A DNA stretch of 64,000 bases, from contig JAPFFF010000038.1 in assembly GCA_039105265.1 (NCBI GenBank), forward strand, positions 1,116,001 to 1,180,000, given 5' to 3'. Position numbers and translations under genes: made by a program. Positions 1 to 64,000 of this stretch are shown here, piece by piece. The notes beneath the pieces were generated by a model that was not told the origin of the DNA, ran no database searches, and saw nothing but the letters and a program-made list of their open reading frames with translations. This DNA is from Tritrichomonas musculus. Its lineage: Eukaryota > Parabasalia > Tritrichomonadida > Tritrichomonadidae. Every line of letters starts with the position of its first letter. The stretch's first letter is position 1.

Positions 1-2764
1 CATGATCAATCAGAACAAAGATGCAATATTAATTGATTTTGATCATGTACGCAAAGAGAATGATGAGACTGAGGATGAAATGGAAACAAATAATTTTAAT
101 GATCAAATAGTTGTACCAGAAGAAATCAAAACTTTCAAATCAGACGTTTATTTGTTAGGTTACATCATCCACTTCATATTGTATGGGAAAACTCCAAAAA
201 TAATAAATAATCAAATGGAAACCAGCAAAAATTTCATTTTTAAATCATGCTTAAAAGAAGATCCAGCTGAAAGGCCAAATATAATTAATATGACGAATAA
301 TTTTTTTTCTGATTTTTTAGATAAATTTCTATTGAAAAACATAAAAAAAGAATTACTTTTAAGTTCACTAGCAGCAAACCAAAATATTCCAGAAGCTCAA
401 TTTAATCTTGGTGTTATTTATTATGAAGAACGAGATGTTACACGAGATGTCAACAAAACAATTCATTATTATTCACTTGCTGCAAATCAAAATGATCCAA
501 AAGCACAATTCAATCTCGGTGTTATTTATGATGAAGGAAAATATATTACACGAGATATCAACAAAACAATTCATTATTATTCACTTGCTGCAAATCAAAA
601 TCATCCAAAAGCACAATTCAATCTCGGTGTTATTTATTATGAAGGAAAATATGTCACACGAGGTATCAACAAAGCAATTCATTATTTTTCACTCTCTGCA
701 AATCAAAATCATCCAGAAGCACAATTCAAACTTGGTTTTATTTATTATGAAGGAAAATATGTCACACGAGATACCAACAAAGCAATTCATTATTATTCAC
801 TTGCTGCAAATCAAAATGATCCAAAAGCACAATTCAATCTCGGTGTTATTTATTATGAAGGAAAATATGTCACACGAGATATCAACAAAGCAATTCATTA
901 TTTTTCACTCTCTGCAAATCAAAATGATCCAGAAGCACAATTCAATCTCGGTGTTATTTATTATGAAGGAAAATATGTCACACGAGATATCAACAAAGCA
1001 ATTCATTATTTTTCACTCTCTGCAAATCAAAATATTCCAGAAGCACAATTCAATCTCGGTTTTATTTATTATGAAGGAAAATATGTCACACGAGATATCA
1101 ACAAAGCAATTCATTATTTTTCACTCTCTGCAAATCAAAATATTCCAGAAGCACAATTCAATCTCGGTTTTATTTATTATGAAGGAAAATATGTCACACG
1201 AGATATCAACAAAGCAATTCATTATTTTTCACTCTCTGCAAATCAAAATGATCCAGAAGCACAATTCAATCTCGGTTTTATTTATTATGAAGGAAAATAT
1301 GTCACACGAGATATCAACAAAGCAATTCATTATTTTTCACTCTCTGCAAATCAAAATGATCCAAAAGCACAATTCAATCTCGGTGTTATTTATGATGAAG
1401 GAAAATATGTCACACGAGATATCAACAAAGCAATTCATTATTTTTCACTCTCTGCAAATCAAAATGATCCAAAAGCACAATTCAATCTCGGTGTTATTTA
1501 TTATGAAGGAAAATATGTCACACGAGATATCAACAAAGCAATTCATTATTTTTCACTCTCTGCAAATCAAAATGATCCAAAAGCACAATTCAATCTCGGT
1601 TTTATTTATGATGAAGGAAAATATGTCACACGAGATATCAACAAAGCAATTCATTATTATTCACTTGCTGCAAATCAAAATCATCCAGAAGCTCAATTTA
1701 ATCTTGGTGTTATTTATTATGAAGAACGAGATGTTACACGAGATGTCAACAAAACAATTCATTATTATTCACTTGCTGCAAATCAAAATGATCCAAAAGC
1801 ACAATTCAATCTCGGTGTTATTTATTATGAAGGAAAATATGTCGCACGAGATATCAACAAAGCAATTCATTATTTTTCACTTGCTGCAAATCAAAATCAT
1901 CCAAAAGCACAATTCAAACTTGGTTTTATTTATTATGAAGGAAAATATGTCACACGAGATACCAACAAAGCAATTCATTATTATTCTCTTCTTGCAAATC
2001 AAAATATTCCAGAAGCTCAATTCAATCTTGGTATCATATACTATTTCGGTAAAGATATAAGACAGGATATTAAAAAAGGACGATTTTACATTATGTTGGC
2101 ATCAATAAATGGGTGCCGCCTAGCAAATTTTGCGCATGGTTTTTTACTTCACGAGAGAAATGACATTGAAGAAGCCATTCATTATTACAAAGAAGCGTCA
2201 TCATTCAATAATCAATACTCAAAAAACAATCTTGGTATAATATACAAGCACGGTTATAATGAAACTGAAGGAAAAATAGGTAATGCAATTGTATATTTTG
2301 AAGAAGCGATTCGACAGAAAAACGATTATTTGTCAATGTACAACTTAGCTCTCATTTACATGTATGACTATAACAATCCAGATCTCAACAAATCAATTGA
2401 TTTATTAATAAGATCAATGAATGATTTCATACATTCGTTTATTTTGTTGTGTGTAGCTTTGCTTATGCATTTTGATTTCAATATTGAGACAATTAAGAAT
2501 GAACTTAAAAAAAGAACAGATATAACTAGATTTTCAAAGGAGAAAATACTCAAAGAAGTAAATAAATTTAAGTCATTCTTTGATATACTATATGAAATGT
2601 ATCGACACAAGGATTTCTTATATAATATTGAATTGAAACCTATTGAATCATCAGAAGTAGAAGACAGTAATAAAAAAGTTGTTCCACCAAAATATCCAAA
2701 CGCAAAAGACCTTTCACTAGAATTTTTCAAAGGCTTTGGTGAAGATTTATATACGTTCAATTAG
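1..2764 (+). CDS. Kinase-like/Sel1-repeat protein, 5' end outside window
   Basis: The reading frame is open from the window edge, so the first ATG at 2 is probably internal. Residues 1-110 look like the C-lobe of a protein kinase: an activation-segment start with IDFD in place of DFG, a subdomain IX-like stretch SDVYLLGYIIHFILYGKTP, and a subdomain XI-like CLKEDPAERPNI. From about residue 120 there are 16 nearly identical 36-residue Sel1 repeats (consensus AQFNLGVIYYEGKYVTRDI), then about three diverged ones and a charged tail. Kinase-Sel1 fusions form a large family in trichomonads; Sel1 solenoids serve as protein-binding scaffolds. The degenerate DFG suggests weak or no catalysis, but the catalytic loop is off the window. 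A second long frame over the array (408-2060) is a by-product of the 108-bp period, not a gene. Confidence 0.85.
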   Translation, partial: MINQNKDAILIDFDHVRKENDETEDEMETNNFNDQIVVPEEIKTFKSDVYLLGYIIHFILYGKTPKIINNQMETSKNFIFKSCLKEDPAERPNIINMTNNFFSDFLDKFLLKNIKKELLLSSLAANQNIPEAQFNLGVIYYEERDVTRDVNKTIHYYSLAANQNDPKAQFNLGVIYDEGKYITRDINKTIHYYSLAANQNHPKAQFNLGVIYYEGKYVTRGINKAIHYFSLSANQNHPEAQFKLGFIYYEGKYVTRDTNKAIHYYSLAANQNDPKAQFNLGVIYYEGKYVTRDINKAIHYFSLSANQNDPEAQFNLGVIYYEGKYVTRDINKAIHYFSLSANQNIPEAQFNLGFIYYEGKYVTRDINKAIHYFSLSANQNIPEAQFNLGFIYYEGKYVTRDINKAIHYFSLSANQNDPEAQFNLGFIYYEGKYVTRDINKAIHYFSLSANQNDPKAQFNLGVIYDEGKYVTRDINKAIHYFSLSANQNDPKAQFNLGVIYYEGKYVTRDINKAIHYFSLSANQNDPKAQFNLGFIYDEGKYVTRDINKAIHYYSLAANQNHPEAQFNLGVIYYEERDVTRDVNKTIHYYSLAANQNDPKAQFNLGVIYYEGKYVARDINKAIHYFSLAANQNHPKAQFKLGFIYYEGKYVTRDTNKAIHYYSLLANQNIPEAQFNLGIIYYFGKDIRQDIKKGRFYIMLASINGCRLANFAHGFLLHERNDIEEAIHYYKEASSFNNQYSKNNLGIIYKHGYNETEGKIGNAIVYFEEAIRQKNDYLSMYNLALIYMYDYNNPDLNKSIDLLIRSMNDFIHSFILLCVALLMHFDFNIETIKNELKKRTDITRFSKEKILKEVNKFKSFFDILYEMYRHKDFLYNIELKPIESSEVEDSNKKVVPPKYPNAKDLSLEFFKGFGEDLYTFN
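378..2050 (+). repeat. 108-bp tandem array encoding 16 Sel1 repeats
   Basis: Sixteen copies of a 108-bp unit lie head to tail with no length change, which keeps all frames open. Copies differ at only a few sites (N-D/H/I-P and K/E before AQF, GVIYYE or GFIYYE). Units 1-2 and units 13-14 share private variants (EERDVTRDVNKT), which suggests duplication of a multi-unit block or gene conversion inside the array. Confidence 0.95.
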
Positions 2765-3110
2765 AAGTAATATAATGTTAATTATATCTTTGGATTCAAG
2801 CCCAATATTATTTTGTATATTTAATGAAAGAGATATTTGAATCTTAAATATACAAAATAAATATTTAAAATAAAATAAATATTCAACAAAGTTTTCAAAG
2901 GTTGAACTATGATGCACATTTATACTTCTCAGAACTTGAATATATCAGATGCACTTTTATACTTCTCAGATGCATTTGGATCATAGTATTTATAAATATT
3001 AAATAAATTAAAAACTTTTTAGCATAATGAGAGAGTAAACATATTAAATCATATAAATATTTTTTTTTCTATTTTGAATCTTTCAATAATTCATTCAATT
3101 TATTGTATTA
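2765..3110. other. Intergenic, no gene seen
   Basis: AT-rich spacer after the Sel1 gene. It holds a hairpin with arms ATTTTGTATATTTAA and its complement (about 2811-2862), possibly part of the 3' UTR, and a short direct repeat around GCAC-TTTATACTTCTCAGA (about 2913-2975) bounded by CTATGAT and ATCATAG. No coding signal was recognised. Confidence 0.5.
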
Positions 3111-4573
3111 TAGTTGGTGGACATAATTATGTTTTTGGGACATAATCATGTTTGCTCAACTTTTTGAATGGTACACAAAAATAAAACACATTTTTCTCAA
3201 TACTTTTTAAAGATAATTTGATAATATTATATACTTTATTAATGTATTTTATGTATATCATTATTTAATTAAATGAGCTATTATATTTGTGATTTATATG
3301 AAATTTTGCCATTAATGTAAAAAAAAGTCAAAATGCTTATTTTATTCTCAATAATTGAAACTTGGGATTTAATAATAATATCATTAATTCATAATCAGTA
3401 ATGATATAATTTTGTCAGATAATTGATATCTAAAAACTTTCATATAAGAAAATTTTGATGCACAAAATAAAGTTAAAAATCATATCACTTTTTTGTTTTT
3501 TTCCAATAAAAAATAAAAACTTTTAAATTTTTATTTAAATATTTGATATAATGCATATAGTATAATGATATTGAAAGAATAAAATTGGCTGTTCTACTCA
3601 AGATCTATGACCTTAATGAAAAAGAGTAACTTCTGAAATAACTTAAAAAGACTTTCAATTTTAGACATTGAGAAATTATTTTCATTATTTTAATAGTTCT
3701 TCTATACTTACCTAATATTTTTTGATTAATTGCTATTTTTAATGCTATTATAATAGAAAAAATAAAAAAGTGAAATTTGTATATTTCTTAGAAAAACCTG
3801 AAATCTTGATGGGCAACAATGATTTTTAGAGGATTAATAATATATTTCATTGTATGTGTTATCAAATAATGTAATTCTGAAATCATATCAATTATGCATG
3901 AGTGATTTATGAATGATTTTGAATGAAAAAAAGAAAAATGAAATTTTTCCAAGATTGATTCTTTTTCAACCATATTATTATATTTAATATATTATATGCA
4001 TCATATAGATGATTAATACTGCATCTAATTTGAAATAAAATAAACTCATTTTTCAAAATTAGTAATTTTGTATGAATGATTTTTGTCATATTTTGAAAAC
4101 ACTTTTTCTTTTTATATAATTATTATTTCAATAAATTTTTTTCTAAAATATAATATATACATTATATTCTAAAATAATAACTATGTTAGAGCAAATTAAA
4201 ACAAACTTTTTTTTATGGTAAAAGAATGAAATGTGATATGAAATGAGTTTTTTGAGTAGTGAAATGAAAATGAAACCATTTTTTCTAATTATCTATTTTA
4301 TTTCAATAAATAATAATGATACATTTTAATTATAGATGAAAAGTAAATTATAATTTTTTTCAAATAATAAAAAAATATCCAGAAATTAAAAATTCGATAT
4401 CATATTTATGATCCAATTTAGTTTGATAAAAGTGAATGAAAATAGGGGAATAAAATGTATCCAATATGATATTAATTGTTCTACAATTGTTTTTTTAAAA
4501 GTCCAATTTGAATATATAGAAATGATGTGAAAACATAATTATGTCTCCAAAACAGAATTATGTCCACCAACTA
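3111..4573. mobile_element. Non-autonomous TIR element, probable TA target site
   Basis: The left end TAGTTGGTGGACATAATT is repeated in inverted orientation at the right end. Similarity continues inward for about 43 bp with a few mismatches (the GGGACATAATCATG and GGAGACATAATTATG segments). A TA dinucleotide flanks each end (3109-3110 and 4574-4575), as expected for Tc1/mariner-type insertion, although the exact end could shift by two bases. The 1.46-kb interior has only short minus-strand frames near 3788-4089 that resemble no transposase, so this is a non-autonomous or eroded copy. Confidence 0.75.
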
Positions 4574-4887
4574 TAAAATAAAAGATAAAAATAATGCATT
4601 ATTCATGATTTGTCTATATAAAAAGAGAGAAATTTAATAATTTTGCTTTATTAGTTAAATATTTGAATAATTTTTTTTAAATATTCAATAAGAGTAAATG
4701 ATTATCTAAAAATCAAATAAACATCATGAAAATGCAGTCGAATAGAGATAATAAAATTTAACAATCCATAATGTATATATTTAAAAATTAGGAATTATAA
4801 ATTGGCCATTTATCTTGTTTAAAAATTAGGAATATTATTTTAAAATGTAAACTATTGAATTTTTCGATAATTAAATTTCACAGTATT

Positions 4888-5235
4888 ATGCATGGTAATG
4901 GCTCTTTTTTTGATGAATACATGAAAATGCAGGAGAACCGAAAAATTAAAAAAGTATTGAATGAGAAAATTTTAGATTCGATTCTTGATGACGATGATGA
5001 AAAATTTATTCAACTTGTTTCTCAAATAAAAGGTACAGGTATGAATTCAAACAAAAAATTTAAAATGACACAATACAATATTCCATACTTATTGGAATAT
5101 CATCCTACATATGCCTCTCTTTGCACTCTTTTTAGTGCAGAAAAGTGTTTCACATCACTTTGTGCCAGAAGCATAAGCTGTCGAAACATCTCTGATGATG
5201 TTATTGCCTGGTATTTATCCTCCTCAGGGAGTTGA
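4888..5235 (+). pseudogene. N-terminal fragment of a DUF3447-type ankyrin protein
   Basis: The frame opens at a TTG near 4855; the first ATG is at 4888, ten bases after a TCACAG that resembles the trichomonad Inr. The sequence MKMQENRKIKKVLNEKIL... followed by DDDDEKFIQLVSQIKG and HPTYASLCTLFSAEKC matches the start of trichomonad ankyrin proteins: an acidic helix, then a DUF3447-like segment in which a hydrophobic repeat begins. The ankyrin signal stops near 5165. The last residues run antisense into another open frame (minus strand, 5100-5534), so the gene looks cut by a rearrangement. No continuation of the ankyrin repeats was found downstream. Confidence 0.5.
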
Positions 5236-5640
5236 TCTGAGTCGAGTTTTCGGACATGAAACTGCAAGGGTCGGCCAAACGCTATATACTCTCGATAATT
5301 ATGATCTGTTCCTTTTCCATAATCAGCATTTACGAAGTCACAAACAGAGCAAAATTTTTGGAATTTCTCTGATATAGGTTGATATGACAAACAAGCATCC
5401 ACGATTTCGGATGCTCTCAGACACTTTGTATAATTATAAATCGGTGTGTTTGACCCAATCCCAGCGTCCTCTCTCAGATTTTTTGTTTTCTCCAACAAAG
5501 CATCAATATTTTGTCCGAGTTGATCAAATGTCATTTCTCCTATCTGAGACGCATCTTTCTTTTTTTTATATTGGAGTTTTCCATCCGTAAGAGTTCCTGT
5601 CTCAGGGTCTAGACCCTCTTCTTCTTCTACTATTATTCTT
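5100..5640 (-). CDS. Unrecognised GC-richer open frame, possibly the calpain C-terminal region
   Basis: The frame is open from the acidic repeats near 5640 down to 5100. It reads ...EEEEGLDPETGTLTDGKLQ, then from the ATG at 5534 MTFDQLGQNIDALLEKTKN and a 144-residue segment with several cysteines (SVCDF, DACLSYQ) and a basic end (SALKRVQREAYVG). I do not recognise the family. Base composition is visibly less AT-rich than its surroundings, which suggests real coding history or foreign origin. It follows the calpain-like sequence in the same orientation, linked by the acidic repeat array, so it may be that protein's C-terminal domain separated by frameshifts. Its 3' end overlaps the ankyrin fragment on the opposite strand. 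Confidence 0.4.
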
Positions 5641-5935
5641 GAATTGTTCTCTTGCTTTTTTATCTTCTTCTTCTAAATTGTTCTCTTGCTTTTTTATCTT
5701 TCTTGATTCTTTTCATCAACTTCCTCTTCTTCTTCTATTATTATTCTTGAATTGTTCTCTTGCTTTTTATCTTGATTTTTATTATCAACTTCCTCTTCTT
5801 CTTCTATTATTATTCTTGAATTGTTCTCTTGCTTTTTATCTTGATTTTTATCATCAACTTCCTCTTCTTCTTCTATTATTATTCTTGAATTATTATCTTG
5901 CTTTTTATTTTGATTTTTTTTCATCAGCTTCATCA
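5640..5935 (-). repeat. 69-bp tandem repeat encoding acidic 23-residue units
   Basis: Three full copies and partial flanking copies of a 69-bp unit start near 5719, 5788 and 5857. On the minus strand they encode NNSRIIIEEEEEVDDKNQDK-type units, strongly acidic and probably disordered or coiled. Partial copies toward 5640 carry frame-changing differences. The array joins the calpain-like region to the unrecognised frame at 5100-5640. Confidence 0.8.
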
Positions 5936-7067
5936 TTTTCTTCTAAAATATTGTTTGTTTTAATATTTTTATTTTTTGCTTCTTCACTTTCGATATCATG
6001 ACCTTCGTGAGGATTTGGAATCAATTGATAAAAGAATTGACGAGAATGCCAAGAATTTGGAATCGGTTTTGACACTTCAATTTCAGTGAAATATTTCATA
6101 AAAACAGAATCACACATCCAAAAAGTTCCATCATCAAAACTGTCCAAACCGATCTGTTTTTTCAACTCAGGTGTCCACAAATCAGAATCTTTAGACCAGT
6201 CTCCATTCCATTCATATTTATCGAAAGTATTTTTCAAACAGAGTAAGTTAATTCCTTCCACTTTTTTAACAGAAAGAAGTAAGTAAGAATGATTGTTCAC
6301 CAATCCTTTTTCATTTAAATCTTCTTCAGAAAGATTGTCGAGCATTTCAACATTAATTCCACAAGAAATAATTTCTCCTTTATTCAAATATTCTTTGATT
6401 CTATCATATGGATTCATTACTAATGTTTTGGATTCACTTTTCAGATACGATAAATTTTTTATTGTTGAATAAAACCCAAAAAGTGAATAAATTGCTTGTG
6501 AAAAAGTTACATCAGCAATTGCCGAATAAGAATTATTCAGTTTTGCAAATGCTTTTTCAACTAAACAGAACCATGCCGATTTTTTTTCATCTATCGGATA
6601 ATTAAATTTTGGTTTTTGTGTCACTTTTGAAAATGGAATGAGGGTGTCAATCAGAACAGGAACTCTTCTACCAAATGAATAGAAATAAACAACAACAGCA
6701 CCGTATTTTAAATCGATTGTATCTTCTCCATTTTGAAAATATAATTCACCTCTATGGTCAAAAAGTTGATGAACTTTTTCGAAAATACGTTAATGCGTTC
6801 GAAAAATAACATTCTTTGAGATCCCCATGCGTAATGAAATTAACGTCTATCAATTCTGTTTTGAATAATGGTGCTTGATAAATTCCATCGATCCTCTTCC
6901 ACTCTGTGTTTGAATTATCAAATATCAAATATTATTTTTTTTTCCTTAATTTGTTTATTTGGATAAAAATTTATATCATCAAAAACTTCGCCCCTTTCAA
7001 GGTAATTAAGAAGAATTTGATTGTATTGTTTTGATTCTTCCTCATAATCTTCAAATCTTTTGTTCAT
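5905..7067 (-). pseudogene. Calpain-family (C2) cysteine peptidase, frameshifted
   Basis: The probable start is the ATG at 7067 (MNKRFEDYEEESKQYN), followed by the calpain-like lead FDDINFYP. A first shift lies at the A/T run near 6930. The next segment has the W-K-R opening and HGDLKECYFSNAL, in the place of the usual Q-G-x-x-G-D-C-W box; the cysteine is kept but its neighbours are not. A second shift with probable loss of residues is near 6785. The last segment (to 5905) carries the second half of the catalytic domain: SAWFCLVEKAFAKL, the histidine in NNHSYLLLSV and the Asn region LKNTFDKYEWNGDW, ending DGTFWMCDSVFMKYFTEIEV. Calpains are cytosolic thiol proteases. Either this copy is dead or the homopolymer shift is a sequencing error; the second shift argues for decay. 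Confidence 0.75.
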
Positions 7068-7415
7068 TTTTTAAAATTTTTAAATTGTATTCATATAATT
7101 GTATTGCTTTTTTCAAAAATTGAAAGTTTTTGAATTATAAATAACAAAAAGCTGTTTTTACATCATTAAAAAAGTTGCAATGTTAAAGTTATTAGAAAAA
7201 AAATAGAAAAGATTAAAATTACATGTAATTTTATTCATTAATTTATACACACTCATTCCATTAAAATTATGTAATATGATATGCCTCATTTTTATGACAT
7301 GAAACCTTTTTTTTTTGTCATGGAAAGAAAGGTAACCATTTTTTTGTCATTTTATCATTGATTATGAAAAATAAAATGATTTTTATTATAGGTTTTATTA
7401 AATGAGATCATTAAT

Positions 7416-7612
7416 AAAAGTGAATCCAAATCATTAGTAATGAATCCATATGATAGAATCAAAGAATATTTGAATAAAGGAGAAATTATTTCATGTGGAA
7501 TTAATGTTGAAATGCTCGACAACCTGTCAGAAGAAGATTTAAATGAAAAAGGTGAACAATCATTCTTACTTACTTCTTTCTTTTAAAAAATAATAAACTT
7601 ACTCTGTTTGAA
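7416..7612 (+). pseudogene. Inverted duplicate of an internal calpain segment
   Basis: This stretch is a close copy, in inverted orientation, of 6233-6442 in the calpain-like gene. It encodes KSESKSLVMNPYDRIKEYL and the following GEIISCG/LSEEDLNEKG segment. A 5-bp loss in the copy breaks the frame just before the histidine motif. With no start, no flanking calpain domains and a clear frameshift, it is a dead fragment left by a local inverted duplication. Confidence 0.85.
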
Positions 7613-7839
7613 ACTGGTATATTTTCACACATAATTTAAGTCGCCAGCAAAAATAAACTTAACATTTAATATTGGACCAGCAGGAACACCAGCATTTACA
7701 GCATTGGCTCCACCACAGGGAGGAAATCATGATCATCACCACCATCATTAAACCTCTCATTCTTGAATTATATATTTAAAAACTTATAAAAAATAAAATT
7801 TTCTTTTTATTTATATCAAATTCATATCTGATATTTTAT
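7613..7839 (+). other. Short His-rich open end, otherwise no gene
   Basis: From about 7643 to 7751 a plus-strand frame reads NLTFNIGPAGTPAFTAL, then APPQGGNHDHHHHH and a stop. It has no ATG and an upstream in-frame stop. It is less AT-rich than its surroundings and looks like the 3' end of a coding sequence that lost its body. I cannot name the parent gene. Confidence 0.35.
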
Positions 7840-8316
7840 TCATTCTATTAAGCATTTTTTAGATTTTTTAGATTTTGATTTGCTCTTTAAAGAGACGCGA
7901 TGCATAAAGTTGAAAATTGCTCTTTTAATATCTGGACGGTTTAAAATGATTTCTACCATATTAAATTCACAATTTTTCACAATAATATGAAGTTCTCCAT
8001 TTTCAAAATAGAAATGATCAGATGAGATCAATTTATCATAATAAATTGTATAAATTAAAATATATTTAGCATTGATTTTTAAATCTGGCCTCGCTAATAA
8101 AAGAAGAATGATTTCGGGATTACAATTTTCAATTGCAATGAATAATGGCATAGAATTAAATAAAAGTATCAAATTATCTTGTCAGGTATTATTTTATAAA
8201 TAAATATTGATTTGAAATTAATAGTGAATTGACGTCTGTTTCTTTTTTGGATAGTAAAAGTTTTACAACTTCAGGATTTCTTTTCTTAATTGCAATGATT
8301 AAAGGTGTTTGATAAA
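7840..8316 (-). CDS. Distal ankyrin islands and basic C-terminus of the split ankyrin gene at 8599-10026
   Basis: Reading down the minus strand, 8316-8225 encodes one ankyrin repeat (TPLIIAIKKRNPEVVKLLL, ending ETDVN). After about 65 bp with stops, 8160-7840 encodes another (MPLFIAIENCNPEIILLLL, ending DLKIN), an in-frame stretch about 15 residues longer than normal, a further repeat (NGELHIIVKNCEFNMVEIIL) and a Lys/Ser-rich end (KSKSKSKKSKKCLIE). The islands contain no internal stops and continue the repeat phase of the ORF upstream, so I read them as the distal part of the same gene. How they would be joined is unclear: no trichomonad intron motif is visible. Confidence 0.55.
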
Positions 8317-8598
8317 ATCACAAAATTGAATTTGATATTTGTTAAAAAAAAATAAAAATAAACATTATAAGATAAAAATCAAGTATGAAATGCTATTAAA
8401 AAAAGATAAATTTTCAAATATCTAGATAAAAAAATAAATTTGAAACACTGTTAAATAAATGCATTTAAAATCACATACAAATCATTTATTTTCAATTTGA
8501 TAAAAAACACGTATTTTTGATATGTTATAAGTAAAAAATGATATAAAACCTTTATCCAATTAAAATAATTCATTTTTAAATGTCATTAAAAATATTGA
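8317..8598 (-). other. Stop-filled AT-rich spacer inside the split ankyrin gene
   Basis: The spacer separates the first ORF from the next ankyrin island. In the sense direction it starts beyond DLN and ends just before TPL. It has no ACTAACACACAG-type trichomonad 3' intron motif. It contains TTTTTAATGACATTT, a motif shared with spacers of the ankyrin gene at 52543-55755. Confidence 0.5.
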
Positions 8599-10026
8599 TC
8601 AAATTGGATTTACAATTAAAGATGAAACTATTCTTTGAATATTTAAATCAATGTCTTGTTTTGATATTAACATTTTCACTATTTCAACATTTCCTTTTTC
8701 AACAGCTAAATGTATTGGTGCAATATAAATTTTAAATGAAAATCCAATAAAAGTTGAAACTAAAATTTCTGATTCATCAAAATAGTATAAAGTATGTTCA
8801 TTGAAGGAATATGCATAAAAATATATTTTAAATTTGATTAAAAAAAAACAAATTTTTGTAATTATGACTGTATTTATATTGTAATATGTATTTTCTAAAA
8901 TATAATAAACTATGTAAATATAATCATATTTGCAGCTATTAAAGAAAATATTATCAATTTGGCCATTGAATTTTTCAATTGTATTAAATTCATATTGAAG
9001 TTCTTCATGTAAATTAATAAAATTATAATATGCAAAACCATCAATATTTGAATAAAAATTTGTCCAATAATGAAGGTCTTTATTAACATCAAAATTGTCT
9101 TTGATGTAATTGGCAATATCATTATGATGACATTTAATTGATTCTTTATAACATTGATTGCGTTCATTATAAATTGGCTGCTTTACATGATTTTCTTCAA
9201 GAAAGTGTATCAATTCTGGATTTTTGCTATGAATTGAATATAACCATAATGTGGATTTCAATTCTATTTGATTCATAAACAAATATTTTATGATTTGCAT
9301 AGATCCATAAAACGATGCATATTCAATTAATGATGATTCTCTTTTTAATAAAAATAAATTTGTTTCAAAAATCGATGGCTTTATTATTGATGAAATATTC
9401 ACATTGTTTTTATTAACATAAACAATGAATTCTTCAATTGAATCATTTTGTATTAATTGACAGATATAGTTATCATTTTGACCATTTATTCTTTTAGATT
9501 CGAAAGTGTCATTTTCATTTTTATCAAATAAATGTGTGTCAATTGAAATGATTTCTTTTTTTAACTGTTCATAATAAAATGATTTGAATTCAGGAAAAAA
9601 ATAATGTGGATAATAATATTTTTCTTTGTATTTACCATTTATGATAATATAAAATATTGTTTCATCGGGAATAAGAATTTTTTCTTTAAACAGAAAAAGA
9701 AGAATTTTTTTGTTACTCTTGAAAATGCTAAAAATAGACAAATTTGATAATTTCCCTTTGATTTCGTTTGCATATGTTTTGATTATAATAAAGATTTTTG
9801 GATAAAAATCACGATTTTGGTGATGATTATTCGATATTTTTGAAATTAAATGTAGTAATGCGTTTAGATCAAATTTTTGTTCAACTATTTTTTTATCATT
9901 TATATATTGAACAATTTCATCAAAATAATCTTCTTCTTCAGAATTATCTTCAACATATTTAAGAATTTTTTCATTAATTGGTTTCATTATCTCGATATAT
10001 TCTTTGGTAAAAGTTCTTAAATTCAT
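8599..10026 (-). CDS. DUF3447/ankyrin protein, first segment
   Basis: ATG at 10026; 475 residues. The N-terminal half is a conserved trichomonad module also seen in three other genes here (start MN-x-x-x-x-x-EY, then LLHLISKISNNHHQN and the IFKSNKKILLFLFKEKI segment). The middle is a DUF3447-like ankyrin region: NDNYICQLIQNDSIEEFIVY, SLIEYASFYGSMQIIKYLF, IHSKNPELIHFLEENHV, and the family motif KCHHNDI. The ORF ends with one repeat, HLAVEKGNVEIVKMLI, then DIDLN and 14 non-family residues before the stop. The abrupt end at D-x-N and the islands downstream suggest that this is only the first part of a longer protein. Ankyrin proteins are binding scaffolds; the partner is unknown. Confidence 0.8.
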   Translation of the reverse strand: MNLRTFTKEYIEIMKPINEKILKYVEDNSEEEDYFDEIVQYINDKKIVEQKFDLNALLHLISKISNNHHQNRDFYPKIFIIIKTYANEIKGKLSNLSIFSIFKSNKKILLFLFKEKILIPDETIFYIIINGKYKEKYYYPHYFFPEFKSFYYEQLKKEIISIDTHLFDKNENDTFESKRINGQNDNYICQLIQNDSIEEFIVYVNKNNVNISSIIKPSIFETNLFLLKRESSLIEYASFYGSMQIIKYLFMNQIELKSTLWLYSIHSKNPELIHFLEENHVKQPIYNERNQCYKESIKCHHNDIANYIKDNFDVNKDLHYWTNFYSNIDGFAYYNFINLHEELQYEFNTIEKFNGQIDNIFFNSCKYDYIYIVYYILENTYYNINTVIITKICFFLIKFKIYFYAYSFNEHTLYYFDESEILVSTFIGFSFKIYIAPIHLAVEKGNVEIVKMLISKQDIDLNIQRIVSSLIVNPI

Positions 10027-10077
10027 ATTTAATTAATAAAAAGGTATCAAGAAATTTGAAAACAACTGATAAATTAA

Positions 10078-10091
10078 AATCAGCCCACGAT
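10078..10091. promoter_or_regulatory. 14-mer shared with the clathrin gene start
   Basis: AAATCAGCCCACGA occurs here and again at 17012-17025, just upstream of the clathrin heavy chain start. Here it lies between divergent starts (10026 minus, 10160 plus). In this AT-rich DNA an exact GC-containing 14-mer is unlikely by chance, so it is a candidate promoter element; function is inference. Confidence 0.35.
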
Positions 10092-10159
10092 TTCAAAACT
10101 TTAACTTTTTCTATTTTAATTTAAACAATGACATGTGATATAAAATTGTATTTTTTTAT

Positions 10160-11524
10160 ATGACAAAAAAAGAAATAGATTTCTCTCTCAGTACCAGAAA
10201 CTGGAAAAATATTTGTTTCGATAAATATGATAAAGATTTCACATTTATAGTTGATGGGAAGAGATATCAAACGCCACGATTCATTGCTGATATTCTCTCC
10301 CCAAAAATTAGAAACTTACACTACGTTGATGAAAGTATCGATGAATTTCGCATCAACACTAATAATATGAACAAAAGTGAAGATCATTTTCCTGATTTTT
10401 TAAAACTATGCACATTTGATACACAAAAACTTGATTCATCACGTATTCATGAGTACTCGACATATTTCGCAGAACTAGGTAACATAGGTGAATATTTCCA
10501 CCTTGAATTCAGTACGATAGAAACTCTTACAAAGGAAAAAGCTATTTCAACATTAATCCAAATAAATTCACTTTTTGAAAATAGAAGAGAAAATTGTGAT
10601 ACGACAAATGAACAAGTAAAAGAAATCATTTCATTCATATCGAGTCACTTTTATGAATTGAACGAAGAAGAGATTCGTTTTCTTGGAAAAGATATGATTG
10701 AAATGATCATTTCAAATGAAGAATTGAAAATCAAAGATGAAGATTCACTTTTAGAAATGATATTGAAATTGTATGAAGAAGATCAAACATATTCAGATTT
10801 GATTGGGCAAGTAATTTTTAGTAATTTGAGTGCAGAATCAGTTGAAAAGTTTGTTAACACGTTTTCAATTTATGATATTACATCAGAAATTTGGTCTTCA
10901 ATTTGCAATCGACTTTTGAGATCTAAAGAAGTGACAGAAAAAGTTATAATTGAAGGAAGATATTTGAAACCAATGATGAGTAAAACAAAATGCAAAGAAT
11001 TCAATGCAGAAACTGGCCATGAATTTGAAGGCATAATGAGGTATTTGACAAATGAGACAAAAGGTAATATTCACGACACTGGAACAATTGAAATCACTAC
11101 AAATTCTATTTATAACAGTACCAACGCCTATCATCCGAAGAATCTTGTTGATTATCAAAACAATAGTCATTATTACTCAAAGGATGAACCAGGGGTTTTT
11201 GTTTGTTTTGACTTCAAAAGCAGACGAATTCAACTGTCGAGTTATTCAATCAAAACACAATCAGGTGGACCAAATGCATGTCATCTGAAGAACTGGGTAA
11301 TGGAAGTTTCAAATGACAATAAATCATGGGATGAAATTGATTGTCGTTCAGATGATTCAACGTTGAATGGTTCGAACAATATTGGCATATTCAAAATCAA
11401 TAGACAATCTACAGGTTTTTATCGCTATATTCGACTTCGTCAAACTGGTGTCTGCTGGTTTAATGATTATAGAATTTATTTTCCTTTTATTGAATTTTTT
11501 GGTAAAATAGAAGAGCCATTGTAG
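10160..11524 (+). CDS. BTB-domain protein with C-terminal discoidin (F5/8 type C) domain
   Basis: ATG at 10160; 454 residues. The N-terminal 120 residues fit a trichomonad BTB/POZ domain (KDFTFIVDGKRYQTPRFIAD, then SPKIRNLHYVD). Residues of about 130-270 form a helical BACK-like linker. From about 310 the sequence fits a coagulation factor 5/8 C or discoidin fold: NSIYNSTNAYHPKNLVDYQN, VCFDFKSRRIQLSSYSIKT, LKNWVMEVSNDNKSWDEID and a final FYRYIRLRQTG. BTB domains dimerise and often recruit cullin-3; discoidin domains bind glycans or proteins. No signal peptide is visible, so it is probably cytosolic. The family is expanded in trichomonads. The frame is intact. Confidence 0.85.
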   Translation: MTKKEIDFSLSTRNWKNICFDKYDKDFTFIVDGKRYQTPRFIADILSPKIRNLHYVDESIDEFRINTNNMNKSEDHFPDFLKLCTFDTQKLDSSRIHEYSTYFAELGNIGEYFHLEFSTIETLTKEKAISTLIQINSLFENRRENCDTTNEQVKEIISFISSHFYELNEEEIRFLGKDMIEMIISNEELKIKDEDSLLEMILKLYEEDQTYSDLIGQVIFSNLSAESVEKFVNTFSIYDITSEIWSSICNRLLRSKEVTEKVIIEGRYLKPMMSKTKCKEFNAETGHEFEGIMRYLTNETKGNIHDTGTIEITTNSIYNSTNAYHPKNLVDYQNNSHYYSKDEPGVFVCFDFKSRRIQLSSYSIKTQSGGPNACHLKNWVMEVSNDNKSWDEIDCRSDDSTLNGSNNIGIFKINRQSTGFYRYIRLRQTGVCWFNDYRIYFPFIEFFGKIEEPL

Positions 11525-11927
11525 AATGAATGAAATTGATTTTAAAAATCATAGTATATTGAAAAGATAGTTATTCAATATATTTTATTCGCGTTCATAA
11601 ATAAAAAACTTGATTTTATAATAATTAAATTCAATTATTTTATTTGATTAATCAATAAATAAAATCGTCGAAAAATTGAAATATTTAGAACATATGCAAG
11701 AATATTGTCATCCAGGAATCTAACCCGAACAGTAATACCGACAATCTCGCATGATATATTTACTCTACAGATCATTCCATTCATATTTAAATAATTTTGA
11801 ACAAGAAAAATCAATCTAAAAAGTTTTAAATCAAATAAAGAACAACATTTATTTAAAAAAATAAATAAAATTCATAAAACTCTAACTTTATTTATATAAA
11901 TAATAATCTATTCAATCTTACATTCAA
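11525..11927. other. Intergenic, weak tRNA-like relic
   Basis: AT-rich spacer between convergent genes. At 11705-11780 the minus strand shows a B-box-like GGGTTAGATTCC and a TCATGCGAGAT segment reminiscent of a tRNA, but the acceptor and anticodon stems do not pair. Nothing else was recognised. Confidence 0.3.
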
Positions 11928-12530
11928 TCATTCATCAGAATTACTACAAGCGAGTACACAAGCACAAATGAATAAAATGAGTTCAATTGCAGCCATGACG
12001 ATGATGCAAATACGTAAAGTTTTCATGTGTTTATCGATGTCTTTCTTAATCTGTTCTTCACATTTTGGTGTTTTGAATGGAACTGGGTCTTTGCATCCAC
12101 ATCCTTTTGTGATCTCCCATTCTCTGAATCCACAACACCCAAGTTTTTCTTCGATGTCTTTTCGTGATTCTTCGTATTTATCTTTGAACCAGTTTTCGTT
12201 GATTCCATCTAATATTTTGTTTTTGAAACAGAATGCGAGAACGATCGCAGCGATTTCAACGAGGATGACAAGAATGATTATGACGAGGTACGTCACATAC
12301 AAACATTTCGTTTTACAACAACACAAAACAAAACCGATGATTGATGAAACAACTGCACAACATGCTGCCAATACAATGAACCAGAATGGAATGTTGTTTT
12401 TAACAAGTTTCGACCAATCTTCATCTTTCTCTTTAACATACACATAAACTGCGGCAACAACTGCACATATCAGAACACACGCACTGACAATTCCAATTAT
12501 CCAACGTGCACAACCTTGACAACAACCCAT
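11928..12530 (-). CDS. Tetraspanin
   Basis: ATG at 12530; 200 residues. There are four hydrophobic segments at about 10-32, 48-72, 77-103 and 171-196. The second extracellular loop carries the diagnostic CCG (residues 132-134) plus further cysteines (GCGCKD, KCEEQ), and the N-terminus has membrane-proximal cysteines (MGCCQGC) likely to be palmitoylated. Size and layout match trichomonad tetraspanins, which organise plasma membrane and endosomal or exosomal membranes. The frame is intact. A TCATT that fits the trichomonad Inr lies 9-14 bases before the ATG. Confidence 0.92.
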   Translation of the reverse strand: MGCCQGCARWIIGIVSACVLICAVVAAVYVYVKEKDEDWSKLVKNNIPFWFIVLAACCAVVSSIIGFVLCCCKTKCLYVTYLVIIILVILVEIAAIVLAFCFKNKILDGINENWFKDKYEESRKDIEEKLGCCGFREWEITKGCGCKDPVPFKTPKCEEQIKKDIDKHMKTLRICIIVMAAIELILFICACVLACSNSDE

Positions 12531-12539
12531 AATTTATAA

Positions 12540-12544
12540 AATGA
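12540..12544 (-). promoter_or_regulatory. Inr-like initiator for the tetraspanin
   Basis: TCATT on the minus strand matches the trichomonad Inr consensus TCA-Py-(T/A), placed a few bases upstream of the ATG as usual for this group with its very short 5' UTRs. Confidence 0.5.
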
Positions 12545-13129
12545 TGTGCTTTTTTTTATTTTATAGTAATATTTGAATTCATTTATTTCAATTATTTATA
12601 TAAATAAATGTTTTTTTTTTTTTATTTTTATAAAAATATCACCATAACTACTTTTTAAATAATAATTCTTTGTGTAATTTTATTCATAATTGAATTTTTC
12701 TCAGTGAAGTTTCTTAAATTGTATTATTTAAGTATTATTCTACTCATAAAACATATGAACATGGCAACTTATTATTTGATCTGGAATTCGTTGAAATCTT
12801 AAAGATTCTTATTTTCTCTTGAAAATTTTCTAAATCATTCATGTTCAGAAAAAAAGACTAAATAATTTTATGAAAATCACTTTTTTTTAAATAATGAAAT
12901 CTGAGTAATGAGGACACTAATTTACCAATACAGGAAATGCTTATAGGAAGTTATGGGATAAATTTGACTTTTTTACTATAAGGCCACATTTTTGAATAAA
13001 ATATGCTAAATAAAACATTGCTTTTATCGGAAGTTTATCACTTAATGCCGACAAATCAGCGCTGTATTTAATAAAAACAGCTTGATTATTTTGAATTTAA
13101 TTAAAATTGATAAAACAAAATATTTCAAA
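12545..13129. other. AT-rich intergenic with one half of an inverted duplicate
   Basis: Positions 12761-12856 are an inverted, diverged copy of 17371-17467 (shared AAGATTCTTATTTTCTCTTG and neighbours). No intact coding region is present. The copy lies downstream of the kinase relic on the minus strand and may be eroded coding sequence of the same gene family. Confidence 0.5.
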
Positions 13130-13838
13130 TGAAAATCAAATTTAACAAGATTTGGCATTATTTAAGTTGTTCATGGATGATTGGATCATTCTCATCAATT
13201 CCGTTGATCAACTAGAATTTATTTTTGATAATATCGTTGCAAATTTCTTCAAAAGTCTTTTTTCACAGGGCTCAAAATTCAAACATTTTGAGATCAATTC
13301 ACGTGAAAATATGATGATTTTTTTCTTGTATTCTTATTAACATGAGGTAACTTTCCATTCATCAAGATGAGATAAACATCAACTTTTGAATTGTATTTTT
13401 CTTTCTGAAGAAGAATTTCTGGTGCCAAGATAACCATTGTTCCAACGACAATCATTTGAGATTGAAATTGTGATTGAGAGTGAATAATTTTTGAAAAACC
13501 AAAATCACTAGCTTTCACCTTGTTTTGATTGTCAAGAAAAATATTTTCAAGCTTTAAATCTCGATGAATGATGCCCATTTTGTGAACTTTTTGAATGGCG
13601 TTACTTATTTGATAAATGACTACAACACGTTCAACATTTGTCAATTTTTAACACTCTTCTTAAGATTAGTTGGACAATATTCTAGAACAATGCGTTGTGG
13701 ATTTGATTTTTTTACCTAAGAATATACCGAATTCTTTATATACATCAAAAGTTGTACCTCGTCCGATCACTTCTACATTGACCATATTATATCTATCATC
13801 AAGATTAAGGAGTTCTATAGATTTTTTTGATTTTGATT

Positions 13839-13888
<50 letters not shown>

Positions 13889-13929
13889 CTTTGTTCTGAA
13901 TTGTTGTTGTGCTTGATTCCTTTCGCCAT
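13130..13929 (-). pseudogene. Protein kinase relic
   Basis: Two frames make up an eroded kinase. The upstream part begins MAKGIKHNNN, runs through a lysine stretch encoded by the A/T homopolymer, and has the glycine loop VIGRGTTFDVYKEFG. The VAIK lysine and helix C are missing. The second part (13644-13294) has the catalytic loop IIHRDLKLENIFL, DFGFSKI, the APE site in LAPEIL and KYNSKVDVY, after which the S-F-G region is lost. Fragments resembling the C-lobe (FEEICNDII, then INGIDENDPIIHEQL) continue to about 13150 with a stop between them. Missing subdomains and shifts make this a pseudogene. Confidence 0.8.
13840..13888. repeat. Poly-T homopolymer, 49 bases
   Basis: An uninterrupted T run lies inside the kinase relic, where the minus strand reads poly-lysine. 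It is probably length-variable and prone to sequencing error, so frames across it are unreliable. Confidence 0.95.
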
Positions 13930-14027
13930 TTTTCAACAAGTTTTTGTTTGTTTTCAGAAATTGTTGATCATTGTTTACAGGAGAATATCTTTCTCTATTT
14001 TTTATTGATCATGAATGTTTAATGGAT

Positions 14028-17010
14028 CTACTTTGGATTCATTAAGTTTAATATTTCAGCGAGTTTTGTGGTGTCGTTAATAACGGTGTAAAGAATATTG
14101 CATGCTTCGAAAAGTTTATCATTAAAGCAACGGTCTGCAACTTCTTTGATACGGATTGCATTTGGTGATGATATAAGTTCTTTAAGTTCATTAAGCATAT
14201 TAGTTTTTGCATATGCATAGCAAAGTTTGGTGTCGATTATTTCATTACGATTCAACATTTGGCGAGCAGGTTGAAGGAATTGAACAAGTGCATTGTATTC
14301 ATTTTGTTCTTCCGCAACTTTGATAATTTGGTCATATTCTCTAGGATTTTTGGCTTTAATGAATGAATCGATGCATCGACAACTTGGCCAAGTTCGGCCC
14401 AAACAACTGGTTCATCACAATTTTGTGCCCATTCTAATGCAGCTTTGATATCTTCATTGTATGTAAGTTCGGCCCAAACTTTTTGTAGGCTGCAATTGCT
14501 TCATCATAAAGATGAGCTATAATAAGGTGAGAGCAAATCTTATCCCAACTATATTCGTTCAAAAGAGTAACATATTCCATAACACGGGATTTATCTTCTT
14601 TGATGGCTGTAACAATCAATAGGTTTTGTAGTGATGTGTTTTTTTGGAATTGCGGAGATCCCATAACAACTGTTTCTAAAAGACAAAGAAGCTGTGCTGG
14701 AAATTGAGCATCAATGAAAGCTTTAACTGTTTGTGAAACTTTATCTGGATTTTCACATTCTGGAATAACAGCATCAACGACAAGTTTCATATGTTTATTG
14801 TTTGGTGAAAGGACACGTGCAACACAATAGCGTTCTTGCTCATTGTAAAGTTTTTACTGATTAGTGAGCTCAATTACTTCATTATCGCACTGATTAGTGT
14901 TGGTATTACTTAAGTTCATTTCGTTGAAGAGATTGATAAGATTATCAATTCCGAGTTTTTGACAGTATTTTCCAGCAATTGTAACGACAAGTTGAACATT
15001 ATCACATTGATTGCTTTTAAGAAGTTCACGAAGACATTCAAGCGACCATTCTGGGCTCATGTAATCAAAGTATTGAATAAGGAAGTCTTGTGAAATTGAT
15101 TGTGTGTTGACAATGCAACGCTTGATTGTTGAAAGATCTTTGCAGTGTTCAAGAGCACGTTTGAAGTCTCCTGCACGTTCGCAAAGAGCTGCAACACGTT
15201 GATGGTCATAATATGAGAAGCAATTACATGAGAATAATTCTTCAGCTAGTCTTGTATCGTTGTTTATAGCAATTTCATAGAGAAGTGTTTGAAGTTCAGA
15301 ATCTTCTTCACGATCTTGTGGTAAAACTTCGATAAGGAATAATGTGGCTGCTTTACTAAGTTTGGATTGGAGAAGCATTTGAACAAGAGCGTTTGGATCA
15401 ACGAGAGGATTTCCATTGTTTGCAATATGTTTAAGAATTGGTGTAATCTTCTCTGGGGATTGATGAGCAATAATGGTTGCGATTTGCATCCAGTTTGGTT
15501 GATATGCGAATTTCTCGCAATAAACTTGTAATTTATCGAACATTTCTAATTCTGCAAATGAAGCGACAATCTTTGTTGAAACATTGGCACGAAGATAAAT
15601 GGCTAAAGAAATCCTTGGGTCTTGCTTGCAAACGTCACCTAGTTCTTCAGTTGGTGTAAGTTTGTCTTCTTTGATCCATTTTTCAATGAGTTCTGTCTTG
15701 TTTTGTTCAAGAACGATCTTGCAAATTTCAATTGATTCGATTTCATTTAATTTTGTATTTTCAAGAATGGCCATTAAATATTGAAAAAGTGGTTGAATTC
15801 CGCCAGTTTTGTATGGAATACGATGAAATTTTTCAATTGTTGCTTGGTTACGAAGAGAAACACCAGGTGATTTAATTGCAACTAAAGCTGCTTCTGCATA
15901 GTTACCTATTTGAATGAGTTGATCGAATTGCTGATTTAATTTGACTAATATTTGAAGTCCTTCAGAATTAGCAACTTTGGCTGCAGCTTGTTGATTTCCG
16001 CATTTTGTATCAATGAAGTCAATGATATTTGCATGGTTTAAGCTGAATATAAACATTCTTCCATCATCAAAAAGAGCAATTGCACCACCATCACGAGAAA
16101 GATTTGCATGAATAACTGAAGCTTGTGACACTTTTTTTGAAATGTATACAAACGGAGTTTCTATTTCAAAGCAGTAAAGATTGCCGAATTTTGTGAAGAG
16201 GAATGCTGAATTGAAATGCTTTGAAAAAATTAAATAGAGTGGAAGATCATCTTGCAAATCAGGATCCATTGAAATATCAACAAATTTCTGTCCAAATTGT
16301 TGAGCTGCTGGTGTTGAACCAAGTGGTGATATGTTCAAAAGTATTTTTCCGTTTTCTTTTGATGCAGAAACAAGAAGAGGAAGGGATCCAACGTTGGCAA
16401 ATGATGCTGTACATGCATTGATAATTTGAGAAGCATTTCTTTCGCGTGAGAAAAGTTGAACTTTGAAACCTTCTCTAACTTTTCCTGAAATTGCAATCCA
16501 TTGTTGATCGTGTGAAACAGAATAATTAAATATGCTTCCAGATTGAAATTGTTCCTGGAGTTTAAAAATGGGATTTGGACTGGATTGGCCTTCAATTGAC
16601 CAATGATAAATTGAATGGTCAGATATAAAAGCGAGTGTTTGGTCATCAATCCATTTCAAATAGTTTACATTTTGGCCATTTGGCAATTGAAATGAATTGA
16701 GACGTTGTTTCTTGCTGAGATCGAAAACTTGGATTGATGAATTACCTTCTGCCGCGATAATGTTGTGATATGGATTCATAACTGCAGTATCAGCAATAAT
16801 TTTGAGTTTCGTGACGTTGTTATCATTTTGAAGATCAACAATAACGATATATTTACCGGTATCAGTAACTTCGCGAATGCAGAGATATTTATCTTGAGAA
16901 AGGAATGTGCTTGAAATATTAGCAAATTTTGTATCAACACCAATTTGTTGGAAAGATAAAATTTCTTGAGAAGAAAGTGGAACTGTCATGTCCATTTTAT
17001 GATATTTCAT
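14028..17010 (-). pseudogene. Clathrin heavy chain, truncated and interrupted
   Basis: The first frame (17010-14854, 718 residues) is a clear clathrin heavy chain N-terminus: VPLSSQEILSFQQIGV, the seven-blade propeller, then the helical leg. The likely start is the ATG at 16995, just after an Inr-like TCATA. Near 14900 a block of the leg is lost, because the sequence jumps to QCDNEVIELTNQ, followed by an in-frame TAA and then KLYNEQERYCVARVL. The same frame continues (14790-14434) with ECENPDKVSQTVKAFIDAQF and LQNLLIVTAIKEDKSRVMEY. Two shifts near 14470 and 14390 precede the last segment, DSFIKAKNPREYD to 14028. Clathrin heavy chains are about 1,650-1,700 residues; the distal leg and trimerisation end are absent. 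A functional gene presumably exists elsewhere. Confidence 0.88.
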
Positions 17011-17025
17011 TAAATCAGCCCACGA
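16998..17025 (-). promoter_or_regulatory. Inr-like TCATA and upstream 14-mer of the clathrin pseudogene
   Basis: On the minus strand, TCGTGGGCTGATTT (17025-17012) is followed by TCATA (17002-16998) and the ATG at 16995. TCATA fits the trichomonad Inr. The same 14-mer recurs at 10078-10091. The relic promoter is thus still readable. Confidence 0.4.
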
Positions 17026-17483
17026 CCGTTTAAAATTTTTTAAAAATTTTTATAACCATTTCTAATATTCTTTCCGATCAATTAATCATTAATTAAAAGA
17101 AAAATTTAAAAGAAGATCAATGCTTGAAAGTAAATAAAAGTGGCTGTCTACAAAAGATTAACTGAACAAAATAAACAAATAATTCTTAATATGGAAAAAA
17201 AATGATGTAAAAATGAAGTTTCTCCAAAAAAATTTACTTTCGTTAATTATAAATGATAAAAAAACTGAAGTCTATGAAGCTGATAATAAAAAATTGGAAG
17301 ATATATTAGATCGTTATTCATCTAAAACATATCTTAAAAAAATTAAATATCCATTTTGTCATTTGTAACTACATTTTTTTCTGAACATGAATGATTTCGG
17401 AAATTTCTCAAGAGAAAATAAGAATCTTTAAGATTTCAACGAATTCAAATTCAAGTATTGAGTTGCCAAATCAAAAATCATTC
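17026..17483. other. Intergenic with small frame and inverted-duplicate half
   Basis: A 50-codon plus-strand frame starts at 17212 (MKFLQKNLLSLIINDKKTE) and is not recognised. Positions 17371-17467 form the partner of the inverted copy at 12761-12856 and directly abut the transposon end. Confidence 0.4.
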
Positions 17484-17754
17484 ATACAATCAATACAGCA
17501 CGGATTCGCTATACAAAGTCTCGCTCGTTCGCAGACCCGCCGGCCGATGCTGAATGCATCTCAACATCGGTCGGCGATCGACAAAGTAACTCATCCAGAA
17601 AAATGTTTTATCACTCATTGCTCATCACATGAAAATTAAAAACACCATCAAAATTAATAACTTAACAAGATATTTTTGAATTTTATATGGACAATTAACA
17701 ATTCAATTATATTTTGAAAAAAAGAAAACTAATTTTTTTTTTTTTTTTTTTTTT

Positions 17755-18502
17755 GGGGAATACTTATCGCCCCCGATACTTATTGACCCCGGAAGTTAAG
17801 GTCAATATTGACCTTGTATCGTACATCAGAAAAAAAAGTTCGAAACTTTTTTGCACTTTTGCAAAAAATACCATGAGTAGCTACTCATGCTTTTTTCTCA
17901 TTTTTTCAAGATAAGAAAATTATAAACGATTTTTTCTTATAATTCGATTTTGGTCTTTATTTTAAGCATCTACTAAATAAACAGTCAACCAAAAGTATTT
18001 TTTACGCCATCATTTTATCATTTTAAAGCATTTAATTACGCAAATTTCAAAGTTTCAGTTATATTATTAATATTTGATATTATATTCTTTCAAAATCACA
18101 AAGGACTCATTTTATTATAAGAGATACAGTCTATATTTATTGCTATTCACTCGGATTGCGCATTTTATTTCAATTTAACTAATATTTAATTTAAATTATG
18201 ATGATAATTTTAGTTTTTCTTGCTAGAAAGTAACAAAAAGAATGATTAATAAAATATGAAATACTTGTGAATGCTTGTTTATTAGTGAGTGCTTATAATA
18301 AAAATCATTTTCAACTTAAACTAAAATAATACGTTTATATTTTTTTTTATCTGGAAAAAATGAGAAAAAAGCATGAGTAGCTACTCATGGTATTTTTTGC
18401 AAAAGTGCAAAAAAGTTTCGAACTTTTTTTTCTGATGTACGATACAAGGTCAATATTGACCTTAACTTCCGGGGTCAATAAGTATCGGGGGCGATAAGTA
18501 TT

Positions 18503-18505
<3 letters not shown>
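17755..18505. mobile_element. 751-bp inverted-repeat element inserted in a poly-T tract
   Basis: TIRs of about 155 bp, nearly identical, start GGGAATACTTATCGCC and contain the related tandem phrase CGATACTTATTGACCC. Each TIR holds perfect palindromes, AAGGTCAATATTGACCTT and CATGAGTAGCTACTCATG. Both ends lie directly against T runs (17733-17754 and 18506-18549), so the target was poly-T and the duplication cannot be measured. The 440-bp middle is AT-rich with no coding signal. The near-identity of the arms suggests a recent insertion. Confidence 0.85.

Positions 18506-18549
<44 letters not shown>
18506..18549. repeat. Poly-T homopolymer, 44 bases
   Basis: T run between the inserted element and the transposase start. 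Together with 17733-17754 it probably represents the split or duplicated target of the 751-bp element. Confidence 0.95.
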
Positions 18550-18555
<6 letters not shown>

Positions 18556-18562
18556 TATCTCT

Positions 18563-20105
18563 ATGTCTGTTCAAGAAATACTTGATCTTTTATCAGATAG
18601 ATTGACAGAAGACGAATATGCTTATATTACCCAAATGAAAATTGTTAATCCCAAAATTTCTTTTTGTGATTTAACACCCTCTCTTCACAAAAAATTTCAT
18701 CACCACCTTTTCAAATATTCTGCGCCAGAGTTATCAGTCCTGTACTATTCCTACATGGAAAATTATTATAAGCCTCTTACGGAAGTTTGCCAGTATCTAT
18801 CCTCTGAAGATGGAAAACAGACCATTGCAAATCTAGCGACTAACCCAGAAGCATTCCATCATCATATTTGCTATCCTTTCTTTGAAAGCCGCAAAGGAAA
18901 AACCTGGTCAAACACAGAGGTCGAACTAATGAAGTACATTGCGGAGCGAGCTCAAGATTCTCCTTTTTTGAAGTATCTATGCCAAATATGCCGAGTTAGT
19001 GCTTGCTCAGGAAATAACTAATGACGTAAGGAAAATCAAGAAAAAGGAACGTACAATGCCACCACTTCGCAAGTATTTTATTAAAGAGCATGAGGAAATG
19101 CTGGCTAGTGAAATCTTGGCAATGTTCAATGAACATAAGTTTATATCGAAAGAAATAGTTAGGCAAAGAGCCAAGAAAATGCACATGCTTCCCTGGGTAC
19201 TTGCCGAAAGAGCTGCTTTTCAATTATTTATCATGTCTGACACTCCTATATATAATGAAAATGGTGCGTACACGAATGAATTCATTCGTGAGTCTCAAAT
19301 TCTTTTAAGTCAGATTGTTCCAGATGAAAGAAGAAAGCCACAAATTGAGTTGCTAATCAAAATCATTGAAGATTATCGGCTGGAGGATCCAATATTTTCA
19401 GATACGTGGGTTAGAACTTTCATGAAGAGAAATCATTTTTCCTTTAGGCTTGCTCATTATTCTCAGCGCGGAGCAAATAGGCTTTTTCATATAAATTTAT
19501 TGAAAAAAACATTGACAAAGTGATCTTATTTTTGTCGTTTTTAAGCCCCTTTGGTGCAAATGGGCCACAAAATGCCTAAAAAGCATCATCTTAAAAAAAT
19601 CCTATGTATAACTACTCTTGTTCTTGATTGCTACAAAGCCCACCGAACAGATGCTGTCAAAGAAGAAGCAGAAGCTCTAGGAATTGAATTAATCTATGTT
19701 CTAGCATGCGGCACAAGCATTTATCAACCATTGAACAGGCGAATATTTGGGATTCTCAAAGCATACTTAAGATCATTGGCAGGTTCCCGAATATTCTATG
19801 ACACACAAAGATACCAGACTAACGCAAACCATCTACTCATTGTTTGGGCAAGAATATCATCAAATGCACGTAGAGCAGGATGGAACATTCCGGGATTAAC
19901 TGAAGAGCTTGTAAAACGAGGTTATGATTTTAAACAAGATGATTATGGCACAAATGAACCTAATTATGTAGCAGATGATATCGAAGAAGAAGACGACTTT
20001 GAAGAGGAAGAACAAGATGCACTTAACCAAAATCTTGAAGAAGAAGACTTTAATGAAGAAGAGGATTTTGATGAAAATGAGATTTATGAAGATCAATACT
20101 ATTAA
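18563..20105 (+). pseudogene. Transposase with CENP-B-type HTH and DDE remnant
   Basis: The first frame starts at the ATG 18563 (MSVQEILDLLSDRLTEDEY) and ends at 19021. After a shift near 18990 the second continues to 19523 with a Tc5/CENP-B-like helix-turn-helix region ending DTWVRTFMKRNHFSFRLAHY. Most of the DDE core, including the first aspartate, is deleted around 19524-19560. The last frame (to 20105) has LVLDCYKAHRTDAVKEEAE and LACGTSIYQPLNRRIFGILK. The aspartate in LDCYKAH is kept, while the QPLD aspartate typical of this family is Asn here. The C-terminus is an acidic Glu/Asp-rich tail. The protein cannot be active. Confidence 0.82.
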
Positions 20106-20479
20106 AGAAATAAGCTTTATGACACAGAATTAATAAATCTCAGTAAAAACATTTGATTTTTTTTCAATAGTTTACAATTTTCTTTATTTTAAAATGCAAA
20201 GATTATAGAAGAAAGCAAACTTTAATAATAAAGTGAATCCAAAAATGAACATAAAACATCAAAATATGGATATAAAGTCTTTTTTAGATTTAGTATGAAT
20301 CTTTATTTTTAAGTAAAAAATATTTGGTTTGTATGTTATGAGTAATGAGTGATAAAACATTTTTCTGGCTGAGTTACTTTGTCAATCGTCGGTCGATGTT
20401 GAGATGCATTCAGCTTCGGCCGGCGAGTCTACGAACGAGCGAGACTTTGTATAGCGAATCTGTGTTGTATTGATTGTAT

Positions 20480-21669
20480 GTGTGATTTGCGTGGTTCATT
20501 TGTCGAGCGGGGAAGTGCCTGCCGATCAACGTTCATCTGATTATTTAAAATCAAAATAGAACTGTTTATATAACATAAAATCGAGATATTATTCGTTTCA
20601 ATGATCATGTATTTCGTTCCGTACCTTTGTCTTTCGAATCCTGCATCTTCAAATATAAGTAAAGTATAACTATCTGTAAAATAAATTCTTTAAGGCCTTC
20701 CGTGTTCCTGTCTGTATTCTTTTACGTGATTGCAAATAAATTTCTTCAAATACATATCTTAAATTTTTGAAAAAAAAAAAAAAACTGAAAAAAGAAAAAC
20801 ATATAAAATATAGTATTAAATCTAATAAAATAAAAGATACGTACCAAAAAAGAAATAAGTACTCTTAAAAAAAATACAAAGAGATAAGATAAGATAAAAA
20901 CGAAAAAAGTATAAATGTTAAATAATTTGAGTGCTAATGTTATGAATTGAATGAGAATAATTTGATTAACAATATTAAGGTAGAATTTTGATAATTAGTA
21001 TTGATATAAAGTTGACGAATAGGTTGCAAAGCGAAATGTTCTATAGAAAATATGTGTTACGTTAATTGTACATGCGAATGATATGCCTCGTTGGTCAAGC
21101 GGGGAAATGTTTGAAAATTAAAATTCAATTGAGTAAAAAAATTCGTTTGTGCTTAAACTAATGCTTTTATTTTTGTTTGTTTGAGATGTATGATGAGTGA
21201 TTTAGTACTTTTGCTGGTGGAGTGACTTTCCTCTCACCAGATGATGTTGAATAATTCAGCATTTCCTGGTGAGGCAGCTGTAAACGAAAAGTGGATAAGA
21301 AAATAAGTAATAGTAAAGTTATTGCTATTAAAGGTAGATCAGCGATCTTTTTCCCAAATGAAATAATAGTCACAATAAAGATATGAAAAAAGAGCACTTT
21401 TTTAAATTGACTACATTTAGAAAAAGTTGGTATGTCAGTGTACGTTTATTTTTTACTAATCCCCACAATTCTAAAAAAGGAAAATTTGACAGGGTAAAGA
21501 TAATTTGCTTTTATCTCAATAATTAAATTTGCATTTGTTGATATTTTAAATAAATAAACTTTTATTATTAGTAAGATTATATAAAATATTTATAAATATA
21601 ATAATTAAAAGTTTTTTTTATTCTTTTACTCTGTTTTCAAAAATAAAAGATAAGTACTATCTCTAGACA
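20480..21669. other. Intergenic with diverged copies of transposon-end sequence
   Basis: Positions 21165-21290 resemble 20325-20455 in the same orientation (TGAGTGAT, then a hairpin with GATGTTGA and TTCAGC). The phrase AGCGGGGAA occurs at about 20515 and 21100. This is probably an older relic of the same transposon family. Nothing else is recognisable before the ankyrin gene. Confidence 0.45.
21165..21290. repeat. Eroded transposon TIR relic with hairpin
   Basis: A hairpin of CTCACCAG...CTGGTGAG surrounds GATGATGTTGAATAATTCAGC. Its layout and flanks parallel the GC-rich hairpin in the right TIR at 20338-20479, but with many substitutions. Confidence 0.5.
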
Positions 21670-22935
21670 ATGGACTTTCAAAAGAACTTGGAGATAAAAA
21701 AGAACATTCAAAACGCACTCATAGAGTATGTTGATGAAGGAAATGAAGATAGCTATGATCAATTGATTAAATTAATATCTGAATTAAAAATTGAAGAAAA
21801 TCCCAATGAGTTAAAAGATATTATACGTCTAATAAATACTTTTTACAATAACCACCATCACACACGAGATTTTTTCAGCAGGATAGATAAACTCGTCTTA
21901 AATTATATATCCAATATTCAACAACTTTTATCGAACAAAGAAAATTTCTACATATGCAAATTCAATTTTCGATTTTTATTACTATTATATCAAGAAAAAA
22001 TCATCTCAATTGAAGATTATCCAAAAAAATCAGGTTTATTCCGCACATTTTTCTATGAAAAATTTCATCCAGATTTTTCAAAAGTTTACGAAATTACAGG
22101 TGAAAATTATGACCTTGAAAAATATGAGGAAACTCGAAAAATTGGGGAAAATCATTTATATATTTGTTCATTAATTAGAAATGATTCTATCAAAGAATTC
22201 ATTTCATATGTAAACAAGTCAAATTATCCACTTTCGAGTAGAATTAAACGATCACCTTTTGAGACGAATGAATTATTACAAGGACGAGGTGAAGTCACGC
22301 TAATTCAATATGCAGCCTTTTTTGGATCAATTCAAGTATTCCAATATTTGAAAATGAATGAAGTTGAATTGACGCCTTCTTTGTGGCTTTATGCGATTCA
22401 TTCAAACAGTCCCGAAATGATCCATATTCTCGAAGAAAACAACGTTCCAATAACCGAATTGTTTGAATACGTATCGCATCCTATATTTGCAAGAGTGGAT
22501 AAAAAAAATGCTTCTAAAGGAAAAATTTTGAATGCTTTGAAAGAATTGATGAATGAAGCCATAAAATGTCATCACAATGATATTTTCAATTATTTACAAA
22601 ATAATTTCGATCTCGAAAAAAACACAAAAGAACCAAAAGATGACGATGAAAAGGAAGGAAAATCTTTCTGGAATAAAATGGCTGGTTTGTTTAGAAAAGA
22701 TGACAACAAACAAAAGAATAATAGCAGCGATAATAATATGGTTAATTTGTCTGATGAACAGTTATTGTATCCTTCTATTTTTGGAAGTTATAATTATTCT
22801 TGTTTTCCTGAAAAAATTGAAGATAATTTGTTGTTTTATTATTTGGTCACATATGGTTATACATCACTTGTTGAATACTTCTTGAAAGAAAAGGATATTA
22901 ATATCAATGCATTAATAATTTTCACAAATTTTTAA
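21670..22935 (+). CDS. DUF3447/ankyrin protein, first segment (continues to BspA repeats)
   Basis: ATG at 21670; 421 residues in this frame. It has the same N-terminal module as its paralogs (MDFQKNLEIKKNIQNALIEY, NELKDIIRLINTFYNNHHHT), then the DUF3447-like part: NHLYICSLIRNDSIKEFISY, TLIQYAAFFGSIQVFQYL, IHSNSPEMIHILEENNV, KCHHNDI. A charged insert of about 50 residues (EGKSFWNKMAGLFRKDD) is particular to this copy. The frame ends TSLVEYFLKEKDININ plus eight residues and a stop. The next ankyrin repeat lies about 170 bp downstream as an isolated island. Confidence 0.8.
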   Translation: MDFQKNLEIKKNIQNALIEYVDEGNEDSYDQLIKLISELKIEENPNELKDIIRLINTFYNNHHHTRDFFSRIDKLVLNYISNIQQLLSNKENFYICKFNFRFLLLLYQEKIISIEDYPKKSGLFRTFFYEKFHPDFSKVYEITGENYDLEKYEETRKIGENHLYICSLIRNDSIKEFISYVNKSNYPLSSRIKRSPFETNELLQGRGEVTLIQYAAFFGSIQVFQYLKMNEVELTPSLWLYAIHSNSPEMIHILEENNVPITELFEYVSHPIFARVDKKNASKGKILNALKELMNEAIKCHHNDIFNYLQNNFDLEKNTKEPKDDDEKEGKSFWNKMAGLFRKDDNKQKNNSSDNNMVNLSDEQLLYPSIFGSYNYSCFPEKIEDNLLFYYLVTYGYTSLVEYFLKEKDININALIIFTNF

Positions 22936-23102
22936 ATTTAGTTTTTTATTATTTTTATTTTATGTCGTTTTTATATTTAAATATGTTTGAATGAAGTTCT
23001 GAATTAATGAATTAAATAGCATTTTATATCATTTTTTTTTTCAAATAACATTTCAGAAAATTTGTTTTTTTTAAAATAATGTTTCAATCAAATATATTTT
23101 AC

Positions 23103-23200
23103 GTATCTTATTTGTATCAGGCAATTATTAATTCTCATATTGATATAGTTAAAATATTATTAGCAATTCCGAAAGTCGATGTTAATCTTAAATCAATTTA
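23103..23200 (+). CDS. Isolated ankyrin-repeat island
   Basis: One repeat, SYLYQAIINSHIDIVKILL to PKVDVN, is followed by four codons and a stop. It has no start codon and stops in all frames on both sides. Spacers of about 170-200 bp separate it from the frames at 21670-22935 and 23347-24714. It continues the repeat phase of both neighbours. Confidence 0.55.
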
Positions 23201-23346
23201 AAAGCATTTTATTTTTGAATGAAATTTCTTCATCTTTTTGTTATCATTTTTATGTAATTCCAAATCATTTTTTTTTAATCTCACTGTTACTTATATATTC
23301 TATTATTTTATAAAATTTCTTTTCTTTTTTGAATAAGGATATTTTT

Positions 23347-24714
23347 TTTTTTTCCCAAGAATCTCCGTTGTACGCTGCATATAATAAAAACAACAATGAC
23401 ATAGTCCAACTTTTATTAGATCACAAAGGAATTGAATTTGGAAATAATGTACTATTAAAGAGCACAAAACTAACAGAAATAATCATACCATCAAAAATAA
23501 CAGTGATTGGCAAAAGTGCATTTCAAGAGTCATTTTTGCAAAAGATTACACTTCCAGAATCAGTGACAACAATTGAACCCAATGCATTTAAAGAAACAAA
23601 ACTGGAAGAAATAGAAATTCCTGACTCAGTTACATTAATAGGTGCCGGTGCGTTTCAAAAGTGCAAGTTATTAAAGAAAGTTATTCTATCTAAGTCAATC
23701 ACTGTAATTGAAGAGTCTTTATTTAATGGTTGTGAATCACTTGAAGAAATAACGATGCCACCTTCAATTACCCAAATAAACAAAAATGCTTTTAATGGTT
23801 GCAAGAAACTAATATATATTGACATACCACTATCATTGACATCAATTGGTGAATCTGCATTTAAAGATTGTCAATCAATGGAGATAATTTTGATTTCTTC
23901 TTCAGTTTCAACAATTGGAAAAGAATGTTTTTGTAACTGCCAAAAATTGAAAGAAGTTTCTTTGCCTTCTTCTTTAACAGAAATATCCGATGCTTTGTTT
24001 AGACGATGCACATCATTAGTAAGCATCATTCTTCCTTCATCACTGACCAAAATTGGAGGGGAATCGTTCAGTGAAACTGGATTGGTTGAAGTATCAATTC
24101 CTTCTTCAGTTGTGCTTATCGATTCATGTGCATTTTCAAAATGCAGCTCTTTAGTTAGTGTGAACATTCCAGACTCTGTTGCTACTATTGATGGCTCAGC
24201 TTTCTCAAAATGCACTTCACTCAAAAGCATTATTCTTCCTCCATTGATAAATGTTATTAGATACAATTTATTCAATGGCTGTTCGGCTCTTGAAAAAGTT
24301 CAAATTCCATCAACTGTGAATGCTTTTGAAGATTCTTGCTTCGAAGGATGCTCTCTTCTCAGTGATGTAGCAATTCCTCCTTCATTGACAAAAATTGGAA
24401 ATGCTTCCTTCAAAGATTGCAAATCATTAAAAGAGTTGAAGCTTCCAGACTCATTGGAGTCAATTGGATCAAACGCTTTCTGTGATTGTTCTTCATTGAA
24501 TCAAATTTCAATTCCATCCTCAATAACATCGATTCCAATTGGCTCTTTTCGTCGATGCAAGTCATTGTCTGCGGCCGAAATACCTTCTTCAATTACTTCG
24601 ATCAGTGATTATGCTTTTGATGGTTGCTCCTCGCTTGTTGAAGTCTCAATTCCTGAATCAACTGAGATTAAAAATACATCTTTTCCTCCAGAAACAATAG
24701 TTACGAAATATTAA
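23347..24714 (+). CDS. Ankyrin repeat followed by BspA-like leucine-rich repeats
   Basis: The open frame has no ATG at its 5' end, only a TTG. Its first recognisable residues, ESPLYAAYNKNNNDIVQLLL, form an ankyrin repeat in the same phase as the island upstream. After IEFGNNV the sequence passes directly into about 17 TpLRR/BspA repeats of about 23 residues (consensus xxIPSSVTSIGxxAFxxCxSL), ending FPPETIVTKY. BspA-like proteins in trichomonads are mostly surface or secreted and are linked to host and bacterial contact, but this one has no signal peptide or C-terminal membrane segment in the visible sequence. I read 21670-24714 as one gene in three visible pieces. Confidence 0.75.
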   Translation, partial: FFSQESPLYAAYNKNNNDIVQLLLDHKGIEFGNNVLLKSTKLTEIIIPSKITVIGKSAFQESFLQKITLPESVTTIEPNAFKETKLEEIEIPDSVTLIGAGAFQKCKLLKKVILSKSITVIEESLFNGCESLEEITMPPSITQINKNAFNGCKKLIYIDIPLSLTSIGESAFKDCQSMEIILISSSVSTIGKECFCNCQKLKEVSLPSSLTEISDALFRRCTSLVSIILPSSLTKIGGESFSETGLVEVSIPSSVVLIDSCAFSKCSSLVSVNIPDSVATIDGSAFSKCTSLKSIILPPLINVIRYNLFNGCSALEKVQIPSTVNAFEDSCFEGCSLLSDVAIPPSLTKIGNASFKDCKSLKELKLPDSLESIGSNAFCDCSSLNQISIPSSITSIPIGSFRRCKSLSAAEIPSSITSISDYAFDGCSSLVEVSIPESTEIKNTSFPPETIVTKY

Positions 24715-24951
24715 AACATTTACATTACTAATAAAAATCTAATTTATCATTTTTTTTTTTTTTTTTTTTTTGTATTTTTTCTCATCAATACCAACCGATC
24801 ATGTTTTCCAATAGACATGAATAATGCTGTCAGACGAAATTGATATAAATGGCAGATCAAATAAATATTTTTCTGTTTATATTTGGCTTTAAGAAAATTG
24901 AAATAAAAAGTTACAAAATTTTAATTTTAAATAAAATTGAATGAAAAAAAA

Positions 24952-27058
24952 GTGAACTTGAGATTCCCAAAAACGATCCATTAAAATGGCAGTATCAAAT
25001 CCATTTTCTCTCATTCAATGTCCACCAGGAACAGGTAAAAAAGTTTTAATATGTGGAACTACGAATGTGTCAATTAACAGTTTATTAGAAATTGTTGGTG
25101 GCATGGTTCAAATTGCAGGATTCAAAGTTTGTTGGCCGGCAGCATCACAACGAGATTTTTCATCAGAAGATAGTCTCACTAAAGAACAAAAGTTAATGAC
25201 TTTATTTCCAAGCATTAAGCACAATTCTCGAGAAGAGAAAAGATTTAAAGCTCTTTTTAATAGCAAAAAAAAGGAATCCAAGTGAAGAAAAAGAAATGAG
25301 AGAGTTAAGAGATCAACTTGAATTCAGAATAATTTGTTAATCTGATGTCATTTTTTCAACACTCGATTCAAGTTCTAGATTTTCAATTGCAAGAAATAAC
25401 ACTCTTCCAAATAAAATTGAAAAAAACGAAACTAAAACAACTTGTAATTACAAAATCAAGTGATAATTGTGTACGTGAAATAGTTTCCTAATTTAAAGAA
25501 AATGTACAAGATGTTGGTTATAAATTGAATGTGAAATATCAGATAGTAAAGTTCGTGTTCTTTGGCCAGATGAAGAAGACGATGTTTTGTTTTTGGAAGA
25601 TTGGGTTCAAAGTAAAATTGGCACACTAAATAGAGATAAAAACGTTACACTTACATATGTTGCAGAAGATGTTTGCATGCAATTTGGCGATGTCTTTAAT
25701 AAAAATGTTAATTTTTACGATTGGAATTATGGGCAAGAAATTCAAGAAATCCGAACAGAAGACTCTATCATTATTTCTTTTTATAGGCACAAAGGTAAAT
25801 ATGAACATGATGAGAAACTTGTATATTTAATAAAACCACTCTTTGAACATCCTAAAGTCACAATAATTACGTTTGATTTCATATTTGATTTTGATAAATT
25901 ATATAATTATCAATTGTCAATCTGCAAGTGCAACAAGACAGCAAAAAATTAAGGAAGAAGAAGATAATGATACAACACAACCACAAAAAGCACAACAAAC
26001 TAGAGTGGAAAAAGTTATAAACAATCAAGAAACAAACTTCAATATTATTTCACAACAAAAAAGTCCTTGGGATACAAAAAACAACCAATCGAAAAAATGT
26101 AATCACATCAAGACAGCTAATTAATGATTCAGATGAGGATGATAATGATATTATTCATCAATCACAAAAAAGTCAACAAACTAGAATGAAAAGAACTACA
26201 AACAATCAAGAACCAAACTTCGATATTTTTTCATAACAAAAAAGAACCGAAAATGTTAAAAAACAACCAATCGTAAAAATGTAATCCCATCAAGACAGCT
26301 AATTAATGATTCAGATGAGGATGATAATGATATGATTCATCAATCACAAAAAAGTCAACAAACTAGAATGAAAAGAACTACAAACAATCAAGAACCAAGC
26401 ATCAATCCATTTTTACTAAAAGAAAGTCCTGCAAAAATAGACAGTTCAAAATCTACTAGCCCATCAGACCAACGCTCTAATAATGTAAATAGAGGAGTAA
26501 ATAAATATAATCCAACGTCAATGAGTAATATAATCACAGAAGATTATAAATCGGATGTCAGTTCACCAAGTGAAAGTATAATAAGAAAAACTATCAGTAA
26601 CAATCGTAGATCTGAAAGCATATCAAGGCATCACAATAGAAATAAATGAAACTCAGCAATCACAAAAAAGTCCACAATTTAAAATCAGGAGATCGACAAG
26701 CCATCAAGAAACGAACCTCAATGTACCTTCTCAGCAAGAAAATCCTGAAAGAATTAGAAGACAGCATCATACCAATAGTAATAGGTCTGAAAGCATATAA
26801 AGGCATCCTAAACCAGCAAACAATCAAGAAGCAAACTTCAGAAGACCTCCGCAACAAGAAAATAATGAAATAATTAGAAGAACTTCTAATAATAATAATT
26901 CGTCTTCAAGAACATCAACCCAGCAAAATATTATGAGAAATACCTCAATCACATCAGCTCTGCAGAATTATATGATGAATACTTCTCAACAACATCAAAC
27001 AAACATAAATATTAGAAGTAGGTATGATGATAATTCAAATTCTGATTCAAGCACTTAA
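24952..27058 (+). pseudogene. UPF1-like superfamily 1 helicase, decayed
   Basis: It starts in the middle of a helicase: DSQKRSIKMAVSNPFSLIQ, then a damaged Walker A (CPPGTGKK for GPPGTGKT), directly followed by VLICGTTNVSINSLLEIVG. The frame breaks at 25285; further pieces read DVIFSTLDSS and, from about 25560, VRVLWPDEEDDVLFLEDWVQ and EDSIIISFYRHKGK to 25952. After that come only shifted Gln/Asn/Ser-rich pieces with a 182-bp tandem duplication, to a stop after SNSDSST at 27058. Motifs II-VI of the helicase are not seen. Family assignment rests on the P-loop context, so the middle portion could belong to another domain. Confidence 0.65.
26020..26400 (+). repeat. 182-bp tandem duplication with internal stops
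   Basis: Two near-identical copies share GACAGCTAATTAATGATTC; their equivalent points are 26101 and 26283. The 182-bp offset is not a multiple of three, so the duplication itself changes the frame. Both copies carry the same TAATTAATGA stops, so the stops predate the duplication. Confidence 0.85.
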
Positions 27059-27927
27059 TAAAAACAAAAAATATTATGAAAATAAAATAATTTCTCATAT
27101 AAAGGATATTTGTACAGTGAAAGGTTAGATTTTATAAAGTAAATATTCTCTCTCAGCAAATGCATTTTATTAGATCAAACTTAAATCGATGAATGCGCAT
27201 TTCAACAAATGCTTTTCTTGAAAACTTAAAATGATATTCCAACTTTCTTGAAAACTTATTATAACCAAGAAATATATGAAATAAAGTAAAAAATAAAATT
27301 AATGTTAACATTAAATGAGAAGAATAATCAAAACAATACCAAATTTATATTTAAAGTCATATGATTGGTATAAAATGTTTTTCATCAATTGTTGAAGCAG
27401 TTAAATAGGATAAATGTTTCAAATTCATATATTAATAATAATTTTACTAAAAACTAATTAATTTTAGTTAGATAATTTTATTTAACATTCAAAACAAATA
27501 TAATACAGTTTTTTCTACTTGATAATGGAAAAATACAATAAGATATTCATTGAATATATAAAATGTCAAATATAAATTTACTTTAAGATATGGTTAAATA
27601 AATAATATTTTCAAATATTTAAGTTTTGAAAAGCATCTCCTTTTTTAGTCGTTTCAAAAAAAAGAATCAATTTAAAAATCTTCATAAAACTTTTCCTTTC
27701 CTTTATTTTATATGCCATTCTTTGTCATATATATATAAAAAATGCCTATTTTTTTTGAGATGATGATATCATCATATGATATCTGTTTTTATTATTTGAG
27801 AGGATGTTGTGTTTTTCAATTGGAATAATTCAATTCTTTTTTGAGAGGATGTTGAATTCAATTTAAAATTGAATGCATTATTTGATTAAAAAAATTGAAT
27901 ATCTTCCTGATTATTTTTATAGTGCAT
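27059..27927. other. Intergenic, no gene seen
   Basis: AT-rich spacer. TTGAGAGGATGTTG occurs twice (about 27797 and 27842) within 130 bp of the serpin start, which could be a regulatory duplication. No Inr match was found next to the serpin ATG. Confidence 0.4.
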
Positions 27928-29067
27928 ATGAGTTCTCTTCCAATCATTGATTCTTTGAACAAATTTGGCATTGAGCTATTGCAAAAAATCAACCAAAATA
28001 AAAATCAAAACGTAGTTTTTTCACCATATTCTGCTTTTGCATGTTTGTCAATGCTTCCATCATTGTTCACAAATCAAACAAGGAATGAAATCCTTAAATC
28101 CCTACAGATTCCAAATGAGTCAAAGGTTCAAATTGATTCTTTTTTGAAGCAAGTCCGAGAATTATATGATAAAGAAAAGACAGAATTTGTTTCAAGTTCG
28201 AATCGAGTTTGGGCGAATGGAAAACTGAATTTCAGTCCAGAAACATTTGCACCAAATTCAAAGATCCTTGGTGTTCCTATTGAAAAAGTTATCTTTCCAC
28301 AGCCAGGCTGTGACAAGATCAATGAAGATATTAACAAGACAACACAAGGAATGATACCAAAGATCATTGAGCCTTCTGACATTCCCGTAAATTGTGCCAT
28401 TGTACTTACAAATGCAATATTTTTCAAGAGCAGGTGGGATGAAATATTTGTGGAAGATCCCAGTTCAAAAAACGCAAGCACAAAGAATTTCATTTTATCA
28501 GATGGAAAACAAATCCATGCTCATATGATGGAATCAACTGAAAGACAATTACTTTATTATGAAAACAAAATGTTTCAACTTGTTTGCATTCCTTATTTAC
28601 ATCATAAATACGATTTCGTTGTCATCCTTCCAAAAGACAAGTCAAACAATGGATACCAAAATTTGACAAAACTTAATTATGACCAAATTAACAACGAAAT
28701 GTTGAAGAATGCAAAAATTAAAGTTGTTAACTTGAAATTGCCAAAATTCGAAATTGAATCACAAATGAATTTGAATGACATTTTGATGTCTCTCGGAATG
28801 AAAAAAGTTTTCTCGCCTGATGCTGATTGTTCTGATCCTAAAGTCAAATATTTCGTCAGTTTGGTTTTGCAAAGAGCAAAAATCAGCGTCGATGAGAATG
28901 GAACTGTCGCTTCTGCTGCAACAATGGCAATGATGGAAGAAGGAGCATGCGAAATAGGAGGTGAACCAGTTGACTTTTTCGCTGATCATCCATTTGCTTA
29001 CATATTAAGAAACAAAAGAAGCAAATCCTTCATTTTTGAAGGAATCGTTAAAAATCCTTCTGAATAA
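27928..29067 (+). CDS. Serpin
   Basis: The frame can be read back to a TTG at 27895, but the first ATG is 27928, giving 379 residues (MSSLPIIDSLNKFGIELLQK) with no signal peptide; this suits an intracellular serpin. Family blocks are in order: NVVFSPYSAFACLSMLPSLF, SSNRVWANG, INKTTQGMIPKII, LTNAIFFKSRWDEIF, LPKFEIES and a final DHPFAYILRNKRSKSFIFEG. The hinge VDENGTVASAATMAMM is inhibitory-type (small residues at P12-P9). By spacing, the scissile region falls near MEEGACE, so P1 is uncertain (Glu or Gly). Serpins trap serine or cysteine proteases; the target here is unknown. Length and frame are normal. Confidence 0.93.
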   Translation: MSSLPIIDSLNKFGIELLQKINQNKNQNVVFSPYSAFACLSMLPSLFTNQTRNEILKSLQIPNESKVQIDSFLKQVRELYDKEKTEFVSSSNRVWANGKLNFSPETFAPNSKILGVPIEKVIFPQPGCDKINEDINKTTQGMIPKIIEPSDIPVNCAIVLTNAIFFKSRWDEIFVEDPSSKNASTKNFILSDGKQIHAHMMESTERQLLYYENKMFQLVCIPYLHHKYDFVVILPKDKSNNGYQNLTKLNYDQINNEMLKNAKIKVVNLKLPKFEIESQMNLNDILMSLGMKKVFSPDADCSDPKVKYFVSLVLQRAKISVDENGTVASAATMAMMEEGACEIGGEPVDFFADHPFAYILRNKRSKSFIFEGIVKNPSE

Positions 29068-29931
29068 ATCAATAAATTAACTTATTTTAAATATAATTAA
29101 TTATCAAGAATTAATTTCTTTTCTTTTCTTTTCTTTTCTTTTTTTTTTAAAAAAATCAACTTTACATGAAACTAAAAGATGTTTTCTCCAATTGTCAAAA
29201 CTCATTCACAATACATAGATTTCAATGGAATAACAACTCCGAGTGATTTTCATTTGATTACAATAACGAACATCTGATTTTTATTTATATTGAAATCACA
29301 AAAATAAATATTAGTAACTGATGATCTCTATGATGAAAGATAAAGAGTTATTGTGTGCTCACAATTCAATTATATCAAAAATTCAACATTGATTCATTTA
29401 TTGCAAAAAATATTTTTTTTTTTTTTTTTTCTTTAGATGGAGTGCATGATGACATTAAGTTTAATTTGGATTGAATTGAAGTAACATCAACGCAAGTGCC
29501 ATCATCATGTCTATTGATTTCAGTTGATGAGTCTATTTTATATAATCCGGATTGAAAAATTAGTATTACATGTGATAAATTTGAACTTGATTTTAAGCTT
29601 CATAAAATACAGATTCAAAGAACCAACTATAAAATTTCTCTTGGTAACTTATTTCACACAATATCCTAATACAGAAATTTCAGATCAAAATTCAAAACAA
29701 TTTTTTAATTCAAAATAATAAATTATATAAGGAAATGATCAGAGTTAAACGGTTTTCATTGAATATGTCATTTGATTTTAGAATATATCTTATTTTATTA
29801 CTCAAATATATGTACTTGTACAAAAAAGTTTTAATATCTTTTAAATTTGTCGAAAAAATTTAACTCAGGAACAACTGATTAGAGTTGTTTGTGGATCAGT
29901 TACTGTTTTCTTTTCAATTTTAAACTTAATT
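29068..29931. other. Intergenic, no gene seen
   Basis: Contains a TTTTC microsatellite (about 29118-29143), a T run near 29410-29430 and AT-rich DNA. On the minus strand 29440-29525 is slightly less AT-rich (reads NRHDDGTCVDVTSIQSKLN without a start) and might be a coding relic, but I cannot assign it. Positions 29924-29931 (ACTTAATT) are the left target-site copy of the next element. Confidence 0.4.
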
Positions 29932-30725
29932 TAGACTTGTAAAAAGTCCGGGACAAATGCACTTTTCATGGACTTTTTGTGGACTTGGGACTTGGCGTGG
30001 ACCTAACAAACCTTGTCAATTTATTTTTATTTTATATCTCAAAAAAGAACTCATTTTAGGCATATATTTTATAGTTTATTTGTTTATTTAATTTTTTTTT
30101 GTTTATTTAAATAGAAAAGTAGTAACTAATATGAGTAAATTATATTTGAATGTTTTTAATCATGAAAAAAAATGTCATAAACAATTGAAAGAATTTTGGA
30201 AATCCTGGCAGATGGACCAAAATATTTCAAAGAAATTTTATAATTCTTTTATTTTGTGAAAAAATAAAAAATGCTAAAAAAATTGAAAGAATTTTATTAG
30301 TCCTGGCAGATGGACCAGTGTATTTCAGAGAAATTTTTAAACATTTTATATTTTGTGAATAAAAAAAAATGCTAAAAAAATTGAAAGAATTTTTGAAGTC
30401 CTGGCAGATGGACCAGATTATTTCTGAGAAATAATAATTCGATCATTTATTTTGTGAATAAAAAAAAATGCTAAAAATATTGAAAGAATTTTGGAAGTCC
30501 TGGCAGATGGACCAGTATATTTCAGAGAAATTATAAATAATTTTTATTTTGTGAATAAATAATAAGATGCTAAAAAAATTGAATGAATTTTGGAAGTCCT
30601 GACAGATGGACCAGAGTATTTCAGAGAAATTATAAATAATTTTTATTTTGTGAATAAATAAAAAATGCTAAAAAAAATTGAATGAATTTTGTAAGTCCAC
30701 AGGTCCATGGACTTTAACAAGTCTA
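29932..30725. mobile_element. hAT-like non-autonomous element with 8-bp target duplication
   Basis: The ends are TAGACTTGTAAAAAGTCC on the left and the complement of TAGACTTGTTAAAGTCC on the right. A perfect 8-bp direct repeat, ACTTAATT, flanks it at 29924-29931 and 30726-30733. An 8-bp duplication with short TAG-type TIRs is characteristic of the hAT superfamily. The 794-bp interior carries no ORF and is mainly a tandem array. The superfamily call is inference from end structure. Confidence 0.85.
30187..30700 (+). repeat. 97-99-bp tandem array inside the hAT-like element
   Basis: Units start at about 30187, 30284, 30383, 30482, 30581 and 30680 (last partial). Each begins GAA(A/T)GAATTTTGGAAGTCC, followed in full units by TGGCAGATGGACCA and TATTTCAGAGAAAT. 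The AAGTCC core resembles the element's own TIR, so the array may represent multiplied subterminal transposase-binding sequence. Confidence 0.9.
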
Positions 30726-30733
30726 ACTTAATT

Positions 30734-31178
30734 GTTATCATTTTTTTGCATATAATACTGTTTTTTATGATTATTTTTATGATAGTAACAATAATGTAAC
30801 TACTTGAAATTCAATAAAGCTAGTTTTTTTAACAAGTTTTTCCAATGTAAAAAAGATTTACTATAAAATTGCTTTGAAAAAGAGTTTTTTATTGAATTTT
30901 AAAACCATAAATATTTTTATAAATCTATAAATTTATTTAAAATTATCCATAAATATTTTAAATAAAACAATAAAAAAATTGAAAATATGAAATTTTTTTT
31001 AAAAAACTGATTTCAAAAGCAGATTCTTTAAAATAAAGAGTTTATTTTCAATTTTTATTTGAAACAAATATTCTCAAATATTTGAATTATCTCTCAAATT
31101 TGTTTACATAATTAATTTATAAATAATTACGATAAATTATTTTTCAAATATTCACCTTTATATAAAGTCTGATAGTTC
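30734..31178. other. Intergenic, no gene seen
   Basis: AT-rich spacer before the acyltransferase gene. No repeat or promoter motif was recognised with confidence. Confidence 0.4.
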
Positions 31179-32348
31179 ATGAATTCCAAAGTATTTAATC
31201 AGAGTAGGAATCCAAATTTTGAATTGATGAGAATACTAAATTGTTTATTAATAGTTACACACCATCATCAGTATTTTCTTTTTAAAGATATGGATCCTTT
31301 TTCCAAATTATTTGTTACAATTATGTTCATTCCTTCAATAAATAGCTTTATATACATAACCGGGTACTTTGGTAATTTTAGTAGATGGCGCCCTTCCCGT
31401 GTTCTTATTTTACTTTTTCAGATTACAATTTCGAATTTAATAGCATGCTTGATTGTTTTTTATTCAAATAATGAAAAGATACAGATTAGTAAAGTTTTTT
31501 CATTTGAAGTACTTTTTCATCGAAATTGGTTTCATCATTGTTATATGGTATTCTACTTTTTTATACCGATGACAAAATATCTCAGCCATTTCTTCTATAA
31601 GAGATTAAAGTATTTTATATTTTTGCTATGTCTCTGCTATTTTTTATCATTAACAAAATTTGCTAGATATTTCCCAACAGGTCGTGGATATTCTGTTCAT
31701 TGGTTCATTTTTCTTTATATACTTAGTTACACTTTATTAACTAATCAACATAAACCGCCTTCAACCAAAGAATTTTTCATTTACTTATTATCATATATCT
31801 TATCCTTATTATTATCATGGAATTTCCAGAATATCGATCTCAAACAGCATCCATATTTATATCGTTATTTTCCAAACTTTCCTAATCAATGTAATATTTA
31901 CTTTTGCCACTGTTGTTGGACAACAATATTAATATCAATTTTCTATTTCAAAGTTTTCCAAAATTTAATGATAAATAACAAGATCATTCAAAGCATAATC
32001 TTCTTCATATCAAAACATTTAGATGTTTTGTTTATGTTTCATCATTATAAAAATGGAAGCACTTATATTTTCATGGTAATTGGAAACTTGAAAATTTTCA
32101 AAACATTGGATCTGTCACCTATGCGTCTTCTCTTGTTACAATCAATAATTGATTTCATGCTTTGCTTTGCATATTCTATTGTGTTTCATTCAATTTTTGA
32201 TCACATCACTAAATCATCTTTGGCAGTTGATTTTTTCAATAAATTCGATGATTTCTTAAAGAGAAATTTCAATATAAATGAAAATAGAACGAATGATGAA
32301 GAGATGATCACTGACAATTTTGAAAAAGTCGATTTCGAATTAGTTTGA
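31179..32348 (+). CDS. Acyltransferase-3 family membrane protein
   Basis: ATG at 31179; 389 residues, about ten hydrophobic helices. The N-terminal signature NFELMRILNCLLIVTHHHQ corresponds to the family's R-x-x-A-x-x-x-V-x-x-x-H motif, with the proposed catalytic histidine region. Later blocks include INSFIYITGYFG, NWFHHCYMVFYFFIP and FMFHHYKNG. The family transfers acetyl or other acyl groups to sugars or peptidoglycan in bacteria; in trichomonads the substrate is unknown and may be surface glycans. It ends with a short hydrophilic tail. The frame is intact. Related trichomonad genes are plausibly of bacterial origin (inference). Confidence 0.82.
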   Translation: MNSKVFNQSRNPNFELMRILNCLLIVTHHHQYFLFKDMDPFSKLFVTIMFIPSINSFIYITGYFGNFSRWRPSRVLILLFQITISNLIACLIVFYSNNEKIQISKVFSFEVLFHRNWFHHCYMVFYFFIPMTKYLSHFFYKRLKYFIFLLCLCYFLSLTKFARYFPTGRGYSVHWFIFLYILSYTLLTNQHKPPSTKEFFIYLLSYILSLLLSWNFQNIDLKQHPYLYRYFPNFPNQCNIYFCHCCWTTILISIFYFKVFQNLMINNKIIQSIIFFISKHLDVLFMFHHYKNGSTYIFMVIGNLKIFKTLDLSPMRLLLLQSIIDFMLCFAYSIVFHSIFDHITKSSLAVDFFNKFDDFLKRNFNINENRTNDEEMITDNFEKVDFELV

Positions 32349-32884
32349 TCATATTCACTATATTAAAAAAATCGTTCATGATAATTGTAGTTTGCATTTC
32401 AATAAAGATTATTTATGATAAATATAGTTTGTTTAATTTGGTTTATTTTTTTCTTATCTTTTTATTTTTAATATGATTTATTTATATTTCTTGATTTCTA
32501 AAAGTTTTAAAATTATTAACAGATAATAAATGATCAATCATCACTTATCAATAAAAAGCTACCTATCAGATAAAAATATTTTTTATTTAAGATTTTTGAT
32601 ATATTATTAAAAAATAATTTTTTCAATGTCATTGCATTATTAAGCATTATTTAAAGATTTTTGATTGTTTAATTATATTTTTAATTCTAAATATTGAATA
32701 TTCATTTGTTCTATTGAAAACAATAAGAAAAAAAAATGATAATTCGTTTCCAACTTTTTGTTTAAACGACGAAACTTTTTGAATAATTTTCTAAATTTTT
32801 TTGAGAGTGTTTAAAAAAACAATTTTTTGAAATTGAATTTTTTCTGTGTGTTTTGATTTCATTAAAATTAAAAATAGTTTCATT
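32349..32884. other. Intergenic, no gene seen
   Basis: Highly AT-rich with short homopolymers; no coding or repeat structure recognised until the Inr-like motif at 32885. Confidence 0.4.
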
Positions 32885-32890
32885 TCACTT
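32885..32890 (+). promoter_or_regulatory. Inr-like TCACTT
   Basis: TCACTT fits the trichomonad Inr consensus and sits seven bases before the ATG at 32898. It supports that the following short frame is the true 5' end of a once active gene. Confidence 0.6.
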
Positions 32891-32897
32891 TATTATA

Positions 32898-33077
32898 ATG
32901 GCCGATTTCCTTCGTGCAGTCCAAAGCAGTCCTCATGTCAAAAGCTTCACTTTTGATCGCTCAAAGATAACTCCAGGTGCACATCTTGAATATTACACCA
33001 CCCAATTACTTGAAAAAGATCCTTCTCAACACAACTGGGGTATTTGCGGCTTAAATACAATTCCATTCAGCCTATAA
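32898..33077 (+). pseudogene. 5' fragment of a dehydrogenase-like gene (mannitol dehydrogenase family?)
   Basis: ATG at 32898 opens MADFLRAVQSSPHVKSF, then GAHLEYYTTQLLEKDPSQHN, WGICGLNT, and soon a stop. The pattern A-H-x-x-Y-Y-T-x-x-L plus W-x-I-C-G resembles the N-terminal coenzyme-binding lead of long-chain mannitol dehydrogenases. The codons are far less AT-biased than the surroundings, as in highly expressed trichomonad metabolic genes. Similarity ends at about 33060, where an armadillo-like relic starts on the other strand, so the gene was cut by a rearrangement. The family call is tentative. Confidence 0.45.
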
Positions 33078-33740
33078 TATGCACGGTGGAATTAATATTA
33101 ATCCATATATTTCTGGACTTTCTGAATTGATGTCAATAGCATCAAAGTCAAAACCAATTTGATCTAAACACGCTAACAATGATTCTTTATCACCCTTCGA
33201 AATTTCATAGCTTAACAATTTTTTCAAGCTAAGTAAAAATGTAGATATAGAGCTATCGTCATCCAGCTCACTAATACAATCAAGAATTTTGGGAAGAATA
33301 ATAATATCATGAACAATCAAATCAGAATTTCTTACATCATTTTGCAAAGAAAAATTCACAAATGGCCAACAAATTGGAAACTTAAATTCAAATAGTTTTT
33401 CTAAAAAGGATATTAATAATGTATTCATAACATATGTTATTTTGTGGGGATTTATTAATTAAAATTAGTATCGCAATATTTATCGAATTTTGGGGTAAAG
33501 GTATTTCATTTATAATATGGTAACGAAAAGAATCCGTTAATCAATAATCATCAAGCTTCATGAAAAATTGATTAATGTCAAATTTAAGTAGATGAAAAAT
33601 TTTTTTTGATAAATAAATTTGAATTTCTTGTGCTTTGTCGATTTCATCAACTTCATTGATTTCTGTTTAAAATTAAAAATTTAAATATTGTTCTTTTTCT
33701 GACTTTTCTATTCTTCTACATTCCATAATATAATATAAAT
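33072..33740 (-). pseudogene. Armadillo/importin-alpha-like relic
   Basis: The last frame (33428-33072) reads NSDLIVHDIIILPKILDCI, SELDDDSSISTFLLSLKKLL and LLACLDQIGFDFDAIDINSE. Spacing and hydrophobic pattern fit armadillo repeats of the importin-like proteins common in trichomonads. Upstream, other frames continue with INEVDEIDKAQEIQIYLSKK and, after a stop, YHIINEIPLPQNSINIAILI, so at least one stop and one shift interrupt it. The 3' end abuts the dehydrogenase-like fragment. Confidence 0.45.
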
Positions 33741-34246
33741 AAGGTTGATTAACTCGAACTCAAAATCCAAGATTTTCTTTTGTATTTGGAATAGGAATTG
33801 TGGTTATGTATATTGTTAAAAAAAAGGTTAGAGAAAAGTTGGAGATTTGAACAACATAATATTTCCAGAAATTGGAGGATACTTTTAATCACATCTTTTT
33901 CATGTTCAGTCATTCTTTCTTAATTAATAATATTATCATTTGATATTATTTTATTAAATATTTGAATGAATAAGTGAATTTAACATTAGATATTTATAAA
34001 TGAAATTTCAAAAATTCAATGCCAAATATTTGAATGAACTCATAGAATCCGCAACTATAGTTTTTTAAAAAAATATTAAAAGAATTTTTTTTTTGTTAAA
34101 TTTCATTATTGTTAAATAAGAATGAAGTCAATGATCTATTTTTATATAAAAAACTTAGGTAAAAAAATTCATTCAAAAAGTGAATTTGGAAAAAAAGGAA
34201 TATTTTTTATTTCGAACCCTATTCAAAAACTTTTTTGATAAAAACG
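33741..34246. other. Intergenic, no gene seen
   Basis: AT-rich, no recognised coding or repeat structure. It lies downstream of the SRP RNA terminator. Confidence 0.4.
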
Positions 34247-34545
34247 AAAAAAATAGTGAGCAACCATAGCCACCAGGAGGGAACCCGCAGCCTACTCGCG
34301 CCCAGAATCCACGCACCACAATACCTGGGAGCCTATTCGCTGTTCCGTTTACCGGCCTCACGCATTACGGCTCGCATTAATTACCTATTCACCACTGCCT
34401 TCGCGATGGTTAAACTTGGTCTCAGGTCCGCCTGGTGGGAGGGCACTCAACGTAGAGCAAATCGAGCTGTCACTGATGGAATGGCACCGCCTATATTCGA
34501 AGGGTAGCGTACACTTTACAGGCTGGGATCACACCAACCCACCCA
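34247..34545 (-). ncRNA. Signal recognition particle RNA (7SL/SRP RNA)
   Basis: A 300-bp block far richer in GC than anything nearby. Read on the minus strand it shows SRP RNA landmarks. The 5' Alu-type domain is GGUUGG-loop-CCAGCC followed by the conserved CUGUAAAG. Helix 6 is ACCAUCGC-GAAG-GCAGUGGU with a GNAR-type tetraloop. Helix 8 has AGG-CCG-GUAAA-CGG-AACAGC, matching the universal SRP54-binding loop (AGG...CGG-A-x-CAG). The 3' end is a T7 run, as in RNA polymerase III genes. Length of about 300 nt is typical of eukaryotic 7SL. It scaffolds the particle that targets secretory proteins to the ER. Plus-strand frames over it are shadows. Confidence 0.8.
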
Positions 34546-34639
34546 AATATAGTTTTCATATTAGGTGTTTCTTTTTCTAATTTAAATCTATCATTATTTG
34601 AGTTTTAATTCAAATTTAAATAGTAAAATATGAGTTTTA

Positions 34640-34701
34640 TATCTTCAAAGGGCCGCGTACATTTTACAGGTTGGGATTACACCAACCCATCCAAAGATAG
34701 T
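34640..34701 (-). ncRNA. Partial copy of the SRP RNA 5' (Alu) domain
   Basis: About 100 bp upstream of the SRP RNA start on the same strand, CTATCTTTGGATGGGTTGG and the following hairpin and CCTGTAAAATGTACGC repeat the gene's own 5' region. The helix 3 equivalent is preserved with a compensating change (CCAACC in place of CCAGCC), whereas the helix 4 equivalent is not. The upstream bases AAAACTAT are also shared, so promoter sequence may be duplicated too. It is either a truncated pseudogene or a short Alu-domain RNA. Confidence 0.55.
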
Positions 34702-35007
34702 TTTTCAAATAATATTTGATTTTTCAGAATTTATATATAAATCCAATTAAAAAAGAAGTCATAAATCTTCTTATAACTTTAAATGGTGAAGCCAAATTTC
34801 TAATATCCCAAACTAATATATCTCCAATTTTGTTTCCAACAACTGCTGTATAACCGTTTTGTTGGGTGATAATTGAATATAATGTTTCTGTTGTTGTTAT
34901 TGTCTGCTGCTGTTACGATGTTCTCTTGTCCGTTCTATTTATAAATAACTAAAAATAATATTTTAAAAAGCATTACATTTTTTTCAAAAAGGAGATTTGG
35001 CTTGTGT
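34702..35007. other. Intergenic, no gene seen
   Basis: AT-rich with a short stretch around 34820-34930 that is slightly less AT-rich and has TGTTGTTGTTATTGTCTGCTG-like low complexity. No gene recognised. Confidence 0.35.
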
Positions 35008-35607
35008 TCATAATCTGTAAGGAATTGATATTTTAGCAAGAGACGTGCATCCTTGGAAAGCAAAATTGCCAATAGAATTCAATCGCAAATGATCGTCAAA
35101 TAAAACCGTTTCCAACGATGAGCACCTTTGAAATGCAAAAGAACCTATTGAATTCACAGAAGCAGAAATTGAGGCAGCATGAAGCGATACGCATTCTTTG
35201 AATGCAGATGAACCGATAACCGTCACATTTGAGGGTACATTCAATTACGAAAGAGAAGAACAGTCATTGAATGCAAAGCTGTCAATTGAATTCAATTGAG
35301 AATGATCGTCAAACGTTATTTTTGAGAGTGATGTGCCGCCTTGGAAAGCGAAATCTTCGATTGAAATAACAGACGATGGGATGACCAACTTTTTGAGAGA
35401 GGTGCAATTTTTGAATGCAGACGATCCATTAACGGTTACCGATGAAGGAATGGTCAATTCTTCAAGATTCACAAATTCTTCAAAGCAATGATCTCTGATT
35501 GTCCCCTCAGAAGAAGGAATCGTTATTTTTGGCATGCTAAAGTATGCATTGAAAGTACTGAATCCTTTGAAATTTCTTGGTTGCGAAAAAAGTAACTTAA
35601 AATCCAT
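35008..35607 (-). pseudogene. BspA-like leucine-rich repeat gene fragment with in-frame stop
   Basis: From the ATG at 35607, about seven TpLRR/BspA repeats are readable: LEELTIPSSVTVNGSSAFKN, LKKLVIPSSVISIEDFAFQG, then an in-frame TAA after DCSSLS, and in the same frame NVPSNVTVIGSSAFKECVSL to the end. The copies include the SKITFDDHSQLNSI variant seen in T. foetus-type BspA proteins. The TAA and the absence of N- or C-terminal domains indicate a pseudogene, or a short two-part remnant. Confidence 0.75.
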
Positions 35608-35868
35608 TGGAATATAAGAAAAACAGTAATATTGATAGATGATTGATATGTTTAGCTCTTCTGTCTCGTTTAGAAAGTTGTTTTGAATGTAGTTTGTATC
35701 ATTATGAATTTGATGTATGAAACATTAATTATATCAAAGTTTGAATGAATTTTGATCGCGTTTTGGAAGACTTTCTCCAAGAAGATGAATCATATCTGGG
35801 CTATTGCTATGAACTGCATAAATCTACAAAGAATTACCTAATTCACTGAATGAAAATTTATAATTTTA

Positions 35869-36548
35869 CAGTCTTTACGGGATTATAACGGAAATATCCA
35901 CTTTAATAATGGAAAAGTTCATTATGATAACGGAAAAGTTCATTATGATTACGGAAAAATTCGATTTCATAACGGAAAGTATAACCATTTTTTTGTGAAA
36001 ATTTTTTTAATAAAGCACTCACTTAAAAAATCATGATTTATATATATTATTTTAATTAAATTTCCAATATATCACATATACGTTGCCTTATGAATATTTT
36101 CTAGTTATATATTCTTGCATCAACTTATAAATAATATTTATAAAATAGATTAATTGAATATTTTTGGTAATTTTCAGATGCCAATAGTTTATATTAAGTA
36201 TTAATCTTAAATATATTCCATTAAATCCAATTTTTATGAGAAAAAATTTTTGATGATATTTTTTAAAAAAAAGTTTCTTTATGTTTATTTTCCGATTTTC
36301 GGCATCTATTCCATATTTATGATGATCTTAAATCTTTTTATTTATAATTTATTAAATAAAACCATGATTTTTAAATGAATATTTTATAAAAAAGATTTTC
36401 ACAAAAAATGGTTACACTTTCCGTTATGAAATCGAATTTTTCCGTAATCATAATGAACTTTTCCGTTATCATAATGAACATTTCCGTTATCATAATGAAC
36501 TTTTCCGTTATTAAAGTGGATATTTCCGTTATAATCCCGTAAAGACTG
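35869..36548. mobile_element. 680-bp Tc1/mariner-type MITE with repeated subterminal motif
   Basis: Ends CAGTCTTTACGGGATTATA and its complement are flanked by TA on both sides (35867-35868 and 36549-36550). CAGT ends and a TA target are typical of Tc1. The TIRs run about 140 bp and contain several 20-21-bp units of TTCATTATGATAACGGAAAA (three in the left arm, four in the right), so the arms differ in unit number. There is no ORF in the middle. Confidence 0.88.
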
Positions 36549-36550
36549 TA

Positions 36551-37117
36551 TTATATTTAGAAAAATGATTGATCTTGAATATTTTAATAAGCTTAATTTG
36601 CATTTTTATTAAGCATAAATATAATAAAATTTTTATTCTTTTAGATTTGATTTAATATTTTAAAAATCAGAATTGAGAACTTTACGTGCTGTACTCTCAA
36701 TTTTAAATCGGTTTTTTATTTTCAATTTCATAACAAATTTTTGAATTATTGATTAAATCATCGATATTATATATACATTTTCATAATATTTGAGACATTC
36801 AAAAACATGGAATGGCTCAAAAATTATTCAAAAAGTTCAAACGCAAGTATTTTTCAATCAATTCTCAAAGGCTCTATGAAAAAATTGAAAGCATTTTTAA
36901 ATCTGTTCTTTCAAAAAGTTGAAGCTCAATCTTTTCGGCTGAAATTGAAATAAAATTTCTGTTTATTTGAGAGTATAATTAATTAATATAATGCATAATA
37001 TTTCATTTGGTGAATGAAATAATTAAACAATTTTTGTTAATTTATATTTTAAATTAATTATATGATATTTATTCAAAATAATTTTATTAAATAAAAGTGT
37101 TCATAAATTGAAAAAAT
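36551..37117. other. Intergenic, no gene seen
   Basis: AT-rich DNA between two TIR elements; no coding potential or repeats recognised. Confidence 0.4.
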
Positions 37118-37119
37118 TA

Positions 37120-39098
37120 GAGGTGCGAGAACTTGGAAATATGATTAAAATGCCTGATTCCTATATATGTATATCCTCACTTAATATCATATGTTATACA
37201 TTATTTTTATAAATATTTATTCGGCAGGAGACAAAATATTGTATTTTATAATATTCAATGAAATTGATGTAAACCATTCAATTTATTATGGATTAAGTTT
37301 TTATTGATATTAAAGATAATTGTAATATTAAATTTATTTAAATTAATTATTTGTGTTTTTTGATCCATTTTTCAATATTAATCTGTCCCTTTTTAAAATT
37401 TTTTTTCAAATAATCTGGAAAATCTTCATCATTTATGTTATCTTCCTTAAAATGAGCATCAATTGGATTATTATTTTTAATATAAAATATAAAATCATCT
37501 TCAATTTGTAAAGAATTTAATTCTTCTTCTGTCATTTTTGAATTTTGATGAAGTTTCTTGATATTATCTAGTCTATCCTTCTTTTTACACTTCATTTTTA
37601 TTCTATTTTTCTTTGTTTTGTCATCTGATAAATTTATATATCTAGCAATTATATTACTACCTGATAGAGATGATGATTTTGAGATTTTCTCTTTCCAATC
37701 AACGGTTTTATAATAGGGGAACCATGAATGTTTTCATAAGTTCTTATTTATGAGTTTTACTTCAAATAATAGAGGCCAAAATTTAAATGTATTTAATATT
37801 GGTGATTTTCAAGTTTGATTAAAAAGCTTTTTAAAAAGGCATTCTAACATTATGTATATACCATAAATATGTGACAAATTCATCATTTATTTAAAAGTAA
37901 TTAACATATGATGATGATATTCAGTTTATTTAATTTCATGAAAACTAGAATTAAAAATACTTTTATTAAATATACCAGACAATAAAAAATTTTATAATCA
38001 TTTCCAAGAAAAATATAATAAAAATATCATTTTTAATTTATATATATTTTTGAACGATATTGAATGCTTATAAGAATAATATTGATTGCACATATAGAAA
38101 TATTTGTATATATTATCAAATTTTCAAAAAAAAAATTCGTCAAATTTTTTTTAAATATATCTTAAAATTCATTCCTAAAAAGTTTTTACAAAGTTTTATA
38201 TAAGCATTAAATTATATAATTATTATTTTAGAATAGTTCTAGCATAAAAGATAGGGCCATTTTTTCTGTGGGATTTTCAAAACTTAAAATGCAATTTTAT
38301 CAGTAGTTTTCAAATTTAATTCTAGTTTTCCTGTGAAAATATATTTTTAAATAAATATACATATTAATATATCATCAAATTCAAAATGTAAGAGATTTTG
38401 AGTAAAATATGTTAATAATAAGATTTCGACCGAATTGCTTAAAATTCCACAAAACACAAATTATTATATTCAATACCATAAAATAATTGATTTCTGAAAT
38501 TGTCAAGAAAATATCTTAATTAGAAATATCATTTTTCTTGAATTTTTATTTTTTTAAAAAAAATTGAATGTAATTGAGAGAAAATAAAGTAATTACTTTA
38601 TTTTGAATGGGAGAGTTTTAAAATGTCTCTTGGCGAGCCGTTTTCAATAATATTCTAGAATCATAGTAATTATTGAAATTTATAATAAATTTTAAATAGT
38701 TATCCCTTAGAGATAAACAATATTATGAGATATTTATAAATAATGAAATACTGAAAATAGGAGTATTAATATCTTGCGAAATTATCCAATATAAATATTT
38801 TATAAATACTTAATTCAATGTTAAATTAGAAATAATAAATATATTAAAATATATTATTAAAAATAACTGATTATTGATCAAGATAAATATGAATTTGTTT
38901 TTTATAAGCAAATTCATATGTTTTGGTTGCTTATAATGAAGATAAATATTAAATTAATATATTTTTATTATTATATTAGAATATAATGCTTATTTATTTT
39001 GCAAAAAATAAATTATACCTACTATTTTCCAAGATATTACAAAAGTTTAAAAATTAAAGTTGATCGTTTTTTAGAAAATTTTTTAGTTCTCGCACCTC
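37120..39098. mobile_element. Candidate 2-kb TIR element with TA target
   Basis: A 14-bp perfect inverted repeat, GAGGTGCGAGAACT, is flanked on each outer side by TA (37118-37119 and 39099-39100). It is one of few GC-containing words in this very AT-rich stretch. The arms are short and the interior carries no transposase, only one minus-strand frame at 37347-37733, so this is either an eroded mariner-like copy or a chance pair; the TA flanks favour the first. Confidence 0.5.
37347..37733 (-). CDS. Unrecognised C-terminal open frame
   Basis: The minus-strand frame is open for 129 codons, with a stop before KHSWFPYYKTVDWKEKI and no ATG until MKCKKKDRLDNIKKLHQNSK. It continues EEELNSLQIEDDFIFYIKNN and ends INIEKWIKKHK. 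Highly charged, with amphipathic helices; no family recognised. It lies within the candidate element at 37120-39098 and could be a remnant of its cargo or of a host gene C-terminus. Confidence 0.35.
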   Translation of the reverse strand, partial: KHSWFPYYKTVDWKEKISKSSSLSGSNIIARYINLSDDKTKKNRIKMKCKKKDRLDNIKKLHQNSKMTEEELNSLQIEDDFIFYIKNNNPIDAHFKEDNINDEDFPDYLKKNFKKGQINIEKWIKKHK

Positions 39099-39100
39099 TA

Positions 39101-40199
39101 AAAAATTGAACTCTTGGAAAATGTATTTTGTAAACCAATTAAATTAAAAAAAATTCATACATATATGTACTTTATGTCATAAAATTTATGAAAAGAAGAA
39201 GAAGAAAAAAAGTATTATTTATTAATTTTTGATCAAAACTTTTAATTTTCTATTTATTTATTACGGATTTATTAGAATATCTAAACCTAATTGAAATTAA
39301 AGGAGATTTTTTAGAAATCTAAATAAAATCTTCAATGACTATTTACCTGATTCATGAGATAGAAATATTAATTTAGTAGAATATTGTTCCAAATACAGTT
39401 TCTTAAATCTAAAATTTCAGAAGTAATTTTCGAACAGCTTTCGACTATTCCTACGTCATTTGCTTTTTGATAGGTTTATCAATTATGGTTCAAAGAGATT
39501 GAATTATTTCAATAAAAACAAAAAATAGCTTGCGTTCAATCTTCAAAAAAAAAATCATAATTTTTGCAATAAAAAAATAGATTTTGCGGCTTAACAAAAT
39601 CAGATTTTTAATAATTTTTTTTAATTAAAATATAAATAGCAGATATGAAAAATGCAAGTTTTTGGTTAAACAGAAAGATTGGTATCAATGTAATTATTCT
39701 AATAGTCATAATTGTATAATCTTTAACCCAAACATTTTTTTTACGTTTATTCAATAAGTTTGTTAATCTGGTATTTACTGAAAAAAAAATTAATTATTTA
39801 AATTTAAATTTTATTTTTTTATTATTTATGTGGTATTTCTAAAGTAAATGGATATAAAAATCTTTTTTTATTTGAATTGAACTATAAAATTTGAAATATA
39901 ATTGAAAAAAAGAATATTGTAAATTTATTAATGGAATAGGTTAAAACAATAAAATCAAAGGAAGCAAAAAAATATCGAAATTGTGGGGAATTTTATATTT
40001 CAAAGGAGTAAGATATTTTATTTCAATTGTTTGTAGAATTTTTAATCGTTTGAAATGTAGAATCCTATCGAAAAAAAAAAAAAAAAAAAATTAATATATT
40101 GATTAATATATATTTGTAAAGCAATCACAAATTTTTAAAAAAAATCTATTGTTCTTAAATCATATAAACAATACGATCAATTTTATTTTTTTATTCGAA
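39101..40199. other. Intergenic, no gene seen
   Basis: Extremely AT-rich with an A run at about 40072-40090. No coding potential, repeats or RNA gene recognised. Confidence 0.4.
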
Positions 40200-41065
40200 A
40201 ATAAAGGTCGTACAACTGAATTTTAACAGTAAAACTCAATGATTGGTTTGTTTAAACTAATTATATTTTATTATAATAATAATAATCAGTTTTATAAATA
40301 TTTGCATCGTACAAAATTCAAATTAAAATAAAAACTAAAAGGATATAAGTATATATTAAATTTTCTTCAGAAAATAAATTTGAGTATTTTATCTCAATTT
40401 ATTTTAATTATTTTTGATAAGAGTTTTATAACACTTTATAAAAATTTAGAATAGCGATAACTTTTTATATAATTTATTTTAATCATTAGTTCTTTTGATA
40501 TCTTTTTATATGCTTTTAAAACATTAAGTGTTATATAAAAATAGTTATTATTATTGAAAAAAAAAATTCATTTTTTAGCTAAAAATGCAGAAAAATTGAA
40601 TTTGTTGAATTATTAAATGATGATTTTAAAAAAATTGGACGTTACAGGAGCCAAATGACGAATACAATTTTATTTATATGCATTTACTTTCTAATATATT
40701 TGAATTTCATTCTAAATCAAATGTCAGTTTTTTCTAAAAATGAAGATTTAGTTGATTGGTTTCATAAATATAAAAAGTTTAATATTTCAATTACTGAAGG
40801 ATTTCGTCAAAAAGTAAAATATTATTTGTATAACACATAGTATATCCATTCAAATGACATCTATATTTTTTAAATGATGCAAATATATAAGAAATCGATA
40901 TATATTGAATTTTAATTAAAGTCTTTATTTCAACCATTACATTTTATAATATTGGATATAAAATATATAAATTATATATTATAATTATTAAATAAATTAT
41001 TTATTAAGATAAATATAAATTTATTTAATTTTATTTTTTATTCAATTTAGTTGTACGACCTTTTC
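40200..41065. repeat. Inverted repeat pair bracketing the LTA-synthase-like gene's upstream region
   Basis: AAGGTCGTACAACT (40205-40218) and its complement (41047-41060), with TTCGAAAA beside each, form an inverted pair 830 bp apart. Outside them AATACGATCAATTTT occurs in direct orientation (40170 and 41083). A 61-codon frame at 40655-40840 (MTNTILFICIYFLIYLNFIL) lies between and is not recognised. The structure may be a MITE-like insertion ending 75 bp before the gene start. Confidence 0.45.
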
Positions 41066-41136
41066 GAAAATTCAATATATATAATACGATCAATTTTTGA
41101 GTATTTTTTTCTGAATCTGATATATTATTTATTCAA

Positions 41137-44058
41137 ATGGTTAGTATCAAAAATCCATCTATCTTTTTTCCTTTTTATTTTTTTGTACCCACTTTTACTC
41201 TTATTATTTCAAAATATACCTTTGAATCAACAGCAAAATTAATCTATCTTGGAAAAAACTTAAATGTTTTAATTATGTTAATTCTTCAATTTTCGCAAAA
41301 TTGTTTGATCGCAGTAGTACATTACTGGCTTCGTTGTATTTTACTTAAGTTAGGATGGCCAACATTTTATCTAAATGTATTAATGATCGTTTTATATATG
41401 GAAATTATAGGATTTACTCTTTATGATTTTGAAAATACGCGTCATAATATGCAGATGGTGTTACCCTCAACCTATGTTGCCTATCTGGGGAGATTTGGAA
41501 TGGAGCAAAAAGTATTTCATGAATTTTGGTCAAATATCAAAGGGGCCGTAGCTCATTCAAATAGTGTTTCAAACATTATTAAAACAACTATTTTAGATTC
41601 ACCGCAATTTTGGATTTTGATAATTGTTGTTATGATTGTATTTTTCCTATTTGGCTTATATTTAATTTATTCAAATTGGAACGAAATTTTTGAATCAATA
41701 TTCCCTAATCAACACGCTGATCTTCAAGAAAATTCATCTTCATTTTTTATCTCAATTGATAACGAATTAAAAACGTACAAAATCAATTTTTTCAATATTT
41801 TCTTGGTTTTCATCCATTTTTTAGCATTTGTTGATTTAATTGTCAATTTGTCAATTAAAAATTCGAATGAAGATTTCAAAGCCCGATATTTTTCAATTCT
41901 TCCTTATTTTTCATCCCTTCAACTTGCCCTGACTCATTTTGAGAAGAAGCCATCCAAACAAACCCTTGAAAAAGTCAACCAAATTACAAGAAATTTTCTT
42001 CCACCAGGTCGATATTGGATTGATACTAGAGACAATCCGATTTATCCGGAAGTTCATGGTGATTTTGAGTCGTTTTGTGCCTACAATCCAACATCGAATG
42101 AATGCAAGAAGAAAGAGAAGAAAGAAATTAAGAAAGAAGAAATATTAAAACCAGAAGAATTGCCAAATGTATTACTTTTACTTTATGAATCATTTAATCC
42201 GGCCACATATTTGATAAACAAGGCATTTCTAGAAGAGCATGTTAAAAATCCAAACATGCTTAAAACAGACACTCCATTTTACAATGAAGAAATCATGCCA
42301 TTTCTTCACAAATTTGCCAAAGAAGAAATGATCACTTTTTCAGGGATGCAAACTCTTGGACTTCCATCTTTTTCAGGTCTTCATTCAATTCTTACACAAG
42401 AGCCACCATCGCAAACATACATGAACATCATCAATGGCTGGCAGAATGATGTTGATGACATACCAAGTTACTTTCACATGAAAGGGTATCGAACATTGAT
42501 TGTCAATGCGAATCGTTTTGATTTCGACGGGAAACAATATTGGATCTATAAGAAGAGCAAGCAAGAAGAGGCCAGATATAGAATGAACTGTCTTTCTAGT
42601 TATGGAGATTCATTCAATGACAGTCTACAGAAGCAAATTGGTGATTATTCATTTGTTAATAATATGAAGAAAAAATGCACAGAAGAAGAAGTTGAAAAAT
42701 ATTTGAAGAAACATAAAGACATTTATGATTTCCCTCGATTTTTCGACTATGCAGCTGCTTATTATCCAACTGCGAAGCAAGCAAAGGCAATTCAAATTGA
42801 TCCAAACACAGTGTATGAAAATCCTTCAATTTCTGTTTCTGGCGATCGAATTGTTGCCAAAGAAATTGAAGCGCATTGGAAGCAACAGAAAAGCATCATG
42901 AAAGAGAAATCATATAAAATGCCACTTTTTACATTGGCATCATCAGTTGATGGTCATATGCCATATAGCGGTTATGACAAGCCAGAATTCTATTCAAAAA
43001 TTGATCCGAAAATTAAACCACATTCTGAAGAAATGAGAGTTGCTCGATTCCTTAACGTCAACAGATACACCGATGAATACTTTATTAAAGAGTTAATTGA
43101 ATGGTTGAAAGTTAATGATCCAAATACGATCCTTTTATTTACTGGAGATCACGGAACACGCGACATTCCAGCCAAAGAAAAGAACCAACAATTCACTAAA
43201 AACATTAAATATGATCCGAAATGTATCCATGAATCAACTGGTTCTGATTCTTTCTATTACGTATCAGGTGGCATTGCTTATCTTGGGAAAGATGAAAGAA
43301 TTAAGAAAGCTTTTGGTTTTGATAAACTTGCTGGAAAAACAATCAAATTCACAGTTGATCACGGAGACATGATTTACACAGCAGAAGAAATAATTCAGAG
43401 ACTTCAAGGAAAATCATTAATGCCAACCAATCGAAAATCGAGGAATCTTGTTGACATGTCTTTAGATTTAATTAACGAAACAAATGAAGAATCGTTTGCT
43501 AAGAAAATCGATGAAAGTGGTTGGAAATCGGTTTCAATGGTAAGTCACATGGTTGAATATCATAATGGCATGAAAATGGTTCGTTTTCATCCTGGTGATA
43601 TTAACGGTGCACATATTTATAAGCAGTGCATCTATCCAACTGGCCTTCTTCCAACAAATTTCATTGAAGGAAAAGATAAAAGAAATTTCGTCGTGATTCG
43701 TGAAGAAAAAAATGAAACTGAAAAGAAAAAACATTTGGAATTCGTAGATGAGGCTCTCCAATATTTGGCAGCTGAAAATTATCTTGGAGCTAAAAACAGA
43801 CTTTATAATTATAAATTTAGAGACGAAGATTGCATTAAAAATCATAATTGCCAATTGCCTAAAAAACTTCCTGATATTAAATTTAAAGATGGACCATTTT
43901 TGAAGTTCATTTTAAATATTTACATAGGAGGTGCACTGGGAATGATGTTGCCATTTATAGTTATAGTTTTGATCAAGTCTAGCCTGAATTTGATCAAATC
44001 TGATGAAAAGAAAGATTTCACATCATTGCTCGAAAATACATCCGTCACTGATTTATAG
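41137..44058 (+). CDS. LTA-synthase-like sulfatase-fold membrane protein
   Basis: ATG at 41137; 973 residues. Several membrane helices occupy about residues 8-260 and another is near 930-955, so the enzyme domain is held at a membrane. The domain (about 340-770) has the alkaline phosphatase/sulfatase order seen in lipoteichoic acid synthases: NVLLLLYESFNP near 343, LGLPSFSGLHSIL near 407 (nucleophile region), SVDGHMPYSGYD near 600 and LLFTGDHGTRD near 667 (metal ligands). The C-terminal 200 residues are an addition before the last helix. Bacterial relatives transfer phosphoglycerol or phosphoethanolamine to surface glycolipids; here the substrate is unknown, perhaps a lipoglycan or GPI-like glycan. 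The frame is intact. Bacterial origin is plausible but not shown. Confidence 0.82.
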   Translation: MVSIKNPSIFFPFYFFVPTFTLIISKYTFESTAKLIYLGKNLNVLIMLILQFSQNCLIAVVHYWLRCILLKLGWPTFYLNVLMIVLYMEIIGFTLYDFENTRHNMQMVLPSTYVAYLGRFGMEQKVFHEFWSNIKGAVAHSNSVSNIIKTTILDSPQFWILIIVVMIVFFLFGLYLIYSNWNEIFESIFPNQHADLQENSSSFFISIDNELKTYKINFFNIFLVFIHFLAFVDLIVNLSIKNSNEDFKARYFSILPYFSSLQLALTHFEKKPSKQTLEKVNQITRNFLPPGRYWIDTRDNPIYPEVHGDFESFCAYNPTSNECKKKEKKEIKKEEILKPEELPNVLLLLYESFNPATYLINKAFLEEHVKNPNMLKTDTPFYNEEIMPFLHKFAKEEMITFSGMQTLGLPSFSGLHSILTQEPPSQTYMNIINGWQNDVDDIPSYFHMKGYRTLIVNANRFDFDGKQYWIYKKSKQEEARYRMNCLSSYGDSFNDSLQKQIGDYSFVNNMKKKCTEEEVEKYLKKHKDIYDFPRFFDYAAAYYPTAKQAKAIQIDPNTVYENPSISVSGDRIVAKEIEAHWKQQKSIMKEKSYKMPLFTLASSVDGHMPYSGYDKPEFYSKIDPKIKPHSEEMRVARFLNVNRYTDEYFIKELIEWLKVNDPNTILLFTGDHGTRDIPAKEKNQQFTKNIKYDPKCIHESTGSDSFYYVSGGIAYLGKDERIKKAFGFDKLAGKTIKFTVDHGDMIYTAEEIIQRLQGKSLMPTNRKSRNLVDMSLDLINETNEESFAKKIDESGWKSVSMVSHMVEYHNGMKMVRFHPGDINGAHIYKQCIYPTGLLPTNFIEGKDKRNFVVIREEKNETEKKKHLEFVDEALQYLAAENYLGAKNRLYNYKFRDEDCIKNHNCQLPKKLPDIKFKDGPFLKFILNIYIGGALGMMLPFIVIVLIKSSLNLIKSDEKKDFTSLLENTSVTDL

Positions 44059-44670
44059 ATTATATGGAATGTTAATTTTGGTTTGGACTAAAGTATTGAA
44101 AATTACAATAATTGTTTATTTATTTGTTTGTTTTCAAAAAATTGAATAGTTTATATATTTTTCAAAGAGAACTCTGAATTTTTTTGAAATTTAGATTATG
44201 GAGAGTAGATGCAACTAATGGAGATTTTATTCTCTAAAAAGTTTGTTTTTCTGAGGTTTATGCTCTTTTTTTTTTTTTTTTTTCTTTGAGAGAGTTGGAC
44301 CTAATCTGATTATTGTTAATATTTTTTTTTTGTAATATTGGAAAAATATTTGAAGACAAAGATTTACATTGTAAAACAGGATCTCATCTTGGAAATTATT
44401 TTAGATGACGCTGTGAACAAAATAAAGCGTATTGATGACTTTGATGGACAAGTCTTTTCTCATAGGTAACATGTTTCTGATAATAAAGTGTATTTAAACA
44501 AGAGATTTATTATTTACTTCGAAATTACCTTTCTTTTGCTACTTCTATGAATCATTAATTAAATCAAAGGTTCCAAATACTGTTAGTTTTTTAAGTGAAA
44601 ATGCAAAATAGCTAGAATAATTAACTTAAAAATACTTTTTTATATCTAAATAAATAATTCATAAAAATAC
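44059..44670. other. Intergenic with short kinase-like relic
   Basis: Positions 44337-44469 (plus) read YIVKQDLILEIILDDAVNKI, KRIDDFDGQVFSHR and a stop. This resembles an eroded kinase catalytic loop through DFG (H-R-D-L-K-L-E-N-I-L...I-D-F-G) with most key residues changed. The rest is AT-rich with a T run at 44270-44284. Confidence 0.35.
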
Positions 44671-46416
44671 TTAACTTAAATCTTGACTTTCATTGTTCAA
44701 AGAATTAGAGAGAATTTCTTCCTCTTCAAATATAATTTCTTTTTCATTTTCATCGAATATTCTGCACATTCTTTTTATTTCTTCATCAATAGTAAATTCA
44801 TCTTCAATATATTCTGGCGACTTCGCAATTAAGCATGAATTAATATAACTGATTTTTTTATCATTTTTAGCATCAACCAGTTTCTCGAGCAAAAACTGAG
44901 AATAAATGACCGCACACAGTGATGCCATTCCATCATTCACGAGAATCCAATCAAAATCAGCATCAACAACTGTTTCTTCATCTTTTATCATGACATCAAA
45001 TTTATTCATTTCACCATTCTTTTCATAAACAATTGGAAGTTTGAATTGATAGACTTTTTCACTAATGCTGCATTGTGTAATGATGATTCCGACGACTTCA
45101 TCATGTTCATCATACATTTCAACAACATTCAAAAGTGGCAAGCCATCCTCTTTCAACCAAATATCAAAAAATGAAGTGAAGTCATTTCCTAACGAATCAT
45201 TCACAATTTGTATAAAATCTGGAATTTCAGCTGATTTGTGCTGATATGTTGAAAGCCATGTCGAACAGACCTTCAGAAAATTCTCTTCACCAACGATGTT
45301 AGAAAACATTCTCAATACGAAGGCGCCTTTTATGTAATGAACGGCCCTCAGAAGTTCTTTTGAATAGTCCATTTCATTTTCATTCTCATAAATTTTTGAA
45401 TTATCAAAAAATGCCAAACAATTCAAACCGTCATGCTTGGTGAACAGATCCATTGAATAGTCGTGGCTCTTATTCAAACAATCCCTCAAAATAAGGTATT
45501 CAAAATACTGCGCAAATCCTTCATTCAGCCAAATGGAGTCCCACCATTTGATCGACACAAGGTCCCCAAACCAAAGATGCGCGATTTCATGCATGATTGT
45601 CAATGTATTAAACAAGAAGTCTCTTCCAAAGCAATTTTTTAATGCTATCAAACCGTAATTCTCCATGCCAATTCCAATGCCATCGTGCGAGATGAACTGA
45701 AGATGTGGCAATTCATACTTGATTGACATTTTTTCTTCCATCCATTCAATTGAATAGATCGCCATCGTCAGATATAAACCGTACTTTTCAATGTCTTTTG
45801 ATGCATAAATTTTAACTGGAAGCCCATTCTTCGTTCGGTCTTCAATCGCCTGGAAATTGCCAACACAAATGCACAAGAGATAGCTGCACATTGCTGGCGT
45901 CTCGAGGAATGTTATCTCTTTTTCTTCTTCAGTTAATTTGATGGTTTGTATCGGCATATTTGAAACACCATTCAAATCGGATGGAATTCGAATTCTGACT
46001 TTGAATGATGATCTGTTGCATGGCTCGTCAAAGCATGGAAGAAGCGTTCGTGCATAATTTGGCTCAAAATTCGTGAAATAACAGTCTTCATAGCCATAAA
46101 AACCGTTGGTTGTCCGAAAAAGTGGAATTACTTGATATTCAATGGTAATCGGATATGTTGAAATGTCTTGTTCTGGGTCTTCTGAGCGGTATATAATTAA
46201 TTTTGGAAGGTCCATGGTGAATTTAAGAGGATGGCCGTTTTGGATGACATTAATAATTGCAATATTGCTATTGAAATGTAAAAAGACTTTATCATCATTT
46301 TGATTCTTGTGGAATGTTATAGTGACACTGGCACTAAAAGGATACTCTCTCTTTTTAAAGTGTATGTACAAGTCATAATGTGTAGGAACATAGTTCTGAG
46401 GTAATCTTTCAAACAT
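44671..46416 (-). CDS. M1-family metalloaminopeptidase, short form
   Basis: ATG at 46416; 581 residues. The exopeptidase signature GMENYG is at about 250-255, the zinc site HEIAHLWFGD at 276-285 with the third ligand Glu in WLNEGFAQYFEYL near 299. The catalytic tyrosine is probably in VHYIKGAFVLRM near 363. The N-terminal beta domain is present (MFERLPQNYVPTHYDLYIHF). Typical puromycin-sensitive-type enzymes have about 850-900 residues; here the long ERAP1-type C-terminal helical domain is largely missing and the protein ends with an acidic tail. It removes N-terminal residues from peptides, probably in the cytosol since no signal peptide is seen. Confidence 0.92.
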   Translation of the reverse strand: MFERLPQNYVPTHYDLYIHFKKREYPFSASVTITFHKNQNDDKVFLHFNSNIAIINVIQNGHPLKFTMDLPKLIIYRSEDPEQDISTYPITIEYQVIPLFRTTNGFYGYEDCYFTNFEPNYARTLLPCFDEPCNRSSFKVRIRIPSDLNGVSNMPIQTIKLTEEEKEITFLETPAMCSYLLCICVGNFQAIEDRTKNGLPVKIYASKDIEKYGLYLTMAIYSIEWMEEKMSIKYELPHLQFISHDGIGIGMENYGLIALKNCFGRDFLFNTLTIMHEIAHLWFGDLVSIKWWDSIWLNEGFAQYFEYLILRDCLNKSHDYSMDLFTKHDGLNCLAFFDNSKIYENENEMDYSKELLRAVHYIKGAFVLRMFSNIVGEENFLKVCSTWLSTYQHKSAEIPDFIQIVNDSLGNDFTSFFDIWLKEDGLPLLNVVEMYDEHDEVVGIIITQCSISEKVYQFKLPIVYEKNGEMNKFDVMIKDEETVVDADFDWILVNDGMASLCAVIYSQFLLEKLVDAKNDKKISYINSCLIAKSPEYIEDEFTIDEEIKRMCRIFDENEKEIIFEEEEILSNSLNNESQDLS

Positions 46417-46909
46417 TTTTAAAAATAAAATTTTACAAAATTTTTCATTGATTGAATAACCAGAAATTTTTAGTGTTTTACTTTTATCTTCAATAATATT
46501 TTATATTTTTTAATATTTATTGAATATATAAAATAAAAAAATAAAATAGATATAAAATATTTATTTATATATTTGAATATCAGTTTTTCCTTATATAAAT
46601 CCCAAAATAGACATTTTAAAAATTTAAAAATTTGTAGTAAGCAGTCAAATTTTTGTCAAAGTGTAAATGCAAATAGAGGCAAAAGTTTTGTAGCAAAGCA
46701 TTAAAAATTAGGTTATAATTTAATTTTTGATTATAATTCACAAAGAATAATAACTAAATAGAGATGCTGATTAATGGAATATTTGTTAATGGATAAAGTA
46801 TCACTGTGGTAAATGGATTTGATCCGATACAAAGTGCATAAAATTTTTATAATATAAAAAAAAAATCTTAAATTTGATAATATTAACTATTTTTTTTTAC
46901 TGATTTTTT
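46417..46909. other. Intergenic, no gene seen
   Basis: AT-rich spacer between two minus-strand peptidase genes. No promoter motif could be assigned. Confidence 0.4.
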
Positions 46910-47863
46910 TTAAGCTTGAACTTGGAGTGGATCTGTGGCAACACCACATTGGTTATTTTTGTTTCGGGACATTCTAATATAACCTTTTTCTCCCCAAGCT
47001 TTTCCCCATGAATTACGAACAATCCAATAATCAACGTCATTCATTGAGCCGTATCCAACAAGTCCAACAGCATGATTAAGAGCTCTAGATGAGCAAGAAG
47101 GTTCATCATAAATACCGCCACTGTATAACTGGAAAGAAAACTTTGTTGCATCAATACCAATATCACAAACTCCTTGAGAAATTAAGGTTTTGAGAGCATC
47201 CTCATCACCTTTTTCACCATGAATGTAACCTTTAATTTGATTGATTCTTTTACTTTTATCATAGGCGCATCTTGTTTGGAAAAATTTGTATGGATAATCT
47301 TCCTCCGACATAAGAAATCCATCTTGCAATCTGATAATATAATCTAAAGTAACATCTTCGGCACCACCATCACATCCCGAGCAATACTCGCAACAATCAA
47401 GAATTTCTTGTTCCGAACATGAATAAAGCTTACCATGAGCTATAGCATAAGCTGATTCGCATGCTTGAACTGTACCAAAAGCCCAGCATGATCCACATTG
47501 GCCTTGATCTTTGATTTCATTGACTGCTCCTTTTTCCCGCCAATCAATTGAAGATGGTTCATCTCCTTTATATTTATTAACAATGCTTTGGCGTGGTTGA
47601 ACTTGTGATTGACGACGACCAAGAAGGGTTTTATATTCTGCTGGAGTATAACAAGCAAATTTGTTAAGAGAAAGTTTGAATGAATTTTTTGCGGAATTGA
47701 ACTCTTGAACACGACGTGCGTTAGATAAATATATACCAAGACGGAAATGATATTCATCTCCTGTATAAAATTGATTTGAAGTACGCATCCATGAAAGAAA
47801 AGATTTTTCTTCATGTGGAGCAATTAATGCTGAGAAGGCAAATGAGACAAGATAAAAAAGCAT
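46910..47863 (-). CDS. Papain-like cysteine peptidase (clan CA, C1, cathepsin L-like)
   Basis: ATG at 47863; 317 residues. A hydrophobic signal peptide occupies about 1-15 (MLFYLVSFAFSALIA). An I29 inhibitor prodomain follows, with an ERFNIN-like helix and FSLNKF-type end (LSLNKFACYTPAEY). The mature domain starts near SSIDWREKGAVNEIKDQ. The oxyanion Gln 120, catalytic Cys 126 in QGQCGSCWAF, His 264 in LNHAVGLVGYG and Asn 284 in NSWGKAWGEKGY are all present, along with the GCDGG box. Length is normal for trichomonad CP genes. These enzymes are lysosomal or secreted and act in nutrition and host interaction. Confidence 0.96.
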   Translation of the reverse strand: MLFYLVSFAFSALIAPHEEKSFLSWMRTSNQFYTGDEYHFRLGIYLSNARRVQEFNSAKNSFKLSLNKFACYTPAEYKTLLGRRQSQVQPRQSIVNKYKGDEPSSIDWREKGAVNEIKDQGQCGSCWAFGTVQACESAYAIAHGKLYSCSEQEILDCCEYCSGCDGGAEDVTLDYIIRLQDGFLMSEEDYPYKFFQTRCAYDKSKRINQIKGYIHGEKGDEDALKTLISQGVCDIGIDATKFSFQLYSGGIYDEPSCSSRALNHAVGLVGYGSMNDVDYWIVRNSWGKAWGEKGYIRMSRNKNNQCGVATDPLQVQA

Positions 47864-49683
47864 TTTATCGTTTTTTTTTTTTTTTTTTTTTTTTTTTGAA
47901 AAATTGAAAACTCAAAATTGAAAAGCTTTTTATCAAATCATAAATATTAAATAATTATTCATTTAATAAATGAATTATTATTTTAAATTAATAATTTAAA
48001 AATTAAAAGATCAAATTTTAATATTTCAATTTTAAATTACTCTCTCATTTTTTCTTAGGGAGTTAACCGATTTATAAATGAATTTGAATTTTAAAAAATG
48101 AAGTATTATTCTTGAAATAGAAAAGTTTTTTTTCTTAGATAATCTTAAGGGTGTACTTGATAATTCTGAAGAAAAAATTCAATGAGCTTTCTCAAAAGCA
48201 ACAATTATTAATTTTAAAAATATAAATTTTATTTTAAATACAATACAATAAATAAATAAATATAATAGTAATTATTTTTATATTTAGATCTCAAAAAAAT
48301 CTGATTTTCAAAATAATTATTAAGAAAATCTCTTTATAAAAAGATTATATAACTTATTTTTAAATATATATATATTTATATTCATTTATTAATTTATATT
48401 TAAATATATATTTAATATTTTTCTAATATTTCATGAGATACAAAAAGTAATAATAATATAAAACTTTTTATGATATTTATTTTATTATCAGAATTATATA
48501 ACTTTTTGTGAAAGACATTATGATTTTATATCGTATATAAACCTTCTTATTAATAATATTAATTGCATATATTATTCATTTATCTGTGTTAATATAAATT
48601 TTATATTATATAAATTTCAATATTAAATTATTTAAGGAAATATTTACTGCAATATTAATTCTTTTAAAATTAAAAAAAATATATTTAATTTTTTTTATGT
48701 TAAAAACTTTACTAGGAAAAATATTATCAAATGATTTTTAAGAATATATTTATATATTTATATTATAGATATATAAATAGAATAATATTATATAAATAAA
48801 TCATAGAAAGATAGATATAATCTTATTATAATAAAAAAAATAATTTATGAAAAAGTTTAAAAATATTTTTTCTATTTGAGAATATTTGAAAGATCAATTC
48901 AATATATAATTTTTGGTTTTTTTAATTGTGATAATATTTATTGATACATATAATATTTAACATGTAACAATATTTAAATAATATATAGTTATAAATAAAA
49001 TAATAAATAGAGATAAATATATAAAAATAAATGTTTACTGAATAAAATAAATTTAAATTAATTTAATCTATTATTAAAAATTGTTCATATATTTCAACTT
49101 TTTCTGAAAAAATTATTTTATTCAGTTTTTTTGTGAAATTATTTCCTTCCTGTAAAAATGAAATAAATAACATAAAACTAAGACCAAAATTATAAAAAAA
49201 ATATTTCAATCATAAAAATATTTAATTTCTAAACTATCTAAACTTTTTCCGAAAGAGCAACCATTGAATTTATTTTCTACAATAACGTATTAAATTGGAC
49301 ATTCGTCTTGATCGTTTAGGAGAAAAAATGTGAAGTTTATATAAGACACTTTGATGGAAAAGAGAAGTTTATATAAGACACTTTGATGTAGATTCCCAAA
49401 TCACTAGCATTAGAAAAGCAAATATAATATGAAAATAAATAAAAAATTAATTTCTCAGGATTTTTTTGTCATATTCGTTTTTTTTATTTTAATTGAAAAA
49501 GTAGCTTCCATAATCTACAGCAAATGGAGTGGCAGCCTTCAAAAAGTGAACAATTGAAAAGAATTCAATTTTTTTCTTTCTAGAAAGACTAGAGAGATTG
49601 TTTTTTACATATAATATATTTTTGTCAACTTTTGTTTTTGGTATGAAATATGACAATAATATTGAAATTGCGAATTTATAAAT
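47864..49683. other. Long AT-rich intergenic, no gene seen
   Basis: Starts with a T run (47869-47897) upstream of the peptidase gene. The rest is almost pure A/T. A 25-bp word, GAAGTTTATATAAGACACTT and following bases, occurs twice 32 bp apart (49332 and 49364). A small minus-strand frame over 49489-49734 runs into the next element and is not credible as a gene. Confidence 0.5.
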
Positions 49684-49692
49684 GTTTTTGAG
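49684..49692. other. Left target-site duplication, 9 bp
   Basis: GTTTTTGAG here is repeated exactly at 51366-51374, immediately outside the TIRs of the element at 49693-51365. Confidence 0.85.
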
Positions 49693-49778
49693 GGTACTGA
49701 ATAAGCAAAAGAGACTTTTTGTAAGGACATTCAAATAATTGAATGAGAATAAATTTACCTTTCAATTTTTTTATGGTA

Positions 49779-49868
49779 CATAATTTTTACCGATTCTTAC
49801 CGCCAGCCGCGGGGTCTCAGCTTCGCTCGACGCCCGATAGGCGGTATGTAGCCTCGGTAAAAATTATG
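49779..49868. mobile_element. 90-bp hairpin MITE flanked by TA
   Basis: CATAATTTTTACCGA at the left and TCGGTAAAAATTATG at the right are perfect complements, with TA directly outside each. A second, inner pair TTACCGCC/GGCGGTA surrounds a GC-rich core (AGCCGCGGGGTCTCAGC). The whole unit folds into one long hairpin. Confidence 0.8.
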
Positions 49869-49874
49869 TAAAAA

Positions 49875-51232
49875 TAGAGGATGTCCCACAAACTAAATAG
49901 TCTATAGATTCTTCCATATTTTTGATATTGTTTTTAATATTTTATATTAAAATTATATAAACTATATAATTATTATTTTGTCGAAGAAAATTTAATATAT
50001 GCAACAAATAAACTTTTGTTTCAAAATTGAATTATTTTTCAATATTTTGAATATGATTCATCAAAATAAAAAAATAAAAAAAATATTTTTTTTGGCTTAA
50101 TTTAATTGAAATATTGATTTTTATTAATGAAATTTATATTTAAAAATAATCCTCTGAAAGTAAAACTCTTGATTTTTATTAAATTTGTGAATATGATTTA
50201 TTTAAGATTCTGAAAAGAAAACCCATAAGAAAGAACATTATAGCAAATAAATGATAAAAATCAAAAGTAATTATTAAAAATAATTATAATTTCTTGAAAA
50301 TTGTTTTTATTCATTATTATTCATTGTTTTTTTTCAATTTTTTGCAGTAGAAGATGAGATAGTACCAAAATCGTGTGAACTTATGAAGTACTTATAAAAA
50401 TTCAACTTAAGTTTATTGTTTAGGTCGTAAATATTTTGAAATTAAATAGAATAGGAAATTTCTTTTTAGCAATTACCAACTTTTTGTAATTTAAAAATCT
50501 GAAATCCTAATTTTTGGAGTATATAAATAATGATACTATCATTTAATAATATAAATTTCTTTCCAAGTTGTATGTGATTATCTGAATTCTAGTAATAAGC
50601 TTAGCAAACTATCCTTTATTTCCAAATATCGGATCTATTCAATCTATTATATTTTTATAATTGATTTTTTTGCTTTTGATTGCTTCTTGTTTTCATATAA
50701 AAAGAATAAAAGCCAAAGTGTACGTTAAGAATTTTAAATTTAACGTACAGAGCCATTGAAATTTTCTTTTTTTTGAATTAGTATTTGGTCAAAAATGATT
50801 AAGCAAATTTATTTGCTAATATCTTAATTTTAACTCGACAAATTTTTGATTAATATATCAATTTAAAATATAATAAAATTAAATAAAAATAAAATAATGA
50901 TTAATAGAATATTTATAGACTATTTTTTTTGTTTCAATCAAAACAACTTGATGATCTTGTTTTTACAAATGAAAATCAAAACTGTGGCGCAAAAATGCAA
51001 ATTACTAATATAATCATGTTACTAATGCTGTATATCCTTTCAAAACAAAAAAATATATTTACAAGTCAAAGATATTGAGAATTATATTATTTTCACGAAT
51101 CAGTCATTCTGCTAAATTATAAGTAGATTTAAACTTTATCGCTTACATTTATTTGATTTTTCTTATTTTGAACAACAATAAAATAGAAATCATTGAAAAA
51201 AATTGAATTTTATTTCTGTGGGACATCCTCTG
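49875..51232. mobile_element. Mariner-like non-autonomous element nested in the MULE-like MITE
   Basis: GAGGATGTCCCACA on the left faces TGTGGGACATCCTC on the right; GTCCCACAA-type ends are common in mariners. TA follows the right end (51233-51234), while the left flank is less clear because it abuts the 90-bp MITE. The 1.36-kb interior is AT-rich and has no transposase frame. Confidence 0.75.
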
Positions 51233-51374
51233 TAAAAATATAAAAAGATTAAAAATAATTTTATTTTTTAATTCTCTCAAAAATAAAAATAATTGAGAGA
51301 AAAAATTATTTTCTTTCAATTATTTGAATGTCCTTACAAAAAGTCTCTTTTGCTTATTCAGTACCGTTTTTGAG

Positions 51375-52542
51375 TGTCTAGCATGATTTTTTTAGTTTTC
51401 TACTTATCTTATTTGATATCTTTTAACAGATAATCTAGTTCATTAAAATAGTAAAAGAAAAAAGATCTTCCTTATATTTGGTAAATTTAAGTATACATGA
51501 ATTAGCACTAATACCTGAAATTTTAGATTATTTTTTGACATTTGAAAATTATGGTTTTCTAATAGAAAATACAAATATGATTATATTTATTATCATTTCT
51601 AATGGTTTTTACAATACATAACATTTGATTTGAAAGTTTTTGAATATAAAGTGCGTCCACAATTAAGAAAGTATTTTTTGAATAAGCTCATAGAAATATT
51701 GAATGAGTTTTCACAATTTTAACTTCCCTAATAGTGGACACACTTTAGATAACTAATCAATAATTTGGAATAATTGAAAAATTTTCATAATTAAATATTG
51801 ATAATTATTTCACAACTTTAATAAATATTATATTTGTTAAATTAAAATCATATATATGATTTAAATACTGAGATAAATAAAAAACAAAAATTATACTATT
51901 GAATAGTTTACACATTATGTTTTCTGAGTTTAAAAACCCTAATGTGTCCAAATATTAAAAAGTTATATGACCACTTCCACTTTTTCTCCAAATTTTCATA
52001 TTCTCCGAAACGTGATAAAATAAAATAAAATAATTAATAATAAAAAACTTATAATATTAATAATTGGTTTATAAAACGTATAATTTATCATTTTTTCTTG
52101 TAGAGGTCGGTAAATGTAAATCATCATTCAATCACATTATCAATTTTGATTGTTAAAATGCATAATTTTGGTATGTTGGAATAGCACATTATATATTTTT
52201 GACTTTAATTTTAACCACAAAGGCCGATATTAGAATTGAAATATCTTCCATCTTGTTTGTTTTTTGGGAAGAATGGTTGCCAGGTCACAGAAAAGGCGTG
52301 TTAAAATATCATATTGCAATTATAAGGTCATAATTGCATATAAATTGGGATATCTCGCACTTTGTTCTAACATTATACATTCACAAATTTATATATAAAC
52401 GGTATTTTCAGAAAAAGTTAAACTTTTTTTGAACCAAAAGTGGAAGAATAGAAATCTATCAAATAAATAAAATAATAAATAAAATGTTTATTTATGCAAA
52501 AGTTCACGATCCAATTGTTTTTATAAAAGAAGGATTTTAACC
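51375..52542. other. Intergenic with one tiny MITE
   Basis: AT-rich spacer downstream of the split ankyrin gene. Apart from the 97-bp element at 51649-51745 nothing is recognised. Confidence 0.4.
51649..51745. mobile_element. 97-bp MITE flanked by TA
   Basis: AAGTGCGTCCACAATTAAG on the left and the complement of AAGTGTGTCCACTATTAGG on the right form 24-bp imperfect TIRs. TA flanks both ends (51647-51648 and 51746-51747). The G-T-C-C-A-C core resembles mariner-type ends. Confidence 0.75.
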
Positions 52543-54655
52543 TTATTTTTTGGCTTTTGGCTTTTTGCTTTTTTTCTCCAATAAAAGTTCAATTATTTGG
52601 TCATCATTAATTTCATATGCAAGCTGTAAAACAGTTTTTTTATTAATAATAATTGATTTTGAATTTCATTAAATTGACCAATGCAATTTTATACAAATAT
52701 TTTATATAATTTTATTAAAATATTCGATATTAAATTGTATTATAAAAATAAATATTGAATTTCATAAAAAAAATTATAATATGAAAATATTGACAATATT
52801 AAGATTAATTGTAGGACTTGTTAACAATAGCTTAACAATTTCTATATTTCTTTTCTCCACTGCAAGAAATAATGCAGTTTTATCAATTTATGTCATAATT
52901 TCATTCAATTATTTCATATATAATTTCATTGAAATTATTTATACTTAATGCTATTGAAATAGTTAGATATGAATTGTATTTCAATAGCTAAATTCGAATT
53001 ATATTGAATTATTTTAATCATAATTGGATTTAATATAGATTTTGTAATTCCAAAAGAATTTTGGATATAAAACATCATTAAATCTTTAAATTCCAAATCA
53101 TATGAAAATTTGGTGTATGAAATTTCATTGAAAAACTTAATTAAGAATATCATTGAAATTATTTTGATCAGAATGTTATTAAAATATCTAATTAAAAATA
53201 TCATTAAAATATTTCTTTTTTAATATTATAAAGAAATTTTGACTTTGAACTGTATTATAATTATTTAATATAATTTTATTGGGATATTTATTTGATGAAT
53301 ACAATTAAATATGATAAAGATGAATTATGTTTACAAAATTCAGATCTATGTCATTCCTTGTCAATAAAAGTTTGATGATTTCAACATATCCTTTCTCAAC
53401 TGCAACAAAAAGTGGTGTTTTATATAATTATGTAGAAATTTTATTTAAATATTATTTTTTTGTGAATGACATAAAATAACATATTGCAAATGTCATTAAA
53501 ATGAATTGGTATTAATTCTATTTAAAAAATTCATATTGAATGTAATTAAAGCAATCAATAATAAACGAAATTGAAATAATTAAAGTTAAATTCGATTGAA
53601 ACATTTATTTAATAAATATAATTCATATATCAAATTTAAAATGTCAAAAAAATAAAATGATTTTTGAATGCCATTTGAAAATTCAACTCAAAATTCTATT
53701 GAAATGTTAGTAATAAATTCCATTAATTTATAACAAATGTCATTTGAAATATATCAATAAATGTCATTTGAAATGCTTAAAAAAATATCATCAAAATTTT
53801 GTAGCAAATATAACAAAAGTAAAATTAAAATCTTATTTAAATACTGTTAAAATGAAATGAAAATGTTTGAAATAATAAAATTTAAATATTAAATATTAAA
53901 TGTCATTAAAAATTAGCATTCAAATTGCATCAAAACTTGATTTATTGAATATAATAAAAAAATGAATAATAAATTTGATTTGAAAATTAAAAAAAGAAAT
54001 GGTATAAAATGCATTATATTGAAATTAAAGGTATATTAATATTAACTTTATTATTTGATAATAAAAGTTTCACAATTTCAATATTTCCTTTTTCCACTGC
54101 TCTATAAAACACTGTTTCCTCATTGCAACTATATATTGATTCATAAAATATTGAAAATTGAATGATATCAAAATATTTGATGAGACAGCATTATATTATG
54201 ATGCAAAATGTCATTAAAATGATATAAAAAAGAATTTTAAAAAAAAACAAATTTAATTAAAATTCTTAATATATTAATATCAATTCTTTTATGACTTAAA
54301 ATAAGTTTGACAATATCAATATGTCCATTTGAAACTGCATAATAAAGAGCAGTATAAACCAATGTTATTGAATGCATTGATAAAAAAAAATGATGTTTAA
54401 ATTAGATTTTCATAAATATTAATATAAAAACGCTTAGTATATTTACATCAAGCTTTGGATTTGCTAATAAAAGTTTAACAATTTCAATATTTCCATTTAG
54501 AGCAGCAATATGAAATGCTGTATTAAATTATTGTATATTTAATTAGACCGGAAGAAGTATTTTTCGCATTGATATTGAGTTTTTTATTCGCCAGTAAAAG
54601 TTTAATTATGTCAAATCTCTCATTTTTAACTGCAGCGTAAAATGGGGATATATCA
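52543..54655 (-). CDS. Seven ankyrin islands with basic tail, distal part of the gene at 54658-55755
   Basis: Reading down the minus strand there are single-repeat islands at about 54652-54569 (SPFYAAVKNERFDIIKLLL), 54522-54441 (TAFHIAALNGNIEIVKLLL), 54352-54273 (TALYYAVSNGHIDIVKLIL), 54118-54036 (TVFYRAVEKGNIEIVKLLL), 53421-53338 (TPLFVAVEKGYVEIIKLLL), 52884-52801 (TALFLAVEKRNIEIVKLLL) and 52641-52543 (TVLQLAYEINDDQIIELLLE), the last ending EKKSKKPKAKK-stop. Each opens at the T-x-L of a repeat and closes just after its D/N-x-N. Spacers of about 40, 46, 88, 154, 614, 453 and 159 bp lie between them and contain stops. No GT-AG or ACTAACACACAG pattern is consistent across them. I read these as parts of one gene, joined by an unknown mechanism or decaying together. 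Confidence 0.6.
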
Positions 54656-54657
54656 AA

Positions 54658-55755
54658 TTATAGTATTTGAATTTTGTTTTTCATTAAATTGACATTTACA
54701 TTGGGTAATCTAACTATTTTTTCGGCAAATAATATATAATCAAAATCAATTAAATCATTCAAAACTTTTTCATTAATTTGATCAGGTTTAATAAACTCCA
54801 GATTGTAATATTTCAAATACAATGGCAAAAAATCATATTGATTTTCGTTTTGCATATAATTATTTAGAATGTATTTAGCTATATCATTATGATGGCATTT
54901 AATTGCTTCTTCATAGCATTCATTATAGGAATAATATGGTAAAACTTTATTTTCTTCAAGTAGATGAATTAACTCGGCATTTTTCCCATGAATTGCATCA
55001 ATCCACAATGATTGAGTTAATGCAACACCATTTTGCATTAAATATCGAAAAATTTGAATTGATCCAAAGAATGCTGCATATCCTATTAATGATTTACATT
55101 CATTAAAATTAAAATTAACTTCAAATATGGATGAATATATTTGCATCGATAAATTAATGATATTTTTGTTAACATAAATAATAAATTCTTCAACTGAATC
55201 ATTACGTATAAGTTGACACAAATAAGACTCATTTTCTGCAATTAAACGATTTTTGTAAAAATTTTCATCTTCGTTGCTTGAATTTGGATTGAGTTCAGGT
55301 GAAAAGTATTTATCAAAATTCTCTGCTTGATTTCGTCTTGAGTACAGGTGAAAAGTTCTATTCAAATTTTTTGATTTTTGTTTCAATTTAGTTGAAACGT
55401 ATTCATCAACAACTAATATCTTTGAGTTGATAAGAAATATAAGTATTCGTCTATTATCTTCAAAAATTCTAAATATTTCTGAATTTGAAAAATATTTACT
55501 AATATCATCTTTGAAAAAGGTTATTATTTTGTCAAAATTCTCAAAAAAATTGGGTTTTCGGTGATGGTTTAGTGATATTTTTGAGGATAAATGAAGAACT
55601 AGTCTAAGTTCGTTGGGATTTTCTTTGATTTTTAATTTATCTAATAATTCAAAAAAATGGAGAGATAGTATCTCTTCGTTGGATTCGGCTTCAATCCATG
55701 CTAAAAGAGCATTTTGAATATCAACCATTTTATTAAGGTACTCTTCAATATTCAT
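54658..55755 (-). CDS. DUF3447/ankyrin protein, first segment
   Basis: The frame extends to an ATG at 55830, but alignment with its paralogs favours 55755 (MNIEEYLNKMVDIQNALLAW), giving 365 residues. The N-terminal module includes NELRLVLHLSSKISLNHHRK and SNSEIFRIFEDNRRILIFLI. The DUF3447-like part has ESYLCQLIRNDSVEEFIIYV, SLIGYAAFFGSIQIFRYLMQ, IHGKNAELIHLLEENKV and KCHHNDI. It ends LPNVNVN plus nine residues and a stop at 54658, immediately before the first ankyrin island. Head-to-head with the gene at 56981, 1.2 kb away. Confidence 0.8.
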   Translation of the reverse strand: MNIEEYLNKMVDIQNALLAWIEAESNEEILSLHFFELLDKLKIKENPNELRLVLHLSSKISLNHHRKPNFFENFDKIITFFKDDISKYFSNSEIFRIFEDNRRILIFLINSKILVVDEYVSTKLKQKSKNLNRTFHLYSRRNQAENFDKYFSPELNPNSSNEDENFYKNRLIAENESYLCQLIRNDSVEEFIIYVNKNIINLSMQIYSSIFEVNFNFNECKSLIGYAAFFGSIQIFRYLMQNGVALTQSLWIDAIHGKNAELIHLLEENKVLPYYSYNECYEEAIKCHHNDIAKYILNNYMQNENQYDFLPLYLKYYNLEFIKPDQINEKVLNDLIDFDYILFAEKIVRLPNVNVNLMKNKIQIL

Positions 55756-56980
55756 CATTTTTAAGGATAAAGTTGGATCTAAATTTAATTGAAAAAAATT
55801 GAATTTGCACAGAAAATATTGAATATACATTGAATTTATTTCTATAGGTATTCAATATTTTCAAAGCTCTTAAATCAATCCCAAAAAAACAAATCCCACA
55901 GGATTTTCTAATGAATTTTTAGTTATTAGTTATGTTTTAATGAACGTGAAATCATCGAGATTTTTTGATCATACCAATAAAATGGTTAGAAAATGATTAT
56001 ATAAAAAAATGAAAAAATCAGATATTTGCTAATGAATAAGTATTTACTAATAAAAAGTATATATTCAAAATATGCATTAATTATATATAAAAGTGAATGT
56101 AGTTTTGTAGGTCTATCACTGTCATACATGAAATTATGAGAACTTTTTATCGTAATTTTCTAGAAGATCCAACTTCTAGAAAGAAGCAATTTTAACATTC
56201 AGAAAAGGTATGATCATACTAGTTAATATGTCGCTAATAATTCGTTACATCTGGAATTATAATAAATGAATCAGAAAAAGAAATATGATTGCATTTTTTG
56301 GATTTTCTTGAGTAAATCCTATATATTTTGATTGTCAATAAATGTAACATACTGTGATACCATTTTGATATGGAAAAATAGAATCCAAATTGAGAAATTT
56401 GTTGCGAAAAATGAACAATTTTGATGAAATTTTTTAATAACTGATTGTTCATTTTAAGGATTTGGAATTCCAAACAAATTGATAAATTTGAATTACTTGA
56501 ACAATCGCTTTTCTTGAAGTTTTCTTATTTATTAAGAATACTAGCTCCAATCGATACTATTGATGATGTATATCAAATGCATATATTATATTACATATGA
56601 ATTAATAATGTAAATATAAGCAATTAACACATAAATACAAATAATAAAAATCTTCTATCATTTGTATAGTAAAATATAAGAAAAATAACCAAAATTGATT
56701 TTTTTTTTAGTATTAAAATTTACTCAATTTTTTTTAAGGTTCATTCAAAAACTTGAGATAATCCAACTTTATCCTTAAGTGGCCAATATATTAATATTTA
56801 ACTCTAGTATAAGGAAAAAAAAAAAACCTACCATTTTTTCACCCAATTTTGACCTATGAAGCTGTCAAAAAGTATTTTTAAAATTTTATTTTTTGAGAGG
56901 ATTTTCCAGAGAAATTTTTAAAATTTTTAAGAATGGAAAATTGAATTCAATTTTCCAAAGAAATTTTTAAAATTTTAAGA
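55756..56980. other. Divergent intergenic region between two ankyrin paralogs
   Basis: AT-rich region from which two paralogs are transcribed outward. TTTTCCA(A/G)AGAAATTTTTAAAA occurs twice just upstream of the plus-strand start (about 56908 and 56953). No Inr match next to either ATG. A minus-strand 79-codon frame at 56234-56473 is not credible. Confidence 0.45.
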
Positions 56981-58210
56981 ATGGAAATCCAAGAATATGT
57001 TTCGACGAAAAAGAAAATTTATGAATCCTTAATAGAGATCATTGAAAGCGAAGAGGAAAATGATTATCTAGATGAATTTCAATTTTTTTATGACCAATTT
57101 GATGATTTACAAATTCAAAGTAATCATGATGAAATGAAAGAATTATTGGAATTAATTTCTATTATTTCACTCAATCATCACCGTAATAACCGCTTTATTA
57201 GCAAAATTACCAAAATTATTTCTCATTATTCAGATCAAATCAATCAAAACTTTTCAAATATCGAAATTTTCAATTATTTTAAAAAAGACAAATTACTTCT
57301 TCTAACATTATTTGAGCTTAAAATCATCAACATCGATAAAGACTTATACCATTTAATGATTGGAAAAAGTGACACAATAGAATCTGAAAAGGAAAAAGAA
57401 GCCAGGCTTCGTCTTCGTTATGATTTGTATTTTTATCCAGAATTCAGGGCTTTTATGAACATAAAAGAGAAGACGGCATATAATAAACAAATAAATAATG
57501 AAGGAATGACTTTAAAAGAATTCAGAGAAAAACGTAAAACAGGTGAAAATGACGGTTATTTATGTGAAATTATCCGAAATGATTCAGTTGAATCATTTAT
57601 TACATATATTAATCAAAAAAACTATTCTTTGGAAAGCAAAATCACATCATCGATTTTTGAAACAAATTTTTTTCTCATTGAAAATGAAACAAATTTAATT
57701 GAATATGCTGCGTTTTTTGGATCATTTCAAATTTTTCAATATTTATTAATGAACAATGTTGAACTTAGACCATCAATTTGGTTTTATGTAATTCGTGGTA
57801 AAAATGCAGATTTAATTCATCTTCTTGAAGAACATGCAGTGAAAATGCCAAATGAATCATACTCAATAGTTCTCAAAGAAAGTATGAAATGCCATCACAA
57901 TGATATTTCAAACTATTTTAAAAACAACTTTTTCAATGAAGATGACCAAATATATAATGCTAATGATAACATCAAAGAAAATATTTTATCTTATTCATTC
58001 CATTATCATAATTATAGTTTCATCTCTGATTTGTTGGATTTAAAATATGCATTTTGTTACATGTGCAAATATAATTATATCAAACTTGTAGAACTTTTCC
58101 TGAAATATAAAAAGAAAGATATCAATAATCAAATAATTCATAATCAAATATTTTTTAATCAAATTTATATATATATGAATTTAATGACGTTTTTAAATTT
58201 TTATTTATAG
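56981..58210 (+). CDS. DUF3447/ankyrin protein, first segment (continues to BspA repeats)
   Basis: ATG at 56981 (MEIQEYVSTKKKIYESLIEI); 409 residues in this frame. The family module is complete: EMKELLELISIISLNHHRNN, FNYFKKDKLLLLTLFELKII, DGYLCEIIRNDSVESFITYI, NLIEYAAFFGSFQIFQYLLM, IRGKNADLIHLLEEH and KCHHNDI. The last repeat, YIKLVELFLKYKKKDIN, ends at 58126, after which 28 low-complexity Asn/Ile/Tyr residues run to the stop. The next repeat begins at 58262. Confidence 0.8.
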   Translation: MEIQEYVSTKKKIYESLIEIIESEEENDYLDEFQFFYDQFDDLQIQSNHDEMKELLELISIISLNHHRNNRFISKITKIISHYSDQINQNFSNIEIFNYFKKDKLLLLTLFELKIINIDKDLYHLMIGKSDTIESEKEKEARLRLRYDLYFYPEFRAFMNIKEKTAYNKQINNEGMTLKEFREKRKTGENDGYLCEIIRNDSVESFITYINQKNYSLESKITSSIFETNFFLIENETNLIEYAAFFGSFQIFQYLLMNNVELRPSIWFYVIRGKNADLIHLLEEHAVKMPNESYSIVLKESMKCHHNDISNYFKNNFFNEDDQIYNANDNIKENILSYSFHYHNYSFISDLLDLKYAFCYMCKYNYIKLVELFLKYKKKDINNQIIHNQIFFNQIYIYMNLMTFLNFYL

Positions 58211-58261
58211 TGTTTCAATAAAAGTTTAAGTTGAATAAAATTCAAATGAATTTTTAAACAT

Positions 58262-59153
58262 CACTCCATTAAATTCTGCAGCAACTAAAAATAGGCAAGA
58301 AATTATTCAAATGTTACTTTCTGATAAAGAAATTGAAACAGGAAGATTTTATTTTTCTAATTGTTCATTATTGACACGAATTGAAATTCCATCTTCAGTG
58401 ACTTCACTTGAAAGCAAAGCATTTTATGAATGTTCATTATTAGAAAACGTCCAAATTCCATCTTCTGTAACATCAATTGGAAATTATGCTTTTTATGGAT
58501 GTGTATCAATCACACAAATCACAATTCCTGCTTCTGTAACAGAAATTGGAGATCATGTTTTCTGTGGATGCACAAAACTGGCAAAAGTTTCAATTCTTTC
58601 ATCAATTACATCAATTAAAAATGGTTCATTTTTTGGTTGTTATTCATTGACCAATTTTACAATTCCACCATCTGTAACTTCAATTGGTGAAAATGCATTT
58701 TTTGGATGCACCTCACTTACAGAAATTTCAATTCCTCCATCAGTGACATCAATTGGTAAATCTGCATTTCACGGATGTTCGGATTTGAAAGAAATTTCAA
58801 TTCCACCACTAATAGACTCAATTAATAAATACACATTTCATAATTGCACTAGATTGCAAAAAATCCAAATTCCTTCGTCTGTTAAATATATTGGAGAAAG
58901 AGCTTTCTCTTGCTGTTCATCTTTAAAGATTGTAACAATACCTGAATCTGTAACACGCATTTGTGATTATGCTTTTTATGAATGCGATAACTTGAGAAGA
59001 ATCACAATTCCTTCATCTGTAAAATCTATTGGTGAGTGTGCTTTCTCAAAATGTTCAAGAATGGCTCAGGCAAAACTCGAATCATCTTCCACTGTGATTG
59101 GAAAAAAAGCTTTTCCAAATGGCCTTAGCATTTTGAAAGGAGATCCAGAATGA
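58262..59153 (+). CDS. Ankyrin repeat followed by BspA-like leucine-rich repeats
   Basis: Before the first ATG (58311) the frame already encodes an ankyrin repeat, TPLNSAATKNRQEIIQMLL, so that ATG is internal. It passes at EIETGRFYFSNCSLLTRIEI into about 11 TpLRR/BspA repeats (IPSSVTSIGNYAFYGC and variants), ending LSILKGDPE. Architecture matches the plus-strand gene at 21670-24714: DUF3447 module, split ankyrin repeat, BspA repeats. No signal peptide or membrane anchor is visible. Confidence 0.75.
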
Positions 59154-59885
59154 AGTATTTAATATTATTAACAAGATTATCAAAGTTTTAATAAAATATA
59201 TGATCATAAAACAAAAATTATTTAAATTTGCAAAACACATTGAACCTGATCAAAAAACTTTTTTGAACTGGCTCAATGTGTAGCTTTTTTTTTTTTTTTT
59301 TTTCAGATGGAGCTATAATTGCGAATATTTATTTTTTCAAAAAGTAAATGATTTTTGTTTTAATCATTGATTGTTTGCTTTTAATCGATATTGGCTAAAG
59401 ATCTCTTCCCAAAAAAATTAGCCCCTCTCGTGCAGATTTTCTGGATATGACGGTTATAACGATCAAATAAAGCCAAATAATTTTTTTTTTTTAGTAATCG
59501 AAGATGTTTTCTTAAATACGAAATCATGAATAGTGTAATCCAGAAATTCAAAATGTTGATTGTTATGGTCAAATTATTGATCTACTAGGAACGGTTATGC
59601 TTTTTTCATTTCCTATTCAATTTGATCTATTCCAGGGATATATCTTTAGTTTATATCGTATCTTATTCAGAATTAATCTTCAAATATTTTATATTCAAGC
59701 ATAGCAGCAATGAATTTAATTACAAAAAGTAAAAAAACAAATATTACATTCATATTTCAGAACATTTTATTTGTTTATTCAAAAATATAAATAATTTAAT
59801 TGTTTATGGCAAAAGGTAATATCTGAACGAGTGAGTTTGGATATCTTTTTATGACATATAACATTCAATTTCATTTGCTTTAAAA
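59154..59885. other. Intergenic with a palindrome
   Basis: Convergent gap between the ankyrin-BspA gene and ZPR1. At 59235-59281 an imperfect palindrome (ACACATTGA...TCAATGTGT) precedes a T run at 59285-59303; it could act as a 3'-end signal or be a MITE remnant. A minus-strand frame at 59381-59572 is not credible. Confidence 0.45.
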
Positions 59886-61244
59886 TTACTCATCATTTTC
59901 TTGCTGTTTGAAAGCTCTCAAAACAGAGTTAAAAGTAGGATTTCCAGTGAAGTAGTCTTCGTAGCTTCCACTTGAACCGTTGATTCCGAGTTCGTCATTT
60001 TCTCTTTCAGTTCTATCATCGTCAACAATTTTCAATTTATTTTCATCGTCCTTATTCAATTTTTGAATGCATGAATTTGAGAGGGGGTCTCTGAAAATGA
60101 GAGTGAACTTTTCCTCATTATTCATAAATTTCACCAATTTTTCAAGAATAAGGTCAAATTTAGGTGAAAGTGAAGGATCTTTTTTTGTGAAGGGATTATT
60201 CTCCTTTAACCGCTTATGAATTGACCTTAATATACCTTCAACTGTTGTCAGTTTTCCACCAATGATTCCTTCGCTGAGATCGAGCTCGATTTCAGGTATT
60301 TTTATCGAGGCTGTTTCTGACTTAACAACTTGGCGGTTAAGATCGTTATGACAATCACATTTGAGAGAGATTGTTTGGGCAAGTGGTGATGTGTCTCCTT
60401 TTATCAAAACTTGACCGTTATGATAACCGCAACCGTCACATAAAAAGTCTTTTATTTCTACTTCTTTGAAATTTGGAATTCTTAACGTACATGAACTTAT
60501 AAATGTCTCTTTTTCGCAAACGGGGCAGGCTATTGGAATTTTGACAACTTCGTTATTTTGGAGGATTGTGTTGATGTATTCAGTTGTATCTTCATCGATG
60601 TAAAAACTCTCGGATTTTTGGGTTTGGGTGTCTTCAATTGGTTTCTGCTTTTTATTGGTGGTGTAAAATGACACATCTAGTTGTGGATCTTTTTCTGGAG
60701 CAATTGGATTCTCGATAAAACTGTTGCCTGATGGATCATCGAGGACGAAATCAAAGTTAACAAGTCCTCTACGACATTGCTCGAGATTGTTGAGAAATTC
60801 AATAATTTTGGGTGTTTGTTTGACGTTTTGGAGGTCATCAAAACATTGTTCCAATATTCCTTCTACAGTTGAAATAGAATTTCCATGTGTTGGTCCTGGA
60901 ATTTCAAGGTTGATTGGTTGGACATAAATTGTGCATTCTGAACTTTTGACAACACGTCGGTTCAAATCTTTTTGCGTTTGACAATGTAACTCGTAATGAA
61001 CACCTTGGTCTGGATGCTCACCACCAAACTGTACAGACTTCTCGGAATATCCACAATGTGGACATTCAAATCGTGAAACCATAATATCGCGGAAAAATGG
61101 GATTTTTGTTAATAAAATTGTCGTGATACCTTGTTCAAGACAATTAATACATAATGATTCGGTTTGTATCGACTTGGTATCAGTTCCAATGTCTGTTAAA
61201 AGGAGTTGCGAGCTGCTAGTTTCTTCTTTTTTAGGTTCAAGCAT
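59886..61244 (-). CDS. ZPR1: ZPR1 zinc-finger protein
   Basis: ATG at 61244; 452 residues, the usual size. Two ZPR1 units follow each other. Unit one has zinc cysteines at 32/35 (LCINCLEQG) and 61/64 (FECPHCGYSE), then the beta domain with GVHYELHCQTQKDLNRRVVK and GNSISTVEGILEQC. Unit two has cysteines at 240/243 (IACPVCEKET) and 269/272 (LCDGCGYHNG), then CDCHNDLNRQVVKSETASI and GGKLTTVEGILRSI. In other eukaryotes ZPR1 binds elongation factor 1A and acts in its folding and in growth-dependent nuclear transport. The frame is intact, with no oddities. Confidence 0.96.
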   Translation of the reverse strand: MLEPKKEETSSSQLLLTDIGTDTKSIQTESLCINCLEQGITTILLTKIPFFRDIMVSRFECPHCGYSEKSVQFGGEHPDQGVHYELHCQTQKDLNRRVVKSSECTIYVQPINLEIPGPTHGNSISTVEGILEQCFDDLQNVKQTPKIIEFLNNLEQCRRGLVNFDFVLDDPSGNSFIENPIAPEKDPQLDVSFYTTNKKQKPIEDTQTQKSESFYIDEDTTEYINTILQNNEVVKIPIACPVCEKETFISSCTLRIPNFKEVEIKDFLCDGCGYHNGQVLIKGDTSPLAQTISLKCDCHNDLNRQVVKSETASIKIPEIELDLSEGIIGGKLTTVEGILRSIHKRLKENNPFTKKDPSLSPKFDLILEKLVKFMNNEEKFTLIFRDPLSNSCIQKLNKDDENKLKIVDDDRTERENDELGINGSSGSYEDYFTGNPTFNSVLRAFKQQENDE

Positions 61245-61769
61245 TTTGAATTAAAATTTTATGTCCAGCCAATTTGAATAATTATATTTTGAAAAATATT
61301 CATAAATAATTAAATGTCTTTATTCAAATATTTTTAGATATTGAAAACTTTGAGATATTTTCGAAATTTTATATTTTTTTGAAATTTAGCAAAATAATAC
61401 GAAATTCAACAAAAATAAAAAAGAAATATGATCAATATGCAAATCGTTTAAAAACAAAAATGGTGAAATATTATTAGATATTTGGAAACGTTATGTTTAT
61501 TAATATTTTTCTTTCATAAAGTATTACTTATTTTTAATATATATCATATATCTTGCATTTTTATTTAATTTCAACATTTAGAGTGATTCAATATTTAATT
61601 AAATTTTTTTTTTAAATACAAGATTATCACAAATATTATTTGATGATTTCCAGTAGAAACAGTGAAAACGACATAAAAAGCTTCTATTGCTTATTGCGAA
61701 ATTTAAATGAAATATTCATTTGAAATATTCTAATGCTGAATAATAAACAAAGCATCAATTTATATATAT
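61245..61769. other. Intergenic, no gene seen
   Basis: AT-rich region upstream of ZPR1, up to the foldback element. No promoter motif or coding potential recognised. Confidence 0.4.
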
Positions 61770-63404
61770 ATAACGTATTTCCAGAAATGCGCAAAAAATA
61801 TACATTTTTCCAGAAATGCGTAAAAAATAAACGTTCGTTTTTTGTAAATGTTTTATTGTTTTTTAATTTTTCAAAATGCCTATTTATTTTCAATTGTTTT
61901 AATTATGATACTTAATAAATACATGCTCATATGAAATACATTAACCATTTATTTCACTGATTGATGTTCTTTATACGGAAAAACAAGAAATTTTTATTTT
62001 TATTTTTTTTATAATAATTTTGACAAAATTTATTATCGCTCTGACTGATAAGCTTTAAAGTTGTATAATATGATTTTATGAGGTTTAACTATTATTTATT
62101 AAAGAGTTGAGTTAGGGTCTTAAATGACGCATTGAAAAAAAAAGAAAAACAAATATTACTGTTTGTTCATGAAGGATTATTAAAGTAAATCGTTTTTAAA
62201 TCATTCCAACTTTTTAAACAATGTGTAAACAATTGTTTTGCTAATCAACTAGATTAAATTCTTAGAGTGTCAAGAAAAATTATGATGATCATTTATCCGA
62301 ATGATCATTTTTTTTCCATGCATTTATTAAATTCAAGCATAATAATTTAAATCAGCAACGAGTATTAAATAAATAATTATTAGCTATTTTTAATTGGAAT
62401 ATCAAGAAAAGCATAAATTCCAAAAAAATGACTAAAAATTCTTTAAAATTAAAAAAAATATAATTATATTTGTTTATTAGGACCTTTATTGGCAATAAAT
62501 GTATAATACTCAATGCAATTAAAATATTAATTATGGCGTTTTGTTTAAGTAATGGTTCAATAATGATTTTTACTGATTTTAATAGTTGACTTTTTGAATA
62601 CTATTGAATTTTTTATTTATATAGAAAAAACTTCATTTATGATGCGTTACAATGTTTTTACCTTTCTCAAATTTATTTTTTCGTGATATATTTTAGAATA
62701 TAAAATTTGATATTATATATTTTTCACAATATTACAAAAATTTTAAAATGATCAATAATTGTCGTAGTTATATTTATTTTCAGAAAAAATACAATATATA
62801 TTTGATTTAATTACCTGATTATTGATCGAATTATTATGCTTGAATTTAATAAATGCATGGAAAAAAAATGATCATTCGGATAAATGATCATCATAATTTT
62901 TCTTGACACTCTAAGAATTTAATCTAGTTGATTAGCAAAACAATTGTTTACACATTGTTTAAAAAGTTGGAATGATTTAAAAACGATTTACTTTAATAAT
63001 CCTTCATGAACAAACAGTAATATTTGTTTTTCTTTTTTTTCAATGCGTCATTTAAGACCCTAACTCAACTCTTTAATAAATAATAGTTAAACCTCATAAA
63101 ATCATATTATACAACTTTAAAGCTTATCAGTCAGAGCGATAATAAATTTTGTCAAAATTATTATAAAAAAAATAAAAATAAAAATTTCTTGTTTTTCCGT
63201 ATAAAGAACATCAATCAGTGAAATAAATGGTTAATGTATTTCATATGAGCATGTATTTATTAAGTATCATAATTAAAACAATTGAAAATAAATAGGCATT
63301 TTGAAAAATTAAAAAACAATAAAACATTTACAAAAAACGAACGTTTATTTTTTACGCATTTCTGGAAAAATGTATATTTTTTGCGCATTTCTGGAAATAC
63401 GTTA
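61770..63404. mobile_element. Foldback-type element with 580-bp terminal inverted repeats
   Basis: 61770-62347 and 62829-63404 are near-identical inverted copies, both starting ATAACGTATTTCCAGAAATG. Each arm begins with two direct copies of TTTCCAGAAATGCG(C/T)AAAAAAT. The few differences are mostly homopolymer lengths. The 480-bp middle is AT-rich, without a transposase. The element sits in a TA microsatellite (about 61760-61771 and 63403-63420), so the target was probably TA. It ends about 60 bp before a tRNA gene. Confidence 0.9.
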
Positions 63405-63465
63405 TATATATATATATATAAACAATTATATAATCATTGATTTGCAACAAATATAATAAATGGAA

Positions 63466-63538
63466 GGGTGATTAGCTTAGTGGTAGATGCGCTACACTCG
63501 CATTGTAGAGGCCAAGGGTTCGATTCCCTTATCATCCA
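63466..63538 (+). tRNA. tRNA-Ala (CGC)
   Basis: A full cloverleaf folds: acceptor GGGTGAT/ATCATCC with the alanine identity pair G3-U70, D arm TAGCTTAGTGGTAGATGCGC, anticodon arm CTACA-CTCGCAT-TGTAG giving anticodon CGC, and T arm AAGGG-TTCGATT-CCCTT, then discriminator A. No intron. A T run (TTTTTTA, then T8) directly downstream can terminate RNA polymerase III. Confidence 0.95.
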
Positions 63539-64000
63539 TTTTTTATGATTTTTTTTAATATTCAAAAGCAGAAAATTTTTTAAAATAGATCTGAAACTGC
63601 TTTGAAACGAGTTGAAAAGTTAAAAAAAAAAAAATCCATCGTTATAACGATGATTTTATCAATATTTCAAAAATTTGTTATAAAATTGGAGAGAAAAGAA
63701 GGATTTGAAATTGAGAGGAAATCATGTAAAGTTCTCAATTCTGATTTTAAAAAACATATATTTCTCATTTAAATTATTTTTTATTCATAGAAAAGGAAAA
63801 AATACATTAAGATATAATCATTTAATTATAATAATGAATAATCACAGGACAAAAAATAAAAGATTTTCATGAATAATCTCATATCATGAATACGCCGCAT
63901 GAATAAAAAAGCATACCTCATATCTGACATAGCGTAAAGGCCTAGTTTTTTCCAATAATTAGTTAAATTTAATTTTTCATCAACAAAATGATTTCGATTT
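63539..64000. other. Intergenic to window end, no gene seen
   Basis: After the tRNA terminator the sequence is AT-rich with a short hairpin ATCGTTATAACGAT (63637-63650). No coding potential is recognised up to the window edge. Confidence 0.4.

What the first reader, a model, noticed from the sequence alone, without database searches (positions are those of the whole stretch)
52543..55755. Ankyrin gene laid out as one-repeat islands separated by stop-filled spacers
Seen: after a 365-codon first ORF, seven single ankyrin repeats follow in the same orientation. Each is open from its T-x-L to its D/N-x-N and is separated from the next by about 40 to 614 bp of AT-rich DNA with stops. The break always falls in the loop between repeats. 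Random decay would put stops and gaps inside repeats too. Known trichomonad introns are rare and carry a GTATGT start and an ACTAACACACAG end; neither is present, and most junctions lack GT or AG. Inference: a non-canonical intron class, or another way of joining modular exons, with concerted decay as the alternative.
Basis: partly seen in the sequence, partly recalled or inferred. Interest (0 to 1): 0.85.

Follow-up and report, generated by a model that had tools for sequence, protein, structure and literature searches.

The report
Genes split codon by codon
In a mouse gut protist, the 'stop-filled spacers' between single ankyrin repeats turn out to be rows of about 22-letter inserts with one codon between each, so a gene that looks dead seems to be cut into single-codon pieces that must be joined to make protein.

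Summary
The window is Tritrichomonas musculus. The window's gene and the 29 best-matching loci (L002/L003 are copies) all carry such repeats, 88 in total. They are under purifying selection (dN/dS 0.305; wrong frames 0.73 and 1.39). The spacers are neither decay nor single introns: their 25-bp period is a ~22-nt AT-rich insert (RTT...TTNAAT/TTNAT) plus one free codon. A stop-blind parse of 82 spacers gives 1142 inserts and 1078 internal codons with 0 stops; about 91 would be expected with independent codon columns; shuffled spacers give 7.8-9.7% stops. Genome-wide, the triplet between exact units is TAR 0 times, TGA 2, TAY 197, TG[CGT] 73, of 5386. The joined loops resemble those of uninterrupted paralogues and end E-K in 44 of 82; in two caps the single codon is the residue that an insert-free relative has. 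Best reading: tandem ~22-nt introns with single-codon exons, removed from RNA, multiplying as a minisatellite. Removal is not shown: no RNA was available, no joined protein was found, and the ends break GT-AG.

The parts
54673..55755 (-). Exon 1: N-terminal DUF3447-like part, up to ...NVNLMKNK
   Evidence: ORF of 365 codons; 118 matches in the same genome, whose open frames exceed 483 aa in only 4 (558, 679, 706, 1077)
54652..54672 (-). Predicted single insert of 21 nt (ATTCAAATACTATAATTTGAT) containing the stop of the first ORF
   Evidence: score 4.3; 0 of 60 shuffles reach it
54568..54648 (-). Ankyrin repeat island 1 (SPFYAAV..LNIN)
54522..54543 (-). Possible single insert of 22 nt (ATTAAATATACAATAATTTAAT) after loop AKNTSSGL. 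This is my reading; the parser made it 19 nt and its score (-11.4) is no better than shuffles (29 of 60 reach it)
54441..54521 (-). Ankyrin repeat island 2 (TAFHIAA..LDVN)
54354..54440 (-). Spacer 3, weakly parsed (3 inserts, score -9.8; 3 of 60 shuffles reach it)
54273..54353 (-). Ankyrin repeat island 3
54116..54272 (-). Spacer 4, moderately parsed (5 inserts, score -1.7; 0 of 60 shuffles reach it, best -16.7)
54035..54115 (-). Ankyrin repeat island 4
53419..54034 (-). Array of 25 inserts and single codons: IPL.T.Q.Y.A.D.F.F.K.Y.D.D.D.G.R.G.D.Y.R.F.Y.R.D.V.K.K
   Evidence: score 74.9, no stop; shuffles at best -86; found by a model trained without this gene
53338..53418 (-). Ankyrin repeat island 5
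52879..53337 (-). Array of 18 inserts and single codons: FVNI.C.K.T.N.D.N.D.E.M.D.G.P.I.T.S.E.E.K
   Evidence: score 77.2, no stop; shuffles at best -56;
52798..52878 (-). Ankyrin repeat island 6
52636..52797 (-). Array of 6 inserts: IVN.E.T.K.K.E.KK
   Evidence: score 15.8; shuffles at best -15.1
52543..52635 (-). C-terminal half ankyrin repeat (TVLQLAYEINDDQIIELLLEKKSKKPKAKK, stop)
   Evidence: judged by eye the counterpart of the C-terminal cap of paralogues
58127..58262 (+). Second clear example (gene D): NQI.Q.D.S.K.I with 5 inserts (58136-58259) between an upstream exon (from 56981) and an exon with one ankyrin repeat and LRR_5
   Evidence: score 12.3, 0 of 200 shuffles reach it, best -8.8; local scan score 10.9, below the best of two shuffled windows, 11.8
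8312..8628 (-). Gene B array, 12 inserts predicted (score 1.9), after the ORF 8602-10026; a second gap (8155-8218) scores -6.3

Best explanation
These are live genes in which the loop between ankyrin repeats is coded one codon at a time. After each repeat come usually three codons, then a series of inserts of about 22 nt (5' R-T-T-Y, 3' T-T-N-A-A-T or T-T-N-A-T) with one codon between neighbouring inserts; the last two codons are often E and K, then the next repeat starts at T-x-L. The inserts are removed, most likely from RNA as ultra-short introns, leaving the codons joined into a hydrophilic loop of about 4-37 residues. Insert plus codon is a 25-bp unit that duplicates in tandem, so each duplication adds one residue and one insert. 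Shown by sequence evidence: the islands are coding; the single triplets behave as translated codons; the outer boundaries are fixed to the base in most junctions and nearly absent from uninterrupted paralogues. Inferred: removal at the RNA level. Unknown: the machinery, because the ends are mostly AT...AT (minority GT...AT) with almost no AG.
For: Islands: dN/dS 0.305 over 77 nearest-neighbour pairs (wrong frames 0.73, 1.39), flat divergence outside. Boundaries: RTTT at 10-13 nt after D-x-N in 70 of 83 spacer junctions, YTNAT at 8-4 nt before T-x-L in 78 of 111; in 32 uninterrupted junctions of the same family 2 and 0. Codons: in 82 spacers of 29 genes, 1142 inserts (724 of 22 nt), 1078 internal codons, 0 stops with a stop-blind model; 90.8 stops expected for the 1051 single ones if the three columns were independent, although TAY occurs 105 times. 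Shuffled spacers: 167 stops in 1716, or 115 in 1472 after retraining. Trained on 37 spacers, tested on the other 45: 1 stop in 569; the reverse, 0 in 536. 26 exon-1 spacers not used in training: 1 stop in 275. A model trained without the window's gene finds it at score 127.6 with no stop; top score in two block-shuffled windows 11.8. Genome: 5386 unit pairs, triplet TAR 0, TGA 2, TAY 197, TG[CGT] 73. Loops: composition correlates 0.79 with uninterrupted loops (random spacer triplets 0.41), lengths 4-37 versus 6-41, last two residues EK in 44 of 82. Homologous residues: in three C-terminal caps the micro-exon is Q, Q and E; an insert-free relative has EVDNQGFNFNLWKKP, and the third fits the ankyrin AxDxxG spacing. 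A partly interrupted gene, L046, carries insert-free loops of the same kind. A similar C-terminal cap closes several of the genes.
Against: No RNA or peptide was seen. A search of 5.8 billion proteins (lengths 254-808 aa) with a repeat of this type found no joined product: 7 candidates, 1 hit, the query itself. The authors' annotation, which used RNA-seq, ends three of these genes at the first stop (M9Y10_035821, M9Y10_027191, M9Y10_036083). The ends are not GT-AG; no exact T. vaginalis 3' motif lies in 43 loci or, with up to 2 mismatches, in the window. That every spacer parses means nothing by itself: shuffled spacers parse too, 82 of 82. The model's starting weights (start [AG]T, end AT, 22 nt, one codon) were set by hand after looking at the spacers, so the inner ends and lengths are partly imposed. 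Reverse-complemented spacers reach a similar score after retraining (22.0 versus 23.7 per 100 nt), with 33 stops in 1091. The model trained on homogeneous genes fits divergent ones badly (-2.5 per 100 nt). 4 of 82 spacers score below zero, three of them in this window's gene. The 46 inserts include three false ones drawn through island 5. Tandem duplicates are not independent, so counts overstate the number of events. U1 was not found; U12/U6atac searches were silent in the controls too.
Confidence: 0.8

Rival explanations
1. Translational bypassing: the inserts stay in the mRNA and the ribosome hops over each ~22-nt insert.
For: Single-codon spacing of translated triplets would look the same; known for short inserts in yeast mitochondria (byps; recalled, no call). 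The non-GT-AG ends argue against ordinary splicing.
Against: No terminal complementarity beyond chance (4.35 versus 4.36 +/- 0.04 in divergent genes, 4.83 versus 4.84 +/- 0.06 in homogeneous ones) and no stable fold (mean MFE -0.30 and -0.22 for 150 inserts of each class). Up to 34 hops in a row would be needed.
Confidence: 0.07
2. Removal at the DNA level, like ciliate internal eliminated sequences.
For: Short AT-rich inserts with defined ends.
Against: The assembly from whole parasites contains the inserts, and trichomonads have one kind of nucleus (established knowledge). I did not look for rearranged copies of the same locus.
Confidence: 0.04
3. One long non-canonical intron per spacer.
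For: Sharp boundaries at both ends of most spacers.
Against: Zero stops in 1078 internal triplets and 2 in 5386 genome-wide; the joined loop would have about 4 residues, shorter than the 6-41 of uninterrupted paralogues; cap residues Q, Q, E would be lost.
Confidence: 0.05
4. Silent cassettes: islands are a store of repeats moved by recombination into expressed genes.
For: Near-identical islands in many genes, flanked by similar repeats.
Against: Terminal caps and LRR exons are single-use and in order; the single triplets between inserts avoid stops.
Confidence: 0.02
5. Decaying pseudogenes homogenised by tandem duplication.
For: Stops, shifting frames and minisatellites.
Against: dN/dS 0.305 in islands and near-total absence of stops in the codon register.
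Confidence: 0.02

Closest known systems
Type B introns of Trichomonas vaginalis and T. stableri (PMC12316389, passages read)
   Same: Uniformly short (23-25 and 23-28 nt); the 5' motif GTWYWD resembles RTTY; T-rich; branch site fused to the 3' end
   Different: GT-AG ends (...AACAG), one intron per gene (two in three T. stableri genes); here mostly AT...AT, almost no AG, up to 34 in one loop and about 59 predicted in one gene
Ultra-short introns of ciliates, about 25 bp (PMC5014332, start of abstract in a search listing only)
   Same: Similar length
   Different: Tandem arrays with single-codon exons are not mentioned in the part seen; ciliate introns end in AG (recalled)
Non-canonical introns of diplonemids (PMC12621601, search listing only)
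   Same: A lineage with introns that break GT-AG
   Different: Not known to me to form 25-bp arrays with one-codon exons
Byps of Magnusiomyces mitochondria (recalled)
   Same: Short inserts inside coding sequence, several per gene
   Different: Mitochondrial, not one per codon, bypassed in translation; no fold found here
Uninterrupted or nearly uninterrupted ankyrin genes of the same genome (L031, L033, L034, L046)
   Same: Similar N-terminal part, repeats, hydrophilic loops and C-terminal cap
   Different: Loops coded without inserts, or with few

Membership tests
Spliceosomal introns (GT-AG, U2 type) | GT at the 5' end and AG at the 3' end | tested here: not met
   AT..AT 430 of 561 and 212 of 251 distinct inserts, GT..AT 78 and 13, ending AG 2 and 4. 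The model favoured AT at both ends; the outer ends, read without the model, show the same motifs
Spliceosomal introns (GT-AG, U2 type) | Absent from the mature RNA | not testable with these tools
   No RNA reads available
Spliceosomal introns (GT-AG, U2 type) | Host has a spliceosome | tested here: met
   Six U2 snRNA matches over the cut-off, the one I read contains GTAGTA; U6 just below its cut-off, 42.5 versus 44 bits; U1 not found
T. vaginalis-type introns | 5' GYAYGY or GTWYWD and 3' RCTAACACAYAG or TCTAAC..AACAG | tested here: not met
   ACTAACACACAG: none in 43 loci, 0 in the window with up to 2 mismatches; insert ends as. The genome-wide search for canonical introns did not complete (14 tries)
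U12-type AT-AC introns | AT-AC ends and U12/U6atac snRNAs | tested here: inconclusive
   AT..AC in 15 of 561 and 6 of 251; U12 and U6atac not found, but the control genomes were silent too
Translational bypass elements | Retained in mRNA; folding of the insert | tested here: inconclusive
   No terminal pairing or stable fold; retention in mRNA not testable
Ankyrin repeat / DUF3447 proteins | Ankyrin repeats after a DUF3447-like N-terminal part | tested here: met
   DUF3447 E 1.2e-4 but 22.3 bits, below the family cut-off of 26.9; repeats; homologues named DUF3447 domain-containing

The most novel reading that the evidence does not exclude
A nuclear genome in which many genes, perhaps hundreds, are interrupted by thousands of tandem ~22-nt AT-AT introns with exons of a single codon, removed by a spliceosome (or another machine) that needs no AG, and in which 25-bp minisatellite growth lengthens a protein loop one residue at a time.
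Probability: 0.6. Interest if true: 0.98.

Novelty: categorically new. Interest (0 to 1): 0.95.

Why it matters
If true, exons can be a single codon long, dozens in a row, with introns that break the GT-AG rule in a lineage thought to be intron-poor. Thousands of codons in this genome would be unannotated and many genes annotated as truncated. It gives an extreme natural test of how short exons and introns can be, a concrete route of intron gain (minisatellite duplication that carries one codon per unit), and a direct question about the splicing machinery of parabasalids. It also warns that 'stop-filled' repeats called pseudogenes may be coding.

Tried and rejected
Single intron per spacer with RTTT...YTNAT ends: my own working model until; replaced when the 25-bp unit split into 22 conserved plus 3 free bases. 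Canonical trichomonad introns: no motif in window or loci; the genome-wide question stayed unanswered. U12-type introns: ends do not fit, snRNA search inconclusive. Hairpin or terminal inverted repeats: seen by eye in two inserts of this gene, not above chance over 812 distinct inserts. Joined proteins in databases: the P0056 search found only itself; the P0121 search found 633 proteins, 120 listed, 13 read, none of them checked against the genome; of the 523 hits of the first search 120 were listed and 12 read. Retro-processed copies: L046 has insert-free loops, but a purine repeat (RGRG) could also have expanded by slippage, so it is not claimed as proof. Literature: ten searches showed no report of single-codon exon arrays or of introns of this kind in Tritrichomonas among the titles and abstracts listed; passages of five papers were read. 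The library lacks most subscription papers, including a 2025 paper on T. vaginalis intron plasticity seen only as a reference.
Full report
What the window is. The window lies in contig C38 of a 193.4 Mb assembly. Its closest named proteins are from Tritrichomonas musculus, and the published genome of that mouse gut commensal is 193.49 Mb with 5.66% of genes annotated with introns (PMC11978803, passages).

The observation. On the minus strand a 365-codon ORF (from 55755) is followed by six full ankyrin repeats and a C-terminal half repeat with gaps of 39 to 616 bp. The first ORF has 118 matches in the same genome; the open frame around a match exceeds 483 aa in only 4 of them. I read the window's gene and the 29 best matches after it (L002-L030; L002 and L003 are copies): all 30 contain such repeats, 88 in total. 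In L028 the repeat lies within the open frame of exon 1, because its spacer happens to contain no stop.

Not decay. Between nearest-neighbour islands (77 pairs from 93 islands) dN/dS is 0.305; the wrong frames give 0.73 and 1.39; outside the island divergence is high and similar in all three phases. Of 66 stop-containing gaps (lengths 46 to 857 plus one of 3271), lengths keep no reading frame (mod 3: 16, 27, 23), so simple stop read-through cannot join the repeats, but 39 of 66 lie at 5-9 modulo 25. Tandem Repeats Finder shows a 25-bp unit in the locus L036; in the window's gene it is fainter.

Fixed boundaries. RTTT begins ten bases after the D-x-N end of the repeat in 70 of 83 junctions, and YTNAT occupies positions -8 to -4 before T-x-L in 78 of 111. 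In 32 uninterrupted junctions of the same family in the same genome (L031, L033, L034, L037) the counts are 2 and 0. By my count in the table, exon 1 ends at the same offset with RTTT in 18 of 29 loci and RTT in 25 of 29; for L008, L017 and the window's gene I set the anchor by hand.

Single codons. In the common 25-bp unit ATTCAAAATCATATCTTTCAAT-NNN, 22 bases are conserved and three are free. I wrote a parser that reads a spacer as codons, inserts, codons, without any knowledge of stops; its starting weights (start [AG]T, end AT, about 22 nt, one codon) were set by hand after looking at the spacers. A strict first version resolved 26 of 82 spacers. The trained semi-Markov version gave, for 82 spacers of 29 genes, 1142 inserts (724 of 22 nt; 17-30) and 1078 internal codons, 1051 of them alone, with no stop. 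That all 82 parse is not evidence: shuffled spacers parse as well. The stops are: if the three codon columns were independent 90.8 would be expected among the 1051; TAY occurs 105 times, TGC, TGT and TGG 26 times. Training on the homogeneous genes and testing on the divergent ones gave 1 stop in 569 (with a poor fit, -2.5 per 100 nt), the reverse 0 in 536; reverse complements gave 48 in 1122 (33 in 1091 after retraining), dinucleotide shuffles 167 in 1716 (115 in 1472 after retraining). The reverse complement reaches a similar score after retraining (22.0 versus 23.7 per 100 nt) because the arrays are periodic, so the score alone does not show the direction. Some neighbouring registers are also stop-free, but those are set by the conserved bases around the codon. 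On 26 exon-1 spacers not used for training there was 1 stop in 275 codons. A model trained without the window's gene finds 52903-54025 with score 127.6 and no stop; it counts 46 inserts, three of them false ones drawn through island 5; the best of two shuffled windows is 11.8.

Genome-wide check. Exact unit pairs with any triplet between them occur 5386 times (2755 plus 2631; reversed-pattern control 0). TAR: 0. TAY: 197. TGA: 2, both on C20. TG[CGT]: 73. In an AT-rich genome, translation of that triplet is the explanation I find for this.

What the codons make. The joined loops are rich in E, K, Y, T and R, have 4-37 residues and end EK in 44 of 82; uninterrupted loops have 6-41 residues and a similar composition (correlation 0.79; random spacer triplets 0.41; 31 of 32 loops used). 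In three genes inserts lie inside the C-terminal cap: EVLDN.Q.(D)FKINFWKKP, NAQNK.Q.DIYIHSWKTP and DATDD.E.GLYRNFWRNP. An insert-free relative (G034) reads EVDNQGFNFNLWKKP, so the single-codon Q falls on Q, and E restores the ankyrin spacing AxDxxG. For the first, the parser put the end of the second insert three bases later than I do. These three short caps have scores of -8.2, -9.8 and -6.7, so the argument there is homology, not score. Gene L046 carries both forms: uninterrupted loops (RKETWGRWWKGEK and others) and an array of 4 inserts (my reading) after a loop that begins uninterrupted. Caps of the type IEDSxGKKPIDYSENxEIKQLLSK close several genes.

The window's own genes. The gene of the finding has about 59 predicted inserts: 1, 1, 3, 5, 25, 18 and 6 per gap. 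Against 60 shuffles each, five gaps are beyond all shuffles (39, 157, 616, 459 and 162 bp); the 46-bp gap is no better than shuffles (29 of 60 reach it) and the 87-bp gap is doubtful (3 of 60). Gene D (56981-59150, plus) has one array, NQI.Q.D.S.K.I, score 12.3 with none of 200 shuffles reaching it, although its local scan score (10.9) is below the best shuffled window (11.8). It lies between an upstream exon (weak ankyrin matches) and an exon with one ankyrin repeat and LRR_5 (E 2e-104) whose first ATG (58311) is inside that repeat. Gene B (7843-10026, minus) has 12 and 2 predicted inserts with weak scores (1.9 and -6.3). Gene C (21670-24711, plus) scores -2.6 and -8.7 with one stop in its parse; its LRR_5 exon (E 4e-157) has its first listed ATG (23755) more than 400 bases into the open stretch.

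How it probably works. The inserts must be absent from what is translated. RNA splicing is the simplest route in a cell with U2 and probably U6 snRNAs, and the 22-nt length and RTTY start recall the type B introns of T. vaginalis (23-25 nt, GTWYWD; PMC12316389, passages). The 3' end TTNAAT looks like a branch site without a following AG; that is an inference. But among distinct inserts the ends are AT..AT in 430 of 561 (divergent genes) and 212 of 251 (homogeneous genes), and AG in 2 and 4, so the defining GT-AG feature is not met and I do not file them as ordinary spliceosomal introns. Insert plus codon is the duplicating unit, so the loop grows one residue per duplication.

What speaks against it. 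No RNA was seen. No joined protein was found in the protein collection, among proteins of 254-808 aa. The authors' annotation, made with RNA-seq, ends three of these genes at the first stop (M9Y10_035821, M9Y10_027191, M9Y10_036083). Tandem duplicates inflate all counts, and the loci examined are the best matches to one N-terminal part, not a random sample. Searches for U1 and for U12/U6atac gave nothing, the latter without a working control. The question of canonical introns in this genome did not complete (14 tries).

Noticed in passing
G000 C36:856764-876755 (minus): 36 of the TAY unit pairs listed lie in this 20-kb stretch, several with a spacing near 989 bp: perhaps a very long array gene or a tandem cluster.
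   Followed up: no
G000 C20:1056687 and C20:2300259: The only two exact unit pairs with a TGA triplet in the genome are both on contig C20; possible pseudogenes.
   Followed up: no
G000 C1:4071802-4079766: Exact unit pairs run on for about 8 kb from the gene of L018.
   Followed up: no
L034 (reverse complement) 1640-1730: A frame change between two uninterrupted ankyrin parts without a clear insert; may be an assembly indel.
   Followed up: partly
window 23314-24711 and 58239-59150: LRR_5 (BspA-like) exons behind exons of the same N-terminal family; annotation from the first ATG would lose their beginning.
   Followed up: partly
G000, six places: Six U2 snRNA matches with similar scores; hits in prokaryotic control genomes for U1 and U2 at E up to 1 show that weak matches are unreliable.
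   Followed up: no
window 27928-29067: Serpin gene matching nearly the whole family profile (E 1e-73).
   Followed up: no
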